Positions 1 through 64,000 of a stretch of DNA of 64,000 bases are shown here, piece after piece. The DNA is taken from contig NZ_CP026498.1 of assembly GCF_002953255.1 (NCBI RefSeq), positions 18,728 through 82,727 of the forward strand. Reading direction: 5' to 3'. Under the pieces are notes generated by a model. The model saw only the letters and a program-made list of their open reading frames with translations, was not told where the DNA came from and made no database searches. Source of the DNA: Streptomyces sp. CB01881. Its GTDB lineage: Bacteria > Actinomycetota > Actinomycetes > Streptomycetales > Streptomycetaceae. How positions within the stretch are numbered: the first letter of the stretch is position 1; every line of letters starts with the position of its first letter. A program made the translations under genes and the position numbers.

Positions 1-903
1 CCCGCGTCCCCCTCCTTCTTCGACCTCGACCGGAAGGACCCAGACCTGATCCGACTGCGCGAGGTGGGCGCGGAGAGCGCTCTGCCTTTCGCCCTGATGG
101 AGCGCCTGGTGAAGTCGGGCACCCCCTACGCGGAACACGCCCGCACCCTGCGCAGCGAGAACGTGACCGTGGCCGGGGCGAACTTCGACTGGTTCGACGC
201 CGAGCTTCCCGGCGAGATCGCCAGCGAGATCAACCTGACGGACTACGAGATCGTCCAGCACACCGACGAGCGCCGCGCGGCGCTGACCCAGGCCCTGGAC
301 CACCTGTCGTTGGTCCACCCCGAGGGATTCGCCCGCGTGCGCGAGTTCGTCCGGGGGCTGCTGTGGGTCGGTCTCAAGCCAGGCATCCGCACCTCCTCGC
401 TGACCAGCTCCAGTGACCCGGCGCTCCCGTACGTCATCGTGTTCTCCGAGAAGGCCCGGCACCACATCCCGCCGAACACCGTCAGCCCAGAGCCGTCGCT
501 CCTCTTCCTGGCGGAGAACCTGCTGCACGAGGGGACGCACCAGTCGATCAGCTTCCACGTCCTCCAGCTCCAGGTCTTCGCCGACGGGTACTCGTCCAAG
601 ACGTCCCCCAAGATCGAGATCGCGTGGCGCGCCTCGCAGGGAGTGGCCCGTAACCAGTTCTGGGAGATTGACCGGGCGTTCCACGCGACCTGTGTGTACA
701 ACCAGCTACTGCGCTTCCGCCAGGTCGAGTTGGCCCGCGACGACCTGACGCCCAACGAGCGCGCGAGCTTCCAGAGCGCCCACGACGAGGGTCTGCCGGC
801 CGTCCGCTACCTCATGCGCGAACTCGAACTTCTGAGTGAGCACTTCTCCCCCCACGGGGTTGAGCTGCTGGCCGACCTGCGCCACCAGACCGACCAGCTG
901 TAG
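1..903 (+). CDS. HExxH-motif putative peptide-modifying protein (5' end outside window)
   Basis: The reading frame is open from base 1, so the gene begins to the left; the GTG at 64 is an internal codon. The visible protein carries HEGTH (bases 526-540) within a hydrophobic helix, followed about 50 residues later by a further His in a DRAFH context, a possible third metal ligand. Families with this arrangement are annotated as HExxH-motif peptide modification proteins, some described as 2-oxoglutarate-type peptide beta-hydroxylases in RiPP clusters. That assignment is from memory of the family. The next gene starts 36 bases on and encodes another likely Fe(II) oxygenase, which supports a shared pathway. 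A metalloprotease is the alternative. Confidence 0.65.
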   Translation, partial: PASPSFFDLDRKDPDLIRLREVGAESALPFALMERLVKSGTPYAEHARTLRSENVTVAGANFDWFDAELPGEIASEINLTDYEIVQHTDERRAALTQALDHLSLVHPEGFARVREFVRGLLWVGLKPGIRTSSLTSSSDPALPYVIVFSEKARHHIPPNTVSPEPSLLFLAENLLHEGTHQSISFHVLQLQVFADGYSSKTSPKIEIAWRASQGVARNQFWEIDRAFHATCVYNQLLRFRQVELARDDLTPNERASFQSAHDEGLPAVRYLMRELELLSEHFSPHGVELLADLRHQTDQL

Positions 904-939
904 TGCCACGCTGAGCAGAACCGAACGAGAGAAGGTCCA

Positions 940-2193
940 GTGCTCCAGCACCTCATCGACCAGGACGAGGGCCTTCGAATGGTCCCCACCGACCGCAACG
1001 AGCTGACCACGGCGGTCAGCCAACTCAACGAGGAACTCCGGGGCTTGCCCGACGAGGCCGACCCCGCTCGTACTCGGCTCCTGACCAGGTGGATCGGCAT
1101 CGGCCAGATGTGCCTGGGCAACCACGAGGAGGCCCGTACGCTTCTCCGGCAGTCGCTCGACCTGGCCGCAGCGATCGGCAACACCCGGGCCGTCGTCGCC
1201 ACCGGTCTCAACCTCGGCGACGCTCACCGCTACGCCGGTGACGTGCAGACTGCGGACGCGCTCTACCGCAGTGCCCTGAACACCGCGCGAATCCAGCACC
1301 CGGAACTTGTCGACTTTGCGCTTCAGCACACCGGCAAGCACCTGATGGAGCGCGGCGACCTCGCGGGTGCCCGGGCCCGTCTCCAGGAAGCGCTGCGGCT
1401 GCGGGTCGCCAAGGGGGACGCCGGGCTGGTCGAGTCCACGCAGGCAGCACTCGCCCGGGTGGAACTGCTGATCGGCCAGGCCGACGCGCCGGCGGCAGAC
1501 GGCGCGGTGCCACGCCGGTGGAGCGGCCAGTGGACCTCATGGCTCCAGTCCCGCACCACGGCCCGGACGCCGGCCCGGTGGGCAGAGGACTTCCCCGCTC
1601 TCCGGGACGCTGTGCGCGGGCTCACCGCACACCAGCGCGTGCACCCGCGCCTCCTGCGCCACCTGCGTGATCAGTCGCTCCCCGCCGAGCTGATCGCCGC
1701 TATGGCGAAGGAGGCCGAGAAGGCCGTAGCCGCTGACGGGTACCTCCACAACGGCAAGTGGAACGCGGCCGCCGGCGATGCCGCGAGCCGCTTCGCCGGG
1801 CAAGTCGATCTCGCCGCAGTCGTAGCGCGGTCCACCGGTCTGGATGTCGAACAGCCGCACACTGGGGTCTACATCGCGTACCTGGCGAAAGGGCAGTTCC
1901 TCGACTTCCACGTGGACGAGGTCGGCTTCGGCGAGGCCAACCTGATCCTGTGCCTCAAGCACGAGCGCCCCACCGGCGCTCCCAGGGCCAGCACCACCGT
2001 CTTCATCAACGCCGACGGCTACCTCGAATACGATCTCGCCGCGGGTGACTGCGTCGTATTCGACGGCGCGCTCACGCCGCACGGCCGGACGCCCCTCAGT
2101 GCCGGAGAGGGCATCACCCTCATCAGCTTCGGCTTCCGCGCGCGTGATCAGGCCTCGCGAACGGTCACGAACCTTCCACCGGTCCCTGCGTAA
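940..2193 (+). CDS. TPR-region protein with C-terminal 2-oxoglutarate/Fe(II) dioxygenase domain
   Basis: The start is GTG with a GAGAAGG ribosome site. The 417 residues fall into two parts. Residues about 45-200 read as tetratricopeptide-like helices (repeated A-x-x-L and Y-x-x-A-L patterns, for example GNHEEARTLLRQSLDLA). The C-terminal third is a double-stranded beta-helix with the iron facial triad HVD, then a distal His in PHGRTPL and a strand of the GITLISFGF type. It follows the HExxH gene with a short gap and is probably co-transcribed. TPR plus oxygenase suggests a hydroxylase that docks a peptide or protein substrate. The substrate is unknown, and the rest of the cluster is outside the window. 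Confidence 0.75.
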   Translation: MLQHLIDQDEGLRMVPTDRNELTTAVSQLNEELRGLPDEADPARTRLLTRWIGIGQMCLGNHEEARTLLRQSLDLAAAIGNTRAVVATGLNLGDAHRYAGDVQTADALYRSALNTARIQHPELVDFALQHTGKHLMERGDLAGARARLQEALRLRVAKGDAGLVESTQAALARVELLIGQADAPAADGAVPRRWSGQWTSWLQSRTTARTPARWAEDFPALRDAVRGLTAHQRVHPRLLRHLRDQSLPAELIAAMAKEAEKAVAADGYLHNGKWNAAAGDAASRFAGQVDLAAVVARSTGLDVEQPHTGVYIAYLAKGQFLDFHVDEVGFGEANLILCLKHERPTGAPRASTTVFINADGYLEYDLAAGDCVVFDGALTPHGRTPLSAGEGITLISFGFRARDQASRTVTNLPPVPA

Positions 2194-2248
2194 TACCGGT
2201 GTGCCCTACGACTCCGGCGGGGCCGGCCGGGCCGATGTCAGGCCGGTG

Positions 2249-2785
2249 TCAGGAAAGCTGTCGCAGCCCCGCGTCGAGGGCGGCGTAGTCGCCGTCGGTC
2301 AGACCGCGGCGGGGGTCGACCCGGTGGAGCAGGGCGGCTCCCGGGTGGTGGGCGGCGACCCAGGCCCGGTCGGTGTCACGGATCTCGTCGTCGACCCAGG
2401 CGAACGGGCGGCCTGCCGCCCAGTCGACGAGGGCGCGGGTCTTCCAGTGGAGGCCGTCCCGCTCGTCCTGGTCGTCGGTGGCGGACGGCTCCGGCCAGGC
2501 CACCACCGCCAGCCTCGGCAGACCGATGCGCGGGGCTATGCAGTCGTTCGCGTCGTCCATCCACGTCGTGGCCCAGACCACCTCGCACGGGAGCGCCGCC
2601 AGCCGCGGCCCGTGCTCGGGGTTGATCCTCGCCAGGAGCGGGTTCGCGTCGGCGCCCGGCGGTCCTGCGCCCCACGGTCCGGGAGCAGCGGGATAGGTCG
2701 GATAGCGCCACGGCTCCGCGCCGAACGGGATGAGCGGTCCGTCGACATCCAGAAACAGCAGCGGACGCTGCCCCGAGGTGATCAC
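2249..2785 (-). CDS. HAD-like hydrolase domain protein
   Basis: The 178-residue protein has HAD motif I near the N-terminus (LFLDVDGPL, nucleophile Asp), a motif II-like WATTW and a motif IV-like FAWVDDEI. It resembles the small HAD domain first noted in RNA-repair fusion proteins, although here it stands alone. The GTG start has no ribosome site, but a TAGGGT hexamer lies 6 bases upstream, as in leaderless mRNAs. It reads in the same direction as the UvrA-like gene but is separated from it by a strong hairpin, so it is probably its own transcript. The substrate (phosphate ester of a small molecule or RNA end) cannot be told from sequence. Confidence 0.8.
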   Translation of the reverse strand: MITSGQRPLLFLDVDGPLIPFGAEPWRYPTYPAAPGPWGAGPPGADANPLLARINPEHGPRLAALPCEVVWATTWMDDANDCIAPRIGLPRLAVVAWPEPSATDDQDERDGLHWKTRALVDWAAGRPFAWVDDEIRDTDRAWVAAHHPGAALLHRVDPRRGLTDGDYAALDAGLRQLS

Positions 2786-2797
2786 GACAGCACCCTA
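2786..2797 (-). promoter_or_regulatory. Leaderless-type promoter -10 of HAD gene
   Basis: On the minus strand TAGGGT lies 6 bases before the GTG at 2785, the spacing expected when transcription starts at the start codon. No convincing -35 hexamer was found. Confidence 0.4.
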
Positions 2798-2833
2798 GCG
2801 GCGGATCCCGACGCGGCACGCCCCGGTTCGACC

Positions 2834-2863
2834 CCGGGCCGGGCCCAGGTGGGCCCGGCCCGG
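2834..2863 (-). terminator. GC hairpin downstream of uvrA-like gene
   Basis: A perfect 13-base-pair stem (arms 2834-2846 and 2851-2863) closes a 4-base loop, 36 bases after the UvrA-like stop codon. It lacks a U-run, as many streptomycete terminators do, and should separate the UvrA-like gene from the HAD gene. Confidence 0.6.
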
Positions 2864-2898
2864 CGGCGCCGCGCCGACCCGGCGCCGCGGCTCTCCGG

Positions 2899-5304
<2,406 letters not shown>

Positions 5305-5451
5305 CGTCTCTCCATCTGTTGCGCGGCGCCGTTCCACTGTCCGGCCGGACCGCCTTCACGGTCTCCGGAGGGGTTGCCAGGCTCGATCTAACCAGTTTCG
5401 GGCGCGTCCGTGACGATCACGCTAGTGCGCAGCGATGACCTGCGCTTCTCC

Positions 5452-5484
5452 GTTCCTGACCGGTTCCTGACGGGTTCCTGACCG
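5452..5484. repeat. Three 11-bp direct repeats in a divergent promoter region
   Basis: GTTCCTGACCG, GTTCCTGACGG and GTTCCTGACCG follow one another with exactly 11-bp spacing between the divergent UvrA-like and transglycosylase-like genes. The geometry is that of streptomycete PHO boxes (11-bp direct repeat units beginning GTTCA), but the fifth base differs. The rest of the 5305-5675 gap shows no gene. Confidence 0.55.
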
Positions 5485-5675
5485 GTCCGCCGGGCCGTCG
5501 GCCGAGCGGCGCGGACCGGGGGAAGGCCTCGGCGCCCGGCCTCTTTCCCGGCCGGATCACCCCGGTGCGGCGGCGGCGGTCGTCCATCATGGGAGGGCCG
5601 GGGGGAGGGCCCGGGAGCCCGGTCCTCCACCGGACTCTCCGTACGGTCCGACGAACCGGCAGAAGGTGGGACAGC

Positions 5676-6389
5676 ATGGCCGAGGAAGCTCGCAAACGGC
5701 GTTGGCCCGCCATCGCGGTGGTCGTCCTCGGCCTCTGGTTCCTGGTGCGGGGCGGTGCCGGCGGGCACTCCGGCGAGCCGGCGACCACCGCCCGGCCGAC
5801 GACCACCGCCTCGCCGGGCCGGTCCGCCGCGCCGACGGCCGGGGCGACGGCCGGGACGGCCGGGCCGGGCACCGCGTCCCCCTCGCCGAAGGCCGCCGAC
5901 TCCGACTACGCACCGGGCCGGTTCGCGGGGCCCGTCCGTACGCACGCGGCCGGCGCCGGCGTCGACCCGCAGCTCCTGATGGCCATCCTCTACATCGAGT
6001 CGTACAAGCCGCACGGGCCCGAGGTGGAGCGCGCCTGGCAACGCCTCAAGCCGGACGCCGCGTTCGGCATCGCCAACATGCACCGCGCGGCCTTCGAAGA
6101 GGCCCGGCAGGGGCGCGACTTCGCCGGCCGGGCCTGGGAGGACCTCCCCGACGACCCGGACCTCGCGGTCGAGGCCGCGGCCTGGCACCTGCACGACCTG
6201 GCCGCCCAACTGCCCGCACACTGGTCCGGGCCGTACACCAAGGACGAGTTGATGGCCCTGGGCTACAACACCGGTGCGGGGAACATGCTGGCCTTCGCCC
6301 GGAACGTGCCCCCCGGTGCGGCGGCCCGCTCCTACCTCGACCGCCTGCACGACAACTGGTCCAAGGCCGCGGAGTCGCTGCGCCCGTGA
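5676..6389 (+). CDS. Membrane-anchored lytic-transglycosylase-like protein
   Basis: The 237-residue protein starts at ATG with an AAGGTGGG site. A short basic N-terminus leads into one hydrophobic segment (about residues 11-23), then a Thr/Ala/Pro-rich linker to about residue 75. The C-terminal domain has the lysozyme-like pattern of an SLT-type transglycosylase: a helix with catalytic-type Glu in LMAILYIESYKP, then AFGIANMH, and LMALGYNTGAGNML resembling the Y-N-x-G motif of the family. It probably acts on peptidoglycan outside the membrane. It is transcribed away from the UvrA-like gene. Confidence 0.75.
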   Translation: MAEEARKRRWPAIAVVVLGLWFLVRGGAGGHSGEPATTARPTTTASPGRSAAPTAGATAGTAGPGTASPSPKAADSDYAPGRFAGPVRTHAAGAGVDPQLLMAILYIESYKPHGPEVERAWQRLKPDAAFGIANMHRAAFEEARQGRDFAGRAWEDLPDDPDLAVEAAAWHLHDLAAQLPAHWSGPYTKDELMALGYNTGAGNMLAFARNVPPGAAARSYLDRLHDNWSKAAESLRP

Positions 6390-6570
6390 CCGGCCCGGCG
6401 TTGCCGCCTACCCGGTGGAGCCGCGTACCCGGTGCCACGTACCCGGTGGAGCAGGGTGGACCGGGGCTGGGCCGGTCGGGTGGGGTCGGGGGCGCACCGG
6501 TGTGGTGTCGGAGGACGGCGGCGGGCGGGGACGGGAGGCTGGTGCTCCGGAGGCAGGCAGGAGAGAGCTT

Positions 6571-7185
6571 GTGAGTGGGCGCGGCGGTCGAGGCGTCCGG
6601 GGTCCCGTGGCCGCGCGCGGGACCGCGGGTGAGGTCGTGGACGGGGATCCGTCGGCGGGTGATGCCGGGGTGCTGGGCACCGCGCTCGGCGTGGTGCTGG
6701 CATTCTCGCTCGCGCAAGGCTCCTGGCAGTGGTTCTCCACCTACCTCGGGGTGACGCTGCTCGCGGCGGTCCTGTCCTTCGGCCGGCTACCGGTGTGGGC
6801 GCCGGGCCGACAGCCTGCCTTCGGGTGGCGTCTGGCGGCGTACGCGCTGGTCGTCGGCCTCTGTGTCGCGCTGGCGCTGGCCCCCGCACTCCAGCGCTGG
6901 GACTGGCTGTTCCCCATGCCGGAGACCCGTCACGAGTGCGTGGAGTCAGGCCGGTACCAGAGCCTGCAGACGCAGGCCGCCCTGGGGAGCCTGGCGGGCC
7001 AGGCTGGTGACGCCCTGGCCCACGCGCAGCAGGAGCAGAGCCGCCAGGCCGTCGACGACTGCCTGGCGTCGACGACGACGCGCTGGCTGCCGGCGTACGC
7101 GTTGGGCACGGCTCTGCTGGTGGGTGCGACCTCGTGGTCGCTGGGGCGGGCAAGGGCCCGGAGGGCGGCGCCCCGGTCGCGCTGA
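6571..7185 (+). CDS. Integral membrane protein of unknown function
   Basis: The 204-residue product is read from GTG at 6571, preceded by AGGAGAG. Three strong hydrophobic segments are visible (about residues 35-55, 80-100 and 170-188). Between the second and third lies an extracytoplasmic-looking stretch with two cysteines (RHECVESG and DDCLAST) that could form a disulfide. Upstream (6408-6455) the sequence TACCCGGTG is repeated three times. The family is not recognised. Confidence 0.65.
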   Translation: MSGRGGRGVRGPVAARGTAGEVVDGDPSAGDAGVLGTALGVVLAFSLAQGSWQWFSTYLGVTLLAAVLSFGRLPVWAPGRQPAFGWRLAAYALVVGLCVALALAPALQRWDWLFPMPETRHECVESGRYQSLQTQAALGSLAGQAGDALAHAQQEQSRQAVDDCLASTTTRWLPAYALGTALLVGATSWSLGRARARRAAPRSR

Positions 7186-7242
7186 CCTCCGGTGCCTCAC
7201 GGTGGGGCGACATCGGGCACGGGCAGCCCCGGGTGGCGGGTC

Positions 7243-7380
7243 GGCAACGGCCGTTTGAGGGCAACCGGTTGTGGGTGGTTGATTGACAACGACCGTTGAT
7301 GGACGGCTGGTTGTGGGCGACTTGTCGAGAACATCCGCTTGGGTGTAGCCAGTTGTGGACGGCTGGTCGGGGAAACGGCC
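7243..7380. repeat. 42-bp tandem repeat, three full copies plus a partial
   Basis: Units begin at about 7243, 7285 and 7327, and a degenerate fourth starts at 7369. Each contains GTTGTGG (7268, 7310 and 7352, exactly 42 bp apart). The array fills most of the gap before the serine hydrolase gene and is less GC-rich than its surroundings. Confidence 0.8.
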
Positions 7381-7484
7381 GCCACCGCACCGGGGGACCT
7401 GACAGCATGCCGGGTGCGGCGGGTCGCCAGTGGCGGGCCCGATGCCGAGGTCGTCCAGGTCGCCCAACCCGGAGGAACGGATCA

Positions 7485-8876
7485 GTGTTTCCACGTACTT
7501 CACCGTCGGACCGTTCGACGTGGTCGCGCCGCCTCCGGGTGACACCGGCCCTGGTGACGGTGTCGGCCCTGGCCGTGGGGCTGGCCCCGTCCGCCGCGTT
7601 CCCGGTCACCCTCCCGGCGGCAGCGGCCGCGCGGTCCGCGTCCGCCGTCGGCCCGGCCGGGTCGGCGGCCGCGGCGCAGGGCGGGGAGCAGGCGCAGCGG
7701 GCCCGGCTGCGGCAGTTGGCGCAGCGGCTCGTGGACACCGGGGCGCCGGGTGTGGTCGTGCGGGTCGACGACGGCCGCGGCCGGCCCGTCGAGATCGCCG
7801 CGCAGGCCCCCTGGTCGGTCCGGGATCACCGGCTGAAGGCGGGTGACGAGTTCCGGATGGGTTCCAACACCAAGACCATGATGGCCGTTCTGGTGCTCCA
7901 GCTGGTTGCCGAGGGAAGGCTCTCCCTGGACGACCCGGTGGAGAAGTGGCTGCCGGGCGCGGTCCCGAACGGCGCGGCGATGACGCTGCGGATGCTGCTG
8001 AACCACACCAGCGGACTGTTCGACTACACCCAGGACGGCGCGCTGCTGGGCTCGATCCTCGGCAGGGACCCGCACCGGTGGACCTCCACGGAGCTGCTCG
8101 CCGTGGGCGCGAGGCACGAGCCGCTGTTCGCCCCGGGCACGAAGTGGTCGTACAGCAACACCGATTACGCCGCGGTCGGCGCCGTCCTGGAGCGGGTCAC
8201 CGGGGCCGCTCTCGCCGACCTGGTCCGGGACCGGATCGCCCGGCCGCTGAAGCTGGACCACACCTACCTGGCCACGGACTCCACCTGGCGGGGCCGGCAC
8301 GCCCGTGGCTACGAACCGGACCCCGCCCACATGCCGCCGGGTGTGCCGGACGCGTTCAGGGAGGTCGCCGGGCCACGGCGCGACGGTCACGTGGACGTCT
8401 CCGGCAACGACCCCAGCTGGGGCGGCGCCGCCGGGGCGGTGGTGTCCATCCCGCAGGACTGGTCGCGTTTCTACACCGCCCTGATGTCCGGCAGGCTGCT
8501 GCCCGCCGCGCAGCTGCAGCAGATGCTCACCACCGTCCCGGTCGACCCGGAGAACCCGGGGGCTGGCTCCGGGCTGGGCATCGTGACGGCGGCCACCCCC
8601 TGCGGCACCGTCTGGGCGCACGACGGGGGGATCACCGGCTACTCCAGCAGCAACTACACCGACCGGGCCGGCAGCCGCACCGCCACCGTCCTCTTCTCGA
8701 CGGAGCTGCTGTTCGAGTTCGAGGCCGACCCGAAGCTCGTCGAGGCGAGCCAGGAACTCCAGACCGCCGTGCTCTGCGCGATGTTCGACAAGCCCGTCCC
8801 CACCACGCCGCTGACGACCGCGCCGCCGACAGCCACACCGCCGACGGCCGGCCCGGCCACCGCCCGGGCGCGCTGA
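7485..8876 (+). CDS. Secreted serine hydrolase, class C beta-lactamase / D-Ala-D-Ala carboxypeptidase fold
   Basis: GTG at 7485 has GGAGG nine bases upstream and gives a clear signal peptide (basic start, hydrophobic core VTPALVTVSALAVGLAPSAAF), so earlier in-frame ATGs are rejected. The 463-residue product shows the three active-site motifs of the family: S127-N-T-K130, Y223-S-N and H379-D-G. It probably cleaves a D-Ala peptide or an ester outside the cell; this fold includes carboxypeptidases, esterases and beta-lactamases, and sequence alone does not separate them. The C-terminus is a Pro/Thr-rich tail (PTTPLTTAPPTATPP) typical of wall-spanning segments. Confidence 0.9.
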   Translation: MFPRTSPSDRSTWSRRLRVTPALVTVSALAVGLAPSAAFPVTLPAAAAARSASAVGPAGSAAAAQGGEQAQRARLRQLAQRLVDTGAPGVVVRVDDGRGRPVEIAAQAPWSVRDHRLKAGDEFRMGSNTKTMMAVLVLQLVAEGRLSLDDPVEKWLPGAVPNGAAMTLRMLLNHTSGLFDYTQDGALLGSILGRDPHRWTSTELLAVGARHEPLFAPGTKWSYSNTDYAAVGAVLERVTGAALADLVRDRIARPLKLDHTYLATDSTWRGRHARGYEPDPAHMPPGVPDAFREVAGPRRDGHVDVSGNDPSWGGAAGAVVSIPQDWSRFYTALMSGRLLPAAQLQQMLTTVPVDPENPGAGSGLGIVTAATPCGTVWAHDGGITGYSSSNYTDRAGSRTATVLFSTELLFEFEADPKLVEASQELQTAVLCAMFDKPVPTTPLTTAPPTATPPTAGPATARAR

Positions 8877-8939
8877 CCGCGGCGGCCCGTCGGCGACGGA
8901 CTGCCGGGGTGTCACCCCGCCTCGCGGGGAGCGCCCGCA

Positions 8940-9360
8940 TCAGGAGGCCGGCGGGGTGGTCGGCAGGATGGTCGGCGCGGCCCTGCGGAAGGCCGGGACA
9001 TCGCCGCTGCGAAGCAGGTCGAGGGCCGGTCGCCGGATCCCCGGGTCCTGGGCGGAGGCGCTACGACAACTCACCCTCGGCACACCCGAGGTCGTCGCCG
9101 GCGAACTCCGAATTCTTGCTGGCCGCGGACAGGGCAGGACTCCACCGCGGACCGGGTGGCCGCCCGCCCGAGGCATGGGAAGCCCGGTTCGTACACCCGA
9201 GGGCGATCCACGCCCGTGCCCGGTGCGCCGCCCCGACCCGTGCGGCCGACACCAGGACGGCGGCCCGCACGTCCGCGATCGCCTCCCTCAGCCGCGCGGT
9301 CAACCGCTGCGCCCGCTCCTCGGTGACGGGCTGCTGCCCGCTCCTCCCTGTCCCCGTGCC
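8940..9360 (-). pseudogene. Decayed gene of unknown function
   Basis: The 724-base gap 8877-9600 has no intact gene. On the minus strand one frame keeps an N-terminal-looking helix (TEERAQRLTARLREAIADVR, about 9265-9327), and another frame keeps a C-terminal-looking end (RRPALDLLRSGDVPAF). The two would join after one or more frameshifts. No good start codon precedes the first part. The relation is inferred from coding-like composition only. Confidence 0.3.
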
Positions 9361-9600
9361 CGGTCCGATGCTGTCGAACCATCGGCGGGCTCCGACGGCG
9401 TGGCGGTGAGGACCACGCCCCGCTCGGCGATCAGTCGGACTGCATATGCAGGCAATCGACATATGAAGGGAAATGGCCTATGTTCGTCGCATGGCGGGCG
9501 GCCGGCTCCGGAGAACGGACGAGTCCCGGGGTGGGCGCCCGCTGCACACGCGTGGTCCGGCATGCGACCGGGCCCCCGTTTCCCCGAGGGAGGACCCGTA

Positions 9601-12366
9601 GTGCACCACCGTTCCCGCACGCCCAAACTGCTCGGCGCCGCCGTGGCCGTCGTTCTGGGCCTCGGCGTCGGCGTACCGCCGGCGTTCGCCGGACCGGCCG
9701 GGGAACCGGCCGCCGACGCCGACCCCGTGCCCGGCCTGGTCGCCGGCACGGACACCACCGCCCCGCAGCTGGTCACCGGCGTGGACGAGCCGGCCCCGGG
9801 CGCCGACGCCGCCGAGGCGGCCCGCGCCCACCTCGCCGCCCACCGGGACCGCTACCGGGTCGACCCGGCGCAGCTCGTCGTGACCGGCGTGGAGCGCTCG
9901 GCGGACAGCCGCCGCACCGTCCGGTTCGAGCAGCGGCACGGCGGCCTGCCGGTCTTCGGCGCCGCCTACCTGGTCCACCTGGCCGGCGAGGGCGACGCGC
10001 AGCGCGTCGAGTCGGTCGGCGGCAAGTACTTCACCGGCCTGACCGCCCCGACCACCCAGGCCGTGCCGGACGAGGTGCTGCGTGGCCTCGCGCTCGCCTC
10101 GGTCGAGGACGGCCCGGCCCGCACGGGCGTCACCGCCGAGGACCGCGGCCCGGTCGTCCTGCCCGGCGGCGCCGGCCGGCTCGCCCGGCACTTCACCGTG
10201 CGCGGGACCGACCGGACGATGTGGGAGGGCAAGGCCCGCGAGCTCTACCTGGACGCCGGCACCGGCACGGTCGCCCTCTCGCTCACCTCCCGGGTCCCCG
10301 CTGCCACAGGAGCGCCCGCCGCCGTGACCGCGCCCGCCGGTGCGTCGACGGCCGGCCTCGAACCCGCCGTCGGCACCGCGCCGGACGTCCAGGGCCGCCC
10401 GACCCGGGTGAACATCGCCCGCCTGCCGGACGGCACCTACCAGCTGATCGACCTCACCCGCCCCGCGCCCCTGACCGTCTACGACGCGGGCGGCCGGGAC
10501 GAGTACGAGGTCGGCGGCCAGCTGCCCGACGGTGTCCGCCCGCCCTCCTCGCCGACCCCGGACTTCCCGGCCTCGCTCGCCGCCACCGGGGCCGCCGAGG
10601 CCCAGCGCAACGCCGGCGCCGTGTACGACTTCTTCCACGACCGGCTCGGCCGGGACGGGATCGACGGCGCCGGCGGCCCGGTCAACGCCGTGGTGAACGT
10701 GACCAGTGGGGGCGAGAGCCTGCCGAACGCCTACTGGAGCAGCGGGCGGATGACGTACGGGGGCGGCAACGCCAAGTTCTACCCGTTCGCCGTCGCACTC
10801 GACGTCGCCGGCCACGAGATGACGCACGGGGTCGTCGAGAACACCGCCAAGCTCGTCATGCGGGACCAGTCCGGCGCCCTCGACGAGGCCCTCGCCGACT
10901 ACTTCGGCAACGCGGTGGAGGTCACCACCCGCGGCATCCCGATGACCGACCCGCGGGCCGCGCTGCTCGGCGAGAGCCTCTGCCGCACCGGCACCCCGGA
11001 AGCCTGCGCGCAGCGCCGCCTCGACACCGGCCGCAGCACCGTGAACGACTACGTCGGACTGCCGGTGCACTTCACCGAGGACGCCTCGCACGACAACTCG
11101 GGCATCATGAGCGGCGCGCTGTGGGACATCCGGCGCACCCTGGACCCGCTGCTCGCCGACCGGCTGGTCTACCGGGCGCTCGCCGAGTACCTCACCCCGC
11201 TGGACACCTTCGTCGACGCCCGCAACGCGGTGCTCGCCGCCGGCCGCTCGCTCGGCCTCACCCGTGCCCAACTCCGTTCGGTGACGGCCGCGTTCGACGC
11301 GCACGGGATCAAGGAGGGCTGGGAGCGGCGGATCGGCATGGACAGCCGCACGGTGTTGCGCTCGCTCACCGACGGCACCCAGAACCGGCCGGACGTGGCC
11401 AACGGCCGCTGGGTGATGGCCGCCGGGGAGTCGGGCTTCCTCGGCGTCCTCACCGGGACCGTCGGCAGCTCCGCCGAGCCGGTCCGGCTCAGCCCGGTCG
11501 GCGACAAGCGTTCGCACACCGGCCCCGCCACCGACGGCACCGTCGCGGCCTGGGCCTCCCAAGGCGAGACCACCCCGGGCCGGCCGGACTGGTCGGTACT
11601 GGTCCGCCCGCTCGACGGCGGCGCCACGCACACCGTCCACAGCGCCGCCGGCCTGATGGTCTCGGGCGTCCGGGTCGCCGGCGGGATCGTCGCCTTCGAG
11701 GCGATGGACTTCAGCACCGGCCGCACCCTGCCGTGGCTCTCGGTGGACGGCGCGCAGGCCGCGCCGATCGCGCTGCCCGACGGCCACCACGGGCAGGGCC
11801 TCTCGCTGCGCGGCGACCTGCTCGCCTGGACGGAGCGGTGGCAGGAAGGCGAGCGCACCGTCTACGCGCCGACCGTCTACTCGGTCTCCGCGGGCAAGGT
11901 CGTCGCCCGGTACGTCGCGGGCGGCACGGGCGGCACGGGCGGCACCGCGGGGACGCTGGCGGTCCACACGCTGCTGACCGCGAAGCGGCTGCTCTGGCTG
12001 GAGACGCCGCTCGACGGGAGCCGCGGCACCTCGATCCGCTCCGGCGCCCTCGACGGCTCCGGCGTGACCGACCTGCTGGCCGGCAGCACCACGGAGCCGC
12101 GCCAGATCGACGAGCTGACCGCCTCCGAGAAGGCCGTTACCTTCGCCTACACCTTCACCTGGCCGAAGGGCCGGCGCGTCGCCAACAGCGACCTGCCGAA
12201 GCTCTGGCAGCTCCCGATCGACGGCGGCACCCCGCAGCGGTTCTCCTGCAACCGGGGCGGCCAGTACATGCCGGTGGCCGACCGCGGCACCCGGGTGCTC
12301 TGGGCCGACGCCACGCCCGGCCGCACCGATCTGGTGATGCGCGAGCGCGCGGCCGTCACCTGCTGA
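9601..12366 (+). CDS. Secreted M4-family (thermolysin-like) metallopeptidase with C-terminal extension
   Basis: GTG at 9601 follows a GAGGGAGGA site and starts a signal peptide (LLGAAVAVVLGLGVGVPPAFA). An FTP/PepSY-like propeptide covers about residues 60-210. The catalytic domain has zinc ligands H405 and H409 in HEMTH and E429 in ALDEALADYFG, the M4 signature. A region with HDNSGIMSGALWDI and a final helix pair follow. Residues from about 590 to 921 form an extra all-beta region of repeated strands, resembling a propeller, beyond the usual M4 length. It is a secreted zinc endopeptidase activated by propeptide removal, followed by a terminator, and probably monocistronic. Confidence 0.93.
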   Translation: MHHRSRTPKLLGAAVAVVLGLGVGVPPAFAGPAGEPAADADPVPGLVAGTDTTAPQLVTGVDEPAPGADAAEAARAHLAAHRDRYRVDPAQLVVTGVERSADSRRTVRFEQRHGGLPVFGAAYLVHLAGEGDAQRVESVGGKYFTGLTAPTTQAVPDEVLRGLALASVEDGPARTGVTAEDRGPVVLPGGAGRLARHFTVRGTDRTMWEGKARELYLDAGTGTVALSLTSRVPAATGAPAAVTAPAGASTAGLEPAVGTAPDVQGRPTRVNIARLPDGTYQLIDLTRPAPLTVYDAGGRDEYEVGGQLPDGVRPPSSPTPDFPASLAATGAAEAQRNAGAVYDFFHDRLGRDGIDGAGGPVNAVVNVTSGGESLPNAYWSSGRMTYGGGNAKFYPFAVALDVAGHEMTHGVVENTAKLVMRDQSGALDEALADYFGNAVEVTTRGIPMTDPRAALLGESLCRTGTPEACAQRRLDTGRSTVNDYVGLPVHFTEDASHDNSGIMSGALWDIRRTLDPLLADRLVYRALAEYLTPLDTFVDARNAVLAAGRSLGLTRAQLRSVTAAFDAHGIKEGWERRIGMDSRTVLRSLTDGTQNRPDVANGRWVMAAGESGFLGVLTGTVGSSAEPVRLSPVGDKRSHTGPATDGTVAAWASQGETTPGRPDWSVLVRPLDGGATHTVHSAAGLMVSGVRVAGGIVAFEAMDFSTGRTLPWLSVDGAQAAPIALPDGHHGQGLSLRGDLLAWTERWQEGERTVYAPTVYSVSAGKVVARYVAGGTGGTGGTAGTLAVHTLLTAKRLLWLETPLDGSRGTSIRSGALDGSGVTDLLAGSTTEPRQIDELTASEKAVTFAYTFTWPKGRRVANSDLPKLWQLPIDGGTPQRFSCNRGGQYMPVADRGTRVLWADATPGRTDLVMRERAAVTC

Positions 12367-12445
12367 CCGAGGAGCGCTGCCCCAGGGTCCCACCCAGGGC
12401 GTCCCGCCCCCGGACGCCCGGACCCCGTTGCTTCCCCGTCTCCTG

Positions 12446-12485
12446 CCCGGCCGCTTCGCTTTGGCGGCCGGGCGGGGCCTTTTGT
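12446..12485 (+). terminator. Rho-independent terminator after M4 peptidase gene
   Basis: Nine-base arms CCCGGCCGC and GCGGCCGGG flank a 9-base loop, followed by CGGGGCC and TTTT. The structure lies 80 bases beyond the stop codon. Confidence 0.8.
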
Positions 12486-12582
12486 GTTGCGGGCCGGCCG
12501 CGCGCGGCCGAGCCCGACCGGCCGACAGGGCTGGAGCCGCAGGTGCGGGGCCGGCTCTGCTCACCCTGCCGCGGACATCTGG

Positions 12583-14367
12583 TTAGAGCTCCCTGACGTG
12601 CGGCGGGTTACCGGTGGAGATGGAGAGCTTCCCGTGCTGGATCTGGAGGTCGCTTCCCCCGACGATCATCCCGTTGGCGCGGGTCATCGAGACATTGCTC
12701 CGGCCGAAGGTGACCGAGATGCCGTCCCCGAAGGTCACCCACTTCTTGAACTCGTTGATCCCCTGGAACATGATCCGGTCCGGCATCGTGAAGAACATCC
12801 GCTCACCGTCGTGGCTGAGTTTCATCCCGCCGCCGACGGTGAGGTGACCCTTCACCCGCGCTTCACCGGAGACCCGTGCTTCACCGGTGTGCAGCTCGTT
12901 CAGGTCGGCCTTGTCCGCGGTGGCGGTGCCCAGCTCCTGGCCGCCGTCGCGCAGGACGCGCACGCCGGAGGTGGGGAACTCGATCCAGCCGTCGGTGGTG
13001 GCGCGGCCCTGGACCCACTTGGTGTTGATGCCGTTGAGGTCGGCCTTGTCGGCGGCGACGGTGCCCCACTCCTGACCGCCGTCCTTGCGGACGTTGATCC
13101 CGGACCGCGGGAACTCCAGCCAACCGCTACCGCCGTCACGGTCACCGACCCACTTCGTGTTCACGCCGTTCACATCGGCTCTGTCGGCCGTGAGGGTTCC
13201 CAGCTCCTGGGCGCCGTCCTTGTGGAGGCCGGCCCCGGACGAGGTGAACTCGATCCAGCCCGCGCCCGCGTCGCGGCTGCCCGCCCACTTGGTGTTGACG
13301 CCGTCCACGTCGGCCCGGGCGGCCGTGACGACGCCGGGGACGTTGGTCGGGCCGTGGTAGACGTTGACGCCCCTGTCCGGGAAGGTGATCCAGCCGTCGT
13401 CGTTGCTCCGTCCCTGGACCAGCCTGGTGATCACCCTGTCCACGTCGGCCTTGTCGGCCGTCACCCTCCCCAGGTCGTGCTTCGCGTCCCGGACGTCCAG
13501 GCCGTCCGCGGTGAAGACGGCGCGGCCCTTGTGCTCCGTTCCTTCGATCCACGGCGAGCGCGTCCCGTCCCCGAACTCGGGGACGAGCGCGTGGACGGTG
13601 GTGGTGAGGAAGTACCCCCGCTGATCACCGCCGTCGGGTGACTTGGCGACCAGGGTGTAGGTGGCGCCGCGTTTCGGAGCAGTGGTGGACCAGGAGTACT
13701 CCTGGTGAGCGGCCGCACTTCCCTGCGCCGCCGGCTCGCGGCGCACTTCGGCACCCGTCGCGTCGAGGATCCGGTAGTCGAGGGTGTTGGGCCCGTCCCA
13801 CTTCAGGACGAGGGGCTCGTTCTGGTCCCCGTCCAGCAGGGACTTCTCCGCGCGGAAGTTGCGCGGCACCCTCGGCGTCTGCTTGACGAATCCGAGGGTG
13901 GTGGTGAAGGGCTGTAGCCGCATGGGCTCGTTCCGGTCGCCGCCGCCGGTCCTCTCGTGGATCTCCAGGAGGGACAGACCCGCTTCATCGGCGACCGGGA
14001 TGTTCTCCAGCTTCAGGACCAGGGCCTCTCCGCTCTCCAGGAACGGGTGCCTCGCTGCGTGGGGCTGTGCCTGGTCGAACTGGGCCCGGAAGAGGAGCCG
14101 GCCGTTGTCCCACCTGAATTCCAGCTGGTCGTCGATGGGCCGCTGCTTCGTCCTCTCGATACTCGTGGTCACCGCGGCCGGATCGTTCGTCAGGGGCGAG
14201 GAGAAGGAGAGGAACGGCAGCTCGACCTCGATGTAGTCCCACTCCACCGCGGACTGGTGGGAGTTGGAGGCGATGATGTACACCGATCCCCGGGACGGTT
14301 CGCCGGGGAGCGACGCCTGGAGCCCCGTCGGATCGGTGATGATCTCGTACTTCAGCAAGGACGGCAC
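12583..14367 (-). CDS. Fibre-like protein with four 45-residue repeats
   Basis: The 594-residue protein has GTG at 14367 with GGGAG eight bases upstream. Residues 1-160 are a beta-rich domain of unknown type. Residues about 165-255 resemble a fibronectin-III-like sandwich (PRNFRAEKS, LKWDGPNTLDYRI and TYTLVAKSP). Residues 304-483 hold four repeats of exactly 45 residues, each running ADKADV..., GWIEFP, then KDGGQELGT. Residues 490-590 are short strands of the LTVGGGMKLSHDG type seen in trimeric beta-helix tail fibres. There is no signal peptide or membrane segment. I cannot name the family. A structural, adhesive or phage-tail-derived role is inference from the repeats. Confidence 0.75.
   Translation of the reverse strand: MPSLLKYEIITDPTGLQASLPGEPSRGSVYIIASNSHQSAVEWDYIEVELPFLSFSSPLTNDPAAVTTSIERTKQRPIDDQLEFRWDNGRLLFRAQFDQAQPHAARHPFLESGEALVLKLENIPVADEAGLSLLEIHERTGGGDRNEPMRLQPFTTTLGFVKQTPRVPRNFRAEKSLLDGDQNEPLVLKWDGPNTLDYRILDATGAEVRREPAAQGSAAAHQEYSWSTTAPKRGATYTLVAKSPDGGDQRGYFLTTTVHALVPEFGDGTRSPWIEGTEHKGRAVFTADGLDVRDAKHDLGRVTADKADVDRVITRLVQGRSNDDGWITFPDRGVNVYHGPTNVPGVVTAARADVDGVNTKWAGSRDAGAGWIEFTSSGAGLHKDGAQELGTLTADRADVNGVNTKWVGDRDGGSGWLEFPRSGINVRKDGGQEWGTVAADKADLNGINTKWVQGRATTDGWIEFPTSGVRVLRDGGQELGTATADKADLNELHTGEARVSGEARVKGHLTVGGGMKLSHDGERMFFTMPDRIMFQGINEFKKWVTFGDGISVTFGRSNVSMTRANGMIVGGSDLQIQHGKLSISTGNPPHVREL
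12919..13458 (-). repeat. Four 135-bp coding repeats
   Basis: These encode residues 304-483 of the fibre-like protein in perfect 45-residue register. A fifth partial start (ADKADLNELHT) follows. The DNA copies are diverged, so the array is old rather than a recent expansion. Confidence 0.85.
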
Positions 14368-14692
14368 AGTGCGGACTCCCTACCTCGGTGCTCCCGCGAT
14401 GCGGGCAGACGACGGGACAGGTACTTACCGGCCCGTCAACGGTAGGCACCGCCCCGCCGTCCAGGAGCCGCGATCCCGCAGAGCTGGCCCGAACAGGCCT
14501 CCCTCTGGCTGGAACCACTGTCGAAGGAAGGGTCCCTGGCGCCCTGGCCCTGATCCGTCTCCAGACCTGGCGTGTCGTCATCGACCTCCCTGCCGGCCTG
14601 GTCAACAGGGAGGGGTTCCCCGGCCGGCCCACCCTGACGGCGACCGACGGCCGTGCGACCGCAGTCTTCTCGCGCCCGGCTGCCCGGTGGCC
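14368..14692. other. Gap without recognised gene
   Basis: The gap lies between two genes transcribed leftward. No frame shows conserved-looking protein and no hairpin with a U-run was seen. Confidence 0.5.
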
Positions 14693-15277
14693 TCAGACGC
14701 GGGGCGGCAGGACCTCGATGATCTCGGCGGTGCCGGCGGCGGGTTGGGCCTCGTGCATGGTGATCACGTCACCGGCCTTCAGATGCCGCCACTTCTCGGA
14801 CTGCAGGGGAGCCAGGCGGATGTCGGCCGTCTCTCCCGGTCCGAGTTGCGGTGCGAACTCCACCCAGAGCCGCGCGGTGTTCAGGTCTCGTTGTCCAACT
14901 GCGGTGTGGCTACCGATGTCCCACAGAGGCCTGAGCTGACCATCTCCGGAGAAGGCACTCTGGCGTCCGCCCTCGTCGGCTCCCAGCAGGGTCAAGGTCG
15001 CACGGATCGTACCGTGCTTGACCTCCCAGCCCCGCCACTCGCACCAACGGCGGCTGCGGCCGAGCATCATCTGCCGAGCGGCCTCGGTGAGCCTCTCCCA
15101 GAAGGTGACGGACACCGGATGGACATCCGCGATCTCGATGAGCATGTCGAGCGCCATCTCCCATTCCTGGAGCTCGATGTCCCTGCGAACATCTCCGACT
15201 GTCTGGCCGTTCTCTGCGGCGGCGTCCTCGGGCAGTAGGTCGGCGGCCTGCCGAAGGAGTGCGAAGGCGTCATCCAT
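14693..15277 (-). CDS. Small protein with EF-Tu domain III-like C-terminus and helical, immunity-like N-terminus
   Basis: The product is 194 residues from ATG 15277 (GTG 15292 is possible; neither has a strong ribosome site). The first 60 residues are helical and acidic, with DIELQEWEMALDMLIEIAD, resembling MafI-type immunity proteins. From about residue 90 the protein matches the third domain of EF-Tu: a strand pair, then LLGADEGGRQSAFSGDGQLR against the EF-Tu pattern EEGGRHTPFFSGYRPQF, a D-I-G turn, and a later GETADIRLAPL strand. No GTPase domain is present. It could be a translation-factor mimic or an immunity protein for an EF-Tu-dependent toxin. Both ideas are inference. Confidence 0.6.
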   Translation of the reverse strand: MDDAFALLRQAADLLPEDAAAENGQTVGDVRRDIELQEWEMALDMLIEIADVHPVSVTFWERLTEAARQMMLGRSRRWCEWRGWEVKHGTIRATLTLLGADEGGRQSAFSGDGQLRPLWDIGSHTAVGQRDLNTARLWVEFAPQLGPGETADIRLAPLQSEKWRHLKAGDVITMHEAQPAAGTAEIIEVLPPRV

Positions 15278-15458
15278 GTGCTGGATTGTCACCTGGTCCC
15301 TGGGGCCTTGTCACAAATGACCATGCAGGCGCAGCGGCACGCGGCGCGACCGGGCACTCCAGAGTTTCAGGATTTTCTGGCTGGTGGTGAGGCATCTGTC
15401 CCGCATCTGTTCCGCCGAACATGTGCGAGGTGGCGGCGACGGCATGAGCGGCAGTAGA

Positions 15459-15640
15459 TCACGGGCAGTGATCGCGGGGCAGATGGGCTTCCCGTCCGGG
15501 ATCGATGCGGTCGGCGAGGTAGATCAGGGTCGCCTGGGGGTCCATGCCGAAGGCGGCGGCGACGAGTCTCGGGTCCATGGCCTTCACAAGGTCGACCAGG
15601 CGGGTGCTGCGGATCACGCGGGGCAACGATGTCACGGAGG
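15459..15640 (-). pseudogene. C-terminal remnant of an integrase-like gene
   Basis: The minus-strand frame ends with STRLVDLVKAMDPRLVAAAF, then GMDP and YLADRIDP, which I recognise as the C-terminal end of streptomycete site-specific-integrase-like proteins. Upstream coding is broken across frames. The surrounding 15278-15857 gap has no intact gene. Confidence 0.4.
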
Positions 15641-15812
15641 GCCGATCCGTACGCCGTGTTCCCGGCCCGCGCGAGGGGCGGCGGCCTGGCCATCGGGGGC
15701 GGAACGGGGTCCTCCCGGCCGGCTTGACCACAGGTCAGAGCAGGCGGTCTCGGCGCCGCCTTGCCATGTTCGATGCAGACTGACGACGACAGTCCGGCTA
15801 CCCACTGTGGGC

Positions 15813-15818
15813 TATGAT
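15813..15818 (+). promoter_or_regulatory. -10 element (TATGAT) before SUKH/HEAT gene
   Basis: TATGAT is a near-consensus -10 hexamer 39 bases before the GTG of the next gene. No clear -35 was found 17-18 bases upstream. Confidence 0.45.
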
Positions 15819-15857
15819 CGCGGCTCGGACTGCCTTCCGACATGAGAAGAAGCACCA

Positions 15858-16790
15858 GTGGACGCCAGGATCACCCGGATCCAAGCCAAACTCGCCGCAC
15901 TGCCGACCACGGAGAAGGCCACACTCGGCCCCGTGCTCACCGTGACGCAGGTCTCGGACTTCGAAGACGCCCACGGCATCCGACTGCCCAAGGAGTTCCG
16001 ACAGTTCCTCACCCGAATCGGGCACGGCGGATACGGTCCCACCTATGGACTCTTGCCCATGGAGCGGTGGCTCGGGCGGGGTCACCCGGGGCAACCTGCC
16101 GAACCTTTCCCGATCGCCCCGGACCTGGATCTTCCAACAGGTCCCGACGACCGAGGCGACCTCACGGGATCCTTTCCCGGCACCATCACGGTCGTTTACC
16201 GGGGCTGCAGCGACCTCACGCTGCTGGTCGTCGCAGGACCCGGACGTGGGCGTCTGGTGGAGGTCAACGCCGAGGGATTCTTCGCCCCTCGCTTCTACGC
16301 CGACCCCGACTTCCTTTCTTGGTACGAGCGGTGGCTCGACTTCGTCCTGACGGGACACCGGGACCTCAACTGGTTCGCCGACCAGATGGCCGGCGATGAG
16401 GATCAGCTCGTGGCCACACTCCTGGACGACGAGCTCCCGGCAAGGCGGCGAGCCGCCGCCTACACGTTCATCACCCGCCCAGACCCGAGCACCACCTTGC
16501 CCGGCACGCTGCTGCGGGCGCTGGCCGCAGAGACCCACCCGGCCGTCAGAGAAACGATCCTCCGTGCCCTCGCAGCTCAGGGAGAACACGGTCGAGACCT
16601 GCTGACCACGGCGCTCGCCGATCCGGTGCCTGACGTTCGCTCCCTCGCTGCCATCCTCATGGCGACGACCACACCGCCGAGCCGGCGGCTACCTGCCCGG
16701 CGGCGGGAGGCCCTCAGCCGGCACCTCGCGAGCGAGACAGACGACTCGGTCCGGGACACCCTTCAGAGAATGCTCGAACAATCAGCCTGA
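15858..16790 (+). CDS. SMI1/KNR4 (SUKH) family protein with HEAT-like C-terminus
   Basis: The start is GTG with GAGAAGA upstream; the protein has 310 residues. The N-terminal 180 residues carry the SUKH signature: FEDAHGIRLPKEFRQFLTRIGHGGYGP, split here as an L-P-x-x-(F/Y) helix and the G-N/G-G-x-G turn, later FLSWYERWLD. Residues 195-310 are short paired helices with the rhythm of HEAT or PBS-lyase repeats (LRALAAETHPAVRETILRAL). SUKH proteins are typical immunity proteins against polymorphic nuclease or deaminase toxins. No toxin gene is adjacent, so this may be an orphan immunity gene. Confidence 0.8.
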   Translation: MDARITRIQAKLAALPTTEKATLGPVLTVTQVSDFEDAHGIRLPKEFRQFLTRIGHGGYGPTYGLLPMERWLGRGHPGQPAEPFPIAPDLDLPTGPDDRGDLTGSFPGTITVVYRGCSDLTLLVVAGPGRGRLVEVNAEGFFAPRFYADPDFLSWYERWLDFVLTGHRDLNWFADQMAGDEDQLVATLLDDELPARRRAAAYTFITRPDPSTTLPGTLLRALAAETHPAVRETILRALAAQGEHGRDLLTTALADPVPDVRSLAAILMATTTPPSRRLPARRREALSRHLASETDDSVRDTLQRMLEQSA

Positions 16791-17146
16791 CGTGGCACTA
16801 CCCAGGCGCCCAATCACCGTCGCCGACATACCGCTGACACCCTCACCAGCAAGCACTGCGAGCCGCGCCGTCGCAGGTGCGGATAAGACGTGATCCACGT
16901 CCAGCATCCGGGCAGCCGGCTCTTGGTGCCTTGCAGCACCGGGTCGTGTGACTGCCGCCTGCCTGCCATCGCGCTGTGGCTCCCCGGGTGCCCCGCCCGC
17001 CGACCCGGGGCGGGCAGGTGGCGGTTTCCCGGCGTTCACGTCCCGCGGCGGGCAGCCCGCCCCCATCCGCATATCCCACACACCAGGACGTACAGCCACT
17101 GGCTTGATCATGGACGGCTGACCGACATCACGAATTCAAGTTCGGG
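16791..17146. other. Gap without recognised gene
   Basis: No conserved-looking frame was seen. The gap ends at the promoter of the P-loop gene. Confidence 0.5.
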
Positions 17147-17152
17147 TAGCGT
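17147..17152 (+). promoter_or_regulatory. -10 element (TAGCGT) of a leaderless P-loop gene
   Basis: TAGCGT ends 7 bases before the GTG at 17160, and no ribosome site exists, which fits transcription starting at the start codon. Confidence 0.45.
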
Positions 17153-17159
17153 CGGGCCC

Positions 17160-17684
17160 GTGATCATATGGCTCAACGGCACCCACGGCGCAGGCAAGAC
17201 GACGACCAGCGCCCTCGTGCAGCAGCTGATCCCGGATTCACGGGTGTTCGACGCCGAGAAGGTCGGCGAGATGCTCATGGACATCACGCCGGGGCTGCCC
17301 GAGACGGACAACTTCCAGCACTGGCCGCCGTGGCGGCTGCTCGTGGTCGAGACCGCCCGCCGCGTACTCGACTACACCGGTGGGACTCTGGTGATGCCGA
17401 TGACTGTCCTGGACGAGCAGTACTGGCGCGAGATCAGCACGGGCCTCGCCCAACACGCCATTCCGGTGCGGCACTTCGTCCTCCACGCCGACCAGGATAC
17501 CCTCCGCGGGCGCATCGCAGGGGACACTGTTGTTGGTCCCAACTCCTGGTTCCGCCTCAAGTACCTTGAGCCCTACGCCGAGGCGGCCCGCACGTGGCTG
17601 CACGACGAGGCCGAAGTCGTCGACACCACGCACCTCACGCCCGCCCAGGCCGCCCTGCAGATCGTGGAGGCCGTCAACGGCTGA
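17160..17684 (+). CDS. P-loop NTPase/kinase, TmrB-like
   Basis: The 174-residue protein begins VIIWLNGTHGAGKTTTSAL, a Walker A motif directly after the first strand, which fixes the start at GTG 17160. It continues with a D-A-E-K-V segment, a long helix with WRLLVVETARRVL, and a C-terminal strand/helix with VVDTTHLTPAQAA. The layout fits small ATP-binding kinases such as the tunicamycin-resistance protein TmrB and relatives of chloramphenicol or shikimate kinases. The substrate is not known. Its position among decayed mobile genes suggests acquired cargo, possibly an antibiotic-modifying or resistance function. Confidence 0.75.
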   Translation: MIIWLNGTHGAGKTTTSALVQQLIPDSRVFDAEKVGEMLMDITPGLPETDNFQHWPPWRLLVVETARRVLDYTGGTLVMPMTVLDEQYWREISTGLAQHAIPVRHFVLHADQDTLRGRIAGDTVVGPNSWFRLKYLEPYAEAARTWLHDEAEVVDTTHLTPAQAALQIVEAVNG

Positions 17685-17771
17685 GGCTTGATCACGGCCC
17701 TCTTGAGCGTGGAGGGGCTGAGCTGCGGTTCCGCGTTCAGATGCCACACAGCTGCTCCATGAGCTGCGCTT

Positions 17772-18182
17772 TCACGACCAGCGAGCCCTTGGCGGTGCGA
17801 AGCAGGAGTCAGAGATGTGCTTGCGCACCGCGCCATCGACGTTCGCGGTCATCAGGAACGGCTGTGCGACGATCCGGGACACAGCAGGGTCGAAATCCGC
17901 GAACAGCAGCCGCGCCGGCTCCAGCCGGGACTCGTGGATCACCGGAGCCTGCTCCGTCGCCGACCAGAAGGACCCTGAATGGTGCTTCTGGCCCAGGTAC
18001 CAGCGAAACATGCGCCATCGGGCCGCGTCGAAGAGGTCGCTCAGCGACACCTCACTGAAGGCGCACTCCGCGAACGCGCTGCCGTCCACGTTCCTCGCAC
18101 GTAACGTCGCTGACGAAACAACACTTCCTACGGACACGAGTACGCAGCCCCTGCTGCCGCCCTTCAACCGCCACGAGAGCAA
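17772..18182 (-). pseudogene. Truncated TnsA-like transposase endonuclease
   Basis: The N-terminal part of a streptomycete TnsA-like heteromeric transposase subunit is clear: FRWYLGQKHHSGSFWSATEQ, then VIHESRLEPARLLFADFD and VAQPFLMTANVDGAVRKHI. The intact family continues with a P-D-Y-L-L strand and a catalytic D-V-K motif. Here the frame instead ends in SCFAPPRARWS and a stop, so the catalytic half is lost. No TnsB, TnsC or TniQ gene is nearby. It is a relic of a Tn7-like element. Confidence 0.7.
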
Positions 18183-18257
18183 TAGTCAAGACCTGTGGAT
18201 GAGATGACGTGCAAGCAGGCTGCGGCGCCCAACGAGGTCGATCCTATGCTGAGGGTC

Positions 18258-18854
18258 GTGCAGGTACTGGGTAAGAGCAGTGAGGACGAGATGGTCGCCT
18301 GCTTCTTGAGCGGCGAGCTGTCCAGCCGGAGGTTCGGCCGGAACCTCCGGTCCCACCTGGCGGCAGCCGGGCAGGCCGAGCAGTTGCTGACGCATCCGGA
18401 CCTCTTCGACGCTGGAGCGAACTTCGCACGTCGGGCTCTGCTCGCTGCGGTGCGCGGGTACGGCGAGAACCGCGATCTGTTCGAGAACTTCCCCGCTCAC
18501 GTCACCTGGACCAGGGCGCTCCTGTCCGCCGACGAGGCAGCCGGCGTGCGCTACCTCGACTATTCCTACTGGGTCGAATTGTCGGGTGGCAGCCGCCGGC
18601 CGACCGACGCGGCTGCACGCATCAGGGCAGGGCAGCGGACGTTCGACGTGCCCAACGAACCGTTCATCGAGGCAGCCCAGGCGCTCATCGGAGGCGAGCG
18701 GTTTCCTCCGCTCATCCTCGTCGGCGAGACGCAGGACAACCTGGTCTGCATTGAGGGCCACCTGCGCCTGACCGCCTACGCCCTCGTCGGCTTCCCGACC
18801 GACATCGAGTGCCTGATCGGCACCGCGCCGACCATGGGACGCTGGGCGCGGTAA
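18258..18854 (+). CDS. Conserved hypothetical protein with ParB/Srx-like loop
   Basis: The 198-residue form starts at GTG 18258, which lies 7 bases after TATGCT (leaderless type) and gives MQVLGKSSEDEMVACFLSGE. Longer starts at 18195 or 18246 are possible; ATG 18246 has GAGG eight bases upstream. The first half is helical. The last third reads PPLILVGETQDNLVCIEGHL then RLTAYALVG, resembling the strand and E-G-H-x-R helix of ParB/sulfiredoxin-fold domains that bind a nucleotide. No HTH domain follows. The function is unknown. Confidence 0.55.
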   Translation: MQVLGKSSEDEMVACFLSGELSSRRFGRNLRSHLAAAGQAEQLLTHPDLFDAGANFARRALLAAVRGYGENRDLFENFPAHVTWTRALLSADEAAGVRYLDYSYWVELSGGSRRPTDAAARIRAGQRTFDVPNEPFIEAAQALIGGERFPPLILVGETQDNLVCIEGHLRLTAYALVGFPTDIECLIGTAPTMGRWAR

Positions 18855-18873
18855 TCCCGTCGCGGGGCCGGGT

Positions 18874-19352
18874 TCACCGTTTCGGGGTGGTGAGTGCGGC
18901 ATGGGCGACGCCGCGTGTCAGCTCGGGGCGGCCGAAGACGTCCATGCTGTCGATGAACTGGTCGACGGCCCCGGCCATCGGCAGAGCGCGGACAGCGGGA
19001 TCGGTGATGCGGGCGGTCAGGGCGGCTGTTCGAGGGGTGCGGGCGACGGCGGAACCGAGCCCGTCGCCTACTTCGCCGCAGCGGCCGACGAAAGCCTCTT
19101 CATAGGAGATGCGCTGCCATTGGCAGGCGAGCAGGTGGAGCCAGAGATCGTGGGGATACCAATCGAGATTGGCGCGGGCCGGTGCGAGTTGCCCGAGCCC
19201 GTCGTGGAAGACGGCGCCGGCGGTGACCTCGGCGAGGAGCTGGGGGTGGCCAGCCAGTCCGTCAGGGTGACGTCCTTGCGCGGGTCGAAGCCCAGTCGAG
19301 CGGTGAACCAGGCTCCAGGGTCGGTGACGTCGACGCGGTTGTTGCCCTGCAT
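18874..19352 (-). pseudogene. DUF4037-like nucleotidyltransferase-fold gene, frameshifted and truncated
   Basis: One frame gives NNRVDVTDPGAWFTARLGFD, then DVTLTDWLATP. After a G5 run (19242-19246, C5 on the coding strand) the homologous reading continues in the next frame with QLLAEVTAGAVFHDGLGQL and LDWYPHDLWLHLLACQW. Adding one base in the run restores a continuous DUF4037-like protein. The N-terminal half is missing and the end looks internally deleted (jump from GDGLGSAV to AALTARITDP). A sequencing error could explain the frameshift but not the truncations. Confidence 0.55.
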
Positions 19353-19416
19353 GGCGGTGCACCGACCGGACCGGCCGAGACTGTGGAGCTGCTACTCCGA
19401 CATCACCCGATCAGAT

Positions 19417-20172
19417 TCACTGCTCGATCAGGTGCCGGTTGGCCCGGCTCCAGGCGAGGCGGGCCCGGAGTTCGTCCAGGTGCCCTTCGGCGACCCAGGT
19501 GGCCTGGGGCTCGTGTCCCTGTTCAGCCAAGCGCCGGACGGCATCGATGCCGTGCTCCTGAACGGTGAGCACGGCATCGACCAGGCCCGCCGTGTCAGTG
19601 AGGCCGTAGGCGGCGGCGAACACCTCAAGGCGGTGACGCCGGTCGGGCGGCCGCGGGTAGCGCAGCCACCGCATGCACTCGCCATCGTCGCGGAACGGCG
19701 CCGCGTATTCGAGTGCGTACGCGACATCGTGCAGTCGTGGCGCCGGACGCGCGTGATCCCAGTCGATGATTCCTATCGGCCGGGCGCCGCGCCACACGGT
19801 GTTCCAGGGACCGAAGTCGCCGTGACAGATCACTTCGTCGCCGACGAGTCCGGAAGTGGTGGTGGACCAGCATGTCGTGTCCGGAGGTTGGTATCCGGCC
19901 ACGGCGTCGTGGTAGTCGCGCAGGAGGCCGGCGAAGGTGATCAGGCCCTGGTCGTCGACGAGCTTGGCCCAACCGTCCGGACCGGATTCGCCGCTGATCC
20001 AGGTCAGTACCTCGCGGCCCTGCTCATCGAAGCCGAGCACGCGGGGCGCATGTTCGTAGCCGACGGCCTCCAGATGGCGGAGCAGGCCGTGAACCGCCGG
20101 GGTCCACGGTCCGGCCGGCCGGTGCACCGTGTTGCCGATGCGCTCGACCCGACCGAGATCTCGTGTAGTCAC
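19417..20172 (-). CDS. Aminoglycoside phosphotransferase (APH) family protein
   Basis: The 251-residue protein has the APH/choline-kinase catalytic loop ICHGDFGPWNTV (catalytic Asp and metal-binding Asn) and the following IGIIDWDHARPAPRLHDVAY, equivalent to the DFG-like metal site. The N-terminal lobe is short (VHRPAGPWTPAVHGLLRHLE), a pattern common in actinobacterial phosphotransferases that are not proven resistance enzymes. It stands alone among pseudogenes. It could inactivate an aminoglycoside, a macrolide or an endogenous small molecule; sequence does not decide. Confidence 0.85.
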   Translation of the reverse strand: MTTRDLGRVERIGNTVHRPAGPWTPAVHGLLRHLEAVGYEHAPRVLGFDEQGREVLTWISGESGPDGWAKLVDDQGLITFAGLLRDYHDAVAGYQPPDTTCWSTTTSGLVGDEVICHGDFGPWNTVWRGARPIGIIDWDHARPAPRLHDVAYALEYAAPFRDDGECMRWLRYPRPPDRRHRLEVFAAAYGLTDTAGLVDAVLTVQEHGIDAVRRLAEQGHEPQATWVAEGHLDELRARLAWSRANRHLIEQ

Positions 20173-20361
20173 CTGGCAACCGTGGCGAGGAATCCGCCGT
20201 GACGCAACTGGTTATCGTGCCGTTGCACTGGCCGCAGCCGACCGCGGCCGGATCAGCAGCCTGCAGTGCACGGTGGCCGTGGCCTTGGTCGGGTTCACGA
20301 TGGTGACCTGATCGATCGCCAGTTCCACCTGGGCCACGTGGCTGCCGGGGGCGGGGCTCGG

Positions 20362-20673
20362 TCATGCCGCCACCTCGGACCGCTCGACCAGGATGCCATT
20401 CTCGAAGCGGGCGCCGGAACGGACCAAGGCGACGAGGTGGGCGCCGGTGATCGCGCGCCATCGCGTCTGGGCGGACTCGACGAGCTTGAACATCGCGAGC
20501 GCGGCCGCCGGGCTGCCGGCGCCACGGGTGACCTTGGTGCGGAGCTTGACCGTCGAGAAGGTCGACTCGATCGGGCCCGTGGTCCGCAGGTGGATCCAGT
20601 GCTCGGCCGGGAAGTCGTAGAACGCGAGCAGTTCGTCCCGGTCGTTGCTGATGGCTGTCTCAACGATGACCAC
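20362..20673 (-). pseudogene. C-terminal fragment of IS256 (Mutator) family transposase
   Basis: The fragment has the typical IS256-family end: LLAFYDFPAEHWIHLRTTGP, IESTFSTVKLRTKVTRGAGS, then LVESAQTRWRAITGAHLVAL. The conserved catalytic Glu region (the HLRTTNPIES helix) is present, but the N-terminal two thirds with both Asp residues is gone. Downstream (20174-20361) one minus-strand frame reads QVELAIDQVTIVNPTKATAT, which looks protein-like but belongs to no recognised gene. Confidence 0.75.
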
Positions 20674-21192
20674 GGGTAACCCGAAAAAGTGAATGCGCTG
20701 ACCAGCACTTCCACGCTCCTTGTCCCGTTAGGAACCCGCCAGACATAGCGGTCCGGAATTGGACACCGAAACGCGGAACCTACAAGGGACTTCGCGAAGG
20801 ATCACCCTGACGAGCCGAAGTCAGTATCCAGTGCTCCTTGGCCTCCTGAGAAAGCCGGCGCACATTCGCGTCTGTCAGGCAGGTAAGGCAATTGGCCGAG
20901 CCGTCCGGTGCGCGCTCCGAACAGACCGCCGTTTCGATCGACTCCGTTGTATGTTCAGGGTGCGAGTCCTGCCGCGGCGGCGCGGCCGGTCTGATGTGGC
21001 TGAGCGTTGTAGGTGGCCTGTGGGCCTGTGAGCGTTTCAGTTGGCCCCGCTGAGTTCGTTGTTGGCCTCCGACGTGTGACTCGGCATGCCAACCGTGGTG
21101 TCGGCGACGAACCGGTCGCCCGAGACGGATGTCGATCTCGTGGTGTCGAAACTCGCATGCGCTTCCGCGGGGAATGTGCCACTCTCCGGCGC
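20674..21192. other. Gap without recognised gene
   Basis: This 519-base stretch has a less strict codon pattern than its neighbours and no supported ORF. It probably contains the junction debris of the IS256 fragment. Confidence 0.5.
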
Positions 21193-21627
21193 ATGCCAGC
21201 TCGTAACCGCAGACTGCCACGCCACCTGTCGTGGCCGCTCACGCCGACGGACATCCGCGCGGTGCTCGGCGAACCACTGATGGACGAGGTCCATCTCGGC
21301 TTCGTCGAGCATCCTCAGTACGACAGCACGCTCCTGCAGGCCTCACGGAACCCCTTGACCACCTCGAACTACGGATACAACAAGTTCCCCGCCGAGTGGT
21401 CGCGCGTACGGATCACCATCGCCCCGCTCCCGGCCGGTGAACGGGCCCACGCCCGCGGCATCCTGCGTGAGCAGGCACTCCCCGAACTCCGGGACTGGGT
21501 GGACCGGATCCGACGAGCACCCGAATCGTGGAGCCTGACCCGCCACAGCCTCTCCTGGCGCGTCACGGGCCACGGTGTGGCCCGCCGCGAGGATGAACAG
21601 CCCTACCCTCCGGCCGAACCCGGGTGA
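21193..21627 (+). CDS. Hypothetical protein
   Basis: The 144-residue protein is read from ATG 21193 (MPARNRRLPRHLSWPLTPTD). Coding-type GC bias begins there, while the longer in-frame extension upstream lacks it. Conserved-looking blocks are EVHLGFVEHPQYDSTLLQAS, ITIAPLPAGERAHARGIL and a C-terminal basic/aromatic region (SWSLTRHSLSWRV). There are no membrane segments or cysteines. I recall similar proteins in streptomycetes without assigned function. Confidence 0.55.
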   Translation: MPARNRRLPRHLSWPLTPTDIRAVLGEPLMDEVHLGFVEHPQYDSTLLQASRNPLTTSNYGYNKFPAEWSRVRITIAPLPAGERAHARGILREQALPELRDWVDRIRRAPESWSLTRHSLSWRVTGHGVARREDEQPYPPAEPG

Positions 21628-21812
21628 GGCGGGTCGAGGACCCGCGGTCCGAGCGGGTCACCAACCGTCGGATGCCCTGCTGATTCAGCGACAGTTGTCG
21701 TGCCGGGCTGACCGACGAACCGCACGTCGAGCAGCGCCGTCGGCGACAAGTGACGTGCTGGGTCACGCAACGGCGTGCGGGGCCGACGGGGTCGGGTGTC
21801 CGAGCCCCCGGG

Positions 21813-21818
21813 TACGGT
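21813..21818 (+). promoter_or_regulatory. -10 element (TACGGT) of a leaderless SUKH gene
   Basis: TACGGT ends 7 bases before the ATG at 21825, with no ribosome site between. This is the leaderless spacing. Confidence 0.45.
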
Positions 21819-21824
21819 CTGTGT

Positions 21825-23177
21825 ATGAATGATCAAGAGAATTCCACCTTTTCGATTCACGACTTTAGGACCTGGGAGCCCGTCCTGCGGCTCCTGCGGG
21901 CAGAACATGCGGAACAGCTCGCCGCCCCCGGCGGTCGCGTGGTGGGCCTCATCGGCCGGGGCGGCTGGAGCGTGCCCCTGAAGGACATGACGAACGACGC
22001 CGTGTGGCGGGTGCACCGCACTCTGGTGAAGGACGGCGTTGACGCTGTCACGTTCGCGGTGGAGATCGAGGCGGCGGGAAGGACCCGGCTCCGCATGCTC
22101 GAGTCCAGCCCGGCGGTGGAACCCGGCATCGCCCCGAATCCGGGGGCGCTTGTCCTGGTCGAGGACTCGCTTCCCGAGCCCTGGCGTCGCCTTCCCGATC
22201 CGGCGCCAGGCGCGGTGCCAGCGCCGTCGGCGGACCCGGCGCTGCTCGAGCGGACGCTGCGCGAGCGTCTGCCCAACGCCGTTGGCGCCACCGAAGCCGA
22301 GATCGCAGCGGCGGAGATGCGCCTGGGCGTCACCCTGCCCGAGGAGCTCAAAGCGCTCTACCGGGTGACACGGGCGGACTGGGCGGACTGGGTCGGTGAC
22401 TACGAGGCGGCGAGCCGCCATTCCAGGGCGGTCGGCTGCGAACTCTTCGGCCTGGCAGGCCTGTACGTCGCCGAGGCGGCGACCCGCGAGTGCCCATGGC
22501 AGTTCGCGGCGTTGGAAGTGGTTGACACGCGGCCCTGCGCCGCCGTGCAGGGGCTGGCCGGCTCACCGGGCTGGATCGTCTTCGGCGACAACGGAGGCGG
22601 CGACCGGCTGGCCGTCGATCTGACGCCGGGCCCCCGCGGGCACACCGGACAGATCATCCTCATCTCCCATGAGCAGAACATCGGCGCCAAGCTCGTCGCC
22701 GACTCCCTCACCGACCTGGTGCTGGACCGGCCCGCCGCGCAAACCGGCAGCCTGGAGACTCACCCACCGGCCGCGGCTTCGGCCAACGCATACAGTCAGC
22801 AGAGCCTGGAGGACAGCGTCCACCCCGGCCTGGAAGTTCTGTCCATCGGCATGTCGACCAGTCAGCAAGTCAGCCTCGCACCGCTGATCGGGCTCCCACG
22901 GCTACGGACCCTCAGCGCCCACCCCGGCACGCTCGCCGACCCTTTGGAAATCACCGAGCTCACCGGGCTGGAATACCTGGAACTCGGGTCCCACGAGTGG
23001 CGCGTCCTCCTCGATGCCAACGTCGTCCCGCGCAGCCTGTTGGCGGCCGCCGTCAAGGCGCCCTACGACGGGGACCCCTTGGCCCTCGCTGACCTTGTCA
23101 ACGAACTCCTCGCCCTGTGGGACCGGCCCCCGATCACCCGGACCGTCATCGAAGGCGACCTCGGTCCAGTGACCTAG
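21825..23177 (+). CDS. SMI1/KNR4 (SUKH) family protein with leucine-rich-like C-terminus
   Basis: The 450-residue protein starts at ATG 21825. The central region (about residues 145-310) is a SUKH domain: ATEAEIAAAEMRLGVTLPEE, then LKALYRVTRADW, and WIVFGDNGGGDRLAVDL, the family's G-x-x-G-G-D strand. The N-terminal 120 residues are a separate alpha/beta region. Residues 330-400 look like degenerate leucine-rich repeats (LEVLSIGMS, LAPLIGLPRLRTLSAH and LTGLEYLELGSHEW). SUKH proteins usually neutralise secreted or contact-dependent toxins. No partner is adjacent, and a decayed transposase follows. Confidence 0.75.
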   Translation: MNDQENSTFSIHDFRTWEPVLRLLRAEHAEQLAAPGGRVVGLIGRGGWSVPLKDMTNDAVWRVHRTLVKDGVDAVTFAVEIEAAGRTRLRMLESSPAVEPGIAPNPGALVLVEDSLPEPWRRLPDPAPGAVPAPSADPALLERTLRERLPNAVGATEAEIAAAEMRLGVTLPEELKALYRVTRADWADWVGDYEAASRHSRAVGCELFGLAGLYVAEAATRECPWQFAALEVVDTRPCAAVQGLAGSPGWIVFGDNGGGDRLAVDLTPGPRGHTGQIILISHEQNIGAKLVADSLTDLVLDRPAAQTGSLETHPPAAASANAYSQQSLEDSVHPGLEVLSIGMSTSQQVSLAPLIGLPRLRTLSAHPGTLADPLEITELTGLEYLELGSHEWRVLLDANVVPRSLLAAAVKAPYDGDPLALADLVNELLALWDRPPITRTVIEGDLGPVT

Positions 23178-23199
23178 AGGGCGTCTGTCGAGTGGCGAT

Positions 23200-23791
23200 C
23201 ATCATCCGGTCCGGGTGAGGTCTTTTCGAGTCGGGGTCGGTCAGGTTGATCTGGCCCTCGGGTCTCGCCGGCGGTGTGTACGGCTTCGGGGCGCCGCCGA
23301 AGCGGCGCCCGTCGCGCATCACTCCGTGGTCGGAGGCGGAGGCCTCGAACTTCGAGCCGTCGACGGCGAGCGGCGCCACCTCGACCAGGCCGGCCTCGGC
23401 GCAGGGACCGAGCACCTGGCCGAAGAGGTCAGCGAGGGCCCCCTGGTGGCGGACCCGGAAGCGGGCGATCGTCCGGCGTCGGGGGCCTGGTTTGCGCAGA
23501 TCACCCTGAAGGCGACGTCCTCGCGGCAGCGGCGCTCGATCCCGCGCGAGCTTCGCTCACCGACGCAGGAGGAGTGGCGAGCAGGGGGGAGCATCGCCTT
23601 CGGCTCGTGGGCAGCCCGGCCGTGCCCATCGGAGTGACAGGGGCTGTAGAAGGGCTCGACGTGGAGCTGCTCGATCGCCTCGATCACGAACCAGGCGAGG
23701 TGGTCCTCGGGCAGCCAGCCGCGCAGGTCAGGTGGCTGCAGGGCTGCAGCAGCGGTTGGTCCCGATCGCATGCGAGGAAGTTCTGCGGCAT
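23200..23791 (-). pseudogene. Decayed IS1182-family transposase
   Basis: From ATG 23791 (MPQNFLACDRDQPLL) the frame breaks within the next 20 codons. The homologous reading resumes with RGWLPEDHLAWFVIEAIEQL, GERSSRGIERRCREDVAFRV and ICANQAPD in one frame, then AEAGLVEVAPLAVDGSKFEA and NLTDPDSK in another. At least two frameshifts and an internal deletion remove the catalytic core. Confidence 0.75.
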
Positions 23792-23850
23792 GCCCGGATG
23801 GTCCAAAACGGCCTGGACAGCAAAAGTTTGTGCGACAGCGCCCTTGAGAA

Positions 23851-24147
23851 TCAGGCGCCGGAGTTGTCGACGAACCCCAAGATATCGAGGTATTCGATTT
23901 TGGGCCGGACGCCATAAATGCCCGCCACCTTGTCGACGAGCTCCTCCGTGAAGAAGGAGCGGCCTTTCTCCTCGTCATCCCACACGTAGAAGTTCCTTGC
24001 CCGAACGCCGTCTTCGTCGAGCATGAAGCTCTTGAAGCGAAGGCCGGCCATGCCTTCAAACGGTCCGCGGAGTTCGCCGGCAATCTTTGCGAGAGTTGAA
24101 CGATCGAACTTGTCGGTCTGCGTGAAAGTCACGAGCACGCCGATCAT
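23851..24147 (-). CDS. Small dimeric alpha/beta-barrel protein, YdhR-like putative monooxygenase
   Basis: The 98-residue protein is read from ATG 24147, with AGGAGG four bases upstream, which excludes a longer start. The sequence has the beta-alpha-beta-beta rhythm of ferredoxin-like dimeric barrels: VLVTFTQTDKF, a helix, LRFKSFMLDEDG, ARNFYVWDDEEKGRSFF, a helix and PKIEYLDILGFVD. It resembles YdhR-type putative monooxygenases, cofactor-free small enzymes or binding proteins. It sits intact between two decayed insertion sequences. Confidence 0.65.
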   Translation of the reverse strand: MIGVLVTFTQTDKFDRSTLAKIAGELRGPFEGMAGLRFKSFMLDEDGVRARNFYVWDDEEKGRSFFTEELVDKVAGIYGVRPKIEYLDILGFVDNSGA

Positions 24148-24251
24148 GGGGCCTCCTGTCGATTGGGTGAGCAACGGTCGATCGAGTGATGCTAGCGACG
24201 GAGCCTAGTACGCGCGGCCGGAAATTCTTGTGATTGGGCCGCGAGTCGGAG

Positions 24252-24395
24252 ATGCGGCTCGCGGTCGGCGATGAGGGCCAGGAGCGCGTCAAGATGTACC
24301 TGCACGAACGCCCGCTCGAACGGGCGGGCGATTTGGCGCACATCATTCCGGCCAATACTTGCGGCCGCGCCTACCTGGCACGTATCGAGCCGTGA
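24252..24395 (+). CDS. Small ORF, doubtful
   Basis: A 47-codon frame (MRLAVGDEGQERVKMYLHER ... YLARIEP) has natural-looking amino-acid use but no ribosome site and no known relative. It may be a scrap of a broken gene. The whole 24148-24697 gap otherwise holds only the IS5-like fragment. Confidence 0.2.
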   Translation: MRLAVGDEGQERVKMYLHERPLERAGDLAHIIPANTCGRAYLARIEP

Positions 24396-24455
24396 TCAAT
24401 GTGCGGGATTCCGCCCTCGCTCCGAGGTCTGATCAGGTGGATCGTCCTGCGTGAC

Positions 24456-24590
24456 GCGAGTACAAGAGGGACCAGGCCGCAAACCGGGAGAACAAGGGTT
24501 CCAAGGGTGGCCGACCCGTCCGCCATGTTGTAGACCTCTGCAAGGAACGGAACACCGTCGAGCGCGTGATCAACAACCGCACCGCTCCTG
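24456..24590 (+). pseudogene. Fragment of IS5-like transposase
   Basis: The plus-strand frame EYKRDQAANRENKGSKGGRP, then VDLCKERNTVERVINN, matches the region of IS5-group transposases that normally reads GSKGGRPP...YK.RN.VERCFNRLKQWRG. The Cys-Phe of the helix is already lost and the coding sequence stops being recognisable afterwards. Confidence 0.55.
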
Positions 24591-24697
24591 GCAACCGACC
24601 GTCCGGACTCCCGGTGCGACAGCCGGTCCGTGCCCGACCGGAGGTTCCAAGGCCGGAGTCAGCCGTCCCGGCATGCCGGGACGGGGACGGCCGGGCG

Positions 24698-25159
24698 TCA
24701 CGCCGGACCGGACGCCGATGTGCGGCCGGGCCCGCGCCACCGGCCGTGGCGGATCAGCAGGACGGTGAGGGCTGCCACCGCGACCGCCTGCGCCCAGGCG
24801 GAGGTGGTCTTGTCATGGGACCAGATCGGTTCGTACATGTTCGGCAGCGGCCCCAGGGCTCCGACGTCGACGTAGCGGTAGAGGAGGATCGCGGCGAGGC
24901 CGGCGGCGGCGGTCAGCCAGGCGAAGGCGTCGCCGATCCGGTGGCGCCAGAGCAGGACGAGAAGGACCGCCAGACTCGCCGCGGCGGCCTCGACGCGGAA
25001 GAGGGTCCCTTGACTGATCGTCGCCGTGACGGCGTCGTACTGGCCGGCGAGGCGGGCGTGCACGGCGGCGTCCACGGCCAGCCCGGCCGCCGCGAGCAGG
25101 CGCAGGACGACGTCGAGAGCGCGACCGTGGCGCACGGGGCCGGGGTCGGGGCTGGCCAT
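24698..25159 (-). CDS. Small integral membrane protein in operon with cupredoxin
   Basis: The 153-residue protein is read from ATG 25159 with GGAGG eight bases upstream. Four hydrophobic segments lie at about residues 14-30, 55-75, 80-98 and 120-138. The loop GALGPLPNMYEPIWSHDKTT contains a Met, Glu and His that could bind metal, although this is speculative. It follows the cupredoxin gene by 31 bases in the same direction, so the two probably form one transcript for an envelope copper or redox function. Confidence 0.7.
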   Translation of the reverse strand: MASPDPGPVRHGRALDVVLRLLAAAGLAVDAAVHARLAGQYDAVTATISQGTLFRVEAAAASLAVLLVLLWRHRIGDAFAWLTAAAGLAAILLYRYVDVGALGPLPNMYEPIWSHDKTTSAWAQAVAVAALTVLLIRHGRWRGPGRTSASGPA

Positions 25160-25190
25160 GACGGATACCTCCGGGACCGGTGGGGCGGGG

Positions 25191-25661
25191 TCAGCTGACG
25201 GTGAGGGTGCCGTGCATGAACGGGTGGATGGAGCAGATGTAGGGGTGGCTTCCCGCCTGGGCCGGTGCGATGAAGGTCGCCGTCCCGCCGGGGGCGATGG
25301 TGCCGGTGTCGAAGGACTTGTCGCTCGCGGTGAGGGTGTGGGCGGTGGAGTCCTCGTTGACGACGGTCACCGTTGCGCCGGGCCGCACGGTGATGTCGGC
25401 CGGTTCGAACAGGAAGTTCTTGATCGACACCCGTACGGCGGCGTTGCTGTTCGCACCGGACGGCGACGCCGTGCCGGCGGGAGACGTAGCTGCCGGGGAG
25501 GCGGCTGCGGGAGACGTCGCCGCGGGAGAGGTGGCTGCCGGAGACGTCGCTGCGGGAGACGTCGTACCGCCGCCGCCCGATCCGGAGCTGGAGCAGGCGC
25601 TGACGGTGGCGGCGAGGAGCAGGGCGGCGCCGGCGGCCTGGAACAGGCGGGAAGTGGTCAC
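25191..25661 (-). CDS. Cupredoxin-domain lipoprotein
   Basis: The 156-residue precursor starts at GTG 25661 with GGAG five bases upstream. A lipobox ends in TVSAC at about residue 23, so it is a secreted lipoprotein. A linker of TSPAA repeats reaches residue 70. The C-terminal domain has plastocyanin-like type-1 copper ligands: His in EDSTAHTLTA, then Cys-x-x-His in YICSIHPFMHG with the axial Met. It is likely an electron-transfer or copper-handling protein on the outer face of the membrane, paired with the downstream membrane protein. Confidence 0.85.
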   Translation of the reverse strand: MTTSRLFQAAGAALLLAATVSACSSSGSGGGGTTSPAATSPAATSPAATSPAAASPAATSPAGTASPSGANSNAAVRVSIKNFLFEPADITVRPGATVTVVNEDSTAHTLTASDKSFDTGTIAPGGTATFIAPAQAGSHPYICSIHPFMHGTLTVS

Positions 25662-25994
25662 TGGGCTCCGTTCGAAGGGGGGTGAGGAACCGTCGCACCG
25701 GCGGGGGCCGGTGGCGCGCTGCCCTCGTCCGGACGGTGGCCCCGCGCTGTCCTCGGAGCCACCGCCTCACCTTCGGCACGGCCCGCGCGGCGGCCGGGCC
25801 GCCCCCTCCGGGAAGCAGCGCCGGTTCACTCGCCCGGGCGACCGGGAGAGGTCCGGACGGCGGGCAGGGCACCGGACGGCGCGGGACCCGACAGGCGTCG
25901 CGCGGGCGCGTCCCGGGAAGGCCGTACCGCCGTCCGGGGGTGATGCGCCCTGCGGTCGGCGGGCTCCGCGCCACCGCGGTGCCACGATGTCGGC
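25662..25994. other. Divergent intergenic region
   Basis: This gap carries the upstream regions of the cupredoxin gene (leftward) and the membrane-protein gene (rightward). No ORF, repeat or clear operator was seen. Confidence 0.5.
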
Positions 25995-26792
25995 ATGGCG
26001 ACGCCGGACTGGTACCACCGAGAGATCCTGGACCCTGGGAAGCAGCCCCTGTTCTGCCTCCTGCTCGGCCTGATCGGGGCGTTCCTGTTCATCAGGATCA
26101 GCGTCCGGATGATCCGGGCGCAGGTGTCCTGGTGGCCGCAGAACGTGACACCCGGCGGGCTGCACATCCACCACGTGGTGTTCGGTGCCGTCTTCATGAT
26201 CGTGGCGGGGATGGGGCTGGCCTCGCCGGCGGGGCACCACCGCCCCTGGGGCGAGGTACTCGGTGCGCTGTTCGGCATCGGCACCGCGCTCGTGCTGGAC
26301 GAGTTCGCGCTGATCCTGCACCTGCAGGACGTCTACTGGTCCGAACAGGGCCGGCTCTCGGTGGACACCGTGGTCCTCGGCACGGCCGCGTGCGGGCTGC
26401 TGCTCCTCGGCGCCACCCCGTTCGGCGTGAGCGACGCCTCGACCGACGGCGCACCGGTCTCCGACTGGTCCTACGTCACCGCCATCCTCCTCAACGGGGC
26501 GCTCGCCCTGGTGACGATCGCCAAGGGGAAGACGTTCACCGGCCTGCTCGGCATCCTGGTGCCCCTGTTCGCCCTGGTCGGCGCCGTGCGGCTGGCCCAG
26601 CCGGGGTCGCCGTGGGCCCGCCGGTTCTACCGCGAGGGCAGCCGCAAGGCCGGCCGCGCCGTCGCGCGGGAGGAACGCGAGGGCTGGCGGCGCACGCTGC
26701 GGATCAGGGTCTACGACGCCATCGCCGGCCGGCCCACCGACGCCCGGCCCTCGACGCCGCCATCGAATCCGCCCCCGGCTCCACCGCAGTGA
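25995..26792 (+). CDS. Conserved integral membrane protein
   Basis: The 265-residue protein starts at ATG 25995 (MATPDWYHREILDPGKQPLF). At least five hydrophobic segments span about residues 20-35, 58-75, 90-108, 125-145 and 175-200. The second contains GLHIHHVVFGAVFM, a His cluster inside or next to the membrane that could bind a metal or haem. The C-terminal 60 residues are basic and then Pro-rich. I recall similar actinobacterial proteins without assigned function. It ends about 100 bases before argG but is probably a separate unit. Confidence 0.7.
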   Translation: MATPDWYHREILDPGKQPLFCLLLGLIGAFLFIRISVRMIRAQVSWWPQNVTPGGLHIHHVVFGAVFMIVAGMGLASPAGHHRPWGEVLGALFGIGTALVLDEFALILHLQDVYWSEQGRLSVDTVVLGTAACGLLLLGATPFGVSDASTDGAPVSDWSYVTAILLNGALALVTIAKGKTFTGLLGILVPLFALVGAVRLAQPGSPWARRFYREGSRKAGRAVAREEREGWRRTLRIRVYDAIAGRPTDARPSTPPSNPPPAPPQ

Positions 26793-26854
26793 CGGCGGCG
26801 GAGACGGGCCGGCCGGGCCTTCAGGCCAGCCGTGAGGGAGGAACACGGAGCCGC

Positions 26855-28335
<1,481 letters not shown>

Positions 28336-28346
28336 CGACCCGCAGG

Positions 28347-28374
28347 CGAAGGGCCCGGCCTGCCGGGCCCTTCG
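28347..28374 (+). terminator. Terminator after argG
   Basis: Perfect 12-base arms CGAAGGGCCCGG and CCGGGCCCTTCG close a 4-base loop, 11 bases after the argG stop. No U-run follows. Confidence 0.75.
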
Positions 28375-28482
28375 TCGTCTCCGCGTCTCCCGTGGGGACG
28401 GTGCGGCGCGGCGACCGGCGTTGCCGCCGGGCCCGGGGCATGGCACCGGGGCGCGGGGCGGCGGCACCGCGGCGCCCTGCGG

Positions 28483-29334
28483 TCACCGCTTGACGGCGAC
28501 TCCGGCGTAGGCGGGGACCGCCTGCTGCCAGCCGTCCGGCAGCTCCTCCTTCGGGCGCCACAGCGGCAGTTGCACCAGCCCGGGGTCGGCCAGCTCGAAG
28601 TCGCCGAAGAGCTCCCGCACCTGGTCGCCGGTCCGCAGGACCAGCGGGGAGCTCGCCCGGCTGTAGATCCGCGTCGTCTCGGCCGCCGCATCGGCCGTCA
28701 TGAAGTCCTGGGTCCCGTGCGAGAGGATCAGCAGGCTGCCCGGGGCCAGGGCGTCCCGCAGCCGGGCCACCGTCTCGGCGGCGCCCTCCTCGTCCCGGAC
28801 GAAGTGCATCACCGCGACCAGCATCAGGGCCACCGGCCGGGAGAGGTCGATCGCCTCCTTCAGGCCGGGGTCGCCGAGTATCGCCTCCGGGTCGCGCAGG
28901 TCGGCGTGAAGGACCGTGGTGTGACCGACCGGGTGGTGGGCCAGCAGTGCGCGCGAGTGCGTGAGGACGATCGGGTCGTTGTCGACGTACACGACGCGGG
29001 CGTCGGGGGCCACCCGGTGGGCGACCTCGCCGGTGCTGCCCACCGCCGGGATCCCGGTGCCGATGTCCAGGAACTGGCGCACCCCCTGGCCGACCGCGAA
29101 CTCCACCGCGCGGCCGAGGAAGTCGCGGTTGCTCTGCGCCGCGAGCCGGGCGTCGGGCATGACCTCGATGATCTTCTCGGCGGCCTCCCGGTCGGCCGGG
29201 AAGTTGTCCTTGCCGCCGAGGTAGTAGTCGTACATCCGCGCGGGGTGCGGGATCCCGGTGTTGAGCTCCGCCGGTGGCTGCCACTCCCCCGCCACCACCG
29301 ACCACGGCCCGCCGGTCACCGCATCGTCCTGCAT
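28483..29334 (-). CDS. SAM-dependent methyltransferase, DUF574 family
   Basis: The product is 283 residues from ATG 29334, with GGGGAG five bases upstream. It shows the DUF574 (S-adenosyl methyltransferase) hallmarks: HPARMYDYYLGGKDNFPADR, then FLDIGTGIPAVGS (SAM-binding motif I), VVYVDNDPIVLTHSRALL (motif II) and RPVALMLVAVMHFVRD. The family is greatly expanded in streptomycetes, usually with unknown substrates, and members are often developmentally or antibiotic-cluster linked. It is divergent from the SDR gene at 29536, with a short repeat array between them. Confidence 0.88.
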   Translation of the reverse strand: MQDDAVTGGPWSVVAGEWQPPAELNTGIPHPARMYDYYLGGKDNFPADREAAEKIIEVMPDARLAAQSNRDFLGRAVEFAVGQGVRQFLDIGTGIPAVGSTGEVAHRVAPDARVVYVDNDPIVLTHSRALLAHHPVGHTTVLHADLRDPEAILGDPGLKEAIDLSRPVALMLVAVMHFVRDEEGAAETVARLRDALAPGSLLILSHGTQDFMTADAAAETTRIYSRASSPLVLRTGDQVRELFGDFELADPGLVQLPLWRPKEELPDGWQQAVPAYAGVAVKR

Positions 29335-29443
29335 GAGCTCTCCCCGTACTCCGTGACGTCCAGTCACCTCATCCTAGCCAGGGCCCGCTCCGGCCCGGGA
29401 GGCCGGACTCCGGATGTCGGGCCTGACGCCGGACGCCGGGCCT

Positions 29444-29479
29444 GGACCTGACGCCGGACCTGACGCCGGACCTGACGCC
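29444..29479. repeat. Three 12-bp tandem repeats
   Basis: GGACCTGACGCC occurs three times in exact 12-bp register between the divergent methyltransferase and SDR genes. Degenerate copies extend upstream to about 29420. Confidence 0.7.
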
Positions 29480-29535
29480 CCGTAAGCATAGGATCCGATG
29501 GTCTGCGCACCACCGGCCCCACGGGAGGAACCCCC

Positions 29536-30348
29536 ATGTCCGACCAGCGTGTAGTCGTCATCACCGGCGGCGGCACCGGCATCGGTGCGGCCACCGCCCG
29601 ACTGCTGCGCGCCGACGGCCACCACGTGGTGATCTCCGGCCGACGCCCCGAGCCGCTGGAACGCGTCGCCCGCGAGACCGGTGCGGTCGCCCACGTCTCC
29701 GACGCCACCGACCCGGACGACGTCGAGGCCCTCGTCGAGGCCGCCGTCTCCAGGTTCGGCCGGCTCGACGGGCTCGTGCTCAACGCCGGGGTCGGCCGGG
29801 GCGGCGCGGTGGGGGACGTCGCCCTGGAGGACTGGGAGCTGGTGATGCGCACCAACGTCACCGGCCCGTTCCTCCTCCTGCGGGCCGCCCTGCCGCACCT
29901 GCTGCGGTCGCGGGGCGCCGTCGTGGCGGTCGCCTCCGTCTCCGCCCTGCGCAACGGCAGCGCCAACGCCGCGTACGCCACCTCGAAGGCCGCCCTGCTC
30001 CAGCTCTGCCGCTCGCTCGCCGTCGACTACGGCCGCGACGGGCTCCGGGCCAACACCGTCTGCCCGAGCTGGGTGCGCACCGAGATGGCGGACCGCCCGA
30101 TGACCCGCCTCGCGGAGCGGGAAGGCCTGGCCGGCGGCGTCGACGAGGCGTACCGCGAGGCCACCCGGCTCACCCCGGCGGGCCGCCCCGGCGAGCCCGA
30201 GGAGGTGGCGGCGGCCATCGGCTGGCTGCTGTCCCCGGCGGCGGGTTACGTGAACGGCGCGGTGCTCACGGTCGACGGCGGGGTCACCGCCCTCGACCCG
30301 GGCACCACGGCCTTCGATTTCCGGATCGAGCCGCGCCGCCCGCACTGA
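29536..30348 (+). CDS. SDR family oxidoreductase
   Basis: The 270-residue classical short-chain dehydrogenase has the nucleotide-binding TGGGTGIG (about residues 10-17), NAG in VLNAGVGRGG, a catalytic Ser in VASVSALRNG, YATSK (catalytic Tyr and Lys), and the family's C-terminal GAVLTVDGGVTALDPGTTAF. An Arg pair after the second strand (ISGRRPEPL) suggests NADP(H) preference. The start is ATG with GGAGG upstream. The substrate is unknown. It is divergent from the DUF574 methyltransferase. Confidence 0.92.
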   Translation: MSDQRVVVITGGGTGIGAATARLLRADGHHVVISGRRPEPLERVARETGAVAHVSDATDPDDVEALVEAAVSRFGRLDGLVLNAGVGRGGAVGDVALEDWELVMRTNVTGPFLLLRAALPHLLRSRGAVVAVASVSALRNGSANAAYATSKAALLQLCRSLAVDYGRDGLRANTVCPSWVRTEMADRPMTRLAEREGLAGGVDEAYREATRLTPAGRPGEPEEVAAAIGWLLSPAAGYVNGAVLTVDGGVTALDPGTTAFDFRIEPRRPH

Positions 30349-30468
30349 CGGCCGCCCGACCCGGCCGCCGCTCGACCCGGCCGCCGGGGACCGGCCCGCC
30401 CGGCGCTGACCCGCCGTCCGGGCGGCGCGGCAGGTGGCTCGGACGGGGGTGCAGACCACCCGGGCGGC

Positions 30469-31194
30469 TCAGGCGACGGCCATGGCCGGGAGCGGGCGCC
30501 AGGCGACGGGGACGTTGCGCATCACCAGGGCGCAGTCGAGGGTGGCACTGCCCGGGGGAAAACGGTCCGGGTCGTCGAAGAAGGACGACGCGGCGGAGCG
30601 GACGCGGCCCGCCTCGACGTGCCAGGCGCCGGTCCGCAGCTCCATTCCGTCCAGCCCGTGGTTCGCCCTGGTGGCCGACCAGCCCTTGGCACCGTCCTGG
30701 AAGAAGCGGGAGGCCTCCGCGAGGCCGGCGAAGAGGCTGCTGCCGTGCAGTTCGTCGACCAGGTCGACGGTGACGTCCGCCCGGGCGGCACCGTCCCGGG
30801 TCGCGAAGGCGACGTGCACACGGTCGGCCGTCTCGTGGACGTCGAAGTCGGCCCGGCCGTACTCCCCGGGGAAGATCCGGCCGCCGGCCCAGGCGTTGAC
30901 CCGCGAGGCGGTGTCGCGGCGCGGGATGTAGACGCCGGTCTCGGTGCCGTCCGGCCCGTCCCACTCGACGGCGATCCGGTGGGCCGCGTTCTCGCTGCGC
31001 AGCCCGAACGCCCGGGGCGCCCAGCCCGGCCGGACTCCGCCCAGCCGCAGCAGGCAGATCCCCGCGACCGCGTGACCGTTCACCAGCTGCGGGCGCAGCC
31101 CGCCGGGGAGCAGGCGGGCGGCGGCCTCCGGGGCGATCCGGTAGTTCACCAGCAGCCGGCGTTCGACGACGCTGGACAGGTTCGGTTGTCTCAT
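30469..31194 (-). CDS. DUF2071 family protein
   Basis: The 241-residue protein matches DUF2071, an acetoacetate-decarboxylase-like fold: RRLLVNYRIAPEAAARLLPG, GICLLRLGGVRPGWAPRAFG, VYIPRRDTASRVNAWAGGRI and FFDDPDRFPPGSATLDCALV. The ATG at 31194 overlaps the stop of the ArsR gene by 4 bases (ATGA), so the two are translationally coupled and probably co-regulated. The reaction is unknown. A second, more distant DUF2071 protein lies at 45961. Confidence 0.8.
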   Translation of the reverse strand: MRQPNLSSVVERRLLVNYRIAPEAAARLLPGGLRPQLVNGHAVAGICLLRLGGVRPGWAPRAFGLRSENAAHRIAVEWDGPDGTETGVYIPRRDTASRVNAWAGGRIFPGEYGRADFDVHETADRVHVAFATRDGAARADVTVDLVDELHGSSLFAGLAEASRFFQDGAKGWSATRANHGLDGMELRTGAWHVEAGRVRSAASSFFDDPDRFPPGSATLDCALVMRNVPVAWRPLPAMAVA

Positions 31195-31523
31195 GCCCCC
31201 TCCTTCTGAGCACCTGAGCGCCACTTGGTGTGGCGCAGCACGATCTGCTCGGGGCAGACGGCGCTGAGGAAGCGGCCGACGGAGGTCGCCAGGCGCTCCT
31301 CGACGAGCGAGTAGAGGATGCGGTTGCCGTCCCGGCGTTCGGTGATCAGCCCGGCCCCCTTGAGCACGCCGAGGTGGCGGGAGACGGAGGGTGCGCTGAT
31401 CGGGAACCGGGCCGCGATCTCGCCGGCTGCCAGCTCCCCGCCCCGGAGGTCCTCCAGGATCTGACGCCTGGTCGGGTCGGCGAGTGCGCGGAAGACGCCC
31501 GCGTCGTCCTGAGCTTCTGTCAC
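31191..31523 (-). CDS. ArsR-family winged-helix transcriptional regulator
   Basis: This is a 110-residue repressor with FRALADPTRRQILEDLRGGE, then a helix-turn-helix AAGEIAARFPISAPSVSRHL and wing KGAGLITERRDGNRILYSL. No ArsR/SmtB metal-binding cysteine pair is visible; the only Cys is near the C-terminus (AVCPEQ). It therefore may sense a non-metal signal or simply repress its own operon. It is the first gene of an operon with the DUF2071 gene, and an inverted repeat sits just upstream. Confidence 0.88.
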   Translation of the reverse strand: MTEAQDDAGVFRALADPTRRQILEDLRGGELAAGEIAARFPISAPSVSRHLGVLKGAGLITERRDGNRILYSLVEERLATSVGRFLSAVCPEQIVLRHTKWRSGAQKEGA

Positions 31524-31533
31524 GCCCTCATAT

Positions 31534-31557
31534 TTAGCACCTTGGCTAAGTAGCTAA
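31534..31557. promoter_or_regulatory. Inverted repeat, likely ArsR-family operator
   Basis: TTAGC and GCTAA arms around ACCTTG (31534-31549), plus another TAGCTAA (31551-31557), lie 11 bases upstream of the regulator start over its probable promoter. This is the usual place for autoregulation. Confidence 0.55.
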
Positions 31558-31626
31558 CAAGTGCAGCCGACTCGGCGGGAGCCCCCGAAGCGGCACGGAG
31601 CGGGCGGCGCCCGGCCCGCGGCCCCG

Positions 31627-31698
31627 GACCTGCGTCACGCCTCGGACCTGCGTCACACCTCGGACCTGCGCCATGCCTCAGACCTGTGCCATGCCGCC
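31627..31698. repeat. Four 18-bp tandem repeats overlapping the 3' end of an SDR gene
   Basis: Units begin at 31627, 31645, 31663 and 31681, each starting GACCTG and differing at a few bases. The last unit contains the stop and final codons (M-A-Q-V-stop) of the SDR gene, so the array looks like tandem copying of the gene's end. Confidence 0.8.
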
Positions 31699-32439
31699 GT
31701 CGACGAAGAGCTCGACTCCGGTGATGAAGCTGGAGGCGTCGCCGGAGAGGAAGGCCGCGGCCTTGCCCATCTCGCGGGGGTCGGCGATCCGCCCGGTGGG
31801 ATTGCCCTCGCCCATCCTCCGTACCGCGGCGGGGACGGCGTCGGCGCCCTGCGCCATGGCGAGGGCGCTCCGCAGGGACTCGGTGTCGACGGCGCCGGGG
31901 CTGAGGACGTTCATGCGGATGCCGGTGCCCTTGATGTCCTGGATCCAGGACCGGATGAAGGCGCGCACCGCGGCCTTGGCGCCGCCGTACAGGCCCATGC
32001 CGGCCGGGGGCTGGATGGACGCGGTCGACCCGATGATGACGACCGTGCCGCCGGGCGGCAGCAGCGCGATCGTCGGCTGGACGGTGAACAGGACGCCCTT
32101 CGCGTTGACGCCGAAGGTCCGGTCGAACTGCTCCTCGGTGATGGCGCCGAGCGGGGCGTGTGCGCCGATGCCGGCGTTGGCCACGACGGCGTCGAGGCGC
32201 CCGTGCCGTGCGATGACCTCCTGGTACGCCGCCTCCATGTCCGCAAGCCTGGTGACGTCGGCCACGATGCCGGAGCAGTTCGGGCCGATCGTGGCGACCG
32301 CCTCGTCCAGTGCACCCCGGTGCAGGTCGGTGATGACCACGCGGGCGCCCTGGTCCACGAATTCCCGGGCGATTCCCAGGCCGACGCCGGATGCGCCCCC
32401 GGTGATCACAGCGACCTTGCCTTCGAGCGGGAATCCCAT
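31678..32439 (-). CDS. SDR family oxidoreductase
   Basis: The 253-residue classical SDR is read from ATG 32439 (MGFPLEGKVAVITGGASGVG) with GAGGAGAG upstream. The TGGASGVG cofactor motif, VVANAGIG, catalytic Ser in IIGSTASI, YGGAK, and the C-terminal VELFVDGGMAQV are all present. An Asp after the second strand (ITDLHRG) suggests NAD(H). It is divergent from a TetR gene, and both share an operator region, so it is the likely TetR target. The substrate is unknown. Confidence 0.92.
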   Translation of the reverse strand: MGFPLEGKVAVITGGASGVGLGIAREFVDQGARVVITDLHRGALDEAVATIGPNCSGIVADVTRLADMEAAYQEVIARHGRLDAVVANAGIGAHAPLGAITEEQFDRTFGVNAKGVLFTVQPTIALLPPGGTVVIIGSTASIQPPAGMGLYGGAKAAVRAFIRSWIQDIKGTGIRMNVLSPGAVDTESLRSALAMAQGADAVPAAVRRMGEGNPTGRIADPREMGKAAAFLSGDASSFITGVELFVDGGMAQV

Positions 32440-32506
32440 CGTTCTCTCCTCAGGGTGAATGCGCCCGCACCGCACGGACGCCGGCGGGATGCGCCTTACA
32501 CTCAAT

Positions 32507-32526
32507 AAGTGGAGGCGCCCCCGGTT
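32507..32526. promoter_or_regulatory. Half-conserved TetR operator copy
   Basis: AAGTGGAGGCGCC matches the left arm of the palindrome at 32536; the right half is degenerate. The centre is 29 bp from that of the better site. Confidence 0.45.
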
Positions 32527-32535
32527 CTGGGATTT

Positions 32536-32555
32536 AAGCGGAGGCGCCTCCACTT
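32536..32555. promoter_or_regulatory. 20-bp palindrome, likely TetR operator
   Basis: AAGCGGAGGCGCCTCCACTT is palindromic except for one base pair and lies 30 bases before the TetR start, between the divergent TetR and SDR genes. Confidence 0.65.
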
Positions 32556-32585
32556 AGCAAGTGCACCAACGACGAAGGAGCCCCC

Positions 32586-33164
32586 ATGACCACCGGCACC
32601 GGACGGCCGCTGCGGGCCGACGCGCGGCGCAACCGGGAGAAGATCCTCTCCGTGGCCGTGCGCGTCTTCGCCGAGGAGGGGCTGGACGCGCACCTCGAAC
32701 GCATCGCCAAGGAGGCAGGCGTGGGCTCCGGCACCCTCTACCGGAACTTCCCGACCCGGGAGGCGCTGATCGAGGCCGCCTACCGCAACGAACTGAGCCG
32801 ACTGTGCGACGCCGCCCCCGACCTCCTGGCGGCCATGCCGCCGCGTGAGGCGCTCCGCGCCTGGATGGGACGCTTCATCGACTACGCAACGGCGAAACTG
32901 GGGATGGCCGAGGCCCTTCGCGCCGTCGTCGACTCCGGCGTCAACCCCTACGCCCACAGCCGCGAGCTGATGATGACCGCCCTCACCTCGCTCCTGGACG
33001 CCGCAACCGCCGCCGGGACGATCCGGTCCGACATCAGCGCGGGCGACATGTTCGCGGCCCTCACCGGTGTCGCCCTCGCCTCGGGAAGGCCCGAACAGCG
33101 CGAGCAGGCCGAACGGCTCCTCGACCTCGTCCTGGACGGACTCAGGTACGGAACAGCGGGCTGA
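32586..33164 (+). CDS. TetR family transcriptional regulator
   Basis: The 192-residue protein has an N-terminal DNA-binding domain ADARRNREKILSVAVRVFAE and the HTH LERIAKEAGVGSGTLYRNFP, typical TetR (AcrR) residues. The ligand-binding region has no recognised signature. It probably represses itself and the divergent SDR gene through the palindromes at 32507-32555, responding to an SDR substrate or product. The start is ATG with GAAGGAG upstream. Confidence 0.92.
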   Translation: MTTGTGRPLRADARRNREKILSVAVRVFAEEGLDAHLERIAKEAGVGSGTLYRNFPTREALIEAAYRNELSRLCDAAPDLLAAMPPREALRAWMGRFIDYATAKLGMAEALRAVVDSGVNPYAHSRELMMTALTSLLDAATAAGTIRSDISAGDMFAALTGVALASGRPEQREQAERLLDLVLDGLRYGTAG

Positions 33165-33297
33165 CGCCGCAGGTGGCAGGGCCGGCGGACGGTCGTCCGC
33201 CGGCACTTCCGTGGCGGCGATCACGACCCCGCAGGTGGCAGGGCCCGTCCCGAGGTGGCACCGGCGGGCGCACGGCCGGCGCGACGCGGAGGAACGG

Positions 33298-33990
33298 TCA
33301 GCCGGGCATCATGCCCATCTGCCGCATCATTCCGACGCCGTCCCAGCTCCACCAGCCCTCCTTGACCATGCCGTCCTCGAAGCGGAACACCGTCATCCCG
33401 GCGGCCTCGATGGTCTTGTTGCTGGCCGGCATGCCCATGAACTCCCCGATGTGGGTGCCGCGCCAGACCCAGCGGGTCGCCACCTGGTCGCCCTCGGCGA
33501 TCTGGGCCTGGATGTCGAAGGTGAAGTCGAAGGCCGTCCGGTAGCCCTCGATCATCTGCCGTACGGCCGCCGGGCCGACCGTGTCGCCGTCCATCGACGG
33601 GTCGTGGTCGCGGTAGTCCGGCGCGAGCAGCTCGTCGAGTGCGGACATGTCCCCGCTCGCGGGGTCGACCAGGAGCCGGCGGGCCGCGGCCTTCTGGAGC
33701 TGCTCGTCGCGGACCAGGTCCAGGTTGGTGAAGGTCGGCGGCTCCTGACAGAGCGCGACCATCTCGCGGAAGATCCGGTCGGTCTCCGGCAGCCCGGAGT
33801 TGCGCATCGCCGCCTCGTAGGACGGGAACTCGACGATCTCCACGATGTGCTGGGCGTCCGCCCGGTCCGCACCCACCATCGCGTGGGTGGCGGTGCGCCT
33901 GCCCTGGGTCTGCTCGATCCAGGTGTCCATCAGCCGGTTGAGCTCGTCCGGCCGCTCCGTGCGGCACTCGACGATCTGTACAAAGGTCAT
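33298..33990 (-). CDS. Two-domain ABM-like / SnoaL-like protein
   Basis: This is a 230-residue protein from ATG 33990 (MTFVQIVECRTERPDELNRL). Residues 1-100 form a dimeric alpha/beta-barrel (ABM-like). Residues 105-225 form a SnoaL/NTF2 cone: LDELLAPDYRDHDPSMDG, VRQMIEGYRTAFDFTFDIQA, VATRWVWRGTHIGEFMGMPA and a C-terminal strand VKEGWWSWDGVGMM. The SnoaL half resembles ester-cyclase-type polyketide enzymes and stress-linked homologues. It lies just downstream of the ECF42 sigma gene in the same direction and may be part of that regulon. Confidence 0.8.
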   Translation of the reverse strand: MTFVQIVECRTERPDELNRLMDTWIEQTQGRRTATHAMVGADRADAQHIVEIVEFPSYEAAMRNSGLPETDRIFREMVALCQEPPTFTNLDLVRDEQLQKAAARRLLVDPASGDMSALDELLAPDYRDHDPSMDGDTVGPAAVRQMIEGYRTAFDFTFDIQAQIAEGDQVATRWVWRGTHIGEFMGMPASNKTIEAAGMTVFRFEDGMVKEGWWSWDGVGMMRQMGMMPG

Positions 33991-34179
33991 CGCAGACCTC
34001 CCGATCACTCCCCCTGCTGGCCGCCGTCCGCGATCGCGCCGCCTTCCACTCTCCTCCTGCCGCCGCCCCGTCACCACAAGAAGGCGCCCGGCCCGCAGAC
34101 CGGGCGGCCAGGGGCCGGGACGGGCGCCCAGGGGCCGGACGGGCGCTCCCCCGGCGGCTGCTCCGGCGGGGCCACCGGC

Positions 34180-35460
34180 TCAGCCGCCCTCGCGCGGCCC
34201 CAGCTGCCGGAGGCGGCCGGTCAGGAAGTCGCGCTCGACGGTGTTCTCCGTCAGCAGCAGCGCCTCCTGGTAGGCGAGCCGCGCCTCCTCGGTGCGGTGG
34301 AGCCGGCGCAGGAGGTCGGCGCGGGCGGCGGCGAGGTAGCCGTAGCCGGCGAGCTGCGGTTCGGTGGCGAGCGCGTCGAGTGCCGCCAGTCCGGCGGCCG
34401 GGCCGTCGGCGAAGCCCATCGCCACCGCCCGGTTGAGGGCCACCACCGGTGACGGCCAGATCCGGACCAGCAGGTCGTAGAGGGCGACGACCTCCCGCCA
34501 GTCGGTCTCCTGCCAGCTCGGCGACCCGGCGTGGACGGCGGCGATGGCCGCCATCAGCGCGAACCGCCCCGGGGGCCTCGGGCGCAGGGCCTCGCGGACG
34601 AGCGCGAGGCCTTCCTCGATCGCGGCGCCGTCCCACCGCGTGCGGTCCTGTTCGGCGAGCAGGAGCAGCCGGCCGTCGTCGGCCGAACGGGCCTCGCGGC
34701 GGGCGTCGGTCAGCAGGATCAGCGCCAGCAGCCCGGCGACCCCGGAGTCCCCGGGCAGCAGGGTGCGCAGCATCCGGGCCAGGTCGAGGGCCCGTTCCAC
34801 GAGGTCGCGGCGGACGAGGTCGTCGCCGGCCGGGGCGGTGTGCCCGGTGGTGAAGAGCAGGTGCACCACGGTGAGGACGGCGTCGATGCGCTCGGGCAGT
34901 TCGTCGGCGGGCGGTACCCGGTAGGGGATGCGCGCGGTGGCGATCTTCTTCTTGGCGCGGGTGATCCGGGCGGCCATGGCCGGCTCGCTGACGAGGAAGG
35001 CGCTGGCCACCTCGGCGGTGGTGAGGCCGCACAGCAACCGGAGGGTCAGTGCGACCTTGGCCTCCTCGGCGAGGGCCGGGTGACAGCAGGTGAAGATCAG
35101 CCGCAGCCGGTCGTCGGGGTACTCCTCCGTCGGCGACGGCTCCGGTGCGGGGCCGTCGGCAGGATCGGCGGCCGGGTGGGCGGCGGGGTCGAGGAGCTGC
35201 GGCAGCGACCGGCGCAGGGTCGCGTCGCGCCGCAGCCCGTCCAGTGCGCGGTTGCGGGCGGTCGTGGTGAGCCACGCCCCGGGGCGCTGCGGGATGCCGC
35301 GCTCGCCCCACACCGTCAGCGCCTTCGCGTACGCGTCCTGCACGCACTCCTCCGCCAGGTCGAGGTCGCGGGTGACGCGCGCGGTCGCGGCGAGCACGAA
35401 GGCCCACTCGCGACGGTGCGCGTCCGCGACCGCGGCGGCGACCACCGGGTCCGTGGCCAT
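34180..35460 (-). CDS. ECF RNA polymerase sigma factor, ECF42-like
   Basis: The 426-residue protein has a region-2 helix (LDLAEECVQDAYAKALTVW), region-4 helix-turn-helix (LCGLTTAEVASAFLVSEPAM), and a long C-terminal extension of TPR-like helices (residues 190-426: GVAGLLALILLTDARREARS, YDLLVRIWPSPVVALNRAVA). This architecture and the DGPF/YCII gene 12 bases upstream define the ECF42 group, in which the C-terminal extension, not an anti-sigma factor, controls activity. The ATG is followed by ATDPVVAAAVADAHRREWAF. Confidence 0.93.
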   Translation of the reverse strand: MATDPVVAAAVADAHRREWAFVLAATARVTRDLDLAEECVQDAYAKALTVWGERGIPQRPGAWLTTTARNRALDGLRRDATLRRSLPQLLDPAAHPAADPADGPAPEPSPTEEYPDDRLRLIFTCCHPALAEEAKVALTLRLLCGLTTAEVASAFLVSEPAMAARITRAKKKIATARIPYRVPPADELPERIDAVLTVVHLLFTTGHTAPAGDDLVRRDLVERALDLARMLRTLLPGDSGVAGLLALILLTDARREARSADDGRLLLLAEQDRTRWDGAAIEEGLALVREALRPRPPGRFALMAAIAAVHAGSPSWQETDWREVVALYDLLVRIWPSPVVALNRAVAMGFADGPAAGLAALDALATEPQLAGYGYLAAARADLLRRLHRTEEARLAYQEALLLTENTVERDFLTGRLRQLGPREGG

Positions 35461-35472
35461 CGGCGGCCTCCG

Positions 35473-35823
35473 TCAGTCGATCACCCGGACGGGACGCACC
35501 TCGACGCCGCCGCCGAAGTGGAGCGGGACCTGCTTGGCCAGGCCGATGGCCTCGTCGAGGTCCGCGGCCTCCACCAGGTAGTAGCCGCCGAGCGCCTCCT
35601 TCGTCTCGGCGAAGGGCCCGTCCGTGACGGCGAAGCCGCCCGACCCGTCCTTGCGGACGGAGGTGGCCGTCTCGGTGAAGTGCAGGGCGTTGCCGCCGAG
35701 GACGGCCGTCGCGTTGCGTTCCTGGAAGGCGCGGTGGTCCTCGTGCACCTCGGCCAGGGTCTCCTGCGGGGCGGCGGCCCAGGAGGCCTCGTCCCCGTAG
35801 ATCAGGATCAGGTACTGCGCCAT
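35473..35823 (-). CDS. DGPF-type YCII-related protein, ECF42 partner
   Basis: This is a 116-residue protein with the family motif TDGPFAETKEALGGYYLVEA, which names the DGPF group, and an N-terminal MAQYLILIYGDE strand. YCII-like proteins are ferredoxin-fold dimers; their role in ECF42 regulons is not settled. The gene lies directly upstream of the sigma gene (12 bases) and is probably its cotranscribed partner. It is divergent from the MFS exporter at 36010. Confidence 0.92.
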   Translation of the reverse strand: MAQYLILIYGDEASWAAAPQETLAEVHEDHRAFQERNATAVLGGNALHFTETATSVRKDGSGGFAVTDGPFAETKEALGGYYLVEAADLDEAIGLAKQVPLHFGGGVEVRPVRVID

Positions 35824-36009
35824 GGTGTGCTCCCCTCTCGCTCGGGCCCGCCGTCCGGGCCCTCCACTCGTACGACGTGCGGCACCCGCCGGGATCGACA
35901 GCGCCCTCGGGGTCATCTTCCTGCGGCCGGTGTCGATCCGGCCTCCTTCCGTCCGTCGAAGGAGTGAGACCGGAAACCCGTTCCCCGATCCGCAGAGGAT
36001 GTGGACCCC

Positions 36010-37485
36010 ATGTCTCACGACGACTTCCCCCGCGCGCCCGCCGCGGCCCGGCCCCACCAGGCGTGGACCCTGGTGCTGGCCTCCCTCGGGTTGTTCATGG
36101 TCGCCCTCGACACCCTGGTGGTGACGACCGCCCTGCCCGTACTCAGAGCCGACCTGGGCGCGAAGCTCACCGACCTCGAATGGACGGTGAACGCCTACAA
36201 CCTGGCCTTCGCGTGCCTGCTGCTGACCGGCGCCGCGCTCGGCGACAGGTTCGGCAGGCGGCGCGTGTACGCCATCGGAGTCCTCGGCTTCGCCGTCGCC
36301 TCGGCGGCGGCCGCCATGTCCGGCTCCGTCGGAGCCCTGATCGCCGCCCGCGCGGTGCAGGGCGGCTTCGCGGCGATCGTGATGCCCCTGACGCTCACCC
36401 TGATCAGCCAGGCCTTCCCGGCCGAGAAGCGCGGGATGGCCATCGGGCTCTGGGGCGGCATCGCCGGTCTGGCGGTCGCGATGGGACCGGTCGTCGGCGG
36501 GGCCATCACCAACGGCCTCGCCTGGCAGTGGATCTTCTGGCTCAACGTCCCCGTCGGGCTCGCCCTGGCCCCGCTCGCGCTGCGCCGGCTGACCGAGAGC
36601 TTCGGCCCCAGACCGCGCCTCGACCCCGTCGGCCTCGCCCTGGCCGGTACGGGCTTCCTGGGCCTGACCTGGGGGCTGGTCCGGGCGAGCACGGTCGGCT
36701 GGGGCAGCGCCGAGGTGCTCCTCTCGCTGCTGGCCGGGACGGCCCTGGTGACCGGCTTCCTCGCCTGGCAGCGGCGGGCCCGCAACCCCATGCTCCCGCT
36801 CGGCCTGTTCCGTCTGCGCGCCTTCTCCACGGCGAACGGCGTCAGTTTCTTCATGTACGCCTCGCTGTTCGGCGCGCTCTTCCTGATGTCGCAGTTCCTG
36901 CAGATCGGGCTCGGCAACTCTCCGCTCGCCGCGGGCCTGTGGATCCTCCCCTGGACGGCGACCCCCATGGTGGTCGCGCCCATCGCGGGCGCCCTGTCCG
37001 AGCGCTTCGGCAACCGCCCCTTCATGGCCGCGGGGCTGGCACTGCAGGCGGCCGGACTCGGCTGGGTCGCCGCGATCGCCGCCCCGGGCATGGGGTACGC
37101 CCAGCTGAGCGTCGCCCTCACGGTGGCCGGGGTCGGAACGTCGATGTGCTTCCCGACCGTCGCCAACGCGGTGATGGGCTCCGTGCCACAGCAGGAGGCC
37201 GGGGTCGCGTCCGGGACGAACAGCGCCATCCGGGAACTCGGCGGCGTCTTCGGTGTCGCCGTCCTCGCGGCGATCTTCACCGGGCCGGCCGTCTACGGCT
37301 CGCCCGACGCCTTCGTCGACGCCTTCAGACCCGCCCTCGGGGTCGGCGCGGGCCTGGCGGTCGTCGGCATCGTCTCGGCGCTGCTCGCGCCCCGGCGCGC
37401 AGGAACGCCGCGGGAGGGCGGACCGGGCCCGGCGGGCCGCCCCGCCGAACCCCCGGCCGTGCGGACCGTACGCACCGGCGCGTGA
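36010..37485 (+). CDS. MFS drug/proton antiporter, DHA2 (14-helix) family
   Basis: The 491-residue protein has about fourteen membrane segments. Motif C-like GGIAGLAVAMGPVVGGAITN and motif D1-like LFMVALDTLVVTTALPVLRA are the hallmarks of the EmrB/QacA branch, and GDRFGRRRVY is motif A. ATG 36010 is preferred to GTG 36001, which sits too close to AGAGGA. It probably exports drugs or metabolites. It lies divergent to the ECF42 pair, so control by that sigma factor is possible but not shown. Confidence 0.93.
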   Translation: MSHDDFPRAPAAARPHQAWTLVLASLGLFMVALDTLVVTTALPVLRADLGAKLTDLEWTVNAYNLAFACLLLTGAALGDRFGRRRVYAIGVLGFAVASAAAAMSGSVGALIAARAVQGGFAAIVMPLTLTLISQAFPAEKRGMAIGLWGGIAGLAVAMGPVVGGAITNGLAWQWIFWLNVPVGLALAPLALRRLTESFGPRPRLDPVGLALAGTGFLGLTWGLVRASTVGWGSAEVLLSLLAGTALVTGFLAWQRRARNPMLPLGLFRLRAFSTANGVSFFMYASLFGALFLMSQFLQIGLGNSPLAAGLWILPWTATPMVVAPIAGALSERFGNRPFMAAGLALQAAGLGWVAAIAAPGMGYAQLSVALTVAGVGTSMCFPTVANAVMGSVPQQEAGVASGTNSAIRELGGVFGVAVLAAIFTGPAVYGSPDAFVDAFRPALGVGAGLAVVGIVSALLAPRRAGTPREGGPGPAGRPAEPPAVRTVRTGA

Positions 37486-37564
37486 TCCCGCCGGCCCCGC
37501 CCGCGTCCGTGCCCGTGTCACCGTCCTCGTCCTCGTCCGTGTGGTGTCCGGACGGGGGCGGGGG

Positions 37565-38044
37565 TCAGTCCCCGGAGGAGCCGAAGATCCCGACGTGGGT
37601 GGGCCGGCCGTCGGTGTGGAGGAGCACGTAGCGGCCGGTCCAGCGCATGGTGTGCTCACCGTTGAGCGTCGTGTCCGGGCCCGGGGTCCAGCGCAGGAGG
37701 GCCTCGTGGGCGCGGGCCGTCGCGGCCTCGTACTGCTCGACGGTCGGGCGCTCGGTGCCGAAGTGGTGCACCAGCCGCTCGGGGGCCAGGGGGCGCAGCG
37801 TCCCGTAGTCCGCGCCGCTGCCCATGCCCGGGGGTTCGGTCGTGGCGACGACGTGCCGCACGTCCAGGATCGAGTGCGTGCCCGCCTCGGCCATGTACTG
37901 CTCGTCGGCGTAGAGCTCGGCGCGGCTGCCAAACATGGCGCCGTCGCCGTAGAGCTCCTGGAAGACCTCTTCGTGGAGGGCATCCAGGGTGGCCTCCACG
38001 CTCCCCCGATACGGTGTGACGTACTCCCACGTACTGCCGCCCAT
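37565..38044 (-). CDS. Hypothetical protein, NTF2/SnoaL-like size
   Basis: The 159-residue protein starts at ATG 38044 (MGGSTWEYVTPYRGSVEATL). An alpha-plus-beta pattern ends in strands MRWTGRYVLLHTDGRPTHVG and a WTPGPDTTLNGEHTMRW hairpin. There are no cysteines, signal or membrane segments. The fold may be NTF2-like. Similar proteins are common in streptomycetes without function. It ends convergently with the MFS gene. Confidence 0.65.
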   Translation of the reverse strand: MGGSTWEYVTPYRGSVEATLDALHEEVFQELYGDGAMFGSRAELYADEQYMAEAGTHSILDVRHVVATTEPPGMGSGADYGTLRPLAPERLVHHFGTERPTVEQYEAATARAHEALLRWTPGPDTTLNGEHTMRWTGRYVLLHTDGRPTHVGIFGSSGD

Positions 38045-38216
38045 GACCGCTCTCCCCTTCGTCCGCGCTCAGTGGGGGCAAAGCTAGCCTGCGGCACCGA
38101 CAACGGCGGCGGCCCCCGGTACCCGGGCCGCGCGCCACGTGGACGGGCGCGGCGTGGACGGACGCCGAACGGACGGGCGCCGAGCGGACGGGCGCGGCGT
38201 GGCAGGCTTGCGGGCC

Positions 38217-38678
38217 ATGAGCGCGAACGATGCGGGCGGGCCCGGCGGGCGGATGCCGCTGCTGGTGGTGGACGCCGCCAATGTGGTGGGTTCGGTGCCC
38301 GACGGGTGGTGGCGGGACCGGCAGGGGGCGGCGGAACGGCTGCGGGACGCGCTGGCGCACGTCGCGCGGAGGGGGCTCGCGGACCACGGCGGCGCGCCGG
38401 AACGGTACCGCGGCGGACCGCTGGAGGTGGTCCTGGTCGTGGAGGGCGCCGCGCGCGGGGTCACGGGAGTCCCCGGGGTCGAGGTCGTCGCCGCGGCCGG
38501 CAGCGGCGACGACCGGATCGTCGGGATCGTCGGGGACGCCCTGGCCCGTCGGCCACAGCGGGACTGCCTTGTCGTCACCGCGGACCGTGGCCTGCGCGCC
38601 CGCGTCACCGCCCTCGGCGCCGGCGTCACGGGCCCGCGCGCCGTGTGGCCCGCCCGGTCCGGGACGCAGACCGACTGA
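38217..38678 (+). CDS. NYN/PIN-like small nuclease-fold protein
   Basis: The 153-residue protein has acidic residues in the places used by NYN/PIN nucleases: VVDAANVVGSVPDGWW near the N-terminus, GSGDDRIVGIVGDAL in the middle and VVTADRGLRARVTAL. Relatives in databases carry the name NTP pyrophosphohydrolase, which I think is weakly supported; RNA cleavage is as likely. The upstream 38130-38210 has GGACGGGCGC repeats. The start is ATG 38217. Confidence 0.65.
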   Translation: MSANDAGGPGGRMPLLVVDAANVVGSVPDGWWRDRQGAAERLRDALAHVARRGLADHGGAPERYRGGPLEVVLVVEGAARGVTGVPGVEVVAAAGSGDDRIVGIVGDALARRPQRDCLVVTADRGLRARVTALGAGVTGPRAVWPARSGTQTD

Positions 38679-38826
38679 GGGCGGACGACCGGCGGACGGC
38701 TACCGATGACCGGCGGGAGAACGCCGACGGGCGCCGCCGGTGTGCTCCCGTACGCGTCTGCTGTGCCGGCCGTGGCGGCTGGTGTCATGGGGTCCTTCGT
38801 CTGGCAACCGAGTCGGAGGGGACCGG

Positions 38827-39519
38827 GTGGGATCACGCAGGCCGCCGGCACGTCGGGGACGGCCGGGAAAGAACAGCGGTGGTGAGTCTCTCGTCCTGTT
38901 GCTGTGCGGCGCCGTGGTCGTCGTCGGCCTCGTGCCGGCGTTGCTCCGGTGGCTGTTCGCGCACTGGTGGTTGCCGCTGCTCCTGTCGGCGGCCGGTGCG
39001 GCCGTCGGCGTGGCGGTGGTCCGGGGCCGACTGGCCCGGGCGGCCGCGGCGCGCGAGCGGCGGCGCCGGCTGCGGCTCGCGCTGACGGGGCCGGGCGGCC
39101 TCGACCAGCTGGGGCACCGGGCCTTCGAGTTCGCTGTACGGGACCTCCTGCGCCGCGACGGGTGCCGCGCGGAGCAGGTGGGCGGCGGCGGCGACCAGAG
39201 CGCGGACGTCCTGGCGACGGACCCGCTGGGCCGCCGCTGGGTCCTCCAGTGCAAGCACAAACAGGACCCGGCCGGCGGCTCGGCGGTCGGCGTCGGCGTG
39301 CTGTACGCGCTGGTGGGCACCAACGAGCGGGTGCACCGGGCCCAGGTGCCCGTCGTCGTCACCAACGGCAGGTTCACCGGCCCGGCGGTGAGGTGGGGCC
39401 GGGAACAGGACGTCGTCCTGGTCGACCGCGAGCTCCTCGGCCGCTGGGCGGCCGGCGGCCGGCCGCTCTGGGAGCTGCTGCCCCGCGTCCCGGCACCCCG
39501 ACCCGGTCGGCACCACTGA
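38827..39519 (+). CDS. Membrane-anchored Mrr-like restriction endonuclease domain protein
   Basis: The 230-residue form starts at GTG 38827, with GGAGGGG about 7 bases upstream. Two hydrophobic segments (about residues 22-38 and 45-62) precede an Mrr-cat domain: LGHRAFEFAVRDLLRRDGCR, then GGGGDQSADVLATDPLGRRW and VLQCKHKQD, giving the nuclease D-(x)n-Q-x-K core. A later VVVTNGRFTGPA strand completes the fold. Mrr-like proteins cut modified DNA; a membrane-tethered form is common in streptomycetes and could act on incoming phage DNA. No methylase is adjacent. Confidence 0.85.
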   Translation: MGSRRPPARRGRPGKNSGGESLVLLLCGAVVVVGLVPALLRWLFAHWWLPLLLSAAGAAVGVAVVRGRLARAAAARERRRRLRLALTGPGGLDQLGHRAFEFAVRDLLRRDGCRAEQVGGGGDQSADVLATDPLGRRWVLQCKHKQDPAGGSAVGVGVLYALVGTNERVHRAQVPVVVTNGRFTGPAVRWGREQDVVLVDRELLGRWAAGGRPLWELLPRVPAPRPGRHH

Positions 39520-39654
39520 TCCGGCCCGGCTCTCCCTCCGCAGCCACGCCCCACGCACCCACCCACGCCCCCACACACCACACCCCACCCACCCATGCAG
39601 TCACACACCCACGCAGTCACATGCCCACGCAGTCACCAGAACGGGGACACACCG

Positions 39655-39849
39655 TTGACCATCAGCACGTCGGCGGCACTCGCCGTCATCATTCTCATCC
39701 GCCTCAACCGCCGCACCGAGGCCCGCAGCCGGGCCGACGAGCGGTTGATGGCCTTCCTCTGCATCGTGCTCGGCGTACTCATCGCCGCCTCGCCGTGGGG
39801 CCGGACCATCCTCCGGCTCGTCGGCGTGGTGACCCAGGCAACCCTCTGA
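39655..39849 (+). CDS. Small membrane protein
   Basis: A 64-residue frame starts at TTG 39655 (MTISTSAALAVIILIRLNRR) with CGGGGA upstream, and has two hydrophobic stretches flanked by basic residues. The upstream 39530-39640 is a low-complexity tract of CCCAC and ACGCAGTCAC repeats. The start codon and function are uncertain. Confidence 0.45.
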   Translation: MTISTSAALAVIILIRLNRRTEARSRADERLMAFLCIVLGVLIAASPWGRTILRLVGVVTQATL

Positions 39850-40041
39850 GGCCGCCCCGGCCCGGCGCGAGGGGCGCTGCGGGGCGGTTCCCCCGCTGCG
39901 GGGGGCGCCGCTCGTACGGTCGCCGCGCCGGGTCAGGGTGCTGGTTTCGTCCGGACGTACGCACGATTCGAGCGTCAAGCATTGCCTCTACGCGTGAATC
40001 GATCGTATGGTCGTCCTGCACCCCACACCGGAGGACCAGCC

Positions 40042-40116
40042 ATGCACCCCTTCCGTTCCCCCGGGTCGGCCGCCGGTCGGCTGCCGGGCCGCCCCGACCC
40101 CGCCGTGCGGCGGTGA
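40042..40116 (+). CDS. Possible 24-residue leader peptide upstream of the Lrp gene
   Basis: ATG 40042 has GGAGG 8 bases upstream and encodes 24 residues (MHPFRSPGSAAGRLPGRPDP then AVRR) ending in TGA five bases before the regulator's ATG at 40122. The strong ribosome site and tight spacing suggest coupling or attenuation. The peptide is rich in Arg and Pro. Confidence 0.35.
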   Translation: MHPFRSPGSAAGRLPGRPDPAVRR

Positions 40117-40121
40117 GCGGG

Positions 40122-40562
40122 ATGGACGAGATCGACCGGGCGATCCTGCGCGAGCTCCAGACGGACGGCCGCATCCCCTACGCCGAGCTGGGACCCAAGG
40201 TCGGGCTGTCGCCGTCGGCGGCCCGGCAGCGCTTGCAGCGGCTGATCGACGCCAAGGTGGTCCAGGTCGTCGGGGTGACCGACCCGGTGGCGATGGGCGG
40301 TCAGGCCATGGCGCTGCTCGGCATCCGGGTGGACGGCGACCCGCGGGCGGTGGCCGATGCCCTCTCCCGGCACGACGAGGTCGTCTACGCCGTCCTGACC
40401 TCGGGTGCCTTCGACCTGTTCACCGAGGTCGTCTGCCACAGCCCGGCCTCGCTGCTGGACTTCATCAACGACGTGGTGCGCCCGGTCGAGGGCGTCACGG
40501 CGGTCGACAACTTCCCCTACTTCGGGATCCACACCCACCGGTTCCTCTGGGACGTGGGCTGA
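40122..40562 (+). CDS. Lrp/AsnC family transcriptional regulator
   Basis: The 146-residue protein starts with MDEIDRAILRELQTDGRIPY, typical of Lrp/AsnC. The HTH follows (YAELGPKVGLSPSAARQRLQ) and then the RAM amino-acid-binding domain (ALLGIRVDGDPRAVADALSR, EVVYAVLTSGAFDLFTEVVC). It lies 59 bases upstream of the large kinase/PLP-enzyme gene in the same direction and is its likely regulator, sensing an amino acid. GTG at 40113 is a possible earlier start. A short leader ORF ends just before the start. Confidence 0.92.
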   Translation: MDEIDRAILRELQTDGRIPYAELGPKVGLSPSAARQRLQRLIDAKVVQVVGVTDPVAMGGQAMALLGIRVDGDPRAVADALSRHDEVVYAVLTSGAFDLFTEVVCHSPASLLDFINDVVRPVEGVTAVDNFPYFGIHTHRFLWDVG

Positions 40563-40621
40563 GGCCCGCACCGGGCCCCTCCCTCCCCGCCGAGCCGTTC
40601 ACCCAGGACAAGGACTCCCGC

Positions 40622-43594
40622 ATGCCCCACGAGCAGCCCTCCGGCGTCGACTTCTTCGCCCGCAAGGCCCTGCCCGCTCCGCGCGTGAGCGGGTCGGACG
40701 CGCGCCGCATCGCCGCCGAACACTTCGGGCTCACCGTGCACGCCGACGTCCTCGGCAGCCAGCAGGACACCAACTTCCTGCTGCGCCAGGGCGACGGCGG
40801 CACGGCCGTCGCCGTGCTCAAGATCGCCAATCCGGCGTTCAGTGCGACCGAGACGGCGGCGCAGGACGCCGCCGCCGACCTGGTCGCCGAGGCGCACCCC
40901 GGGCTGCGGGTGGCGACCGTCCTGCGCGACCCCGCGGGGGCCCGGCGGGTGGCCACCGTCGTCACCGAGGACGGGCCGGTCACCGCGCGGCTGCTGCGCT
41001 TCCTGCCGGGCGGAGCCCTCTCCGGGCCCCGTCACCTGTCCCCGCGGACGGTGTCGGCCATGGGCTCCATCGCCGGCCGGGTCGCCACGACGCTCCGCGA
41101 CTTCCGCCACCCCGGGCTGGAGCGGGTCCTGCAGTGGGACCCGCAGTACGCCGACCGGGTCGTCGGCGGCCTGCTCCACCACGTCGCCGAGGCGGACCGG
41201 CGCGCCGCCGTGGAGGCCGCCACGGCCGGGGCCTGGGCGGGGCTCGGCGAGGTCCGCGACGCGCTGCCCCGGCAGGCCGTGCACCTCGACCTCACCGACG
41301 ACAACCTGGTCCGCTCGCCGGGCAGCCGAGCCGGCCTCCCCGACGGGATCATCGACTTCGGCGACCTGACGCACAGTTGGGCGGTCGCCGAGCTCGCCGT
41401 GTGCCTGTCCTCCGTGCTGCACCACGTCGGCGCGGAGCCGCACCACGTCCTGCCCGCCGTGCGGGCCTTCCACGCCGTGCGCCCGCTGTTCGCCGAGGAG
41501 GCGGCGGCGCTGTGGCCGCTGGTCGTGCTGCGGGCGGCCGCGCTGGTCGTCAGCGGCCGCCAGCAGGCCGACATCGACGGCGACAACGCCTACGTCAACG
41601 CGGCACTCGCCGGCGAGTGGCGGATCTTCGAGCAGGCCGTCTCGGTGCCGTCCGCGGTGATGGCGGGCCTGGTCGCCGACGCGCTCGGCCTCCCCTCGCG
41701 ACCGGCCCCCTCGCTACCCGTCGGCCGTCCGCTGGTGCCGGGCCTCGCCCCGGACGGGATCGCCCTGCTCGACCTGTCGACGGAGGCCGACGCCATGGAC
41801 CACGGCGCCTGGCTGGAGGCCGGCGCCGAGGGCCGGCTCGCGGCCGACCTGCTCGCCCAGGGCAGCGCCGCCGTCGCGACCCGGTACGGTCGGCCGCGGC
41901 TCACCGCCGCCACCCCGTTGTCCGCCGACTCCCCCGCGACCGTCGCGACGGGGGTCGACCTCTGGTTGGGCGGCGCGGCCGGCCTCCAGGCGCCCCGCGA
42001 CGGCGAGGTGCTCGCCGCCTCGCCCGGCCGGGCGACCATCGGCTGCGGCCTCCACCTGCTGGACGTCTCCTGGGACGGCCCGGCCGCCCCCGGGGTGCGC
42101 GCCGGCGAACCCCTGCGTGCCGGCGACCCGCTGGCGGCCCTGCCCGCCGGGACGCGCGTGCACCTCGCGCTGCGGCGCCGGCAGAGCCCCGAGGTGCCCG
42201 CCCTGGTGCGGCCCGAGTACGCGGCCGGCTGGCTCGCCCTGACCGCCGATCCCGCCGGACTCCTCGGCCTGCCGGCCACCACCGGCACAACCTCGTCGGC
42301 GGAGCTGCTCGGCCGGCGCGACGCCTCCTTCGCCGGCGTGCAGGAGCACTACTACGACGACCCGCCGCGCATCGAACGCGGCTGGCGGCACCACCTGGTG
42401 TCCACCGACGGCCGGGTCTACCTCGACATCGTCAACAACGTCACGCCGCTCGGCCATGCGCACCCGCGCGTGGAGCAGGCCGTGTCCCGGCAGTTGCGAC
42501 GGCTGAACACCAACTCGCGGTTCCACTACGCCTCGGTGGTGGAGTTCACCGAGCGGCTGGCCGCCCTGCTGCCCGAACCGCTCGACACGGTGTTCCTGGT
42601 CAACTCGGGCTCCGAGGCGGTCGACCTGGCCCTGCGGCTGGCCATCGGTGCCACCGGCCGCCACGACGTCGTGGCGCTCCGCGAGGCCTACCACGGCTGG
42701 ACGTACGCCTCGGACGCCGTCTCCACCTCGGTGGCCGACAATCCCAACGCGCTGACCAGCCGCCCGGCCTGGGTCCACACCGTGGACTCGCCCAACCCGT
42801 ACCGCGGTCGTCACCGCGGCACCGACGCCACCGCGTACGCGGGCGACGCGGTGCGGGTCGTCGACGACCTCGCGGCGTCCGGCCGGGCACCCGGCGCCTT
42901 CGTCTCGGAGTCCTTCTACGGCAACGCCGGAGCGGTGGCCCTGCCCGACGGCTACCTCCGGCAGGTGTACGCGGCGGTGCGGCGCCACGGCGGTCTGACG
43001 ATCGCGGACGAGATCCAGGTCGGGTACGGCCGGCTCGGCAGCTGGTTCTGGGGGTTCGAGCAGCAGGGCGTGGTGCCCGACATCGTGACGGTGGCCAAGG
43101 CCATGGGCAACGGCCACCCGCTGGGCGCCGTCATCACCTCGCGGGCGGTCGCCGACCGCTACCGCGACCAGGGCTACTTCTTCTCCTCCACCGGGGGCAG
43201 CCCCGTCTCCAGCATCGCCGGCCTCACCGTCCTCGACACCCTGCGGGACGAGGACCTCCAGGGCAACGCGCTGCGCGTCGGCACCCACCTGCGCGACCGG
43301 CTCCGGGCCCTCGCGGACCGCCACCCCGTCATCGGCGCCGTCCACGGCGCGGGCCTCTACCTGGGCGTCGAGCTCGTCCGCGACCGCGTCACCCTCGAAC
43401 CCGCCCCCGAGGAGACGGCGGAGCTCTGCGACCGGATGCTCGAACTGGGCGTCGTCGTCCAGCCCACCGGGGACCACCTCAACGTCCTCAAAATCAAGCC
43501 GCCGCTGTGCATCGACCGCGCGGCCGCCGACTTCTTCGCCGACATGCTCGACCGCGCCCTCACCGAACTCTCCCCGGGCCCGCGCGGGCACTGA
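40622..43594 (+). CDS. APH-like kinase / barrel domain / class-III aminotransferase-fold fusion
   Basis: The 990-residue protein joins three modules. Residues about 30-350 are an APH/homoserine-kinase-like fold (H221-L-D-L-T-D-D-N catalytic loop, then IIDFGDLTHS). Residues about 430-555 resemble an M23/lipoyl-type beta barrel. Residues about 575-985 are a class-III PLP enzyme: VFLVNSGSEAVDLALRLA, GLTIADEIQVGYGRLG, and Schiff-base Lys K826 in VTVAKAMGNGHPLG. The layout matches kinase-phospholyase fusions related to human hydroxylysine kinase and phosphohydroxylysine phospho-lyase: phosphorylate an amino-alcohol, then eliminate phosphate. The substrate is inferred only. The Lrp gene upstream fits amino-acid control. 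Confidence 0.85.
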   Translation: MPHEQPSGVDFFARKALPAPRVSGSDARRIAAEHFGLTVHADVLGSQQDTNFLLRQGDGGTAVAVLKIANPAFSATETAAQDAAADLVAEAHPGLRVATVLRDPAGARRVATVVTEDGPVTARLLRFLPGGALSGPRHLSPRTVSAMGSIAGRVATTLRDFRHPGLERVLQWDPQYADRVVGGLLHHVAEADRRAAVEAATAGAWAGLGEVRDALPRQAVHLDLTDDNLVRSPGSRAGLPDGIIDFGDLTHSWAVAELAVCLSSVLHHVGAEPHHVLPAVRAFHAVRPLFAEEAAALWPLVVLRAAALVVSGRQQADIDGDNAYVNAALAGEWRIFEQAVSVPSAVMAGLVADALGLPSRPAPSLPVGRPLVPGLAPDGIALLDLSTEADAMDHGAWLEAGAEGRLAADLLAQGSAAVATRYGRPRLTAATPLSADSPATVATGVDLWLGGAAGLQAPRDGEVLAASPGRATIGCGLHLLDVSWDGPAAPGVRAGEPLRAGDPLAALPAGTRVHLALRRRQSPEVPALVRPEYAAGWLALTADPAGLLGLPATTGTTSSAELLGRRDASFAGVQEHYYDDPPRIERGWRHHLVSTDGRVYLDIVNNVTPLGHAHPRVEQAVSRQLRRLNTNSRFHYASVVEFTERLAALLPEPLDTVFLVNSGSEAVDLALRLAIGATGRHDVVALREAYHGWTYASDAVSTSVADNPNALTSRPAWVHTVDSPNPYRGRHRGTDATAYAGDAVRVVDDLAASGRAPGAFVSESFYGNAGAVALPDGYLRQVYAAVRRHGGLTIADEIQVGYGRLGSWFWGFEQQGVVPDIVTVAKAMGNGHPLGAVITSRAVADRYRDQGYFFSSTGGSPVSSIAGLTVLDTLRDEDLQGNALRVGTHLRDRLRALADRHPVIGAVHGAGLYLGVELVRDRVTLEPAPEETAELCDRMLELGVVVQPTGDHLNVLKIKPPLCIDRAAADFFADMLDRALTELSPGPRGH

Positions 43595-43944
43595 CCGCCC
43601 GGCGCCGGAAGCTCAGGACCAGGGCGAGGACCCGGCCGAAGTTCAGCCAGTACGTCGACCCTCCGGCGGACGTCCTCGCGGCGCTCACCCGGCTGGCACT
43701 CGGCGCCACGGCGGGCCGGCTGTTCCACTCGCAGCTCACGGGGGTCTACGCAGCCGTCGTCGTCGGGGCCTCGGCCCCCGCCCTCCTCAGTCAACTGGGC
43801 GCGGCCCGAACGGTCCCCGGCGCCCTGGAGACCCCCGGGGAGTCCGCCGACGCGGCACCGTCGGCCGGACAGGGCGTCAGGCCGGATTCGGGCGGGCCTG
43901 CTACGGGCAGGCCGGATGGCACGGTCGGCAATCACCTGCCCGCC

Positions 43945-44280
43945 ATGCCTCCGACCCGCACTCCGAGCGGGAAGTCCGCGTCCTTCCGGCTGGGGCTCTC
44001 CACCGAGGCAATGCTCGGCTCGCTGCCGACCGGACAGGGCACGCGGACGGCGGTCGCGGTCCCCTCCGACAGAGAGCTACTGGACGCCGTGCACCGGCTC
44101 GAACCTCAGCAGCAGGAATGCGTCACCCTCCGTTTCCTCCAGGGCCTGCCGGTCGCCCAGACGGCGAAGATCATGGGCAGGACCGTCAGTGCGATCAAGC
44201 GGCTTCAGTACCGCGCCGTCCGCACCCTCGCCCGCATGGTCGACGGGATCGCGAGCGCCGAGGCCGCGCCACAGCTCTGA
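43945..44280 (+). pseudogene. Orphan sigma-factor region 4
   Basis: From about ATG 43945 (MPPTRTPSGKSASFRLGLST) the frame ends in LLDAVHRLEPQQQECVTLRF, LQGLPVAQTAKIMGRTVSAI and KRLQYRAVRTLARM, a clear ECF sigma region 4. Region 2, which binds core polymerase and -10 DNA, is absent. Upstream (43595-43944) the same frame gives only degenerate sequence. It is probably the remains of an ECF sigma gene, or a stand-alone region-4 regulator. Confidence 0.55.
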
Positions 44281-44368
44281 GACCACCGCGGGCCGTCCGG
44301 GGGGATCCGGGGGAATCCGGGGGGCCGTGCGCCATCCGGGGCTGTCCGGGAGGACGTCCGACCCGGAG

Positions 44369-44382
44369 TTGAACATGTTCAA
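44369..44382. promoter_or_regulatory. Perfect 14-bp palindrome, likely operator of the 44.5-48 kb operon
   Basis: TTGAACATGTTCAA is fully symmetric, 130 bases before the first gene of a five-gene operon, and AT-rich in a very GC-rich context. The size suits a dimeric TetR or MarR regulator, but none is encoded nearby. Confidence 0.6.
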
Positions 44383-44511
44383 ACGAGTGCGCCATGATGA
44401 TCGCGAGCGGGAGCGACCGGCCCCGAGCACGGGCGCCGGGCCGCCTCGCCGTACCCCGCCGCGCCCCGGTGCACGCCCCTGCCCGGGCGGCGGCAGAAAG
44501 GACCGTCCGCC

Positions 44512-44928
44512 GTGCCGACAACCTGGCAGAGCCGCTGCGCCGCCCTCGCGATCGCACTGATGTGGGGGTACGAGGGCCTCTGGTGCAAGATCTTCCCCGG
44601 CCGCGCCGACCAGCGGGCCATCGTCGAGGGCCTGCCGTTGCTGTCCGAGGGCGCCGCCACCGTGCTGCTCGTCGCCATCGGCCTGGCCGAACTGGCCCTC
44701 GGCGCCTGGGTGCTGAGCGGGCGCCGGCGCCGGCTCGCCGCGCTGGTGCAGACCGTGCTGGTGGTCGGCTTCAACACCGGCGGGCTGCTCGTCGGGGCCG
44801 ACCACATCCCCGAGCCGGGCCGGCTCGTCGTCCAGGACCTGGCCTTCCTCGCCCTGATCTGGACGGTCGCCGCCGAACGCCCGGCACTCGCGGCCGCGCC
44901 CGCGCACCCCGTGGCGGCCGCCGTATGA
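44512..44928 (+). CDS. DoxX-like integral membrane protein
   Basis: The 138-residue protein starts at GTG 44512 (MPTTWQSRCAALAIALMWGY) with AAAGGA upstream. Four membrane segments fit the DoxX-like (DoxX_3) family: IALMWGYEGLWCKIFPGR, LLSEGAATVLLVAIGLAELA, RLAALVQTVLVVGFNTGGLL and LVVQDLAFLALIWTVAAE. The family often sits with lipid or redox modification genes. It opens a five-gene operon and overlaps the next gene by 4 bases (ATGA). Confidence 0.85.
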   Translation: MPTTWQSRCAALAIALMWGYEGLWCKIFPGRADQRAIVEGLPLLSEGAATVLLVAIGLAELALGAWVLSGRRRRLAALVQTVLVVGFNTGGLLVGADHIPEPGRLVVQDLAFLALIWTVAAERPALAAAPAHPVAAAV

Positions 44929-45926
44929 CCGCCCGCACCACCGCCCGCACCACCGCCCGCGCGGGCACCCCGTGGGCCGAGGGCCGGCTGCTCACCGTCC
45001 AGCCCCGGCAGCCGCGCGTCCTGTTCGGCCGGATGTACGAGGACCCGGCGGTCGAGCTCGCCGCCTTCCCGCCGCCCGCGGCCCGGGTGCTCTGCATCGC
45101 CTCGGCCGGGGACACCGCCGCCGCGCTCGCCGCCGCCGGCTACGAGGTCACGGCCGTCGACCTCAACCCCGCCCAGCTCGACTACGCCCGCGGCCGGCTC
45201 CAGGCCGGAGCACCGGCCGTCCCCGGCTCGGCCGAGCGCCTGCTCGCCACCGGCCGCGCCGCCGTCGGCACGCTGCTGCCCGCCTGGCGCCCGTCCGCAC
45301 TGGAGCGGTTCCTGCGCCTGGACGACCCCGCCGAGCAGGCCCGGCACTGGCGGCGCACGCTCGACGGCCCCGGTCTGCGGCTGTTCCTCGCCGCCTCGCT
45401 CCGGCCCGCCGGAGCCCTGGCCGTCGGGCTGCGGCCGCCCTTCCGCGGCGTCGTGCCGGAGCGCTTCGACGCCGTGCTGCGCGTCCGGCTCGCCCGTGGC
45501 TTCGCCCGGCACCCCAACGCCGCCAACCCCTGGGCCTGGCGGCTGCTGCTCGGCCGCGAGCTGCCCGGAGGCGAACCTCGTGGGCGTGACCTGGTCGGGC
45601 CTGACCTGCCCGGACGTGACCTGCCCGGTGGTGGGGCGGCCACGGCCGGACCGGCCCAGGGGACCGTCCGGCTGCTCGCCGGGGACGTCGTCGACCACCT
45701 GGAGCGCTCCCCGGCCGGCCACTACGACGCGGTGACGCTCTCCAACGTCCTGGACGGGCCCGGCCCCGAGTTCGCCCGGCGGTTGCGCGCCGCCGTCCGG
45801 CACGCCGTGCGGCCCGGCGGGGTCGCCGTCCTGCGCAGCATCCGCGAGCCGGGCCCCGCCGGCCCCGGCGCCGCCGCCGAGGACCGCTCACTGCTGTGGG
45901 GCGTCGTCCGGGTGGTCCGGCCATGA
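44925..45926 (+). CDS. DUF3419 / BtaA-like SAM-dependent 3-amino-3-carboxypropyl transferase
   Basis: The 333-residue protein shows the DUF3419 pattern: a start region with LFGRMYEDPAVELAAF, motif I variant VLCIASAGDTAAALAAAGYE, motif II VTAVDLNPAQLDYARGRLQ, and a long helical middle with LRLFLAASLRPAGALAVGLR. In BtaA the family transfers the aminocarboxypropyl group of SAM to diacylglycerol, the first step of betaine lipid synthesis. A Pro/Gly/Arg insert (GRDLVGPDLPGRDLPGGG) is coded by short DNA repeats at 45575-45635. The substrate here is unproven. It overlaps the DoxX-like gene by 4 bases. Confidence 0.75.
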   Translation: MTARTTARTTARAGTPWAEGRLLTVQPRQPRVLFGRMYEDPAVELAAFPPPAARVLCIASAGDTAAALAAAGYEVTAVDLNPAQLDYARGRLQAGAPAVPGSAERLLATGRAAVGTLLPAWRPSALERFLRLDDPAEQARHWRRTLDGPGLRLFLAASLRPAGALAVGLRPPFRGVVPERFDAVLRVRLARGFARHPNAANPWAWRLLLGRELPGGEPRGRDLVGPDLPGRDLPGGGAATAGPAQGTVRLLAGDVVDHLERSPAGHYDAVTLSNVLDGPGPEFARRLRAAVRHAVRPGGVAVLRSIREPGPAGPGAAAEDRSLLWGVVRVVRP

Positions 45927-45960
45927 ACCCCGCCCGCCCCGCCTCCCGAAGGGCCTGACC

Positions 45961-46740
45961 GTGCGCCACCTGCTGCAACGCCACCCCCTCCCGATGCGCA
46001 CCCACTTCGCGCACTCGCTCGTCCTCACCTACGCGCTGCCGCCCGAGCGGCTGGAGCCGCTGGTACCGCCGGGGCTCATCCTGGACACGTACACCGATCC
46101 CGGCGGCACCGAGCACGGCTTCGTCGCGGCCGCCGTGGTGGACGCCCGCGGCCTGCGCCCGGCCGGGTTGCCGGCCCGGCTCGGCGCGGACTGCGTGCTC
46201 ACCGGTTACCGGGTGTTCACCCGCTTCCCCACCCCCGGCGGCCGGACCATGCGCGGCCTGCGCATCCTGCGCAGCGACACCAGCCACCGGCTGATGGTCG
46301 CGGGCGGCAACCTGTTCTCCCGCTACCACTACCGGCTCGCCCGGATCGGCAGCCGGGTCGTCGGCTCGACGCTGGAGTTCAAGGTGCGCAGCGCCGACGG
46401 CCTGGCCGACCTGCACGTCCGGGCCGACCTGGCGGGCGGCCCGGCGCCGCTGCCGCCCGGCAGCCCGTTCGCCGACGCCCGAGCCGCCCGCCGGTTCGCC
46501 GGGCCCCTGCCCTACACCTTTGAGTACGAGCCGCAGACCCAGTCGATGATCGTCGTCAAGGCCGTCCGCGCCCACTGGGAGCCGGTGCCGGTCTCGGTGG
46601 AGGTGCCGCGGCTGACGTTCTTCGACCACGGCCCACTGGCCGGCAGCCGGCCCGTACTCGCCAACGCCTTCCACGTCGCGGACCTCGACTACGGGTGGCA
46701 GGCGGGCAGCCGCCGCGCCCTCGACGGGGGAATCCGGTGA
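45961..46740 (+). CDS. DUF2071-family protein
   Basis: The 259-residue protein is read from GTG 45961, with GAAGGG upstream. Its acetoacetate-decarboxylase-like fold is shown by PMRTHFAHSLVLTYALPPER, LVPPGLILDTYTDPGGTEHG, VLTGYRVFTRFPTPGGRTMR and a late strand LTFFDHGPLAGSRPVLANAF. It is more divergent than the copy at 30469. Genes on both sides are overlapped or closely spaced, so it belongs to the operon. The enzymatic role is unknown; DUF2071 proteins may act as decarboxylases or lyases. Confidence 0.75.
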   Translation: MRHLLQRHPLPMRTHFAHSLVLTYALPPERLEPLVPPGLILDTYTDPGGTEHGFVAAAVVDARGLRPAGLPARLGADCVLTGYRVFTRFPTPGGRTMRGLRILRSDTSHRLMVAGGNLFSRYHYRLARIGSRVVGSTLEFKVRSADGLADLHVRADLAGGPAPLPPGSPFADARAARRFAGPLPYTFEYEPQTQSMIVVKAVRAHWEPVPVSVEVPRLTFFDHGPLAGSRPVLANAFHVADLDYGWQAGSRRALDGGIR

Positions 46741-47657
46741 GCGGTGTCCGCCCGGTGGGCCGGGAGCCGCACGAGGTCCGTCCGCAGGAGCCTGCCGGCA
46801 CCGAGGCCAGCGCGCCCGGCGCGGCCGCCGAGGCCGTGAGCACCGCCGGATCCGCGAGCGCAGGCGGATCCGCGAACGCAGCCGGTCCCACGGTGACCGA
46901 TGCCGGCCGGCCCCACCGTCCGTCCGGGGTGCGCGAGGTGGTCGGCTACAACTGGCCGCTGTACGCCGCCGGGGCTCTCGCGGCCGGCGGGGGCTGGGTG
47001 CTGGCCCGGTGGCTGCCCCGCCCGGCGGCCCGGCTCGTCCGGGCGGGCGCGCTCACGGCGGGTTGGCTGCTCGCCGCAAGCACCGCCGCCACCTGGTGGG
47101 TCTACGACCGCTCCGGACTCCACGGCTACGCCTGGCTCGACGACCTCCTGCCGGAGGGGCCCGGCCGGCATCTCGTGGTCGCCACGGGCCTCGACGAGGC
47201 CAGCCGGCCCGTCGCGGCACGCCACCCGGCCGCGCCCCAGCGAACCGCGGACCTGTACGACCCGGCGCTGATGACGGAGGGCTCGATCCACCGGGCGCGC
47301 CGCCGGGTGCCGCCGGTGCCCGGCAGCCTGCCCGCCCGGCCGGGGGCGCTGCCCGCCGCGACCGCCTCACTGGACTCCGTGCTCGCCGTGTTCTCGGCCC
47401 ACGAGCTGCGCCGGCCCGCGGACCGCGCCGCGCTGTTCGCCGAGGCGGCCAGGGTGCTGCGGCCCGGGGGTGCGTTCGTCGTGGTCGAGCACCTGCGCGA
47501 CGCCGCGAACTCCGCCGTCTACGGTCCCGGCGCCCTGCACTTCCTGCCGCGCTCCACCTGGCTCGGCCATGCCGCCGGGGCGGGCCTGCGCCCGGCGGCG
47601 GAGCGGCGGATCGCCGGCCTGGTCACCGCGTTCGTGTTCCGGCGGGCCGGGGCATGA
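46737..47657 (+). CDS. Membrane-anchored class I methyltransferase-like protein
   Basis: The 306-residue protein starts at a GTG that overlaps the previous stop (GTGA). An Ala/Gly-rich 55-residue N-terminus is followed by two hydrophobic segments (WPLYAAGALAAGGGWVLARW and LVRAGALTAGWLLAASTAA). The rest is a class I methyltransferase: LVVATGLDEASRPVAARHP in place of the usual G-x-G-x-G loop, LDSVLAVFSAHELRRPADRA, and VLRPGGAFVVVEHLRDAANS. The weak SAM loop is odd but the later motifs are good. It could be the BtaB-like partner of the DUF3419 protein. Confidence 0.7.
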   Translation: MSGVRPVGREPHEVRPQEPAGTEASAPGAAAEAVSTAGSASAGGSANAAGPTVTDAGRPHRPSGVREVVGYNWPLYAAGALAAGGGWVLARWLPRPAARLVRAGALTAGWLLAASTAATWWVYDRSGLHGYAWLDDLLPEGPGRHLVVATGLDEASRPVAARHPAAPQRTADLYDPALMTEGSIHRARRRVPPVPGSLPARPGALPAATASLDSVLAVFSAHELRRPADRAALFAEAARVLRPGGAFVVVEHLRDAANSAVYGPGALHFLPRSTWLGHAAGAGLRPAAERRIAGLVTAFVFRRAGA

Positions 47658-48076
47658 ACGGACTCCTCGACCTGGCTGTGCAGTTGCGGCTCGTCGGCGC
47701 CGTGCTGGTGGGCGTCGGCCTGTTCCACGCGGCGCTGCCGCGCGTGATCGGATGGCCGGCCGACCTGGACGGGACCACGCTGATGACCCGTCGGGTCTCC
47801 TGGGCGCACCTCTTCTTCATCGGCCTGACCTGCGTGCTGCTGGGCCTGCTGCCGCTCCTGCTGGCCGGCGAGCTCCTCGCGGGCACGCCGCTGGGCACCG
47901 CGCTGCTGGCCGGCCAGACGGTCTTCTGGGGTGCCCGGTGGCTCTTCCAGTTCACCGTGTTCCCGTCCCGGCTCTGGCGCGGCGACCCGCTTCGCACCCT
48001 GGGCCACGTCGCGTTCGCGGTGCTGTGGACGTGGGTGACGGTGGTGTTCGCGTGCGCGCTGTGGCGGGTGCTGTAG
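47654..48076 (+). CDS. Small integral membrane protein, last gene of operon
   Basis: The 140-residue protein starts at an ATG overlapping the previous stop (ATGA). Four membrane segments (about residues 8-25, 45-68, 75-90 and 112-135) have conserved-looking charged turns, such as ALPRVIGWPADLDGTTLMTR and FTVFPSRLWRGDPLRTLGH. The family is not recognised. It completes the operon and could anchor or shuttle a lipid-linked intermediate. Confidence 0.75.
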   Translation: MNGLLDLAVQLRLVGAVLVGVGLFHAALPRVIGWPADLDGTTLMTRRVSWAHLFFIGLTCVLLGLLPLLLAGELLAGTPLGTALLAGQTVFWGARWLFQFTVFPSRLWRGDPLRTLGHVAFAVLWTWVTVVFACALWRVL

Positions 48077-48263
48077 CCGGCCCGGGCTCCGCGCCCGCCG
48101 GGGCCCCGGCCGGGGCGCCCGCCGACCGACCGTCCGCGCCCACCCGCCGGGGCACGGGCGGGCGCGGACGGATCCTCGGGGGCCCCTACGACTGAACGCG
48201 GGAGCCTACGGCGGGGCCGGGGGCCCTACGACGGAGCCTTGGCAGGGCCTTGGTGGGCCTTGG

Positions 48264-48914
48264 TCAGGGGCACCGCTTCCAGGCGAGGTGGTAGAGGGTG
48301 TTGATGCTGCCGTCGGTGGAGTCCATCGTCATGAAGCTGGTGGTCCTGGACGGGTCCGACGTGCCGGCGCTCACCCGGAGCTCGGTGTTGATGTTGAAGT
48401 TGCGCAGCTCCCCGCAGGGCGCCCAGACAAGGGCCTCGACCGCGACGGTGTCGGTCGCCTGCCAGCCGTTGTCGAGCGTCCCGGCGAACTGGTGGCTGCG
48501 CGAGGCGGTCTGGGGCGAGCCCTGGAAGTAGTAGCTGGCCTTCTGGAGTGCGGTCGCCCCCTTCTCCAGGTGGGCGTAGCCCCGGTAGTCGGCGGAGGCG
48601 ATGGCGTAGGTGAAGCCCTGCGGGACGTGGACGTTCAGGTTGAGCTGACAGTTCTTGCGGAAGTCGGTGGGCTTGGAGCCGACGCCGACCTGGGCGATGT
48701 AGTCGCTGTACGTCACCGTGAAGGCGGTGTTGTCCGGGGAGACCGCGATGGCGGCCGTTCCGGCCGGGCAGCCGGACCCGTTGACGGTGGCCACGTCGAT
48801 GACGATCTTGTCGGGCGGAGGCGTGGACCAGCCGGTGCCGGAGGCGGCTCCGGCGAGCTGGGTGACGAGCAGGGCCGCGGCTGCGCCGCCGACGGCCAGG
48901 ACGCGTACGGTCAC
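48264..48914 (-). CDS. Secreted DUF4360 protein
   Basis: The 216-residue precursor starts at GTG 48914 with GGAAGGA upstream. The signal peptide is TVRVLAVGGAAAALLVTQLA, then GAASG. The mature part has four cysteines (NGSGCPAGT, KNCQLNL, WAPCGEL and a terminal KRCP) that pair well in DUF4360. Conserved motifs are FTVTYSDYIAQVG, NCQLNLNVHVPQGFTYAIAS and a C-terminal LYHLAWKRCP. The function is unknown; similar proteins are abundant in streptomycete secretomes. Confidence 0.85.
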   Translation of the reverse strand: MTVRVLAVGGAAAALLVTQLAGAASGTGWSTPPPDKIVIDVATVNGSGCPAGTAAIAVSPDNTAFTVTYSDYIAQVGVGSKPTDFRKNCQLNLNVHVPQGFTYAIASADYRGYAHLEKGATALQKASYYFQGSPQTASRSHQFAGTLDNGWQATDTVAVEALVWAPCGELRNFNINTELRVSAGTSDPSRTTSFMTMDSTDGSINTLYHLAWKRCP

Positions 48915-49141
48915 GGGCGTATCCTTCCGCTTTTCCCGCCGGTTGCCGGTCGCGCACCCCCACGTGCGGACCATCCGAGCGGGTTGTCGCGTACATGCCA
49001 CCACCTCCGGTTCCGCGCGTACAGGGGGAGCAGGAGAGCGCATCACGTCGCGTCGGCGTGAACCCCCCGGCGCAGGGCGGCACGTTCACGCCCCCAGCGG
49101 GCGCCCCCGAGCACGTGCCCGGCCCGGAGCCCCGCATCCGA

Positions 49142-49209
49142 TATGCGGTATGCGGTATGCGGTATGAGATCTTGATCGCGAGGGTCAAGTCGATTGCCAC
49201 CAGGGCAAT
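49142..49209. promoter_or_regulatory. AT-rich region with heptamer repeats and two inverted repeats
   Basis: Three copies of TATGCGG in 7-bp register (49142-49162) are followed by CTTGA/TCAAG arms (49171-49189) and ATTGCC/GGCAAT arms (49193-49209). The next 65 bases are unusually AT-rich. It lies between the DUF4360 gene and the HPP gene and looks like an operator/promoter cluster. The whole 48915-49278 gap has no gene. Confidence 0.45.
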
Positions 49210-49278
49210 ATTTTCCTCTTCAATCAACAATCTGTTTATCATCTCCGGGTCCTTGTCCTGCCTGCCCGGAGCCCCCGC

Positions 49279-49767
49279 ATGCCTACGCCCCCGCCCGCCC
49301 GGCCCCGGCCGCATCCGCTGCACGTGCTGCGCACCACCGTCTTCGCGATCGGCGCACTCCTGGTACTGGTCGGGGTCGGTGTGGTGCTGCGGCAGCCGCT
49401 GCTGATCCCGCCGCTGGCCGCCAGCGCGGCCCTGGTCCACGGTGCGCCCGGGCTGCCGATCTCGCAGCCGCGCAACCTGGTCGGCGGCCAGCTGCTCTCC
49501 GCCGTGATCGGGTTCGCCACCCTCACGGTGACCGGGAGCACCGCCTGGGGCGCGGCGGTCGCGGCCGGGCTCTCGCTGGGCGCGATGATGCTGACCCACC
49601 TCTCGCACTCCCCCGCCGCCGCCACCTCCGTGATCGTGGTGCTCCAGGCGCCGTCGCCCACCCGGTTCCTCCCGCTGCTCGCCCTGTCCACCGCCCTCCT
49701 GGTGGCCATCGGCCTGCTCCCCGGCCGGATCGGCGGGCACCCGGAGCGCTACCCGCTCACCTGGTGA
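49279..49767 (+). CDS. HPP family integral membrane protein
   Basis: The 162-residue protein starts with MPTPPPARPRPHPLHVLRTT and has four or five membrane segments. The HPP signature region GAPGLPISQPRNLVGGQLLS carries the family's Q-P-R/P-x-x-x-G-G pattern, and HLSHSPAAATSVIVVL is the second conserved block (H-P-P-A-A in other members). HPP proteins transport nitrite in plants; in bacteria the cargo is mostly unknown. The upstream region is AT-rich with symmetric elements. Confidence 0.8.
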   Translation: MPTPPPARPRPHPLHVLRTTVFAIGALLVLVGVGVVLRQPLLIPPLAASAALVHGAPGLPISQPRNLVGGQLLSAVIGFATLTVTGSTAWGAAVAAGLSLGAMMLTHLSHSPAAATSVIVVLQAPSPTRFLPLLALSTALLVAIGLLPGRIGGHPERYPLTW

Positions 49768-49942
49768 AACCTCCGCCCGAACCTGCGCCATGCCGGACCT
49801 GCGCCGGTGCCGGCCCGGCGGCCCGCGCCGTCCGCCGCCGGTGCCGCGATTCCCGCGTTGACGCACCGCCCTGCGGGCCGGTCCAGCCCGATTGCGCGGA
49901 ACTGCCGCGCGCCGAGGGCCGGTTCGTGCCAGCATGCGCGGC

Positions 49943-50716
49943 ATGACTGATCGCGCACTGAGCTTCGGAGTGATGGCGCAAGCATACGAACGGTTCCGGC
50001 CGGGGTACCCTCTGGAGCTCTTCGACCTGGTGACGGCGTACGCGGGCCGTCCGGTCCGGACCGCCCTCGAAATCGGTGCCGGGACGGGCAAGGCGACCCG
50101 CCTGTTCGCCCGGCAGGGGATCGCGGTCACCGCGACCGAACCCGACGGGGCGATGCTCGCCGAGCTGCACAAGCACGTGCCGGCCGGCGTCAGGACGGTC
50201 CGGGCGGCGTTCGAGGACCTGCCACCGGGCGACCCGTACGGGCTGGTCTACGCGGCGGCGGCGCTGCACTGGACCAGTCCGGAGGGCCGCTGGTCACGCA
50301 TGGCCGGACTACTGGAACCCGGTGGCGTGTTCGCCTGTTTCGGCGGGCCGGTCCAGCCGGCCGACCCGGCCGTGGAGGACGCCGTCCGCGCGGCACGGGC
50401 ACCGTTCCTGGAGAGCGACGAGGTCCCGTCCCCGGACGGGACGCCTCCGGAGCACGCCATGCAGTGGCCGGGCACGGAGCTCCAGCGGTCCGAGTGGTTC
50501 ACCGGTGTGCGGCAGTCCGTCATCGAACGGCGTCTGACGATGAGCTCCCACGACTACGTCGGTCACCTCTCGACCGTCTCGGCCTACCTCGTCCTGCCTC
50601 CCCCGGAGCGGGAGGAGGTACTCGGCCGGATCCTGCGGGTGCTGCCGGAGACGGTCGAGATAGCCGCCGACATCACCGTCCACCTCGCACGCCGGCGCGA
50701 CGGACGGCAGGAGTAG
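49943..50716 (+). CDS. Class I SAM-dependent methyltransferase
   Basis: The 257-residue protein starts at ATG 49943 (MTDRALSFGVMAQAYERFRP), possibly leaderless, with CAGCAT 7 bases upstream. Motif I is ALEIGAGTGKATRLFARQG, then VTATEPDGAMLAELHKHV and the post-motif helix YGLVYAAAALHW, typical of the UbiE/Coq5-like branch. The substrate is unknown. A tract of GGCGGACGGCAGGAGTA-like repeats (50700-50785) separates it from the next gene. Confidence 0.85.
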   Translation: MTDRALSFGVMAQAYERFRPGYPLELFDLVTAYAGRPVRTALEIGAGTGKATRLFARQGIAVTATEPDGAMLAELHKHVPAGVRTVRAAFEDLPPGDPYGLVYAAAALHWTSPEGRWSRMAGLLEPGGVFACFGGPVQPADPAVEDAVRAARAPFLESDEVPSPDGTPPEHAMQWPGTELQRSEWFTGVRQSVIERRLTMSSHDYVGHLSTVSAYLVLPPPEREEVLGRILRVLPETVEIAADITVHLARRRDGRQE

Positions 50717-50785
50717 GCGGGCGGCGGGAGTGGACCGGTGCAGGGGTAGGCGGACGGCAGGAGTAGGCGGACGGCGGGAGCAATG

Positions 50786-50799
50786 GGGCCCTCCGGCCC
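50786..50799. promoter_or_regulatory. Candidate DevR/OsdR box before response regulator gene
   Basis: GGGCC-CTCC-GGCCC fits the GGGNC-N4-GNCCC layout of the DosR/DevR site and lies 86 bases before the regulator start. In such a GC-rich genome it could be chance. Confidence 0.3.
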
Positions 50800-50884
50800 T
50801 GGCGGACCGCCGCCGGGAAGGGCAGACTCCTCGGAGGTTTCATCCGGCCCGCCGCGGCAGCGGGCCCAGGCTTACGGAGAAGTC

Positions 50885-51580
50885 ATGGCGGACAGCGCGG
50901 CGACCCAGGCGAACACCCCCGTCAAGGTGTTCCTCCTCGACGACCACGAGGTCGTCCGCCGGGGCGTGTACGACCTGCTGGACGCCGAGCCCGATCTGAC
51001 CGTCATCGGCGAGGCCGCCACCGTCGAGCAGGCACTGGCACGCGTTCCGGCCCTGCGGCCGGACGTCGCCATTCTGGACATGCGCCTGCCGGACGGCGAC
51101 GGCGTCACCGTCTGCCGCGAACTGCGCTCGCGGATGCCCGAGTTGGCGTGTCTGATCCTCACCTCCTTCGACGACGAGGAGGCCCTGCTCGACTCGATCA
51201 TGGCCGGCGCCGCCGGCTACGTGCTCAAGCAGATCAGCGGCACCGACCTGGTCTCCGCCGTCCGCACGATCGCCTCCGGCCAGTCCATGCTCGACCCCGG
51301 CGCCGCCACCCGCCTGATGGCCCGCCTGCGCGGTGACACCCCCGCCCAGGCCCCCGCCTTTCCCGAACTCACCGAGCGGGAGCGGGAGATCCTCGCCCTG
51401 GTCGGCGAAGGGCTGACCAACCGCCAGATCGGCCAGCGGCTCTACCTGGCCGAGAAGACCGTCAAGAACCACGTCTCCCGACTGCTGGCCAAGCTCGGCG
51501 TCGAGCGCCGGGTCCAGGCCGCGCTCATCGCCACCCAGGCCACCGCCGCCGACCGCCCGACGGGGCGCTCCGTCCTGTGA
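50885..51580 (+). CDS. NarL/DevR-type response regulator
   Basis: This is a 231-residue two-domain regulator. The receiver has [20 protein letters not shown], the phosphoacceptor Asp in [20 protein letters not shown], the switch Thr/Ser in [12 protein letters not shown] and Lys in GYVLKQISG. The LuxR-type HTH is [20 protein letters not shown], then [20 protein letters not shown]. Sequence and neighbours (two GAF histidine kinases, FMN split-barrel proteins, zinc alcohol dehydrogenase) point to DevR/DosR (OsdR in streptomycetes), which respond to oxygen, NO or redox state. The start is ATG with GGAGAAG upstream. Confidence 0.92.
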
Positions 51581-51642
51581 GCCCCGACGCCCCCGTACCG
51601 GCCCACGGTCCCACCCCACCCGGGACCGTTCGGCGGCCGAGA

Positions 51643-51656
51643 GGGACCGAAGGCCC
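51643..51656. promoter_or_regulatory. Candidate DevR/OsdR box before FMN split-barrel gene
   Basis: GGGAC-CGAA-GGCCC shares the GGGNC-N4-GNCCC plan with the site at 50786. A further inverted repeat with arms ACGGTCCC and GGGACCGT lies at 51606-51629. Confidence 0.35.
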
Positions 51657-51693
51657 CTCACCCCGCGGCGGGTCCGGCAGGAGCATCGGTGTC

Positions 51694-52149
51694 ATGACCT
51701 CCGCCCACACTCCGCCCGCCCCCGTTCCCCCCGACCACACGCCGCTGGACGAGCGGCAGTGCTTGCGGCTGCTGGCCGGGGCCTCGGTCGGGCGTGTCGT
51801 CTACACCGTCGGCGCACTGCCGGCCGTCCTGCCGATCCGTTACCGCCTCGACGACGACGGCAGCGTGCTGCTGCGCAGCGCCGCCCGTTCCGAGCTGGTC
51901 CGCGCGGTGGGCGGCGCGCTCGTCGCCTTCGAGGCCGGCGAGGTCGACGCCGCGGACGGCAGCGGCTGGAGCGTCACCGTGCTCGGCCGCGCCGACGTGA
52001 CCGAGGACCCGCCGCCGACCGGTGCGGCCGGTGCGGCCGGTGCGGTCAAGGGCCCGCCGGCGCCCGTCCGGGTGTCGATCCGGATCCGCCCCGAGCTGGT
52101 GACCGGCCGCTTCCTCACCGACCCGGCGGTCGCGCCCCTCACGTCCTGA
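51694..52149 (+). CDS. Pyridoxamine 5'-phosphate oxidase-like FMN split-barrel protein
   Basis: The 151-residue protein is read from ATG 51694 with GCAGGAG upstream. The split-barrel strands and motif are visible: LRLLAGASVGRVVYTVGALP, PIRYRLDDDGSVLLRSAARS, ALVAFEAGEVDAADGSGWSV and VRVSIRIRPELVTGRF. Such small proteins bind FMN or F420 and are frequent DosR-regulon members. It lies between the response regulator and the histidine kinase (which is convergent), consistent with that regulon. Confidence 0.88.
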   Translation: MTSAHTPPAPVPPDHTPLDERQCLRLLAGASVGRVVYTVGALPAVLPIRYRLDDDGSVLLRSAARSELVRAVGGALVAFEAGEVDAADGSGWSVTVLGRADVTEDPPPTGAAGAAGAVKGPPAPVRVSIRIRPELVTGRFLTDPAVAPLTS

Positions 52150-52275
52150 CCCGGCGCATCCGCCGCCGCCCTAACCCGGCACCCGGCCCGCACCGGCCGG
52201 GCGGCCGTCCCGCACACGCCAGGCAGCCGGCGGCGCCGCCGGACGGCAGCCGGACAACCGCCTGACGGCAACGGC

Positions 52276-53988
52276 TCACCCGCCCAGCGGCGCCCACCAG
52301 ACCAGCCTCGTGCCGCCCTCCGGCACCGGCGCGATCTCGAACACCCCGCCCACGCCGTCGGCCCGCTCCGCCAGGTTGCGCAGACCGCTGCGCCGCCCCT
52401 GCTCCGGGATTCCGACGCCGTCGTCCTGGACGGTCAGCCGCACCTGCGCCCCGGTCGCCTGGAGCACCACCTCGACCCGGCGGGCCCCGGCGTGCCGGGC
52501 GGCGTTGCTGAGCGCCTCGCCCAGGACCGCCACGACGTGGTCGGCGACCTCCGCCGGGACGTCCGTGTCCAGCAGGCCCTCCATGCTCAGCCTCGGCGGG
52601 AACCCGAGGACGGCCTGGGCCTCCTCCGCCGTCCGGACCACCCGGGCCCGCAGGCCCTGCCCGGCCCCCTCCTCCCGGGCCCGGAGGCCGAAGATGGTCG
52701 AGCGGATGATCTTGATGGTCTCGTCGAGGTCCCCGACCGCCCGGAGCACGCGGTCGGACGCCCCGGAGTGGTCGATGAACCGGGCCGCGCTCTGCAGCGT
52801 CATGCCGGTGGCGAAGAGCCGCTGGATCGCGAGGTCGTGCAGATCGCGGGCGATCCGGTCCCGGTCCTCCAGCATGGCGAGCTGCTCGGCGTCGCGGCGC
52901 CGCTCCCCGAGCTCCAGCGCCAGCGCCGCCTGGTCGGCGAAGCCGAGCAGCGGTCCGATCTCCCGCTCGGTGAACAGCGCCTCCCCCGCCCGCCGGGCGA
53001 GCAGCAGCACCCCCGCGATGCGCCCGGCGGAACGGCCCAGCGGCACCGCCACCGCCGGCCCCAGACCCTCGAACCGACGCGGGCCGGCGGTCAGCCGCGG
53101 ATCGCCGTCCAGGTCGGCCGTGGTGACCGGTGATCCGTCGGCGCACGCCTGGCCCGACAGCGACCCGTCCTGCGGCACCACCAGACCCAGCCGCCGGGCG
53201 GTGTCCCCGCCGAGCGCCAGTTCCACCCGCAGCGTGTCCGCCCCGGCGACCGGCACCGAGACGTCCGCCAGGTCCGCCCCGGTGATCTCCCGTGCCCGCT
53301 GCGCGATCAGTTCCACGACGTCCGAGCGGGACGTCCCCGACAGCAGGGTCCGGTTGATCTCCGCGCTCGCGCTCAGCCAGCGCTGCTGGCGCTGCGCCTC
53401 CTCGTACAGCCGGGCGTTGTCGATCGCGACGCCCGCCGCGACGGCCAGCGTCGCGATCACCGACTCGTCGTCGGCGTCGAACTCCTCGCCGCCCCGCTTG
53501 TCGGTGAGGTAGAGATTGCCGAACACCTCGTCACGCACCCGGACCGGGACGCCGAGGAAGGTCCGCATCGTGGGGTGGTGCGCCGGGCAGCCGTAGGAGG
53601 CCGGGTGCTCGTTGAGGTCCGCCAGCCGCAGCGCCTCCGGGTGCCGGATCAGCTCGCCGAGCAGCCCCTTGCCGGTCGGGTAGAGGCCGATCCTCGCGAT
53701 CTCCTCCTCCGACAGGCCCACCGTCAGGAACTGCGACAGCGTTTCGCCGTCCGGCCCGATCACGCCGAGCGCGGCGTAGCCGGCGTCGACCAGCACGGCG
53801 GCCGCCTCGACGATCCGCCGCAGCACCTGCGTCAGATCCAGCTCGCGGCCCACCGACAGCACGGCCTCCAGCAGGCTGTGCACCCGGTCGCGGGTGCCCC
53901 GGGCCGCGTCGATGCGCGCCTGGAGCTCCTCCAGCAGCTCGTCCAACCGCAGCTGTGGAATGCGCGACCGCTCTACGTCGCCGCCCAC
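52276..53988 (-). CDS. DevS/DosT-like two-GAF sensor histidine kinase
   Basis: The 570-residue protein starts at GTG 53988 with GGAGGG five bases upstream. Two GAF domains (about residues 45-195 and 215-365) are followed by HisKA_3 with H384 in DRDRIARDLHDLAIQRLFAT and HATPase motifs (LGEALSNAARHAGARRVEVV, DDGVGIPEQGRRSGLRNLAE). The first GAF has H138 in AHHPTMRTFLGVPVRV; this His is at the place I recall as the haem ligand of mycobacterial DevS. It should sense O2/NO/redox and phosphorylate the DevR-like regulator. Its close paralogue starts at 62587. Confidence 0.93.
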   Translation of the reverse strand: MGGDVERSRIPQLRLDELLEELQARIDAARGTRDRVHSLLEAVLSVGRELDLTQVLRRIVEAAAVLVDAGYAALGVIGPDGETLSQFLTVGLSEEEIARIGLYPTGKGLLGELIRHPEALRLADLNEHPASYGCPAHHPTMRTFLGVPVRVRDEVFGNLYLTDKRGGEEFDADDESVIATLAVAAGVAIDNARLYEEAQRQQRWLSASAEINRTLLSGTSRSDVVELIAQRAREITGADLADVSVPVAGADTLRVELALGGDTARRLGLVVPQDGSLSGQACADGSPVTTADLDGDPRLTAGPRRFEGLGPAVAVPLGRSAGRIAGVLLLARRAGEALFTEREIGPLLGFADQAALALELGERRRDAEQLAMLEDRDRIARDLHDLAIQRLFATGMTLQSAARFIDHSGASDRVLRAVGDLDETIKIIRSTIFGLRAREEGAGQGLRARVVRTAEEAQAVLGFPPRLSMEGLLDTDVPAEVADHVVAVLGEALSNAARHAGARRVEVVLQATGAQVRLTVQDDGVGIPEQGRRSGLRNLAERADGVGGVFEIAPVPEGGTRLVWWAPLGG

Positions 53989-54201
53989 CGGTGCCCTCCT
54001 CGTCCCCGCCGTGCCCCTGCCGTGCTCCTGGCATGTCTCCGCCGTTCTCCGGCGACGACCCCGATTCTGGCAGAGCCCCCGCGACCAGCGGAACGGCACC
54101 GGGCACCCGCCCGGGGCCCGGGGCCGGCGGGCGGGGCCGGAGGGCGTCAGGGCGTCAGGGCGTCAGGGCGTCAGGGCATGGGGACGTGTCTCACGCGTGG
54201 A

Positions 54202-54864
54202 TCAGGCACCGTGATCGGTCGGGCGGGAAGCCTTGTCCGTCCAGCCTCGGGCGAGGGCCAGTCGGCCTGACCGGTGTGCCTCGCGCTGTTCGGTGACCCA
54301 TCGCTCCACCTGGTCCACGGATGCCGCCGGCGACCGGCCGCTGGTGTCGATCAGGTGGGTGCGCCATCGCGGGTCCCCGGCGGTCCACGTGGTCCACCGG
54401 TGCCAGGCCATCTCCGGCCGGCTCCCGTCGATGATGACGTCGGGCCGGAAGCGCGGGTCGCGGGCGTGCCCACGGTGCCAGGCCGCCCAGCCGCAGAAGG
54501 CGTCGGTAGCGGCCTGATCCCATCGGCCGCCGTCGCGTACGGCGAGTCGGTCGCGCCGGTCCTGGTCGGCGACATCGATCAGGCAGACGGCGATCCCGTC
54601 CAGCAGCGGTGCCGAGGGGGCGGCCAGAACCTCGCCCAGCGGCGAGTTGCCGGACAGCAGCAGGTCCATTCCGCGGGCCTGGTACTCCAGCGCGCGGCGC
54701 ACCCACACCTCGGTCGTGCGATGGCGCCAGTCGGGCGGGATCGGTGGGTCCGGGACGCCGACCTCGTCGAAGTCGTGCACCACGACCCCGTCCAGTCGGT
54801 CGGCGACGGCGAAGGCGAGCGTGGTCTTGCCCGCTCCGCTGGAGCCGGTCAGCTTCAGCAGCAT
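54202..54864 (-). CDS. P-loop kinase-like ATP-binding protein
   Basis: The 220-residue form is read from ATG 54864 (MLLKLTGSSGAGKTTLAFAV), where the Walker A motif starts directly after the first strand. A VHDFDEVGVPDP segment, LLLSGNSPLGEVLAAP, and VIIDGSRPEMAWHRWTTWTA follow. It resembles the AAA/adenylate-kinase-like small proteins that may phosphorylate nucleosides or small antibiotics. A GGGCGTCA repeat tract lies at 54147-54180 beyond the stop. The substrate is unknown. Confidence 0.7.
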   Translation of the reverse strand: MLLKLTGSSGAGKTTLAFAVADRLDGVVVHDFDEVGVPDPPIPPDWRHRTTEVWVRRALEYQARGMDLLLSGNSPLGEVLAAPSAPLLDGIAVCLIDVADQDRRDRLAVRDGGRWDQAATDAFCGWAAWHRGHARDPRFRPDVIIDGSRPEMAWHRWTTWTAGDPRWRTHLIDTSGRSPAASVDQVERWVTEQREAHRSGRLALARGWTDKASRPTDHGA

Positions 54865-54975
54865 CCGGCCAGGATGACAGGCCGCCAAGGTTTCCGACCG
54901 GGATTTTCGGGCCCCGGCGGTCCTCCGCACTCGCCGGACTCCTCCCGCCGGCCCGCCGGCCACTCGTCGGCCTGG

Positions 54976-55953
54976 TCACCCGGCCTGGTGGACGGGCTCC
55001 GGCGTGGTGGGCTCCGGCGTGGTGGGCTCCGGCGTGGTGGGCTCCGGCGCGACCGCCGGGGTGCGGGGAGGTTCGGCGGGTACGCGCCCGCCCGTGCGGA
55101 CGACGGCGACACCGGCGGTCACCACGCAGGCGACACCCACCAGGCCGGCCGGACCGGGGATCTGGCCGAGCAGCACGGCGCCGATGGCCGTGGCGATGGC
55201 CGGCTCCAGGCTCATCAGGGTGCCGAAGGCGGCGGTGGTGAGCCGTCGGAGGGCCAGGAGTTCGAGGCAGAAGGGGAGCAGCGGCGCGAGTGCGGCCAGG
55301 AGCAGGCCGACGAGCACCAGCGACGGCGTGAGCCCGCCGATCGCGGACGGGCCGGCGAGGACGGTGGTGACGAGCGCGGCGGTCGGCAGGGACACCGCGA
55401 GTCCCTTGAGGCCCTCCACCTGGTCGCCGGCGTGCTGGGTGAGGACGATGTAACCGGCCCAGCAGGCGCCGGCGCCGAGCGCGAGGGCGATGCCGACGAG
55501 GTCCGTGCCGCCGTGCCAGGGTTCGGTCAGCAGCAGGACTCCCGCGCCGGCCAGCGCGCTCCACCGCAACAGACCGGCCCGGCGCCCGCCGTACAGGGAG
55601 ACCGCGAGCGGGCCGAGGTACTCCAGCGCGCTCGCCGTGCCGAGCGGGATGCGGGCGACGGCGAGCATGAACAGGGACATCATCCCCGCGGTGACCACAC
55701 CGAGGGCCAGGCAGGCCCGCAGGCCGGCGCGGGTGAAGTCGGCGCGCCGGGGCCGGGCCAGCACCAGCAGGATCAGCCCGGCCCAGACCAGCCGGAGCCA
55801 GGCGGCGGCGACCGGGCCGAGCCGGTCGAACTGGGCGGCCGAGAGGGCGAGGCCGGCCTGGACGCTGGTCATGGCGGCGAGCGCCATGGCAGCGCCGTAC
55901 CGGGAGCCGCCACGGCTCGACAGGGCCTGCTTGTGCGGGGTCATGGGGATCAT
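54976..55953 (-). CDS. EamA-family (DMT) exporter
   Basis: The protein has about 325 residues and ten membrane segments in the two-EamA-domain arrangement (RhtA/YdcZ-like): ALAAMTSVQAGLALSAAQFD, LEYLGPLAVSLYGGRRAGLL, ALGAGACWAGYIVLTQHAGD and FGTLMSLEPAIATAIGAVLL. It probably exports amino acids or small metabolites. The C-terminus is a run of TTPEP repeats coded by 15-bp DNA repeats (54990-55050). ATG 55953 lies without a good ribosome site; ATG 55944 is possible. It is divergent from a LysR gene across a palindrome. Confidence 0.88.
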   Translation of the reverse strand: MIPMTPHKQALSSRGGSRYGAAMALAAMTSVQAGLALSAAQFDRLGPVAAAWLRLVWAGLILLVLARPRRADFTRAGLRACLALGVVTAGMMSLFMLAVARIPLGTASALEYLGPLAVSLYGGRRAGLLRWSALAGAGVLLLTEPWHGGTDLVGIALALGAGACWAGYIVLTQHAGDQVEGLKGLAVSLPTAALVTTVLAGPSAIGGLTPSLVLVGLLLAALAPLLPFCLELLALRRLTTAAFGTLMSLEPAIATAIGAVLLGQIPGPAGLVGVACVVTAGVAVVRTGGRVPAEPPRTPAVAPEPTTPEPTTPEPTTPEPVHQAG

Positions 55954-56001
55954 TGGACCGCCTGATGACCATTGCCGTCCACGTGCCATTTCTGGACAGT
56001 C

Positions 56002-56020
56002 CGTTCATGAATCATGAACG
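56002..56020. promoter_or_regulatory. Perfect 19-bp palindrome between EamA and LysR genes
   Basis: CGTTCATGA-A-TCATGAACG is a perfect interrupted palindrome in the divergent promoter region and overlaps a possible LysR start codon (56014). It is the natural candidate for the LysR autoregulatory site, although classic LysR boxes are T-N11-A. Confidence 0.6.
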
Positions 56021-56028
56021 ATGGAGTG

Positions 56029-56937
56029 ATGGACACCCGCCGTCTCGCCCTGCTCTGCGAGCTGACGCGCCTCGGCTCGATGCGCGCCGTCGCCGAGAGC
56101 CTCCACGTCACGACCTCGACCGTGTCGCAGCAGCTCGCCGCACTGTCGAAGGAGGTGGGGCAGGTGCTCGTCGAGCCGGACGGGCGCGGGGTGCGGCTGA
56201 CCCCGGCCGGCCGGCGGCTCGCCGAGCACGGGGCGCGCATCCTGGACGCGGTGGAGGCCGCCCGGATCGACCTGAGCGCGGGCGCCGAGCCGAACGGCAC
56301 GGTGCGGGTGGCCGGCTATCTCACGGCGGTGCGGGACCACCTCCTCCCCCTGGTCGTCCGGCTGGCCGAGGCGTACCCGCGGGTGCGGCTGCTGGTGCGC
56401 GAGCACGAACCGCCGGAGTCACTGGCACTGCTGGCGGACGACACGGTGGACCTGGCGCTCACCTACGACTACAACCTCGCGCCGGCCCCGGTCGACCCCT
56501 CGGCCGACGCGGCCCCACTGTGGACGGCCCGGTGCGGGCTGGGCGTACCGGCGGGCCTGGACGTGCCCGCCGGCGGCGCCGTCCGGATCTTCACCGCCTG
56601 TGCCGGGCTGGACTGGATCGTCAACTCCCGCCACACCGCCGACGAGGTGGTGGTGCGCACGCTCTCCTCGATGGCGGGGTTCGACCCCCGGGTCACCCAC
56701 CGCGCCGACAGCCTCGGCCTCGTCGAGCACATGGTCGCCGCCGGCCTGGGCGTGGCGCTGCTGCCCGCGGGACGTCCGCCCGTCCCCGGTGTTCGCTTCG
56801 TCCCGCTGGACGACCCGCCCGTCGTGCTGCGCGCGTACGCGGTGGCGCGCCACGGCCGGCTGCGGTGGCCGGCACTCTCGCTGGTCCGCGAACTGCTGCG
56901 CGAGCAGGCCGACCCGGCCGGCGGGCCCCGGGCCTGA
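56029..56937 (+). CDS. LysR-type transcriptional regulator
   Basis: The 302-residue protein has an N-terminal HTH (RLALLCELTRLGSMRAVAES, LHVTTSTVSQQLAALSKEVG) and a periplasmic-binding-like effector domain (TVRVAGYLTAVRDHLLPLVV, MVAAGLGVALLPAG). ATG 56029 (MDTRRLALLCEL) is preferred because ATG 56014 lies inside the operator palindrome. It is divergent from the EamA exporter and probably controls it, inducing export of the molecule it binds. Confidence 0.88.
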   Translation: MDTRRLALLCELTRLGSMRAVAESLHVTTSTVSQQLAALSKEVGQVLVEPDGRGVRLTPAGRRLAEHGARILDAVEAARIDLSAGAEPNGTVRVAGYLTAVRDHLLPLVVRLAEAYPRVRLLVREHEPPESLALLADDTVDLALTYDYNLAPAPVDPSADAAPLWTARCGLGVPAGLDVPAGGAVRIFTACAGLDWIVNSRHTADEVVVRTLSSMAGFDPRVTHRADSLGLVEHMVAAGLGVALLPAGRPPVPGVRFVPLDDPPVVLRAYAVARHGRLRWPALSLVRELLREQADPAGGPRA

Positions 56938-57298
56938 GCAGGTCCGCGAGCAGGCCCAGGACGAACACCCGTGCCCGGCGGCGCGGTTCCATCCGGGCGA
57001 ACCGGCCCGCGATCCGCCCCATGGCCACATCGAACGCCTCCCGCCAACGGACGGGGTCTCTCCTGTGGCCCGCAGCCACCGACCGGTCTTCTGTCTTCAC
57101 ACGCCGGTGATCATCGGTGGCGCCGCACCCGACTCCGCACCGGTCCTGGCCAGCACCATCACCATCCATGACTGAACTGCTGAGCGGCCGGGCGCTCGTC
57201 GCCGTCCATCCGGTGTGACCGCCATCACGCTTGGGTGGTGTCACATCTGACGCCGCTGCCCTGTCTTCATGCCGGAAACGAGAGAAGGGATCGTGAAG
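56938..57298. other. Gap without recognised gene
   Basis: No conserved-looking frame was found on either strand. The plus-strand reading ARFHPGEPARDPPHGHIE is out of frame with both neighbours. The flavodoxin promoter should lie near 57200-57260. Confidence 0.5.
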
Positions 57299-57769
57299 AT
57301 GAAGGCCGTCATCGTGTGCGCCTCCGTGTCGCACGGCAATACGCGTCGCGTCGCCGCCGGAATGGCCCAGATACTGGGCGCGAAGGTCGTCTCCCCCGAG
57401 CAGGCCGACCTGACGGAGCTGGCCGACGCCGACCTCGTGGGATTCGGCTCGGGTGTCTTCTACGGCAGACTCCACCCCCGCCTGACCGACTTCGTCAAGG
57501 CACTTCCCCCCAGGCGGGGCCGGGCGTTCGTGTTCGCCACCAGCGGGCTCCCCGAGATCCCGCCGGCGCCTTTCACCCGCCCCCTGGTCCAACTCCTCGA
57601 AGGCAAGGGCTTCCAGGTGGAGGGGAGCTTCTCATGCCGGGGGTTCGACACCTGGATGCCCTTCAAGCTCGTCGGCGGCATCAACAAACAGCGGCCGAAC
57701 ACCGAGGACCTGGCCGCCGCGCGGGCGTTCGCCGAGCGGCTGCGGGACAGGCAAGGGCCGGCGTCCTGA
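57299..57769 (+). CDS. Flavodoxin family protein
   Basis: The 156-residue protein is read from ATG 57299, with AAGGG nine bases upstream. The first phosphate loop IVCASVSHGNTRRVAAGMAQ and the downstream DADLVGFGSGVFYGRLHPRL and FVFATSGLPEIPPAPFTRPL are the FMN-binding loops of flavodoxins. It is a soluble one- or two-electron carrier; the partner is unknown. A flavin electron carrier fits the redox theme of this end of the window. Confidence 0.88.
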   Translation: MKAVIVCASVSHGNTRRVAAGMAQILGAKVVSPEQADLTELADADLVGFGSGVFYGRLHPRLTDFVKALPPRRGRAFVFATSGLPEIPPAPFTRPLVQLLEGKGFQVEGSFSCRGFDTWMPFKLVGGINKQRPNTEDLAAARAFAERLRDRQGPAS

Positions 57770-57884
57770 CCAGTGCCGCTCCGGGGCGTCGGCCTCCACT
57801 GCATCCTGAAGCTCACGCGCCGCCCCGGCGGATTCCGGCCCGCGCCGCCCCGGGGCAGGGCGGCGCGGCCTTCGACGGGAAGAC

Positions 57885-58091
57885 TCAGACGGCGCCGAAG
57901 TCGCCGACCCGGACGGCGGCGACGAAGGACTGCCAGGCGGAGGCGGGGAAGAGGAGGGCGGGGCCGTCGGGGTCCTTGGAGTCACGGACGGGCATGACAC
58001 CGGGGAAGCCGTCGGCCACCTCGACGCACGCGCCGCCGCCACCACTGAAGGAGCTCTTCCTCCAACGCGCGTCTTTCAGATCGACGTCCAT
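57885..58091 (-). CDS. DUF397 small protein
   Basis: The 68-residue protein reads MDVDLKDARWRKSSFSGGGG, then CVEVADGFPGVMPVRDSKDP and FPASAWQSFVAAVRVGDF, the full DUF397 pattern (W-R-K-S-S-x-S, C-V-E-V-A, V-R-D-S-K-D). DUF397 genes pair with XRE genes in streptomycetes (whiJ/bldB-type systems) and are thought to modulate the DNA-binding partner. Here the start codon overlaps the end of the XRE gene by 16 bases. Confidence 0.92.
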   Translation of the reverse strand: MDVDLKDARWRKSSFSGGGGACVEVADGFPGVMPVRDSKDPDGPALLFPASAWQSFVAAVRVGDFGAV

Positions 58092-58915
58092 TCAAAATCC
58101 CTCCGTACCGAGCGGATCATCGCCATCGAGTCGGCCTGGTTCATGGCCTCGATCTGAAGTCGATCGTAGCTCTTGACCAGCGGGAGAACGGCTTCGGCCT
58201 CGCGATCGAGGAACCCCCGCTGCTCATTTTCGGAGTACCCGAGCACCCTGCGATCAGGCATGGTAAGGAGGAAAACCATGCGCATGAACGGCCGATTCTC
58301 CCCGAGGCTGAACGGGGCCACCTGGATGGCGATGTCCGGCCGCTGAGCCATCGCCTCAAGGTGCAGGAGCTGGGCGATCATCACATCCCGGCCTCCGATC
58401 GGTCGGCGGATGCAGCTCTCGTCCAGGACCGCGTGGACGAGCGGCGGTGACGTCCGTTCTAGGCACTGCTGCCTTGTCGTCAGAAAGTTCACACGCTCCT
58501 CGGCTTGTCCCCGGGTCGCGCTTCCCTGCCTGACATGCCCGGCCTCCAGAGCGGTTGCGTACTCCACGGTCTGCAACAACCCGGGAACGACATCGATCTC
58601 GAACAGGCGAATCTCCGCCGCCCGCGACTCGTAGTTCGCGTACTCCGGGAACCCCGGCACCAGGGCCGTGTGCCGGTGCTGCCAGTACATCAGCGACAGG
58701 GTGCCGCCGGTCTCCAGCACCTCGTCCGCCTTGGCGGCGAACTTTTCACTCGGAGGGCGCTGCGCAAGTTCGACGAACGAAACGTAGGACGGGTCGTACT
58801 TGACCTTGCGCGCCAGCTGCGCCTGCGTCAGGCCCTGCCCCTCCCGCGACCTGCGGAGTTGGACACCGAAGGGCGCCCACGGGCTGGACGTCGGGTCAAG
58901 TTGCTTCTTGTTCAC
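58076..58915 (-). CDS. XRE-family regulator with DUF5753 domain
   Basis: The 279-residue form is read from GTG 58915, with GGGGGAG five bases upstream; ATG 58942 is possible. The HTH is LRRSREGQGLTQAQLARKVK, then YDPSYVSFVELAQRPPSEKF. The C-terminal DUF5753 domain shows the conserved VPGLLQTVEYATALEAGH and the PLVKSYDRLQIEAMNQADSM helix. Such proteins with DUF397 partners form the whiJ-like developmental and signalling pairs of streptomycetes. The gene overlaps its partner, so they are translationally coupled. Confidence 0.9.
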   Translation of the reverse strand: MNKKQLDPTSSPWAPFGVQLRRSREGQGLTQAQLARKVKYDPSYVSFVELAQRPPSEKFAAKADEVLETGGTLSLMYWQHRHTALVPGFPEYANYESRAAEIRLFEIDVVPGLLQTVEYATALEAGHVRQGSATRGQAEERVNFLTTRQQCLERTSPPLVHAVLDESCIRRPIGGRDVMIAQLLHLEAMAQRPDIAIQVAPFSLGENRPFMRMVFLLTMPDRRVLGYSENEQRGFLDREAEAVLPLVKSYDRLQIEAMNQADSMAMIRSVRRDFEWTSI

Positions 58916-59032
58916 GGCCGCTCCCCCAACATTCCTCGACATCGAGGTCAAGTCGATTGCCGCTTCCGATGCTAGCCGCCATCGCGCCACCATGGGCACG
59001 GAACGTGAATGTCCGACTTCGGAGGGTGCTCA

Positions 59033-59236
59033 ATGAGATCTGCTCGACCCGACGCGTCCACCAGGCTCCACGGCTACGGGATCCGCTGGGACCAGGCCGC
59101 CCGCCTGTACCGGGTGCGCAACGAGTTCACCGGGGCGTGGCTGCGGGACAACTCCGGCGCGCTGCTGGGATTCTCCTCCTTCACCGCCGCCGACCGGGCC
59201 TGGCGCTCCTTCGAGCCGCACCGGCGGGTGGCCTGA
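59033..59236 (+). CDS. Small hypothetical protein
   Basis: The 67-residue protein is read from ATG 59033 with GGAGGG seven bases upstream. The pattern GYGIRWDQAARLYRVRNEFT, GAWLRDNSGALLGFSSFTAA is a compact beta-rich fold, common near XRE/DUF397 genes in streptomycetes. The next gene starts on the last base of its stop codon (TGATG), so the two are coupled. Confidence 0.6.
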   Translation: MRSARPDASTRLHGYGIRWDQAARLYRVRNEFTGAWLRDNSGALLGFSSFTAADRAWRSFEPHRRVA

Positions 59237-59484
59237 TGGGACCGATCCTCAACCGCGCGACCGCCGAGCAGCGCCGTGACGCCGCCCTCGCCGTCGAGGA
59301 ACTCACCGCTGTCCTCGCGCTCGCCGACGCCAAGCTGCCGTCGCTCGAAGTGGACTGGGACTACGGCCGGCTGACCGGTGCCTACCTGATCAACCTCGGC
59401 TCCGCCCGCACCGCCCAAGTCCTGCGCATCACCGATCTCCTGCGCAAGGGCCTCCAGCACGAGCGGCAGGCCGACGGTGCCTGA
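59236..59484 (+). CDS. Small hypothetical protein coupled to the previous gene
   Basis: The 82-residue protein is read from ATG 59236, which shares a base with the upstream TGA. It is helical and charged (RATAEQRRDAALAVEELTAV, SARTAQVLRITDLLRKGLQH), with a short strand region in the middle. No family is recognised. The following 59485-59672 contains only a doubtful GTG frame with one hydrophobic helix (LLWRLSFAAVLLLALTL). Confidence 0.6.
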   Translation: MGPILNRATAEQRRDAALAVEELTAVLALADAKLPSLEVDWDYGRLTGAYLINLGSARTAQVLRITDLLRKGLQHERQADGA

Positions 59485-59672
59485 GGTCATCGCCGTCCGG
59501 CTCCTCTGGCGGCTGTCCTTCGCCGCCGTCCTCCTCCTCGCCCTCACCCTGCGCCGCGCCGCGCCACGCCGTGTCCGAGAGCACCCTCAGGCGCCGCGAC
59601 CCCCGCCGGCTCGCCGAGCTCCCCCTCCCCCCTCCACGGGCAGCGCGCCAACTGAGGCCTCCTGGGCGGCGC

Positions 59673-60179
59673 TCACGGTTCTCGCACCATGCGCAGGTTC
59701 GGCAGCCTTCCCCGCCAGAGCTCGCGCTCGCCCGTGGCCTCGAATCCGTGGCGCCGGTAGAAGCGGATCGCGCGCGTGTTGTAGTCGGTGACCCACAGCC
59801 GCACGGGTGTGTCCCCCGCCCACGCGAGGAACTCGCGCATCATCCGGTCGCCGAGACCCTGGCCCTGGGCTTCGTTCGACAGGTACATCGGGCCGAGCGT
59901 GACCGTCTCCTCCCGGCGGCCGCAGACGAAGCCGACGGTCTGCGCCCCGGAGCGGGCGACGAGGCAGAACAACAGGTCCGGCTGCCGCAGCGCCGCCTCG
60001 ATGAACGCCCGCCACCCGGCGATCCCGTCCGCCGTGGCGGAGGAGCCGTGCTGCTCGCGGATCCAGGCTTCGTCGATCCCCGCGTCCTCGCAGGGATACG
60101 TCTCCAGCCAGACCCTCAACTGAAGAGGGCCGAGAGCCGGGGCGTCGTCGGGGCGGGGCGGTTCGAGTACGTGGGGCAT
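59673..60179 (-). CDS. GNAT family N-acetyltransferase
   Basis: The 168-residue protein is read from ATG 60179 (MPHVLEPPRPDDAPALGPLQ), possibly leaderless (GAGAAT upstream). Motif A is LYLSNEAQGQGLGDRMMREF (the Q-G-x-G-x-G/A acetyl-CoA loop), motif B VRLWVTDYNTRAIRFYRRHG. The N-terminal substrate part is typical of small-molecule or peptide acetyltransferases. The substrate is unknown. Confidence 0.92.
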   Translation of the reverse strand: MPHVLEPPRPDDAPALGPLQLRVWLETYPCEDAGIDEAWIREQHGSSATADGIAGWRAFIEAALRQPDLLFCLVARSGAQTVGFVCGRREETVTLGPMYLSNEAQGQGLGDRMMREFLAWAGDTPVRLWVTDYNTRAIRFYRRHGFEATGERELWRGRLPNLRMVREP

Positions 60180-60311
60180 GGACCCATTCTCGACGGCCCG
60201 GGGACCCTGCAGACCGGGGCCCCGGGGCAACCTGCGCGCGCAGCAGTCCGGTTCACCTTCGCCCAGGGGCTGTCCTGGACCCGGGCCGGCGCCACCGGGA
60301 CCGACGTCCCG

Positions 60312-60986
60312 TCAGGCGGTGCCAAGGCGGCGGCCGGTGATCTCGTCGGGGCGGATGCGCACCCAGAGCGGACGGTCGCCGCCGGCCCACGGGGTGGTGC
60401 CGGGCAGTTGCGAGAGCCGCTCTGCCTCGTCGGAGTCGTCGACGTGGTGCGCCTCGCCCAGCACCAGCACGCTCCAGCCGCGGCTCAGGTGGTCGTCGAT
60501 GTGGTCGACCTGGAACGAGACCGGCGAGCCGTCCGCCGGCGCGGCGCTGCCCCGGGCCGCCGTGCGGTAGACGATCGTGCCCTCGGTCACCGCGTAGTTG
60601 ACCGGGTAGACGGCCGGCCCCGGCTGGACGGGGAGCCCGACCCGGCCGACACCGTGGGTGCCGATGAGCGACCAGCACTCCGGCTCGGTGAGGTGGAGCA
60701 GGAGCGGTCGCGGCCCGGGTGCGGACTGCCCCGGCGGGGCGTCGGCGCGGCCCTCCAACAACTCGGACCAGGACATCCGCAGGGCCCCGCCGATCCGGGC
60801 GAACCCGGCCGGGTCGAAGGCCGGGCCCGCGTTCAGCAGGTGCCGGAGGTAGCGGGGTGCCATCGCGGCCTGGTAGGCCAGCATCTGGTCGGTCATGCCG
60901 AGTTGGTCGCGCCGCTCGACGACGCGGCGGGCGACGTCGGCGGGGTCGGCCCGGCCGATGACGTCGGGGTCGGGGGTGTGGTTCAC
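60312..60986 (-). CDS. XRE-like HTH fused to FMN split-barrel domain
   Basis: The 224-residue protein is read from GTG 60986 with GAGGAG upstream. Residues about 15-75 are an XRE-type helix-turn-helix (VARRVVERRDQLGMTDQMLA, GFARIGGALRMSWSELLEGR). Residues about 95-220 are a PNPOx-like split barrel (LLLHLTEPECWSLIGTHGVG, YPVNYAVTEGTIVYRTAARG, WSVLVLGEAHHVDDSDEAER). The architecture suggests a flavin- or redox-responsive regulator, or a fusion that uses the barrel as sensor. It is a frequent DosR-regulon type in actinobacteria. Confidence 0.88.
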   Translation of the reverse strand: MNHTPDPDVIGRADPADVARRVVERRDQLGMTDQMLAYQAAMAPRYLRHLLNAGPAFDPAGFARIGGALRMSWSELLEGRADAPPGQSAPGPRPLLLHLTEPECWSLIGTHGVGRVGLPVQPGPAVYPVNYAVTEGTIVYRTAARGSAAPADGSPVSFQVDHIDDHLSRGWSVLVLGEAHHVDDSDEAERLSQLPGTTPWAGGDRPLWVRIRPDEITGRRLGTA

Positions 60987-61034
60987 GGTGGCTCCTCGGC
61001 TCGTCACGGCGGTTCCCGCGCCGGCGCCCGTGGG

Positions 61035-62078
61035 TCACGCCCGGAAGAGGGCGACCTTCAGGGCGCCGTTCTCCCCGGCGTCGGCGAAGACGTCGTACGC
61101 GTCCTGCATCTCGTCCAGGCCGAAGCGGTGGGTGACCAGCCCGGCGACGTCCAGCCGGCCGGCGGCGAGCATGTCGAGCAGCAGCGGGGTGCTGTGGGTG
61201 TCGACCAGGCCGGTGGTGATGGTGAGGTTGCGGATCCAGAGCTCCTCCAGGTGCAGCAGGGCCGGTTTGCCGTGCACGCCGACGTTCGCGACCCGCCCGC
61301 CGGGCCGGACGACGCGGGTGCAGAGTTCGAAGGACTCGGGCACGCCGACCGCCTCGATCGCCACGTCCGCGCCCAGGCCGTCCCCGCTCAGCGCGCGCAC
61401 CGCCTCCGGGGGCGCGTCGGCGACGGTGAGGGTGGTGTCCGCGCCGAACCGCTTGGCGGCGTCCAGACGGGCCTGCGCGAGGTCGACCGCGATGATGCGG
61501 GCGGGGCTGTAGAGCCGGGCGGTGAGGATCGCGGCCAGGCCGATCGGGCCCGCACCGACGACCACGACGGTGTCGCCGGGCCCCACCCGGCCGTTGTGGA
61601 CGCCGACCTCGTAGGAGGTGGGCAGGATGTCGGCGAGCAGCAGCGCGGCCTCGTCCGTGACCCCTTCGGGCAGCCGGTGCAGCGAGTTGTCGGCGAAGGG
61701 GGTGCGGACGTACTCGGCCTGGCAGCCGTCGACCAGGTGGCCGAGGATCCAGCCGCCACCGCCGGTGCACTGGCCGTAGGCCGCCGCACGGCAGTAGGCG
61801 CAGCGGCCGCAGGCCGAGATGCAGGAGACCAGGACGCGGTCGCCGGCCTTGACGGTGCGCACGCCCGGCCCGGTCTCGGTGACGGTGCCGACGGCCTCGT
61901 GTCCGAGGACGCGGCCTTCGGCGACCTCGGGGACGTCGCCCTTGAGGATGTGCAGGTCGGTGCCGCAGATGGTGACCGCGTCCACCCGGACGATCGCGTC
62001 CTCGGCGTCGCGGAGGACGGGGTCGGGGACCCCTCCCCAGGTACGGCGGCCCGGTCCGTGGTAAGTCAGCGCCTTCAT
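61035..62078 (-). CDS. Zinc-dependent medium-chain alcohol dehydrogenase
   Basis: The 347-residue MDR enzyme has the catalytic zinc ligands Cys and His-Glu (VTICGTDLHILKG, then VLGHEAVGTV), the structural zinc cysteines CISACGRCAYCRAAAYGQCT, the Rossmann GAGPIGLAA motif and VDLAQARLDAA. It oxidises or reduces a small alcohol/aldehyde with NAD. An alcohol dehydrogenase next to DevR/DevS-like genes is also seen at the S. coelicolor OsdR locus, as I recall it. The ATG is 62078. Confidence 0.92.
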   Translation of the reverse strand: MKALTYHGPGRRTWGGVPDPVLRDAEDAIVRVDAVTICGTDLHILKGDVPEVAEGRVLGHEAVGTVTETGPGVRTVKAGDRVLVSCISACGRCAYCRAAAYGQCTGGGGWILGHLVDGCQAEYVRTPFADNSLHRLPEGVTDEAALLLADILPTSYEVGVHNGRVGPGDTVVVVGAGPIGLAAILTARLYSPARIIAVDLAQARLDAAKRFGADTTLTVADAPPEAVRALSGDGLGADVAIEAVGVPESFELCTRVVRPGGRVANVGVHGKPALLHLEELWIRNLTITTGLVDTHSTPLLLDMLAAGRLDVAGLVTHRFGLDEMQDAYDVFADAGENGALKVALFRA

Positions 62079-62586
62079 CTCCCGGTCACTCCTCTCGGGC
62101 TCCTCGGTCCTCCCCCGCCGTCGGAGCCGGGCGGTGGCGGAGCCGGGCGGTGGCCGGCCTGGACGGCAGCCGACAGCGGGCGGTGGCTGATGCGGGCAGC
62201 AGCAGATGCGGGCGGTCGCCGACGCAGGCGGCGGCGGACCCGGACGGTGGCCCCGGTTCCGTTTTGCTCCTCTTCCGTTACTCCTCCAGCCTTCCGCCGA
62301 ACCGCGGCAGCCGCCAGGGGCGGGCGGGCCCCGGCCCTGGGCCGACCGGCCCTGACCACCGCCCCGGGGCGACGGAGGGCAACGGAGGGCGACGCCCCGG
62401 CGGCGGACGGCGACGCCCACGCGGGCGGGGCGGGCAGGCGGGCGGGGCGGGCAAGCGGGCGGGCCGGGGCGCGTTCGGGGGGCTCCGGGGGCGTGTTCGG
62501 GGCGCGTCGTCGAACACCAGGCAGGCGGGAGTCGGAAGTCGGGCCCTAGGCTGGTCGGTGGCGTAGGGCGAGCCAGGGAGGACCCC
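62079..62586. other. Divergent promoter region, repeat-rich
   Basis: The 508-base gap between the alcohol dehydrogenase (leftward) and the second DevS-like gene (rightward) has low-complexity GGCGGTGGC- and GGGCGGGGCGGGCA-type repeats, but no convincing ORF or operator. Confidence 0.5.
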
Positions 62587-64000
62587 TTGGGCAGCGCATC
62601 GGAGAGTTCCGCCCCCGTACCACGGCTGCGTCTGGACGAGCTGCTGGACGAGCTCCAGGCCCGGCTGGACTCGGCCCGGGGCACCCGCGACCGGATCCAC
62701 AGCCTGCTGGAAGCGGTGCTGTCGGTCGGCCGCGAGCTGGAGCTGACCCAGGCGCTCCACCACATCGTGGAGGCGGCGGTCACCCTGGTGGACGCCGAGT
62801 ACGGCGCGCTGGGCGTGATCGGCGAGGACCAGCGACTGTCGCAGTTCGTCCCGGTGGGCCTCAGCGAGCAACGGATCAAGCTGATCGGCGCGCTGCCGTC
62901 CGGCCACGGCGTGCTGGGCGAGCTGATCCGGCACCCCGAGCCGCTGCGGCTCTCCCGGATCTCCGACCACCCCGCCTCGTACGGCTTCCCCGCCAACCAC
63001 CCGCCGATGAGCTCCTTCCTGGGGGTGCCGATCCGGGTCCGGGACAGGGTGTTCGGGAACCTCTACCTGACCGAGAAGCGCGGCGGCGCGGAGTTCGACG
63101 CCGAGGACGAGTCGGTGCTCGCCACCCTCGCCGTCGCCGCCGGGGTCGCCATCGACAACGCCCGCCTGTACGCGCGGGCGCGGCTGCGCGAGCAGTGGCT
63201 GGCGGCGAGCGCCGAGGTGACCAGCGCCCTGCTGTCGGGGAAGGAGGAACAGGACGTGCTCGACCTGCTGGTCGCCCGGGCCGCCGGGATCTCCGGCGCG
63301 GACCTCGCCGTCGTCGCACTGCCGCTGCCGGACGGCGGCGCGCTGGAGGTGCGGATCGCCGCCGGGCTGGGTGAGCAGGCGCACCGCGGTCTCGTCCTGC
63401 CGGTGCACGGCTCCTTCGTCGGTGCCGCGGTCCTCACCGGCGGGCTGGTGGTCAGCCCGGATGTGCGCAAGGACCCCCGGATCACGTCCGGTCCGCCGCG
63501 CTGGGAGGGGCTGGGCCCGGCGGTGGCGGTGCCGATCGGCACGACGGAGCACCGGGTGCGCGGCGTGCTGATGCTGGCCCGGGCCGCGGGCTCGGCGCTG
63601 TTCGGCGAGGAGGAGTCCGGACCGCTGCTGGGCTTCGCCGGTCAGGCCGCCGTCGCGATGGAGCTGGCCGAGCGGCGCCGGGACTCCGAGCAGGTGGCGC
63701 TGCTGCGGGAGCGCGACCGGATCGCCCGCGACCTGCACGACCTCGCGATCCAGCGGCTCTTCGCCACCGGGATGACCCTTCAGGGCGCCACCCGCTTCAT
63801 CGACCACCCGGAGGCGTCCGACCGCGTCCTGCGGGCGATCGACGACTTGGACGAGACGGCCAGGACCATCCGCGCCACCATCTTCGGCCTGCGCCTGCGC
63901 GAGAGCGGCCCGGCCGCGACCGGTCTGCGCAGCCGGGTGGTCGAGGTGATCGAGCGGGCCGCCCGGACCCTCGGCTTCACCCCCGGCCTGCGGATGTCCG
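62587..64000 (+). CDS. Second DevS/DosT-like sensor histidine kinase (3' end outside window)
   Basis: The frame runs off the right edge. The start is TTG 62587 with GGGAGGA upstream. The first 470 residues align with the kinase at 52276: LRLDELLDELQARLDSARGT, two GAF domains with H138 in ANHPPMSSFLGVPIRV, and the HisKA_3 DRIARDLHDLAIQRLFATGM box. The HATPase domain is missing only because the window ends. Two such kinases in one locus parallel DevS/DosT of mycobacteria. Confidence 0.9.
   Translation, partial: MGSASESSAPVPRLRLDELLDELQARLDSARGTRDRIHSLLEAVLSVGRELELTQALHHIVEAAVTLVDAEYGALGVIGEDQRLSQFVPVGLSEQRIKLIGALPSGHGVLGELIRHPEPLRLSRISDHPASYGFPANHPPMSSFLGVPIRVRDRVFGNLYLTEKRGGAEFDAEDESVLATLAVAAGVAIDNARLYARARLREQWLAASAEVTSALLSGKEEQDVLDLLVARAAGISGADLAVVALPLPDGGALEVRIAAGLGEQAHRGLVLPVHGSFVGAAVLTGGLVVSPDVRKDPRITSGPPRWEGLGPAVAVPIGTTEHRVRGVLMLARAAGSALFGEEESGPLLGFAGQAAVAMELAERRRDSEQVALLRERDRIARDLHDLAIQRLFATGMTLQGATRFIDHPEASDRVLRAIDDLDETARTIRATIFGLRLRESGPAATGLRSRVVEVIERAARTLGFTPGLRMS

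Follow-up and report, generated by a model that had tools for sequence, protein, structure and literature searches.

In bacteria, the two steps of betaine-lipid synthesis are carried out by BtaA and BtaB (PMC10685587), and this DGTS pathway, found in rhizobia and Rhodobacter, is among the closest described counterparts of the locus presented here. In Streptomyces, ornithine lipids are the common lipids that lack phosphorus (PMC7937720). Another point of comparison is RquA of rhodoquinone synthesis, a membrane-associated methyltransferase-fold enzyme with disrupted S-adenosylmethionine (SAM) motifs, which performs other SAM chemistry at the membrane (PMC9814641). We analyzed a stretch of 64,000 nucleotides from Streptomyces sp. 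CB01881 (the window), which contains a cassette of five genes in the order DoxX_3, BtaA-like (DUF3419), DUF2071, methyltransferase fold, and 4-TM protein. To our knowledge, the functions of DUF2071, DoxX_3, and most DUF3419 proteins are not known. Every enzyme part of the cassette comes from a known family, and the combination is undescribed in the literature searched, where no paper joined DUF2071, DUF3419, and DoxX. This agrees with an earlier note on this DNA, which knew of no described system with this gene set.

The five open frames lie on the forward strand at 44512-44928, 44925-45926, 45961-46740, 46737-47657, and 47654-48076 (genes 1 to 5, encoding proteins P0001 to P0005). Overlaps of 4 bp were read at 44925 (ATGA), 46737 (GTGA), and 47654 (ATGA), and genes 2 and 3 are separated by a 34-bp gap, where several relatives (e.g., L041 and L042) have a 4-bp overlap. 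The starts and overlaps of the operon given in the earlier note were all confirmed in the sequence. The chromosome is Kitasatospora-like and 11.3 Mb long, and the contig ends about 63 kb away from the cassette. Two neighbors, a sigma-like ORF upstream and a DUF4360 gene downstream, were excluded from the operon, as neither accompanies any other cassette. The only domain recognized in the sigma-like ORF, at 43600-44280 (+), is sigma-70 region 4 (Pfam, 48 bits). Further upstream, a 990-residue protein at 40622-43594 (+) has a C-terminal class III aminotransferase domain as its sole Pfam match; its long N-terminal part appears kinase-like by reading (HLDLTDDN), and an AsnC/Lrp-like gene precedes it.

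The product of gene 2 (44925-45926) matched PF11899 with 42.4 bits (gathering cut-off, 28.2), the aligned part covering residues 34 to 86 only. Its relatives scored 48.7 to 64 bits against DUF3419, and two rhizobial reference proteins scored 381 to 382 bits. These references were fetched with a short query composed from known BtaA-family motifs and used as bait only; it led to an intact rhizobial DUF3419 protein whose gene adjoins one for a BtaB-like methyltransferase (L144) and to a second relative (L143). Both are presumed to be functional BtaA from their family scores and, for L144, from gene context. In a profile-profile comparison with hhalign, the gene 2 family aligned with rhizobial BtaA at a probability of 96.5 over 276 columns, which indicates homology along the whole chain and bears out the relationship to BtaA proposed earlier. 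In a joint alignment, gene 2 retained VDLNP (VDxNP), a conserved Gln, an Asp and an Arg that flank strand 5 (before and after it, respectively), and the C-terminal DRS, as well as residues that are invariant among the DUF3419 proteins in the comparison. The EDP motif and the N-x-x-W/Y region are also common to gene 2 and BtaA. Compared with BtaA, gene 2 is shorter by about 80 to 110 residues, a stretch of about 60 residues is missing from its central helical region, and LSNVLDG stands at the position of LLDxQDW (LLDAQDW), a region that is also variable in mycobacterial and other rhizobial DUF3419 proteins. Thus, loss of the BtaA active-site residues, which the earlier note had named as a possible objection, applies to the BtaA-specific residues in the alignment but not to those invariant in DUF3419. 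By these comparisons gene 2 is a true but divergent BtaA homolog; the retained DUF3419 residues, the missing central region, and the altered LLDxQDW therefore make it a divergent candidate 3-amino-3-carboxypropyl transferase. Among the rhizobial sequences, S. meliloti Ak57 carries an interrupted BtaA frame next to an intact methyltransferase gene (L141, 2303-3552), which reflects either a sequencing error or a real interruption.

Gene 4 (46737-47657) encodes a protein whose match to Methyltransf_11 reached 30.2 bits and covered the second half of the domain only. Its N-terminal 58 or so residues are of low complexity and unconserved, and the conserved core starts at about 46911. The GxGxG of motif I is absent, and all 11 relatives have an invariant GLDE in its place, together with YNWP-Y at the N-terminal helices and, after GLDE, the motifs VDLYDP, AHELR, LRPGG, and EHLRD. 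Modeling of both folds, as had been suggested, succeeded for this protein and not for gene 2: AlphaFold2 predicted a Rossmann methyltransferase fold (pLDDT, 72) with a two-helix N-terminal anchor, the helices being taken from this one model, whereas the gene 2 model was poor (pLDDT, 52.5), and fold comparison from that low-confidence model gave "methyltransferase fold" and no more. The best Foldseek match of the gene 4 model was 8ys9, a phosphatidylethanolamine N-methyltransferase (E value, 1.7e-7; TM-score, 0.44), with many class I methyltransferases close. Four of the 11 relatives weakly matched the ubiE/COQ5 family. Against the BtaB profile the probability was 6, and gene 4 was rejected as BtaB on account of this value, its two TM helices, and the replacement of the SAM glycine loop by GLDE. 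The suggestion that it completes a betaine lipid in the manner of BtaB was consequently not borne out, all the more as genes 3 to 5 also occur without a DUF3419 gene.

Gene 1 (44512-44928), present in all cassettes, encodes a small membrane protein of the DoxX_3 family (PF13781, 54.4 bits; gathering cut-off, 25). Gene 3 (45961-46740) belongs to DUF2071 (PF09844, 41.9 bits; gathering cut-off, 27; 11 of 11 relatives match), a family with an acetoacetate-decarboxylase-like fold. It shares with the DUF2071/YqjF family of the ADC-like clan a score above the Pfam cut-off but forms a distinct, highly conserved subtype, and it is the most conserved of the five genes. Gene 5 (47654-48076) encodes a conserved hydrophobic protein with about four TM helices predicted from sequence, for which Pfam has no family. 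A relationship to the DoxX_3 protein of gene 1 was rejected by profile comparison, and weak matches to DUF2065/DUF7533 were unconvincing. In NCBIfam, genes 2 and 4 matched only below the cut-off and genes 1, 3, and 5 had no family, while sequence searches of solved structures with genes 2, 3, and 4 returned generic methyltransferases or nothing. Judged from sequence and family, the proteins of genes 1, 4, and 5 are hydrophobic or membrane-anchored. A second, diverged DUF2071 gene is overlapped by an ArsR gene elsewhere in the window, at 30469-31523 (-).

The complete gene order was found in 20 loci, comprising 13 from Kitasatospora (including the window) and 7 from Streptomyces, one of which is on a linear plasmid. 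The 19 loci besides the window have identical gene order and orientation, with 60 to 88% protein identity; the search for this order in other actinomycetes that the earlier note had proposed was thus successful, and the possibility, also raised there, that the five genes are never conserved together is clearly false. In one of the 20 loci (L038), the frame of gene 4 is broken, and incomplete copies were also seen, in which gene 5 is missing (L036), gene 2 is truncated (L043), or the cassette is decaying (L044, L050, and L079). Of 70 Kitasatospora genomes, 17 have a close relative of gene 2. One of these is the genome of the window, and two of the 16 remaining ones carry remnants; a further two weak matches were left out of the count. 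For Streptomyces, the tally was 7 in 393 genomes, including a single remnant, plus one linear plasmid. A sample of 148 additional Actinobacteria yielded no PF11899 match, and a sample of 295 additional actinobacterial genomes yielded no gene 5. When the flanking genes were clustered, the cassette genes alone recurred generally, and any flanks held in common were confined to a few loci at a time, most of them closely related. Because the flanks are mostly unrelated and only the cassette genes recur, the cassette is a mobile unit, gained and lost at many sites, often on chromosome arms. Purifying selection acts on all five genes, with median pairwise dN/dS values of 0.30 to 0.34 for each, which are rough and probably too high given the extreme GC bias. 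Across the cassette loci, the distance matrices of the genes were correlated (r, 0.79 to 0.95).

The cassette is a joining of two separable units, module A (genes 1 and 2) and module B (genes 3 to 5). The module A pair was found without genes 3 to 5 on a contig of a deltaproteobacterial MAG (L033), with 49% identity for gene 1 and 44% for gene 2; a search of 197 additional genomes from the phylum of this MAG yielded no relatives of gene 2. Module B was found without genes 1 and 2 in at least seven loci, including Kitasatospora L134, L136, and L137, Streptomyces L138, and linear plasmids of S. lavendulae and S. yangpuensis. Gene 3 without genes 1 and 2 was also present in L133 and L135, both short contigs. 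An ArsR-type gene heads module B in L138 and on the linear plasmids. Since the two modules are found apart, the idea of an obligate BtaA/BtaB pair is weakened.

The modules have a promoter and operator candidate in common. Upstream of gene 1, a perfect palindrome, TTGAACATGTTCAA, lies at 44369-44382 (+) with TTGAAC in the -35 place, and a -10-like hexamer, CATGAT, follows 18 bp after TTGAAC at 44393-44398 (+). All 17 Kitasatospora cassettes and remnants carry the 14-bp palindrome TTGAACRYGTTCAA before gene 1, and all five Kitasatospora module B loci carry it before gene 3. Two of the seven Streptomyces cassettes have it, and the other five do not. In 15 loci totaling 258.8 kb, exactly one copy was found per locus, always at the promoter position. 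CATGAT follows TTGAAC by 17 to 18 bp in all Kitasatospora loci, with the single exception of a decaying copy that has CATGCT. A generic sigma-70 scan did not call the CATGAT promoter. Among 31 Kitasatospora genomes, each contained 1 to 10 copies of the palindrome, compared with 0 for the reversed control. The other copies lie beside a TetR_C_23 regulator and GNAT gene, a YndJ gene, another DUF2071 gene, an epimerase gene with DUF1731, and genes for small membrane proteins. The palindrome marks a small regulon that includes the TetR gene, YndJ, and a second DUF2071 gene. We propose from this adjacency that the TetR_C_23 protein represses the palindrome promoter, which would make it a candidate autoregulated repressor of the Kitasatospora regulon. 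The palindrome sequence was printed in no paper of the literature searched; its position at the -35 site of a conserved promoter and its marking of a regulon are new here. The locus with TetR_C_23, GNAT, and small membrane protein genes recurred with TTGAACRYGTTCAA in L148, L159, L175, L180, L190, L195, L201, L208, and L214, and paired palindromes about 45 bp apart precede a YndJ-like gene in L155, L158, L165, L192, L193, L207, and L210.

Our preferred explanation, which we hold tentatively, is that the locus is a repressor-controlled cassette of two co-opted modules acting on the cell membrane. Gene 4 would be a membrane-anchored methyltransferase-fold enzyme with altered chemistry, for which RquA is a precedent only, and would join the DUF2071 and 4-TM proteins in acting either on the membrane compound used by gene 2 or on a different one. 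Membrane or envelope stress would cause the TetR-type repressor to leave the promoter. Classical betaine-lipid synthesis would instead have gene 2 making diacylglyceryl-homoserine like BtaA and gene 4 trimethylating it like BtaB, the two proteins known to perform these steps in bacteria. The BtaA homology of gene 2 and the methyltransferase fold of gene 4, with its best match to a phosphatidylethanolamine N-methyltransferase, are consistent with such a route. However, gene 2 lacks the central segment and LLDxQDW of BtaA, and gene 4 is not BtaB and has GLDE for the glycine loop; a classical betaine lipid is therefore unlikely. Module B moreover exists without gene 2, three further genes of other families accompany the pair, and ornithine lipids fill the place of common phosphorus-free lipids in Streptomyces, so that we regard this route as highly improbable. 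Of the earlier proposal of a phosphorus-free lipid or another aminocarboxypropylated product, the second part survives. The cassette probably tailors some membrane molecule outside the standard betaine-lipid pathway, and our best guess is aminocarboxypropylation of that molecule; nothing in the sequence names a lipid.

The occurrence of module B without module A means that the two may not share a pathway. They could be two unrelated sets of stress genes under one promoter, with regulation and mobility in common, module B being an envelope-maintenance unit like the other DUF2071 and YndJ genes of the regulon. The separate occurrence of the modules and the operator sequence before those other genes point in this direction, as does the 81% identity between the ArsR proteins in front of module B and of a lone DUF2071 gene. 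But the modules, where joined, have remained so across 20 loci; their genes often overlap by 4 bp and diverge in a correlated manner, and we consider this explanation doubtful. Tailoring of a quinone or isoprenoid is less likely still; here gene 4 would be an RquA-like, membrane-bound, unusual SAM enzyme, and gene 2 would aminocarboxypropylate a prenyl lipid. In favor are the weak ubiE/COQ5 matches of four gene 4 relatives and the precedent of RquA, a membrane enzyme whose SAM motifs are likewise disrupted; on the other side, the substrate of RquA is ubiquinone, and weak UbiE matches are common to many class I methyltransferases. A more far-reaching reading, with an undescribed aminocarboxypropylated membrane or prenyl lipid, a membrane-bound methyltransferase-fold enzyme with non-methyl SAM chemistry, and a TetR-controlled membrane-stress regulon, seems unlikely at present.

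The cassette is present in a minority of closely related genomes, which provides natural strains with and without it as well as a defined operator. As a commonly regulated set, it ties orphan families together and could help assign several functions at once. The ArsR protein at 30469-31523 is 81% identical to the ArsR proteins heading genes 3 to 5 on the S. lavendulae plasmids, and a similar TTAGC-type operator lies upstream of it.

If the acceptor is not diacylglycerol, BtaA-type enzymes would have been reused outside betaine-lipid synthesis. Divergent DUF3419 enzymes recruited away from BtaB were also seen in mycobacteria, where LSNxLD stands for LLDxQD, and in Rhizobium/Shinella; both sets differ from the cassette in their partner genes, and DoxX_3, DUF2071, methyltransferase-fold, and 4-TM proteins were not seen in them. 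In mycobacteria, the DUF3419 gene adjoins genes for an iron-containing redox enzyme and a GNAT protein, with no BtaB (L080, 7023-8144; L140, 6153-8870). In Rhizobium/Shinella, it lies beside CoF-synthetase-like genes and a gene for an uncharacterized downstream protein (L142, 2420-4583; L145, 1111-4583), which may form a biosynthetic cluster.
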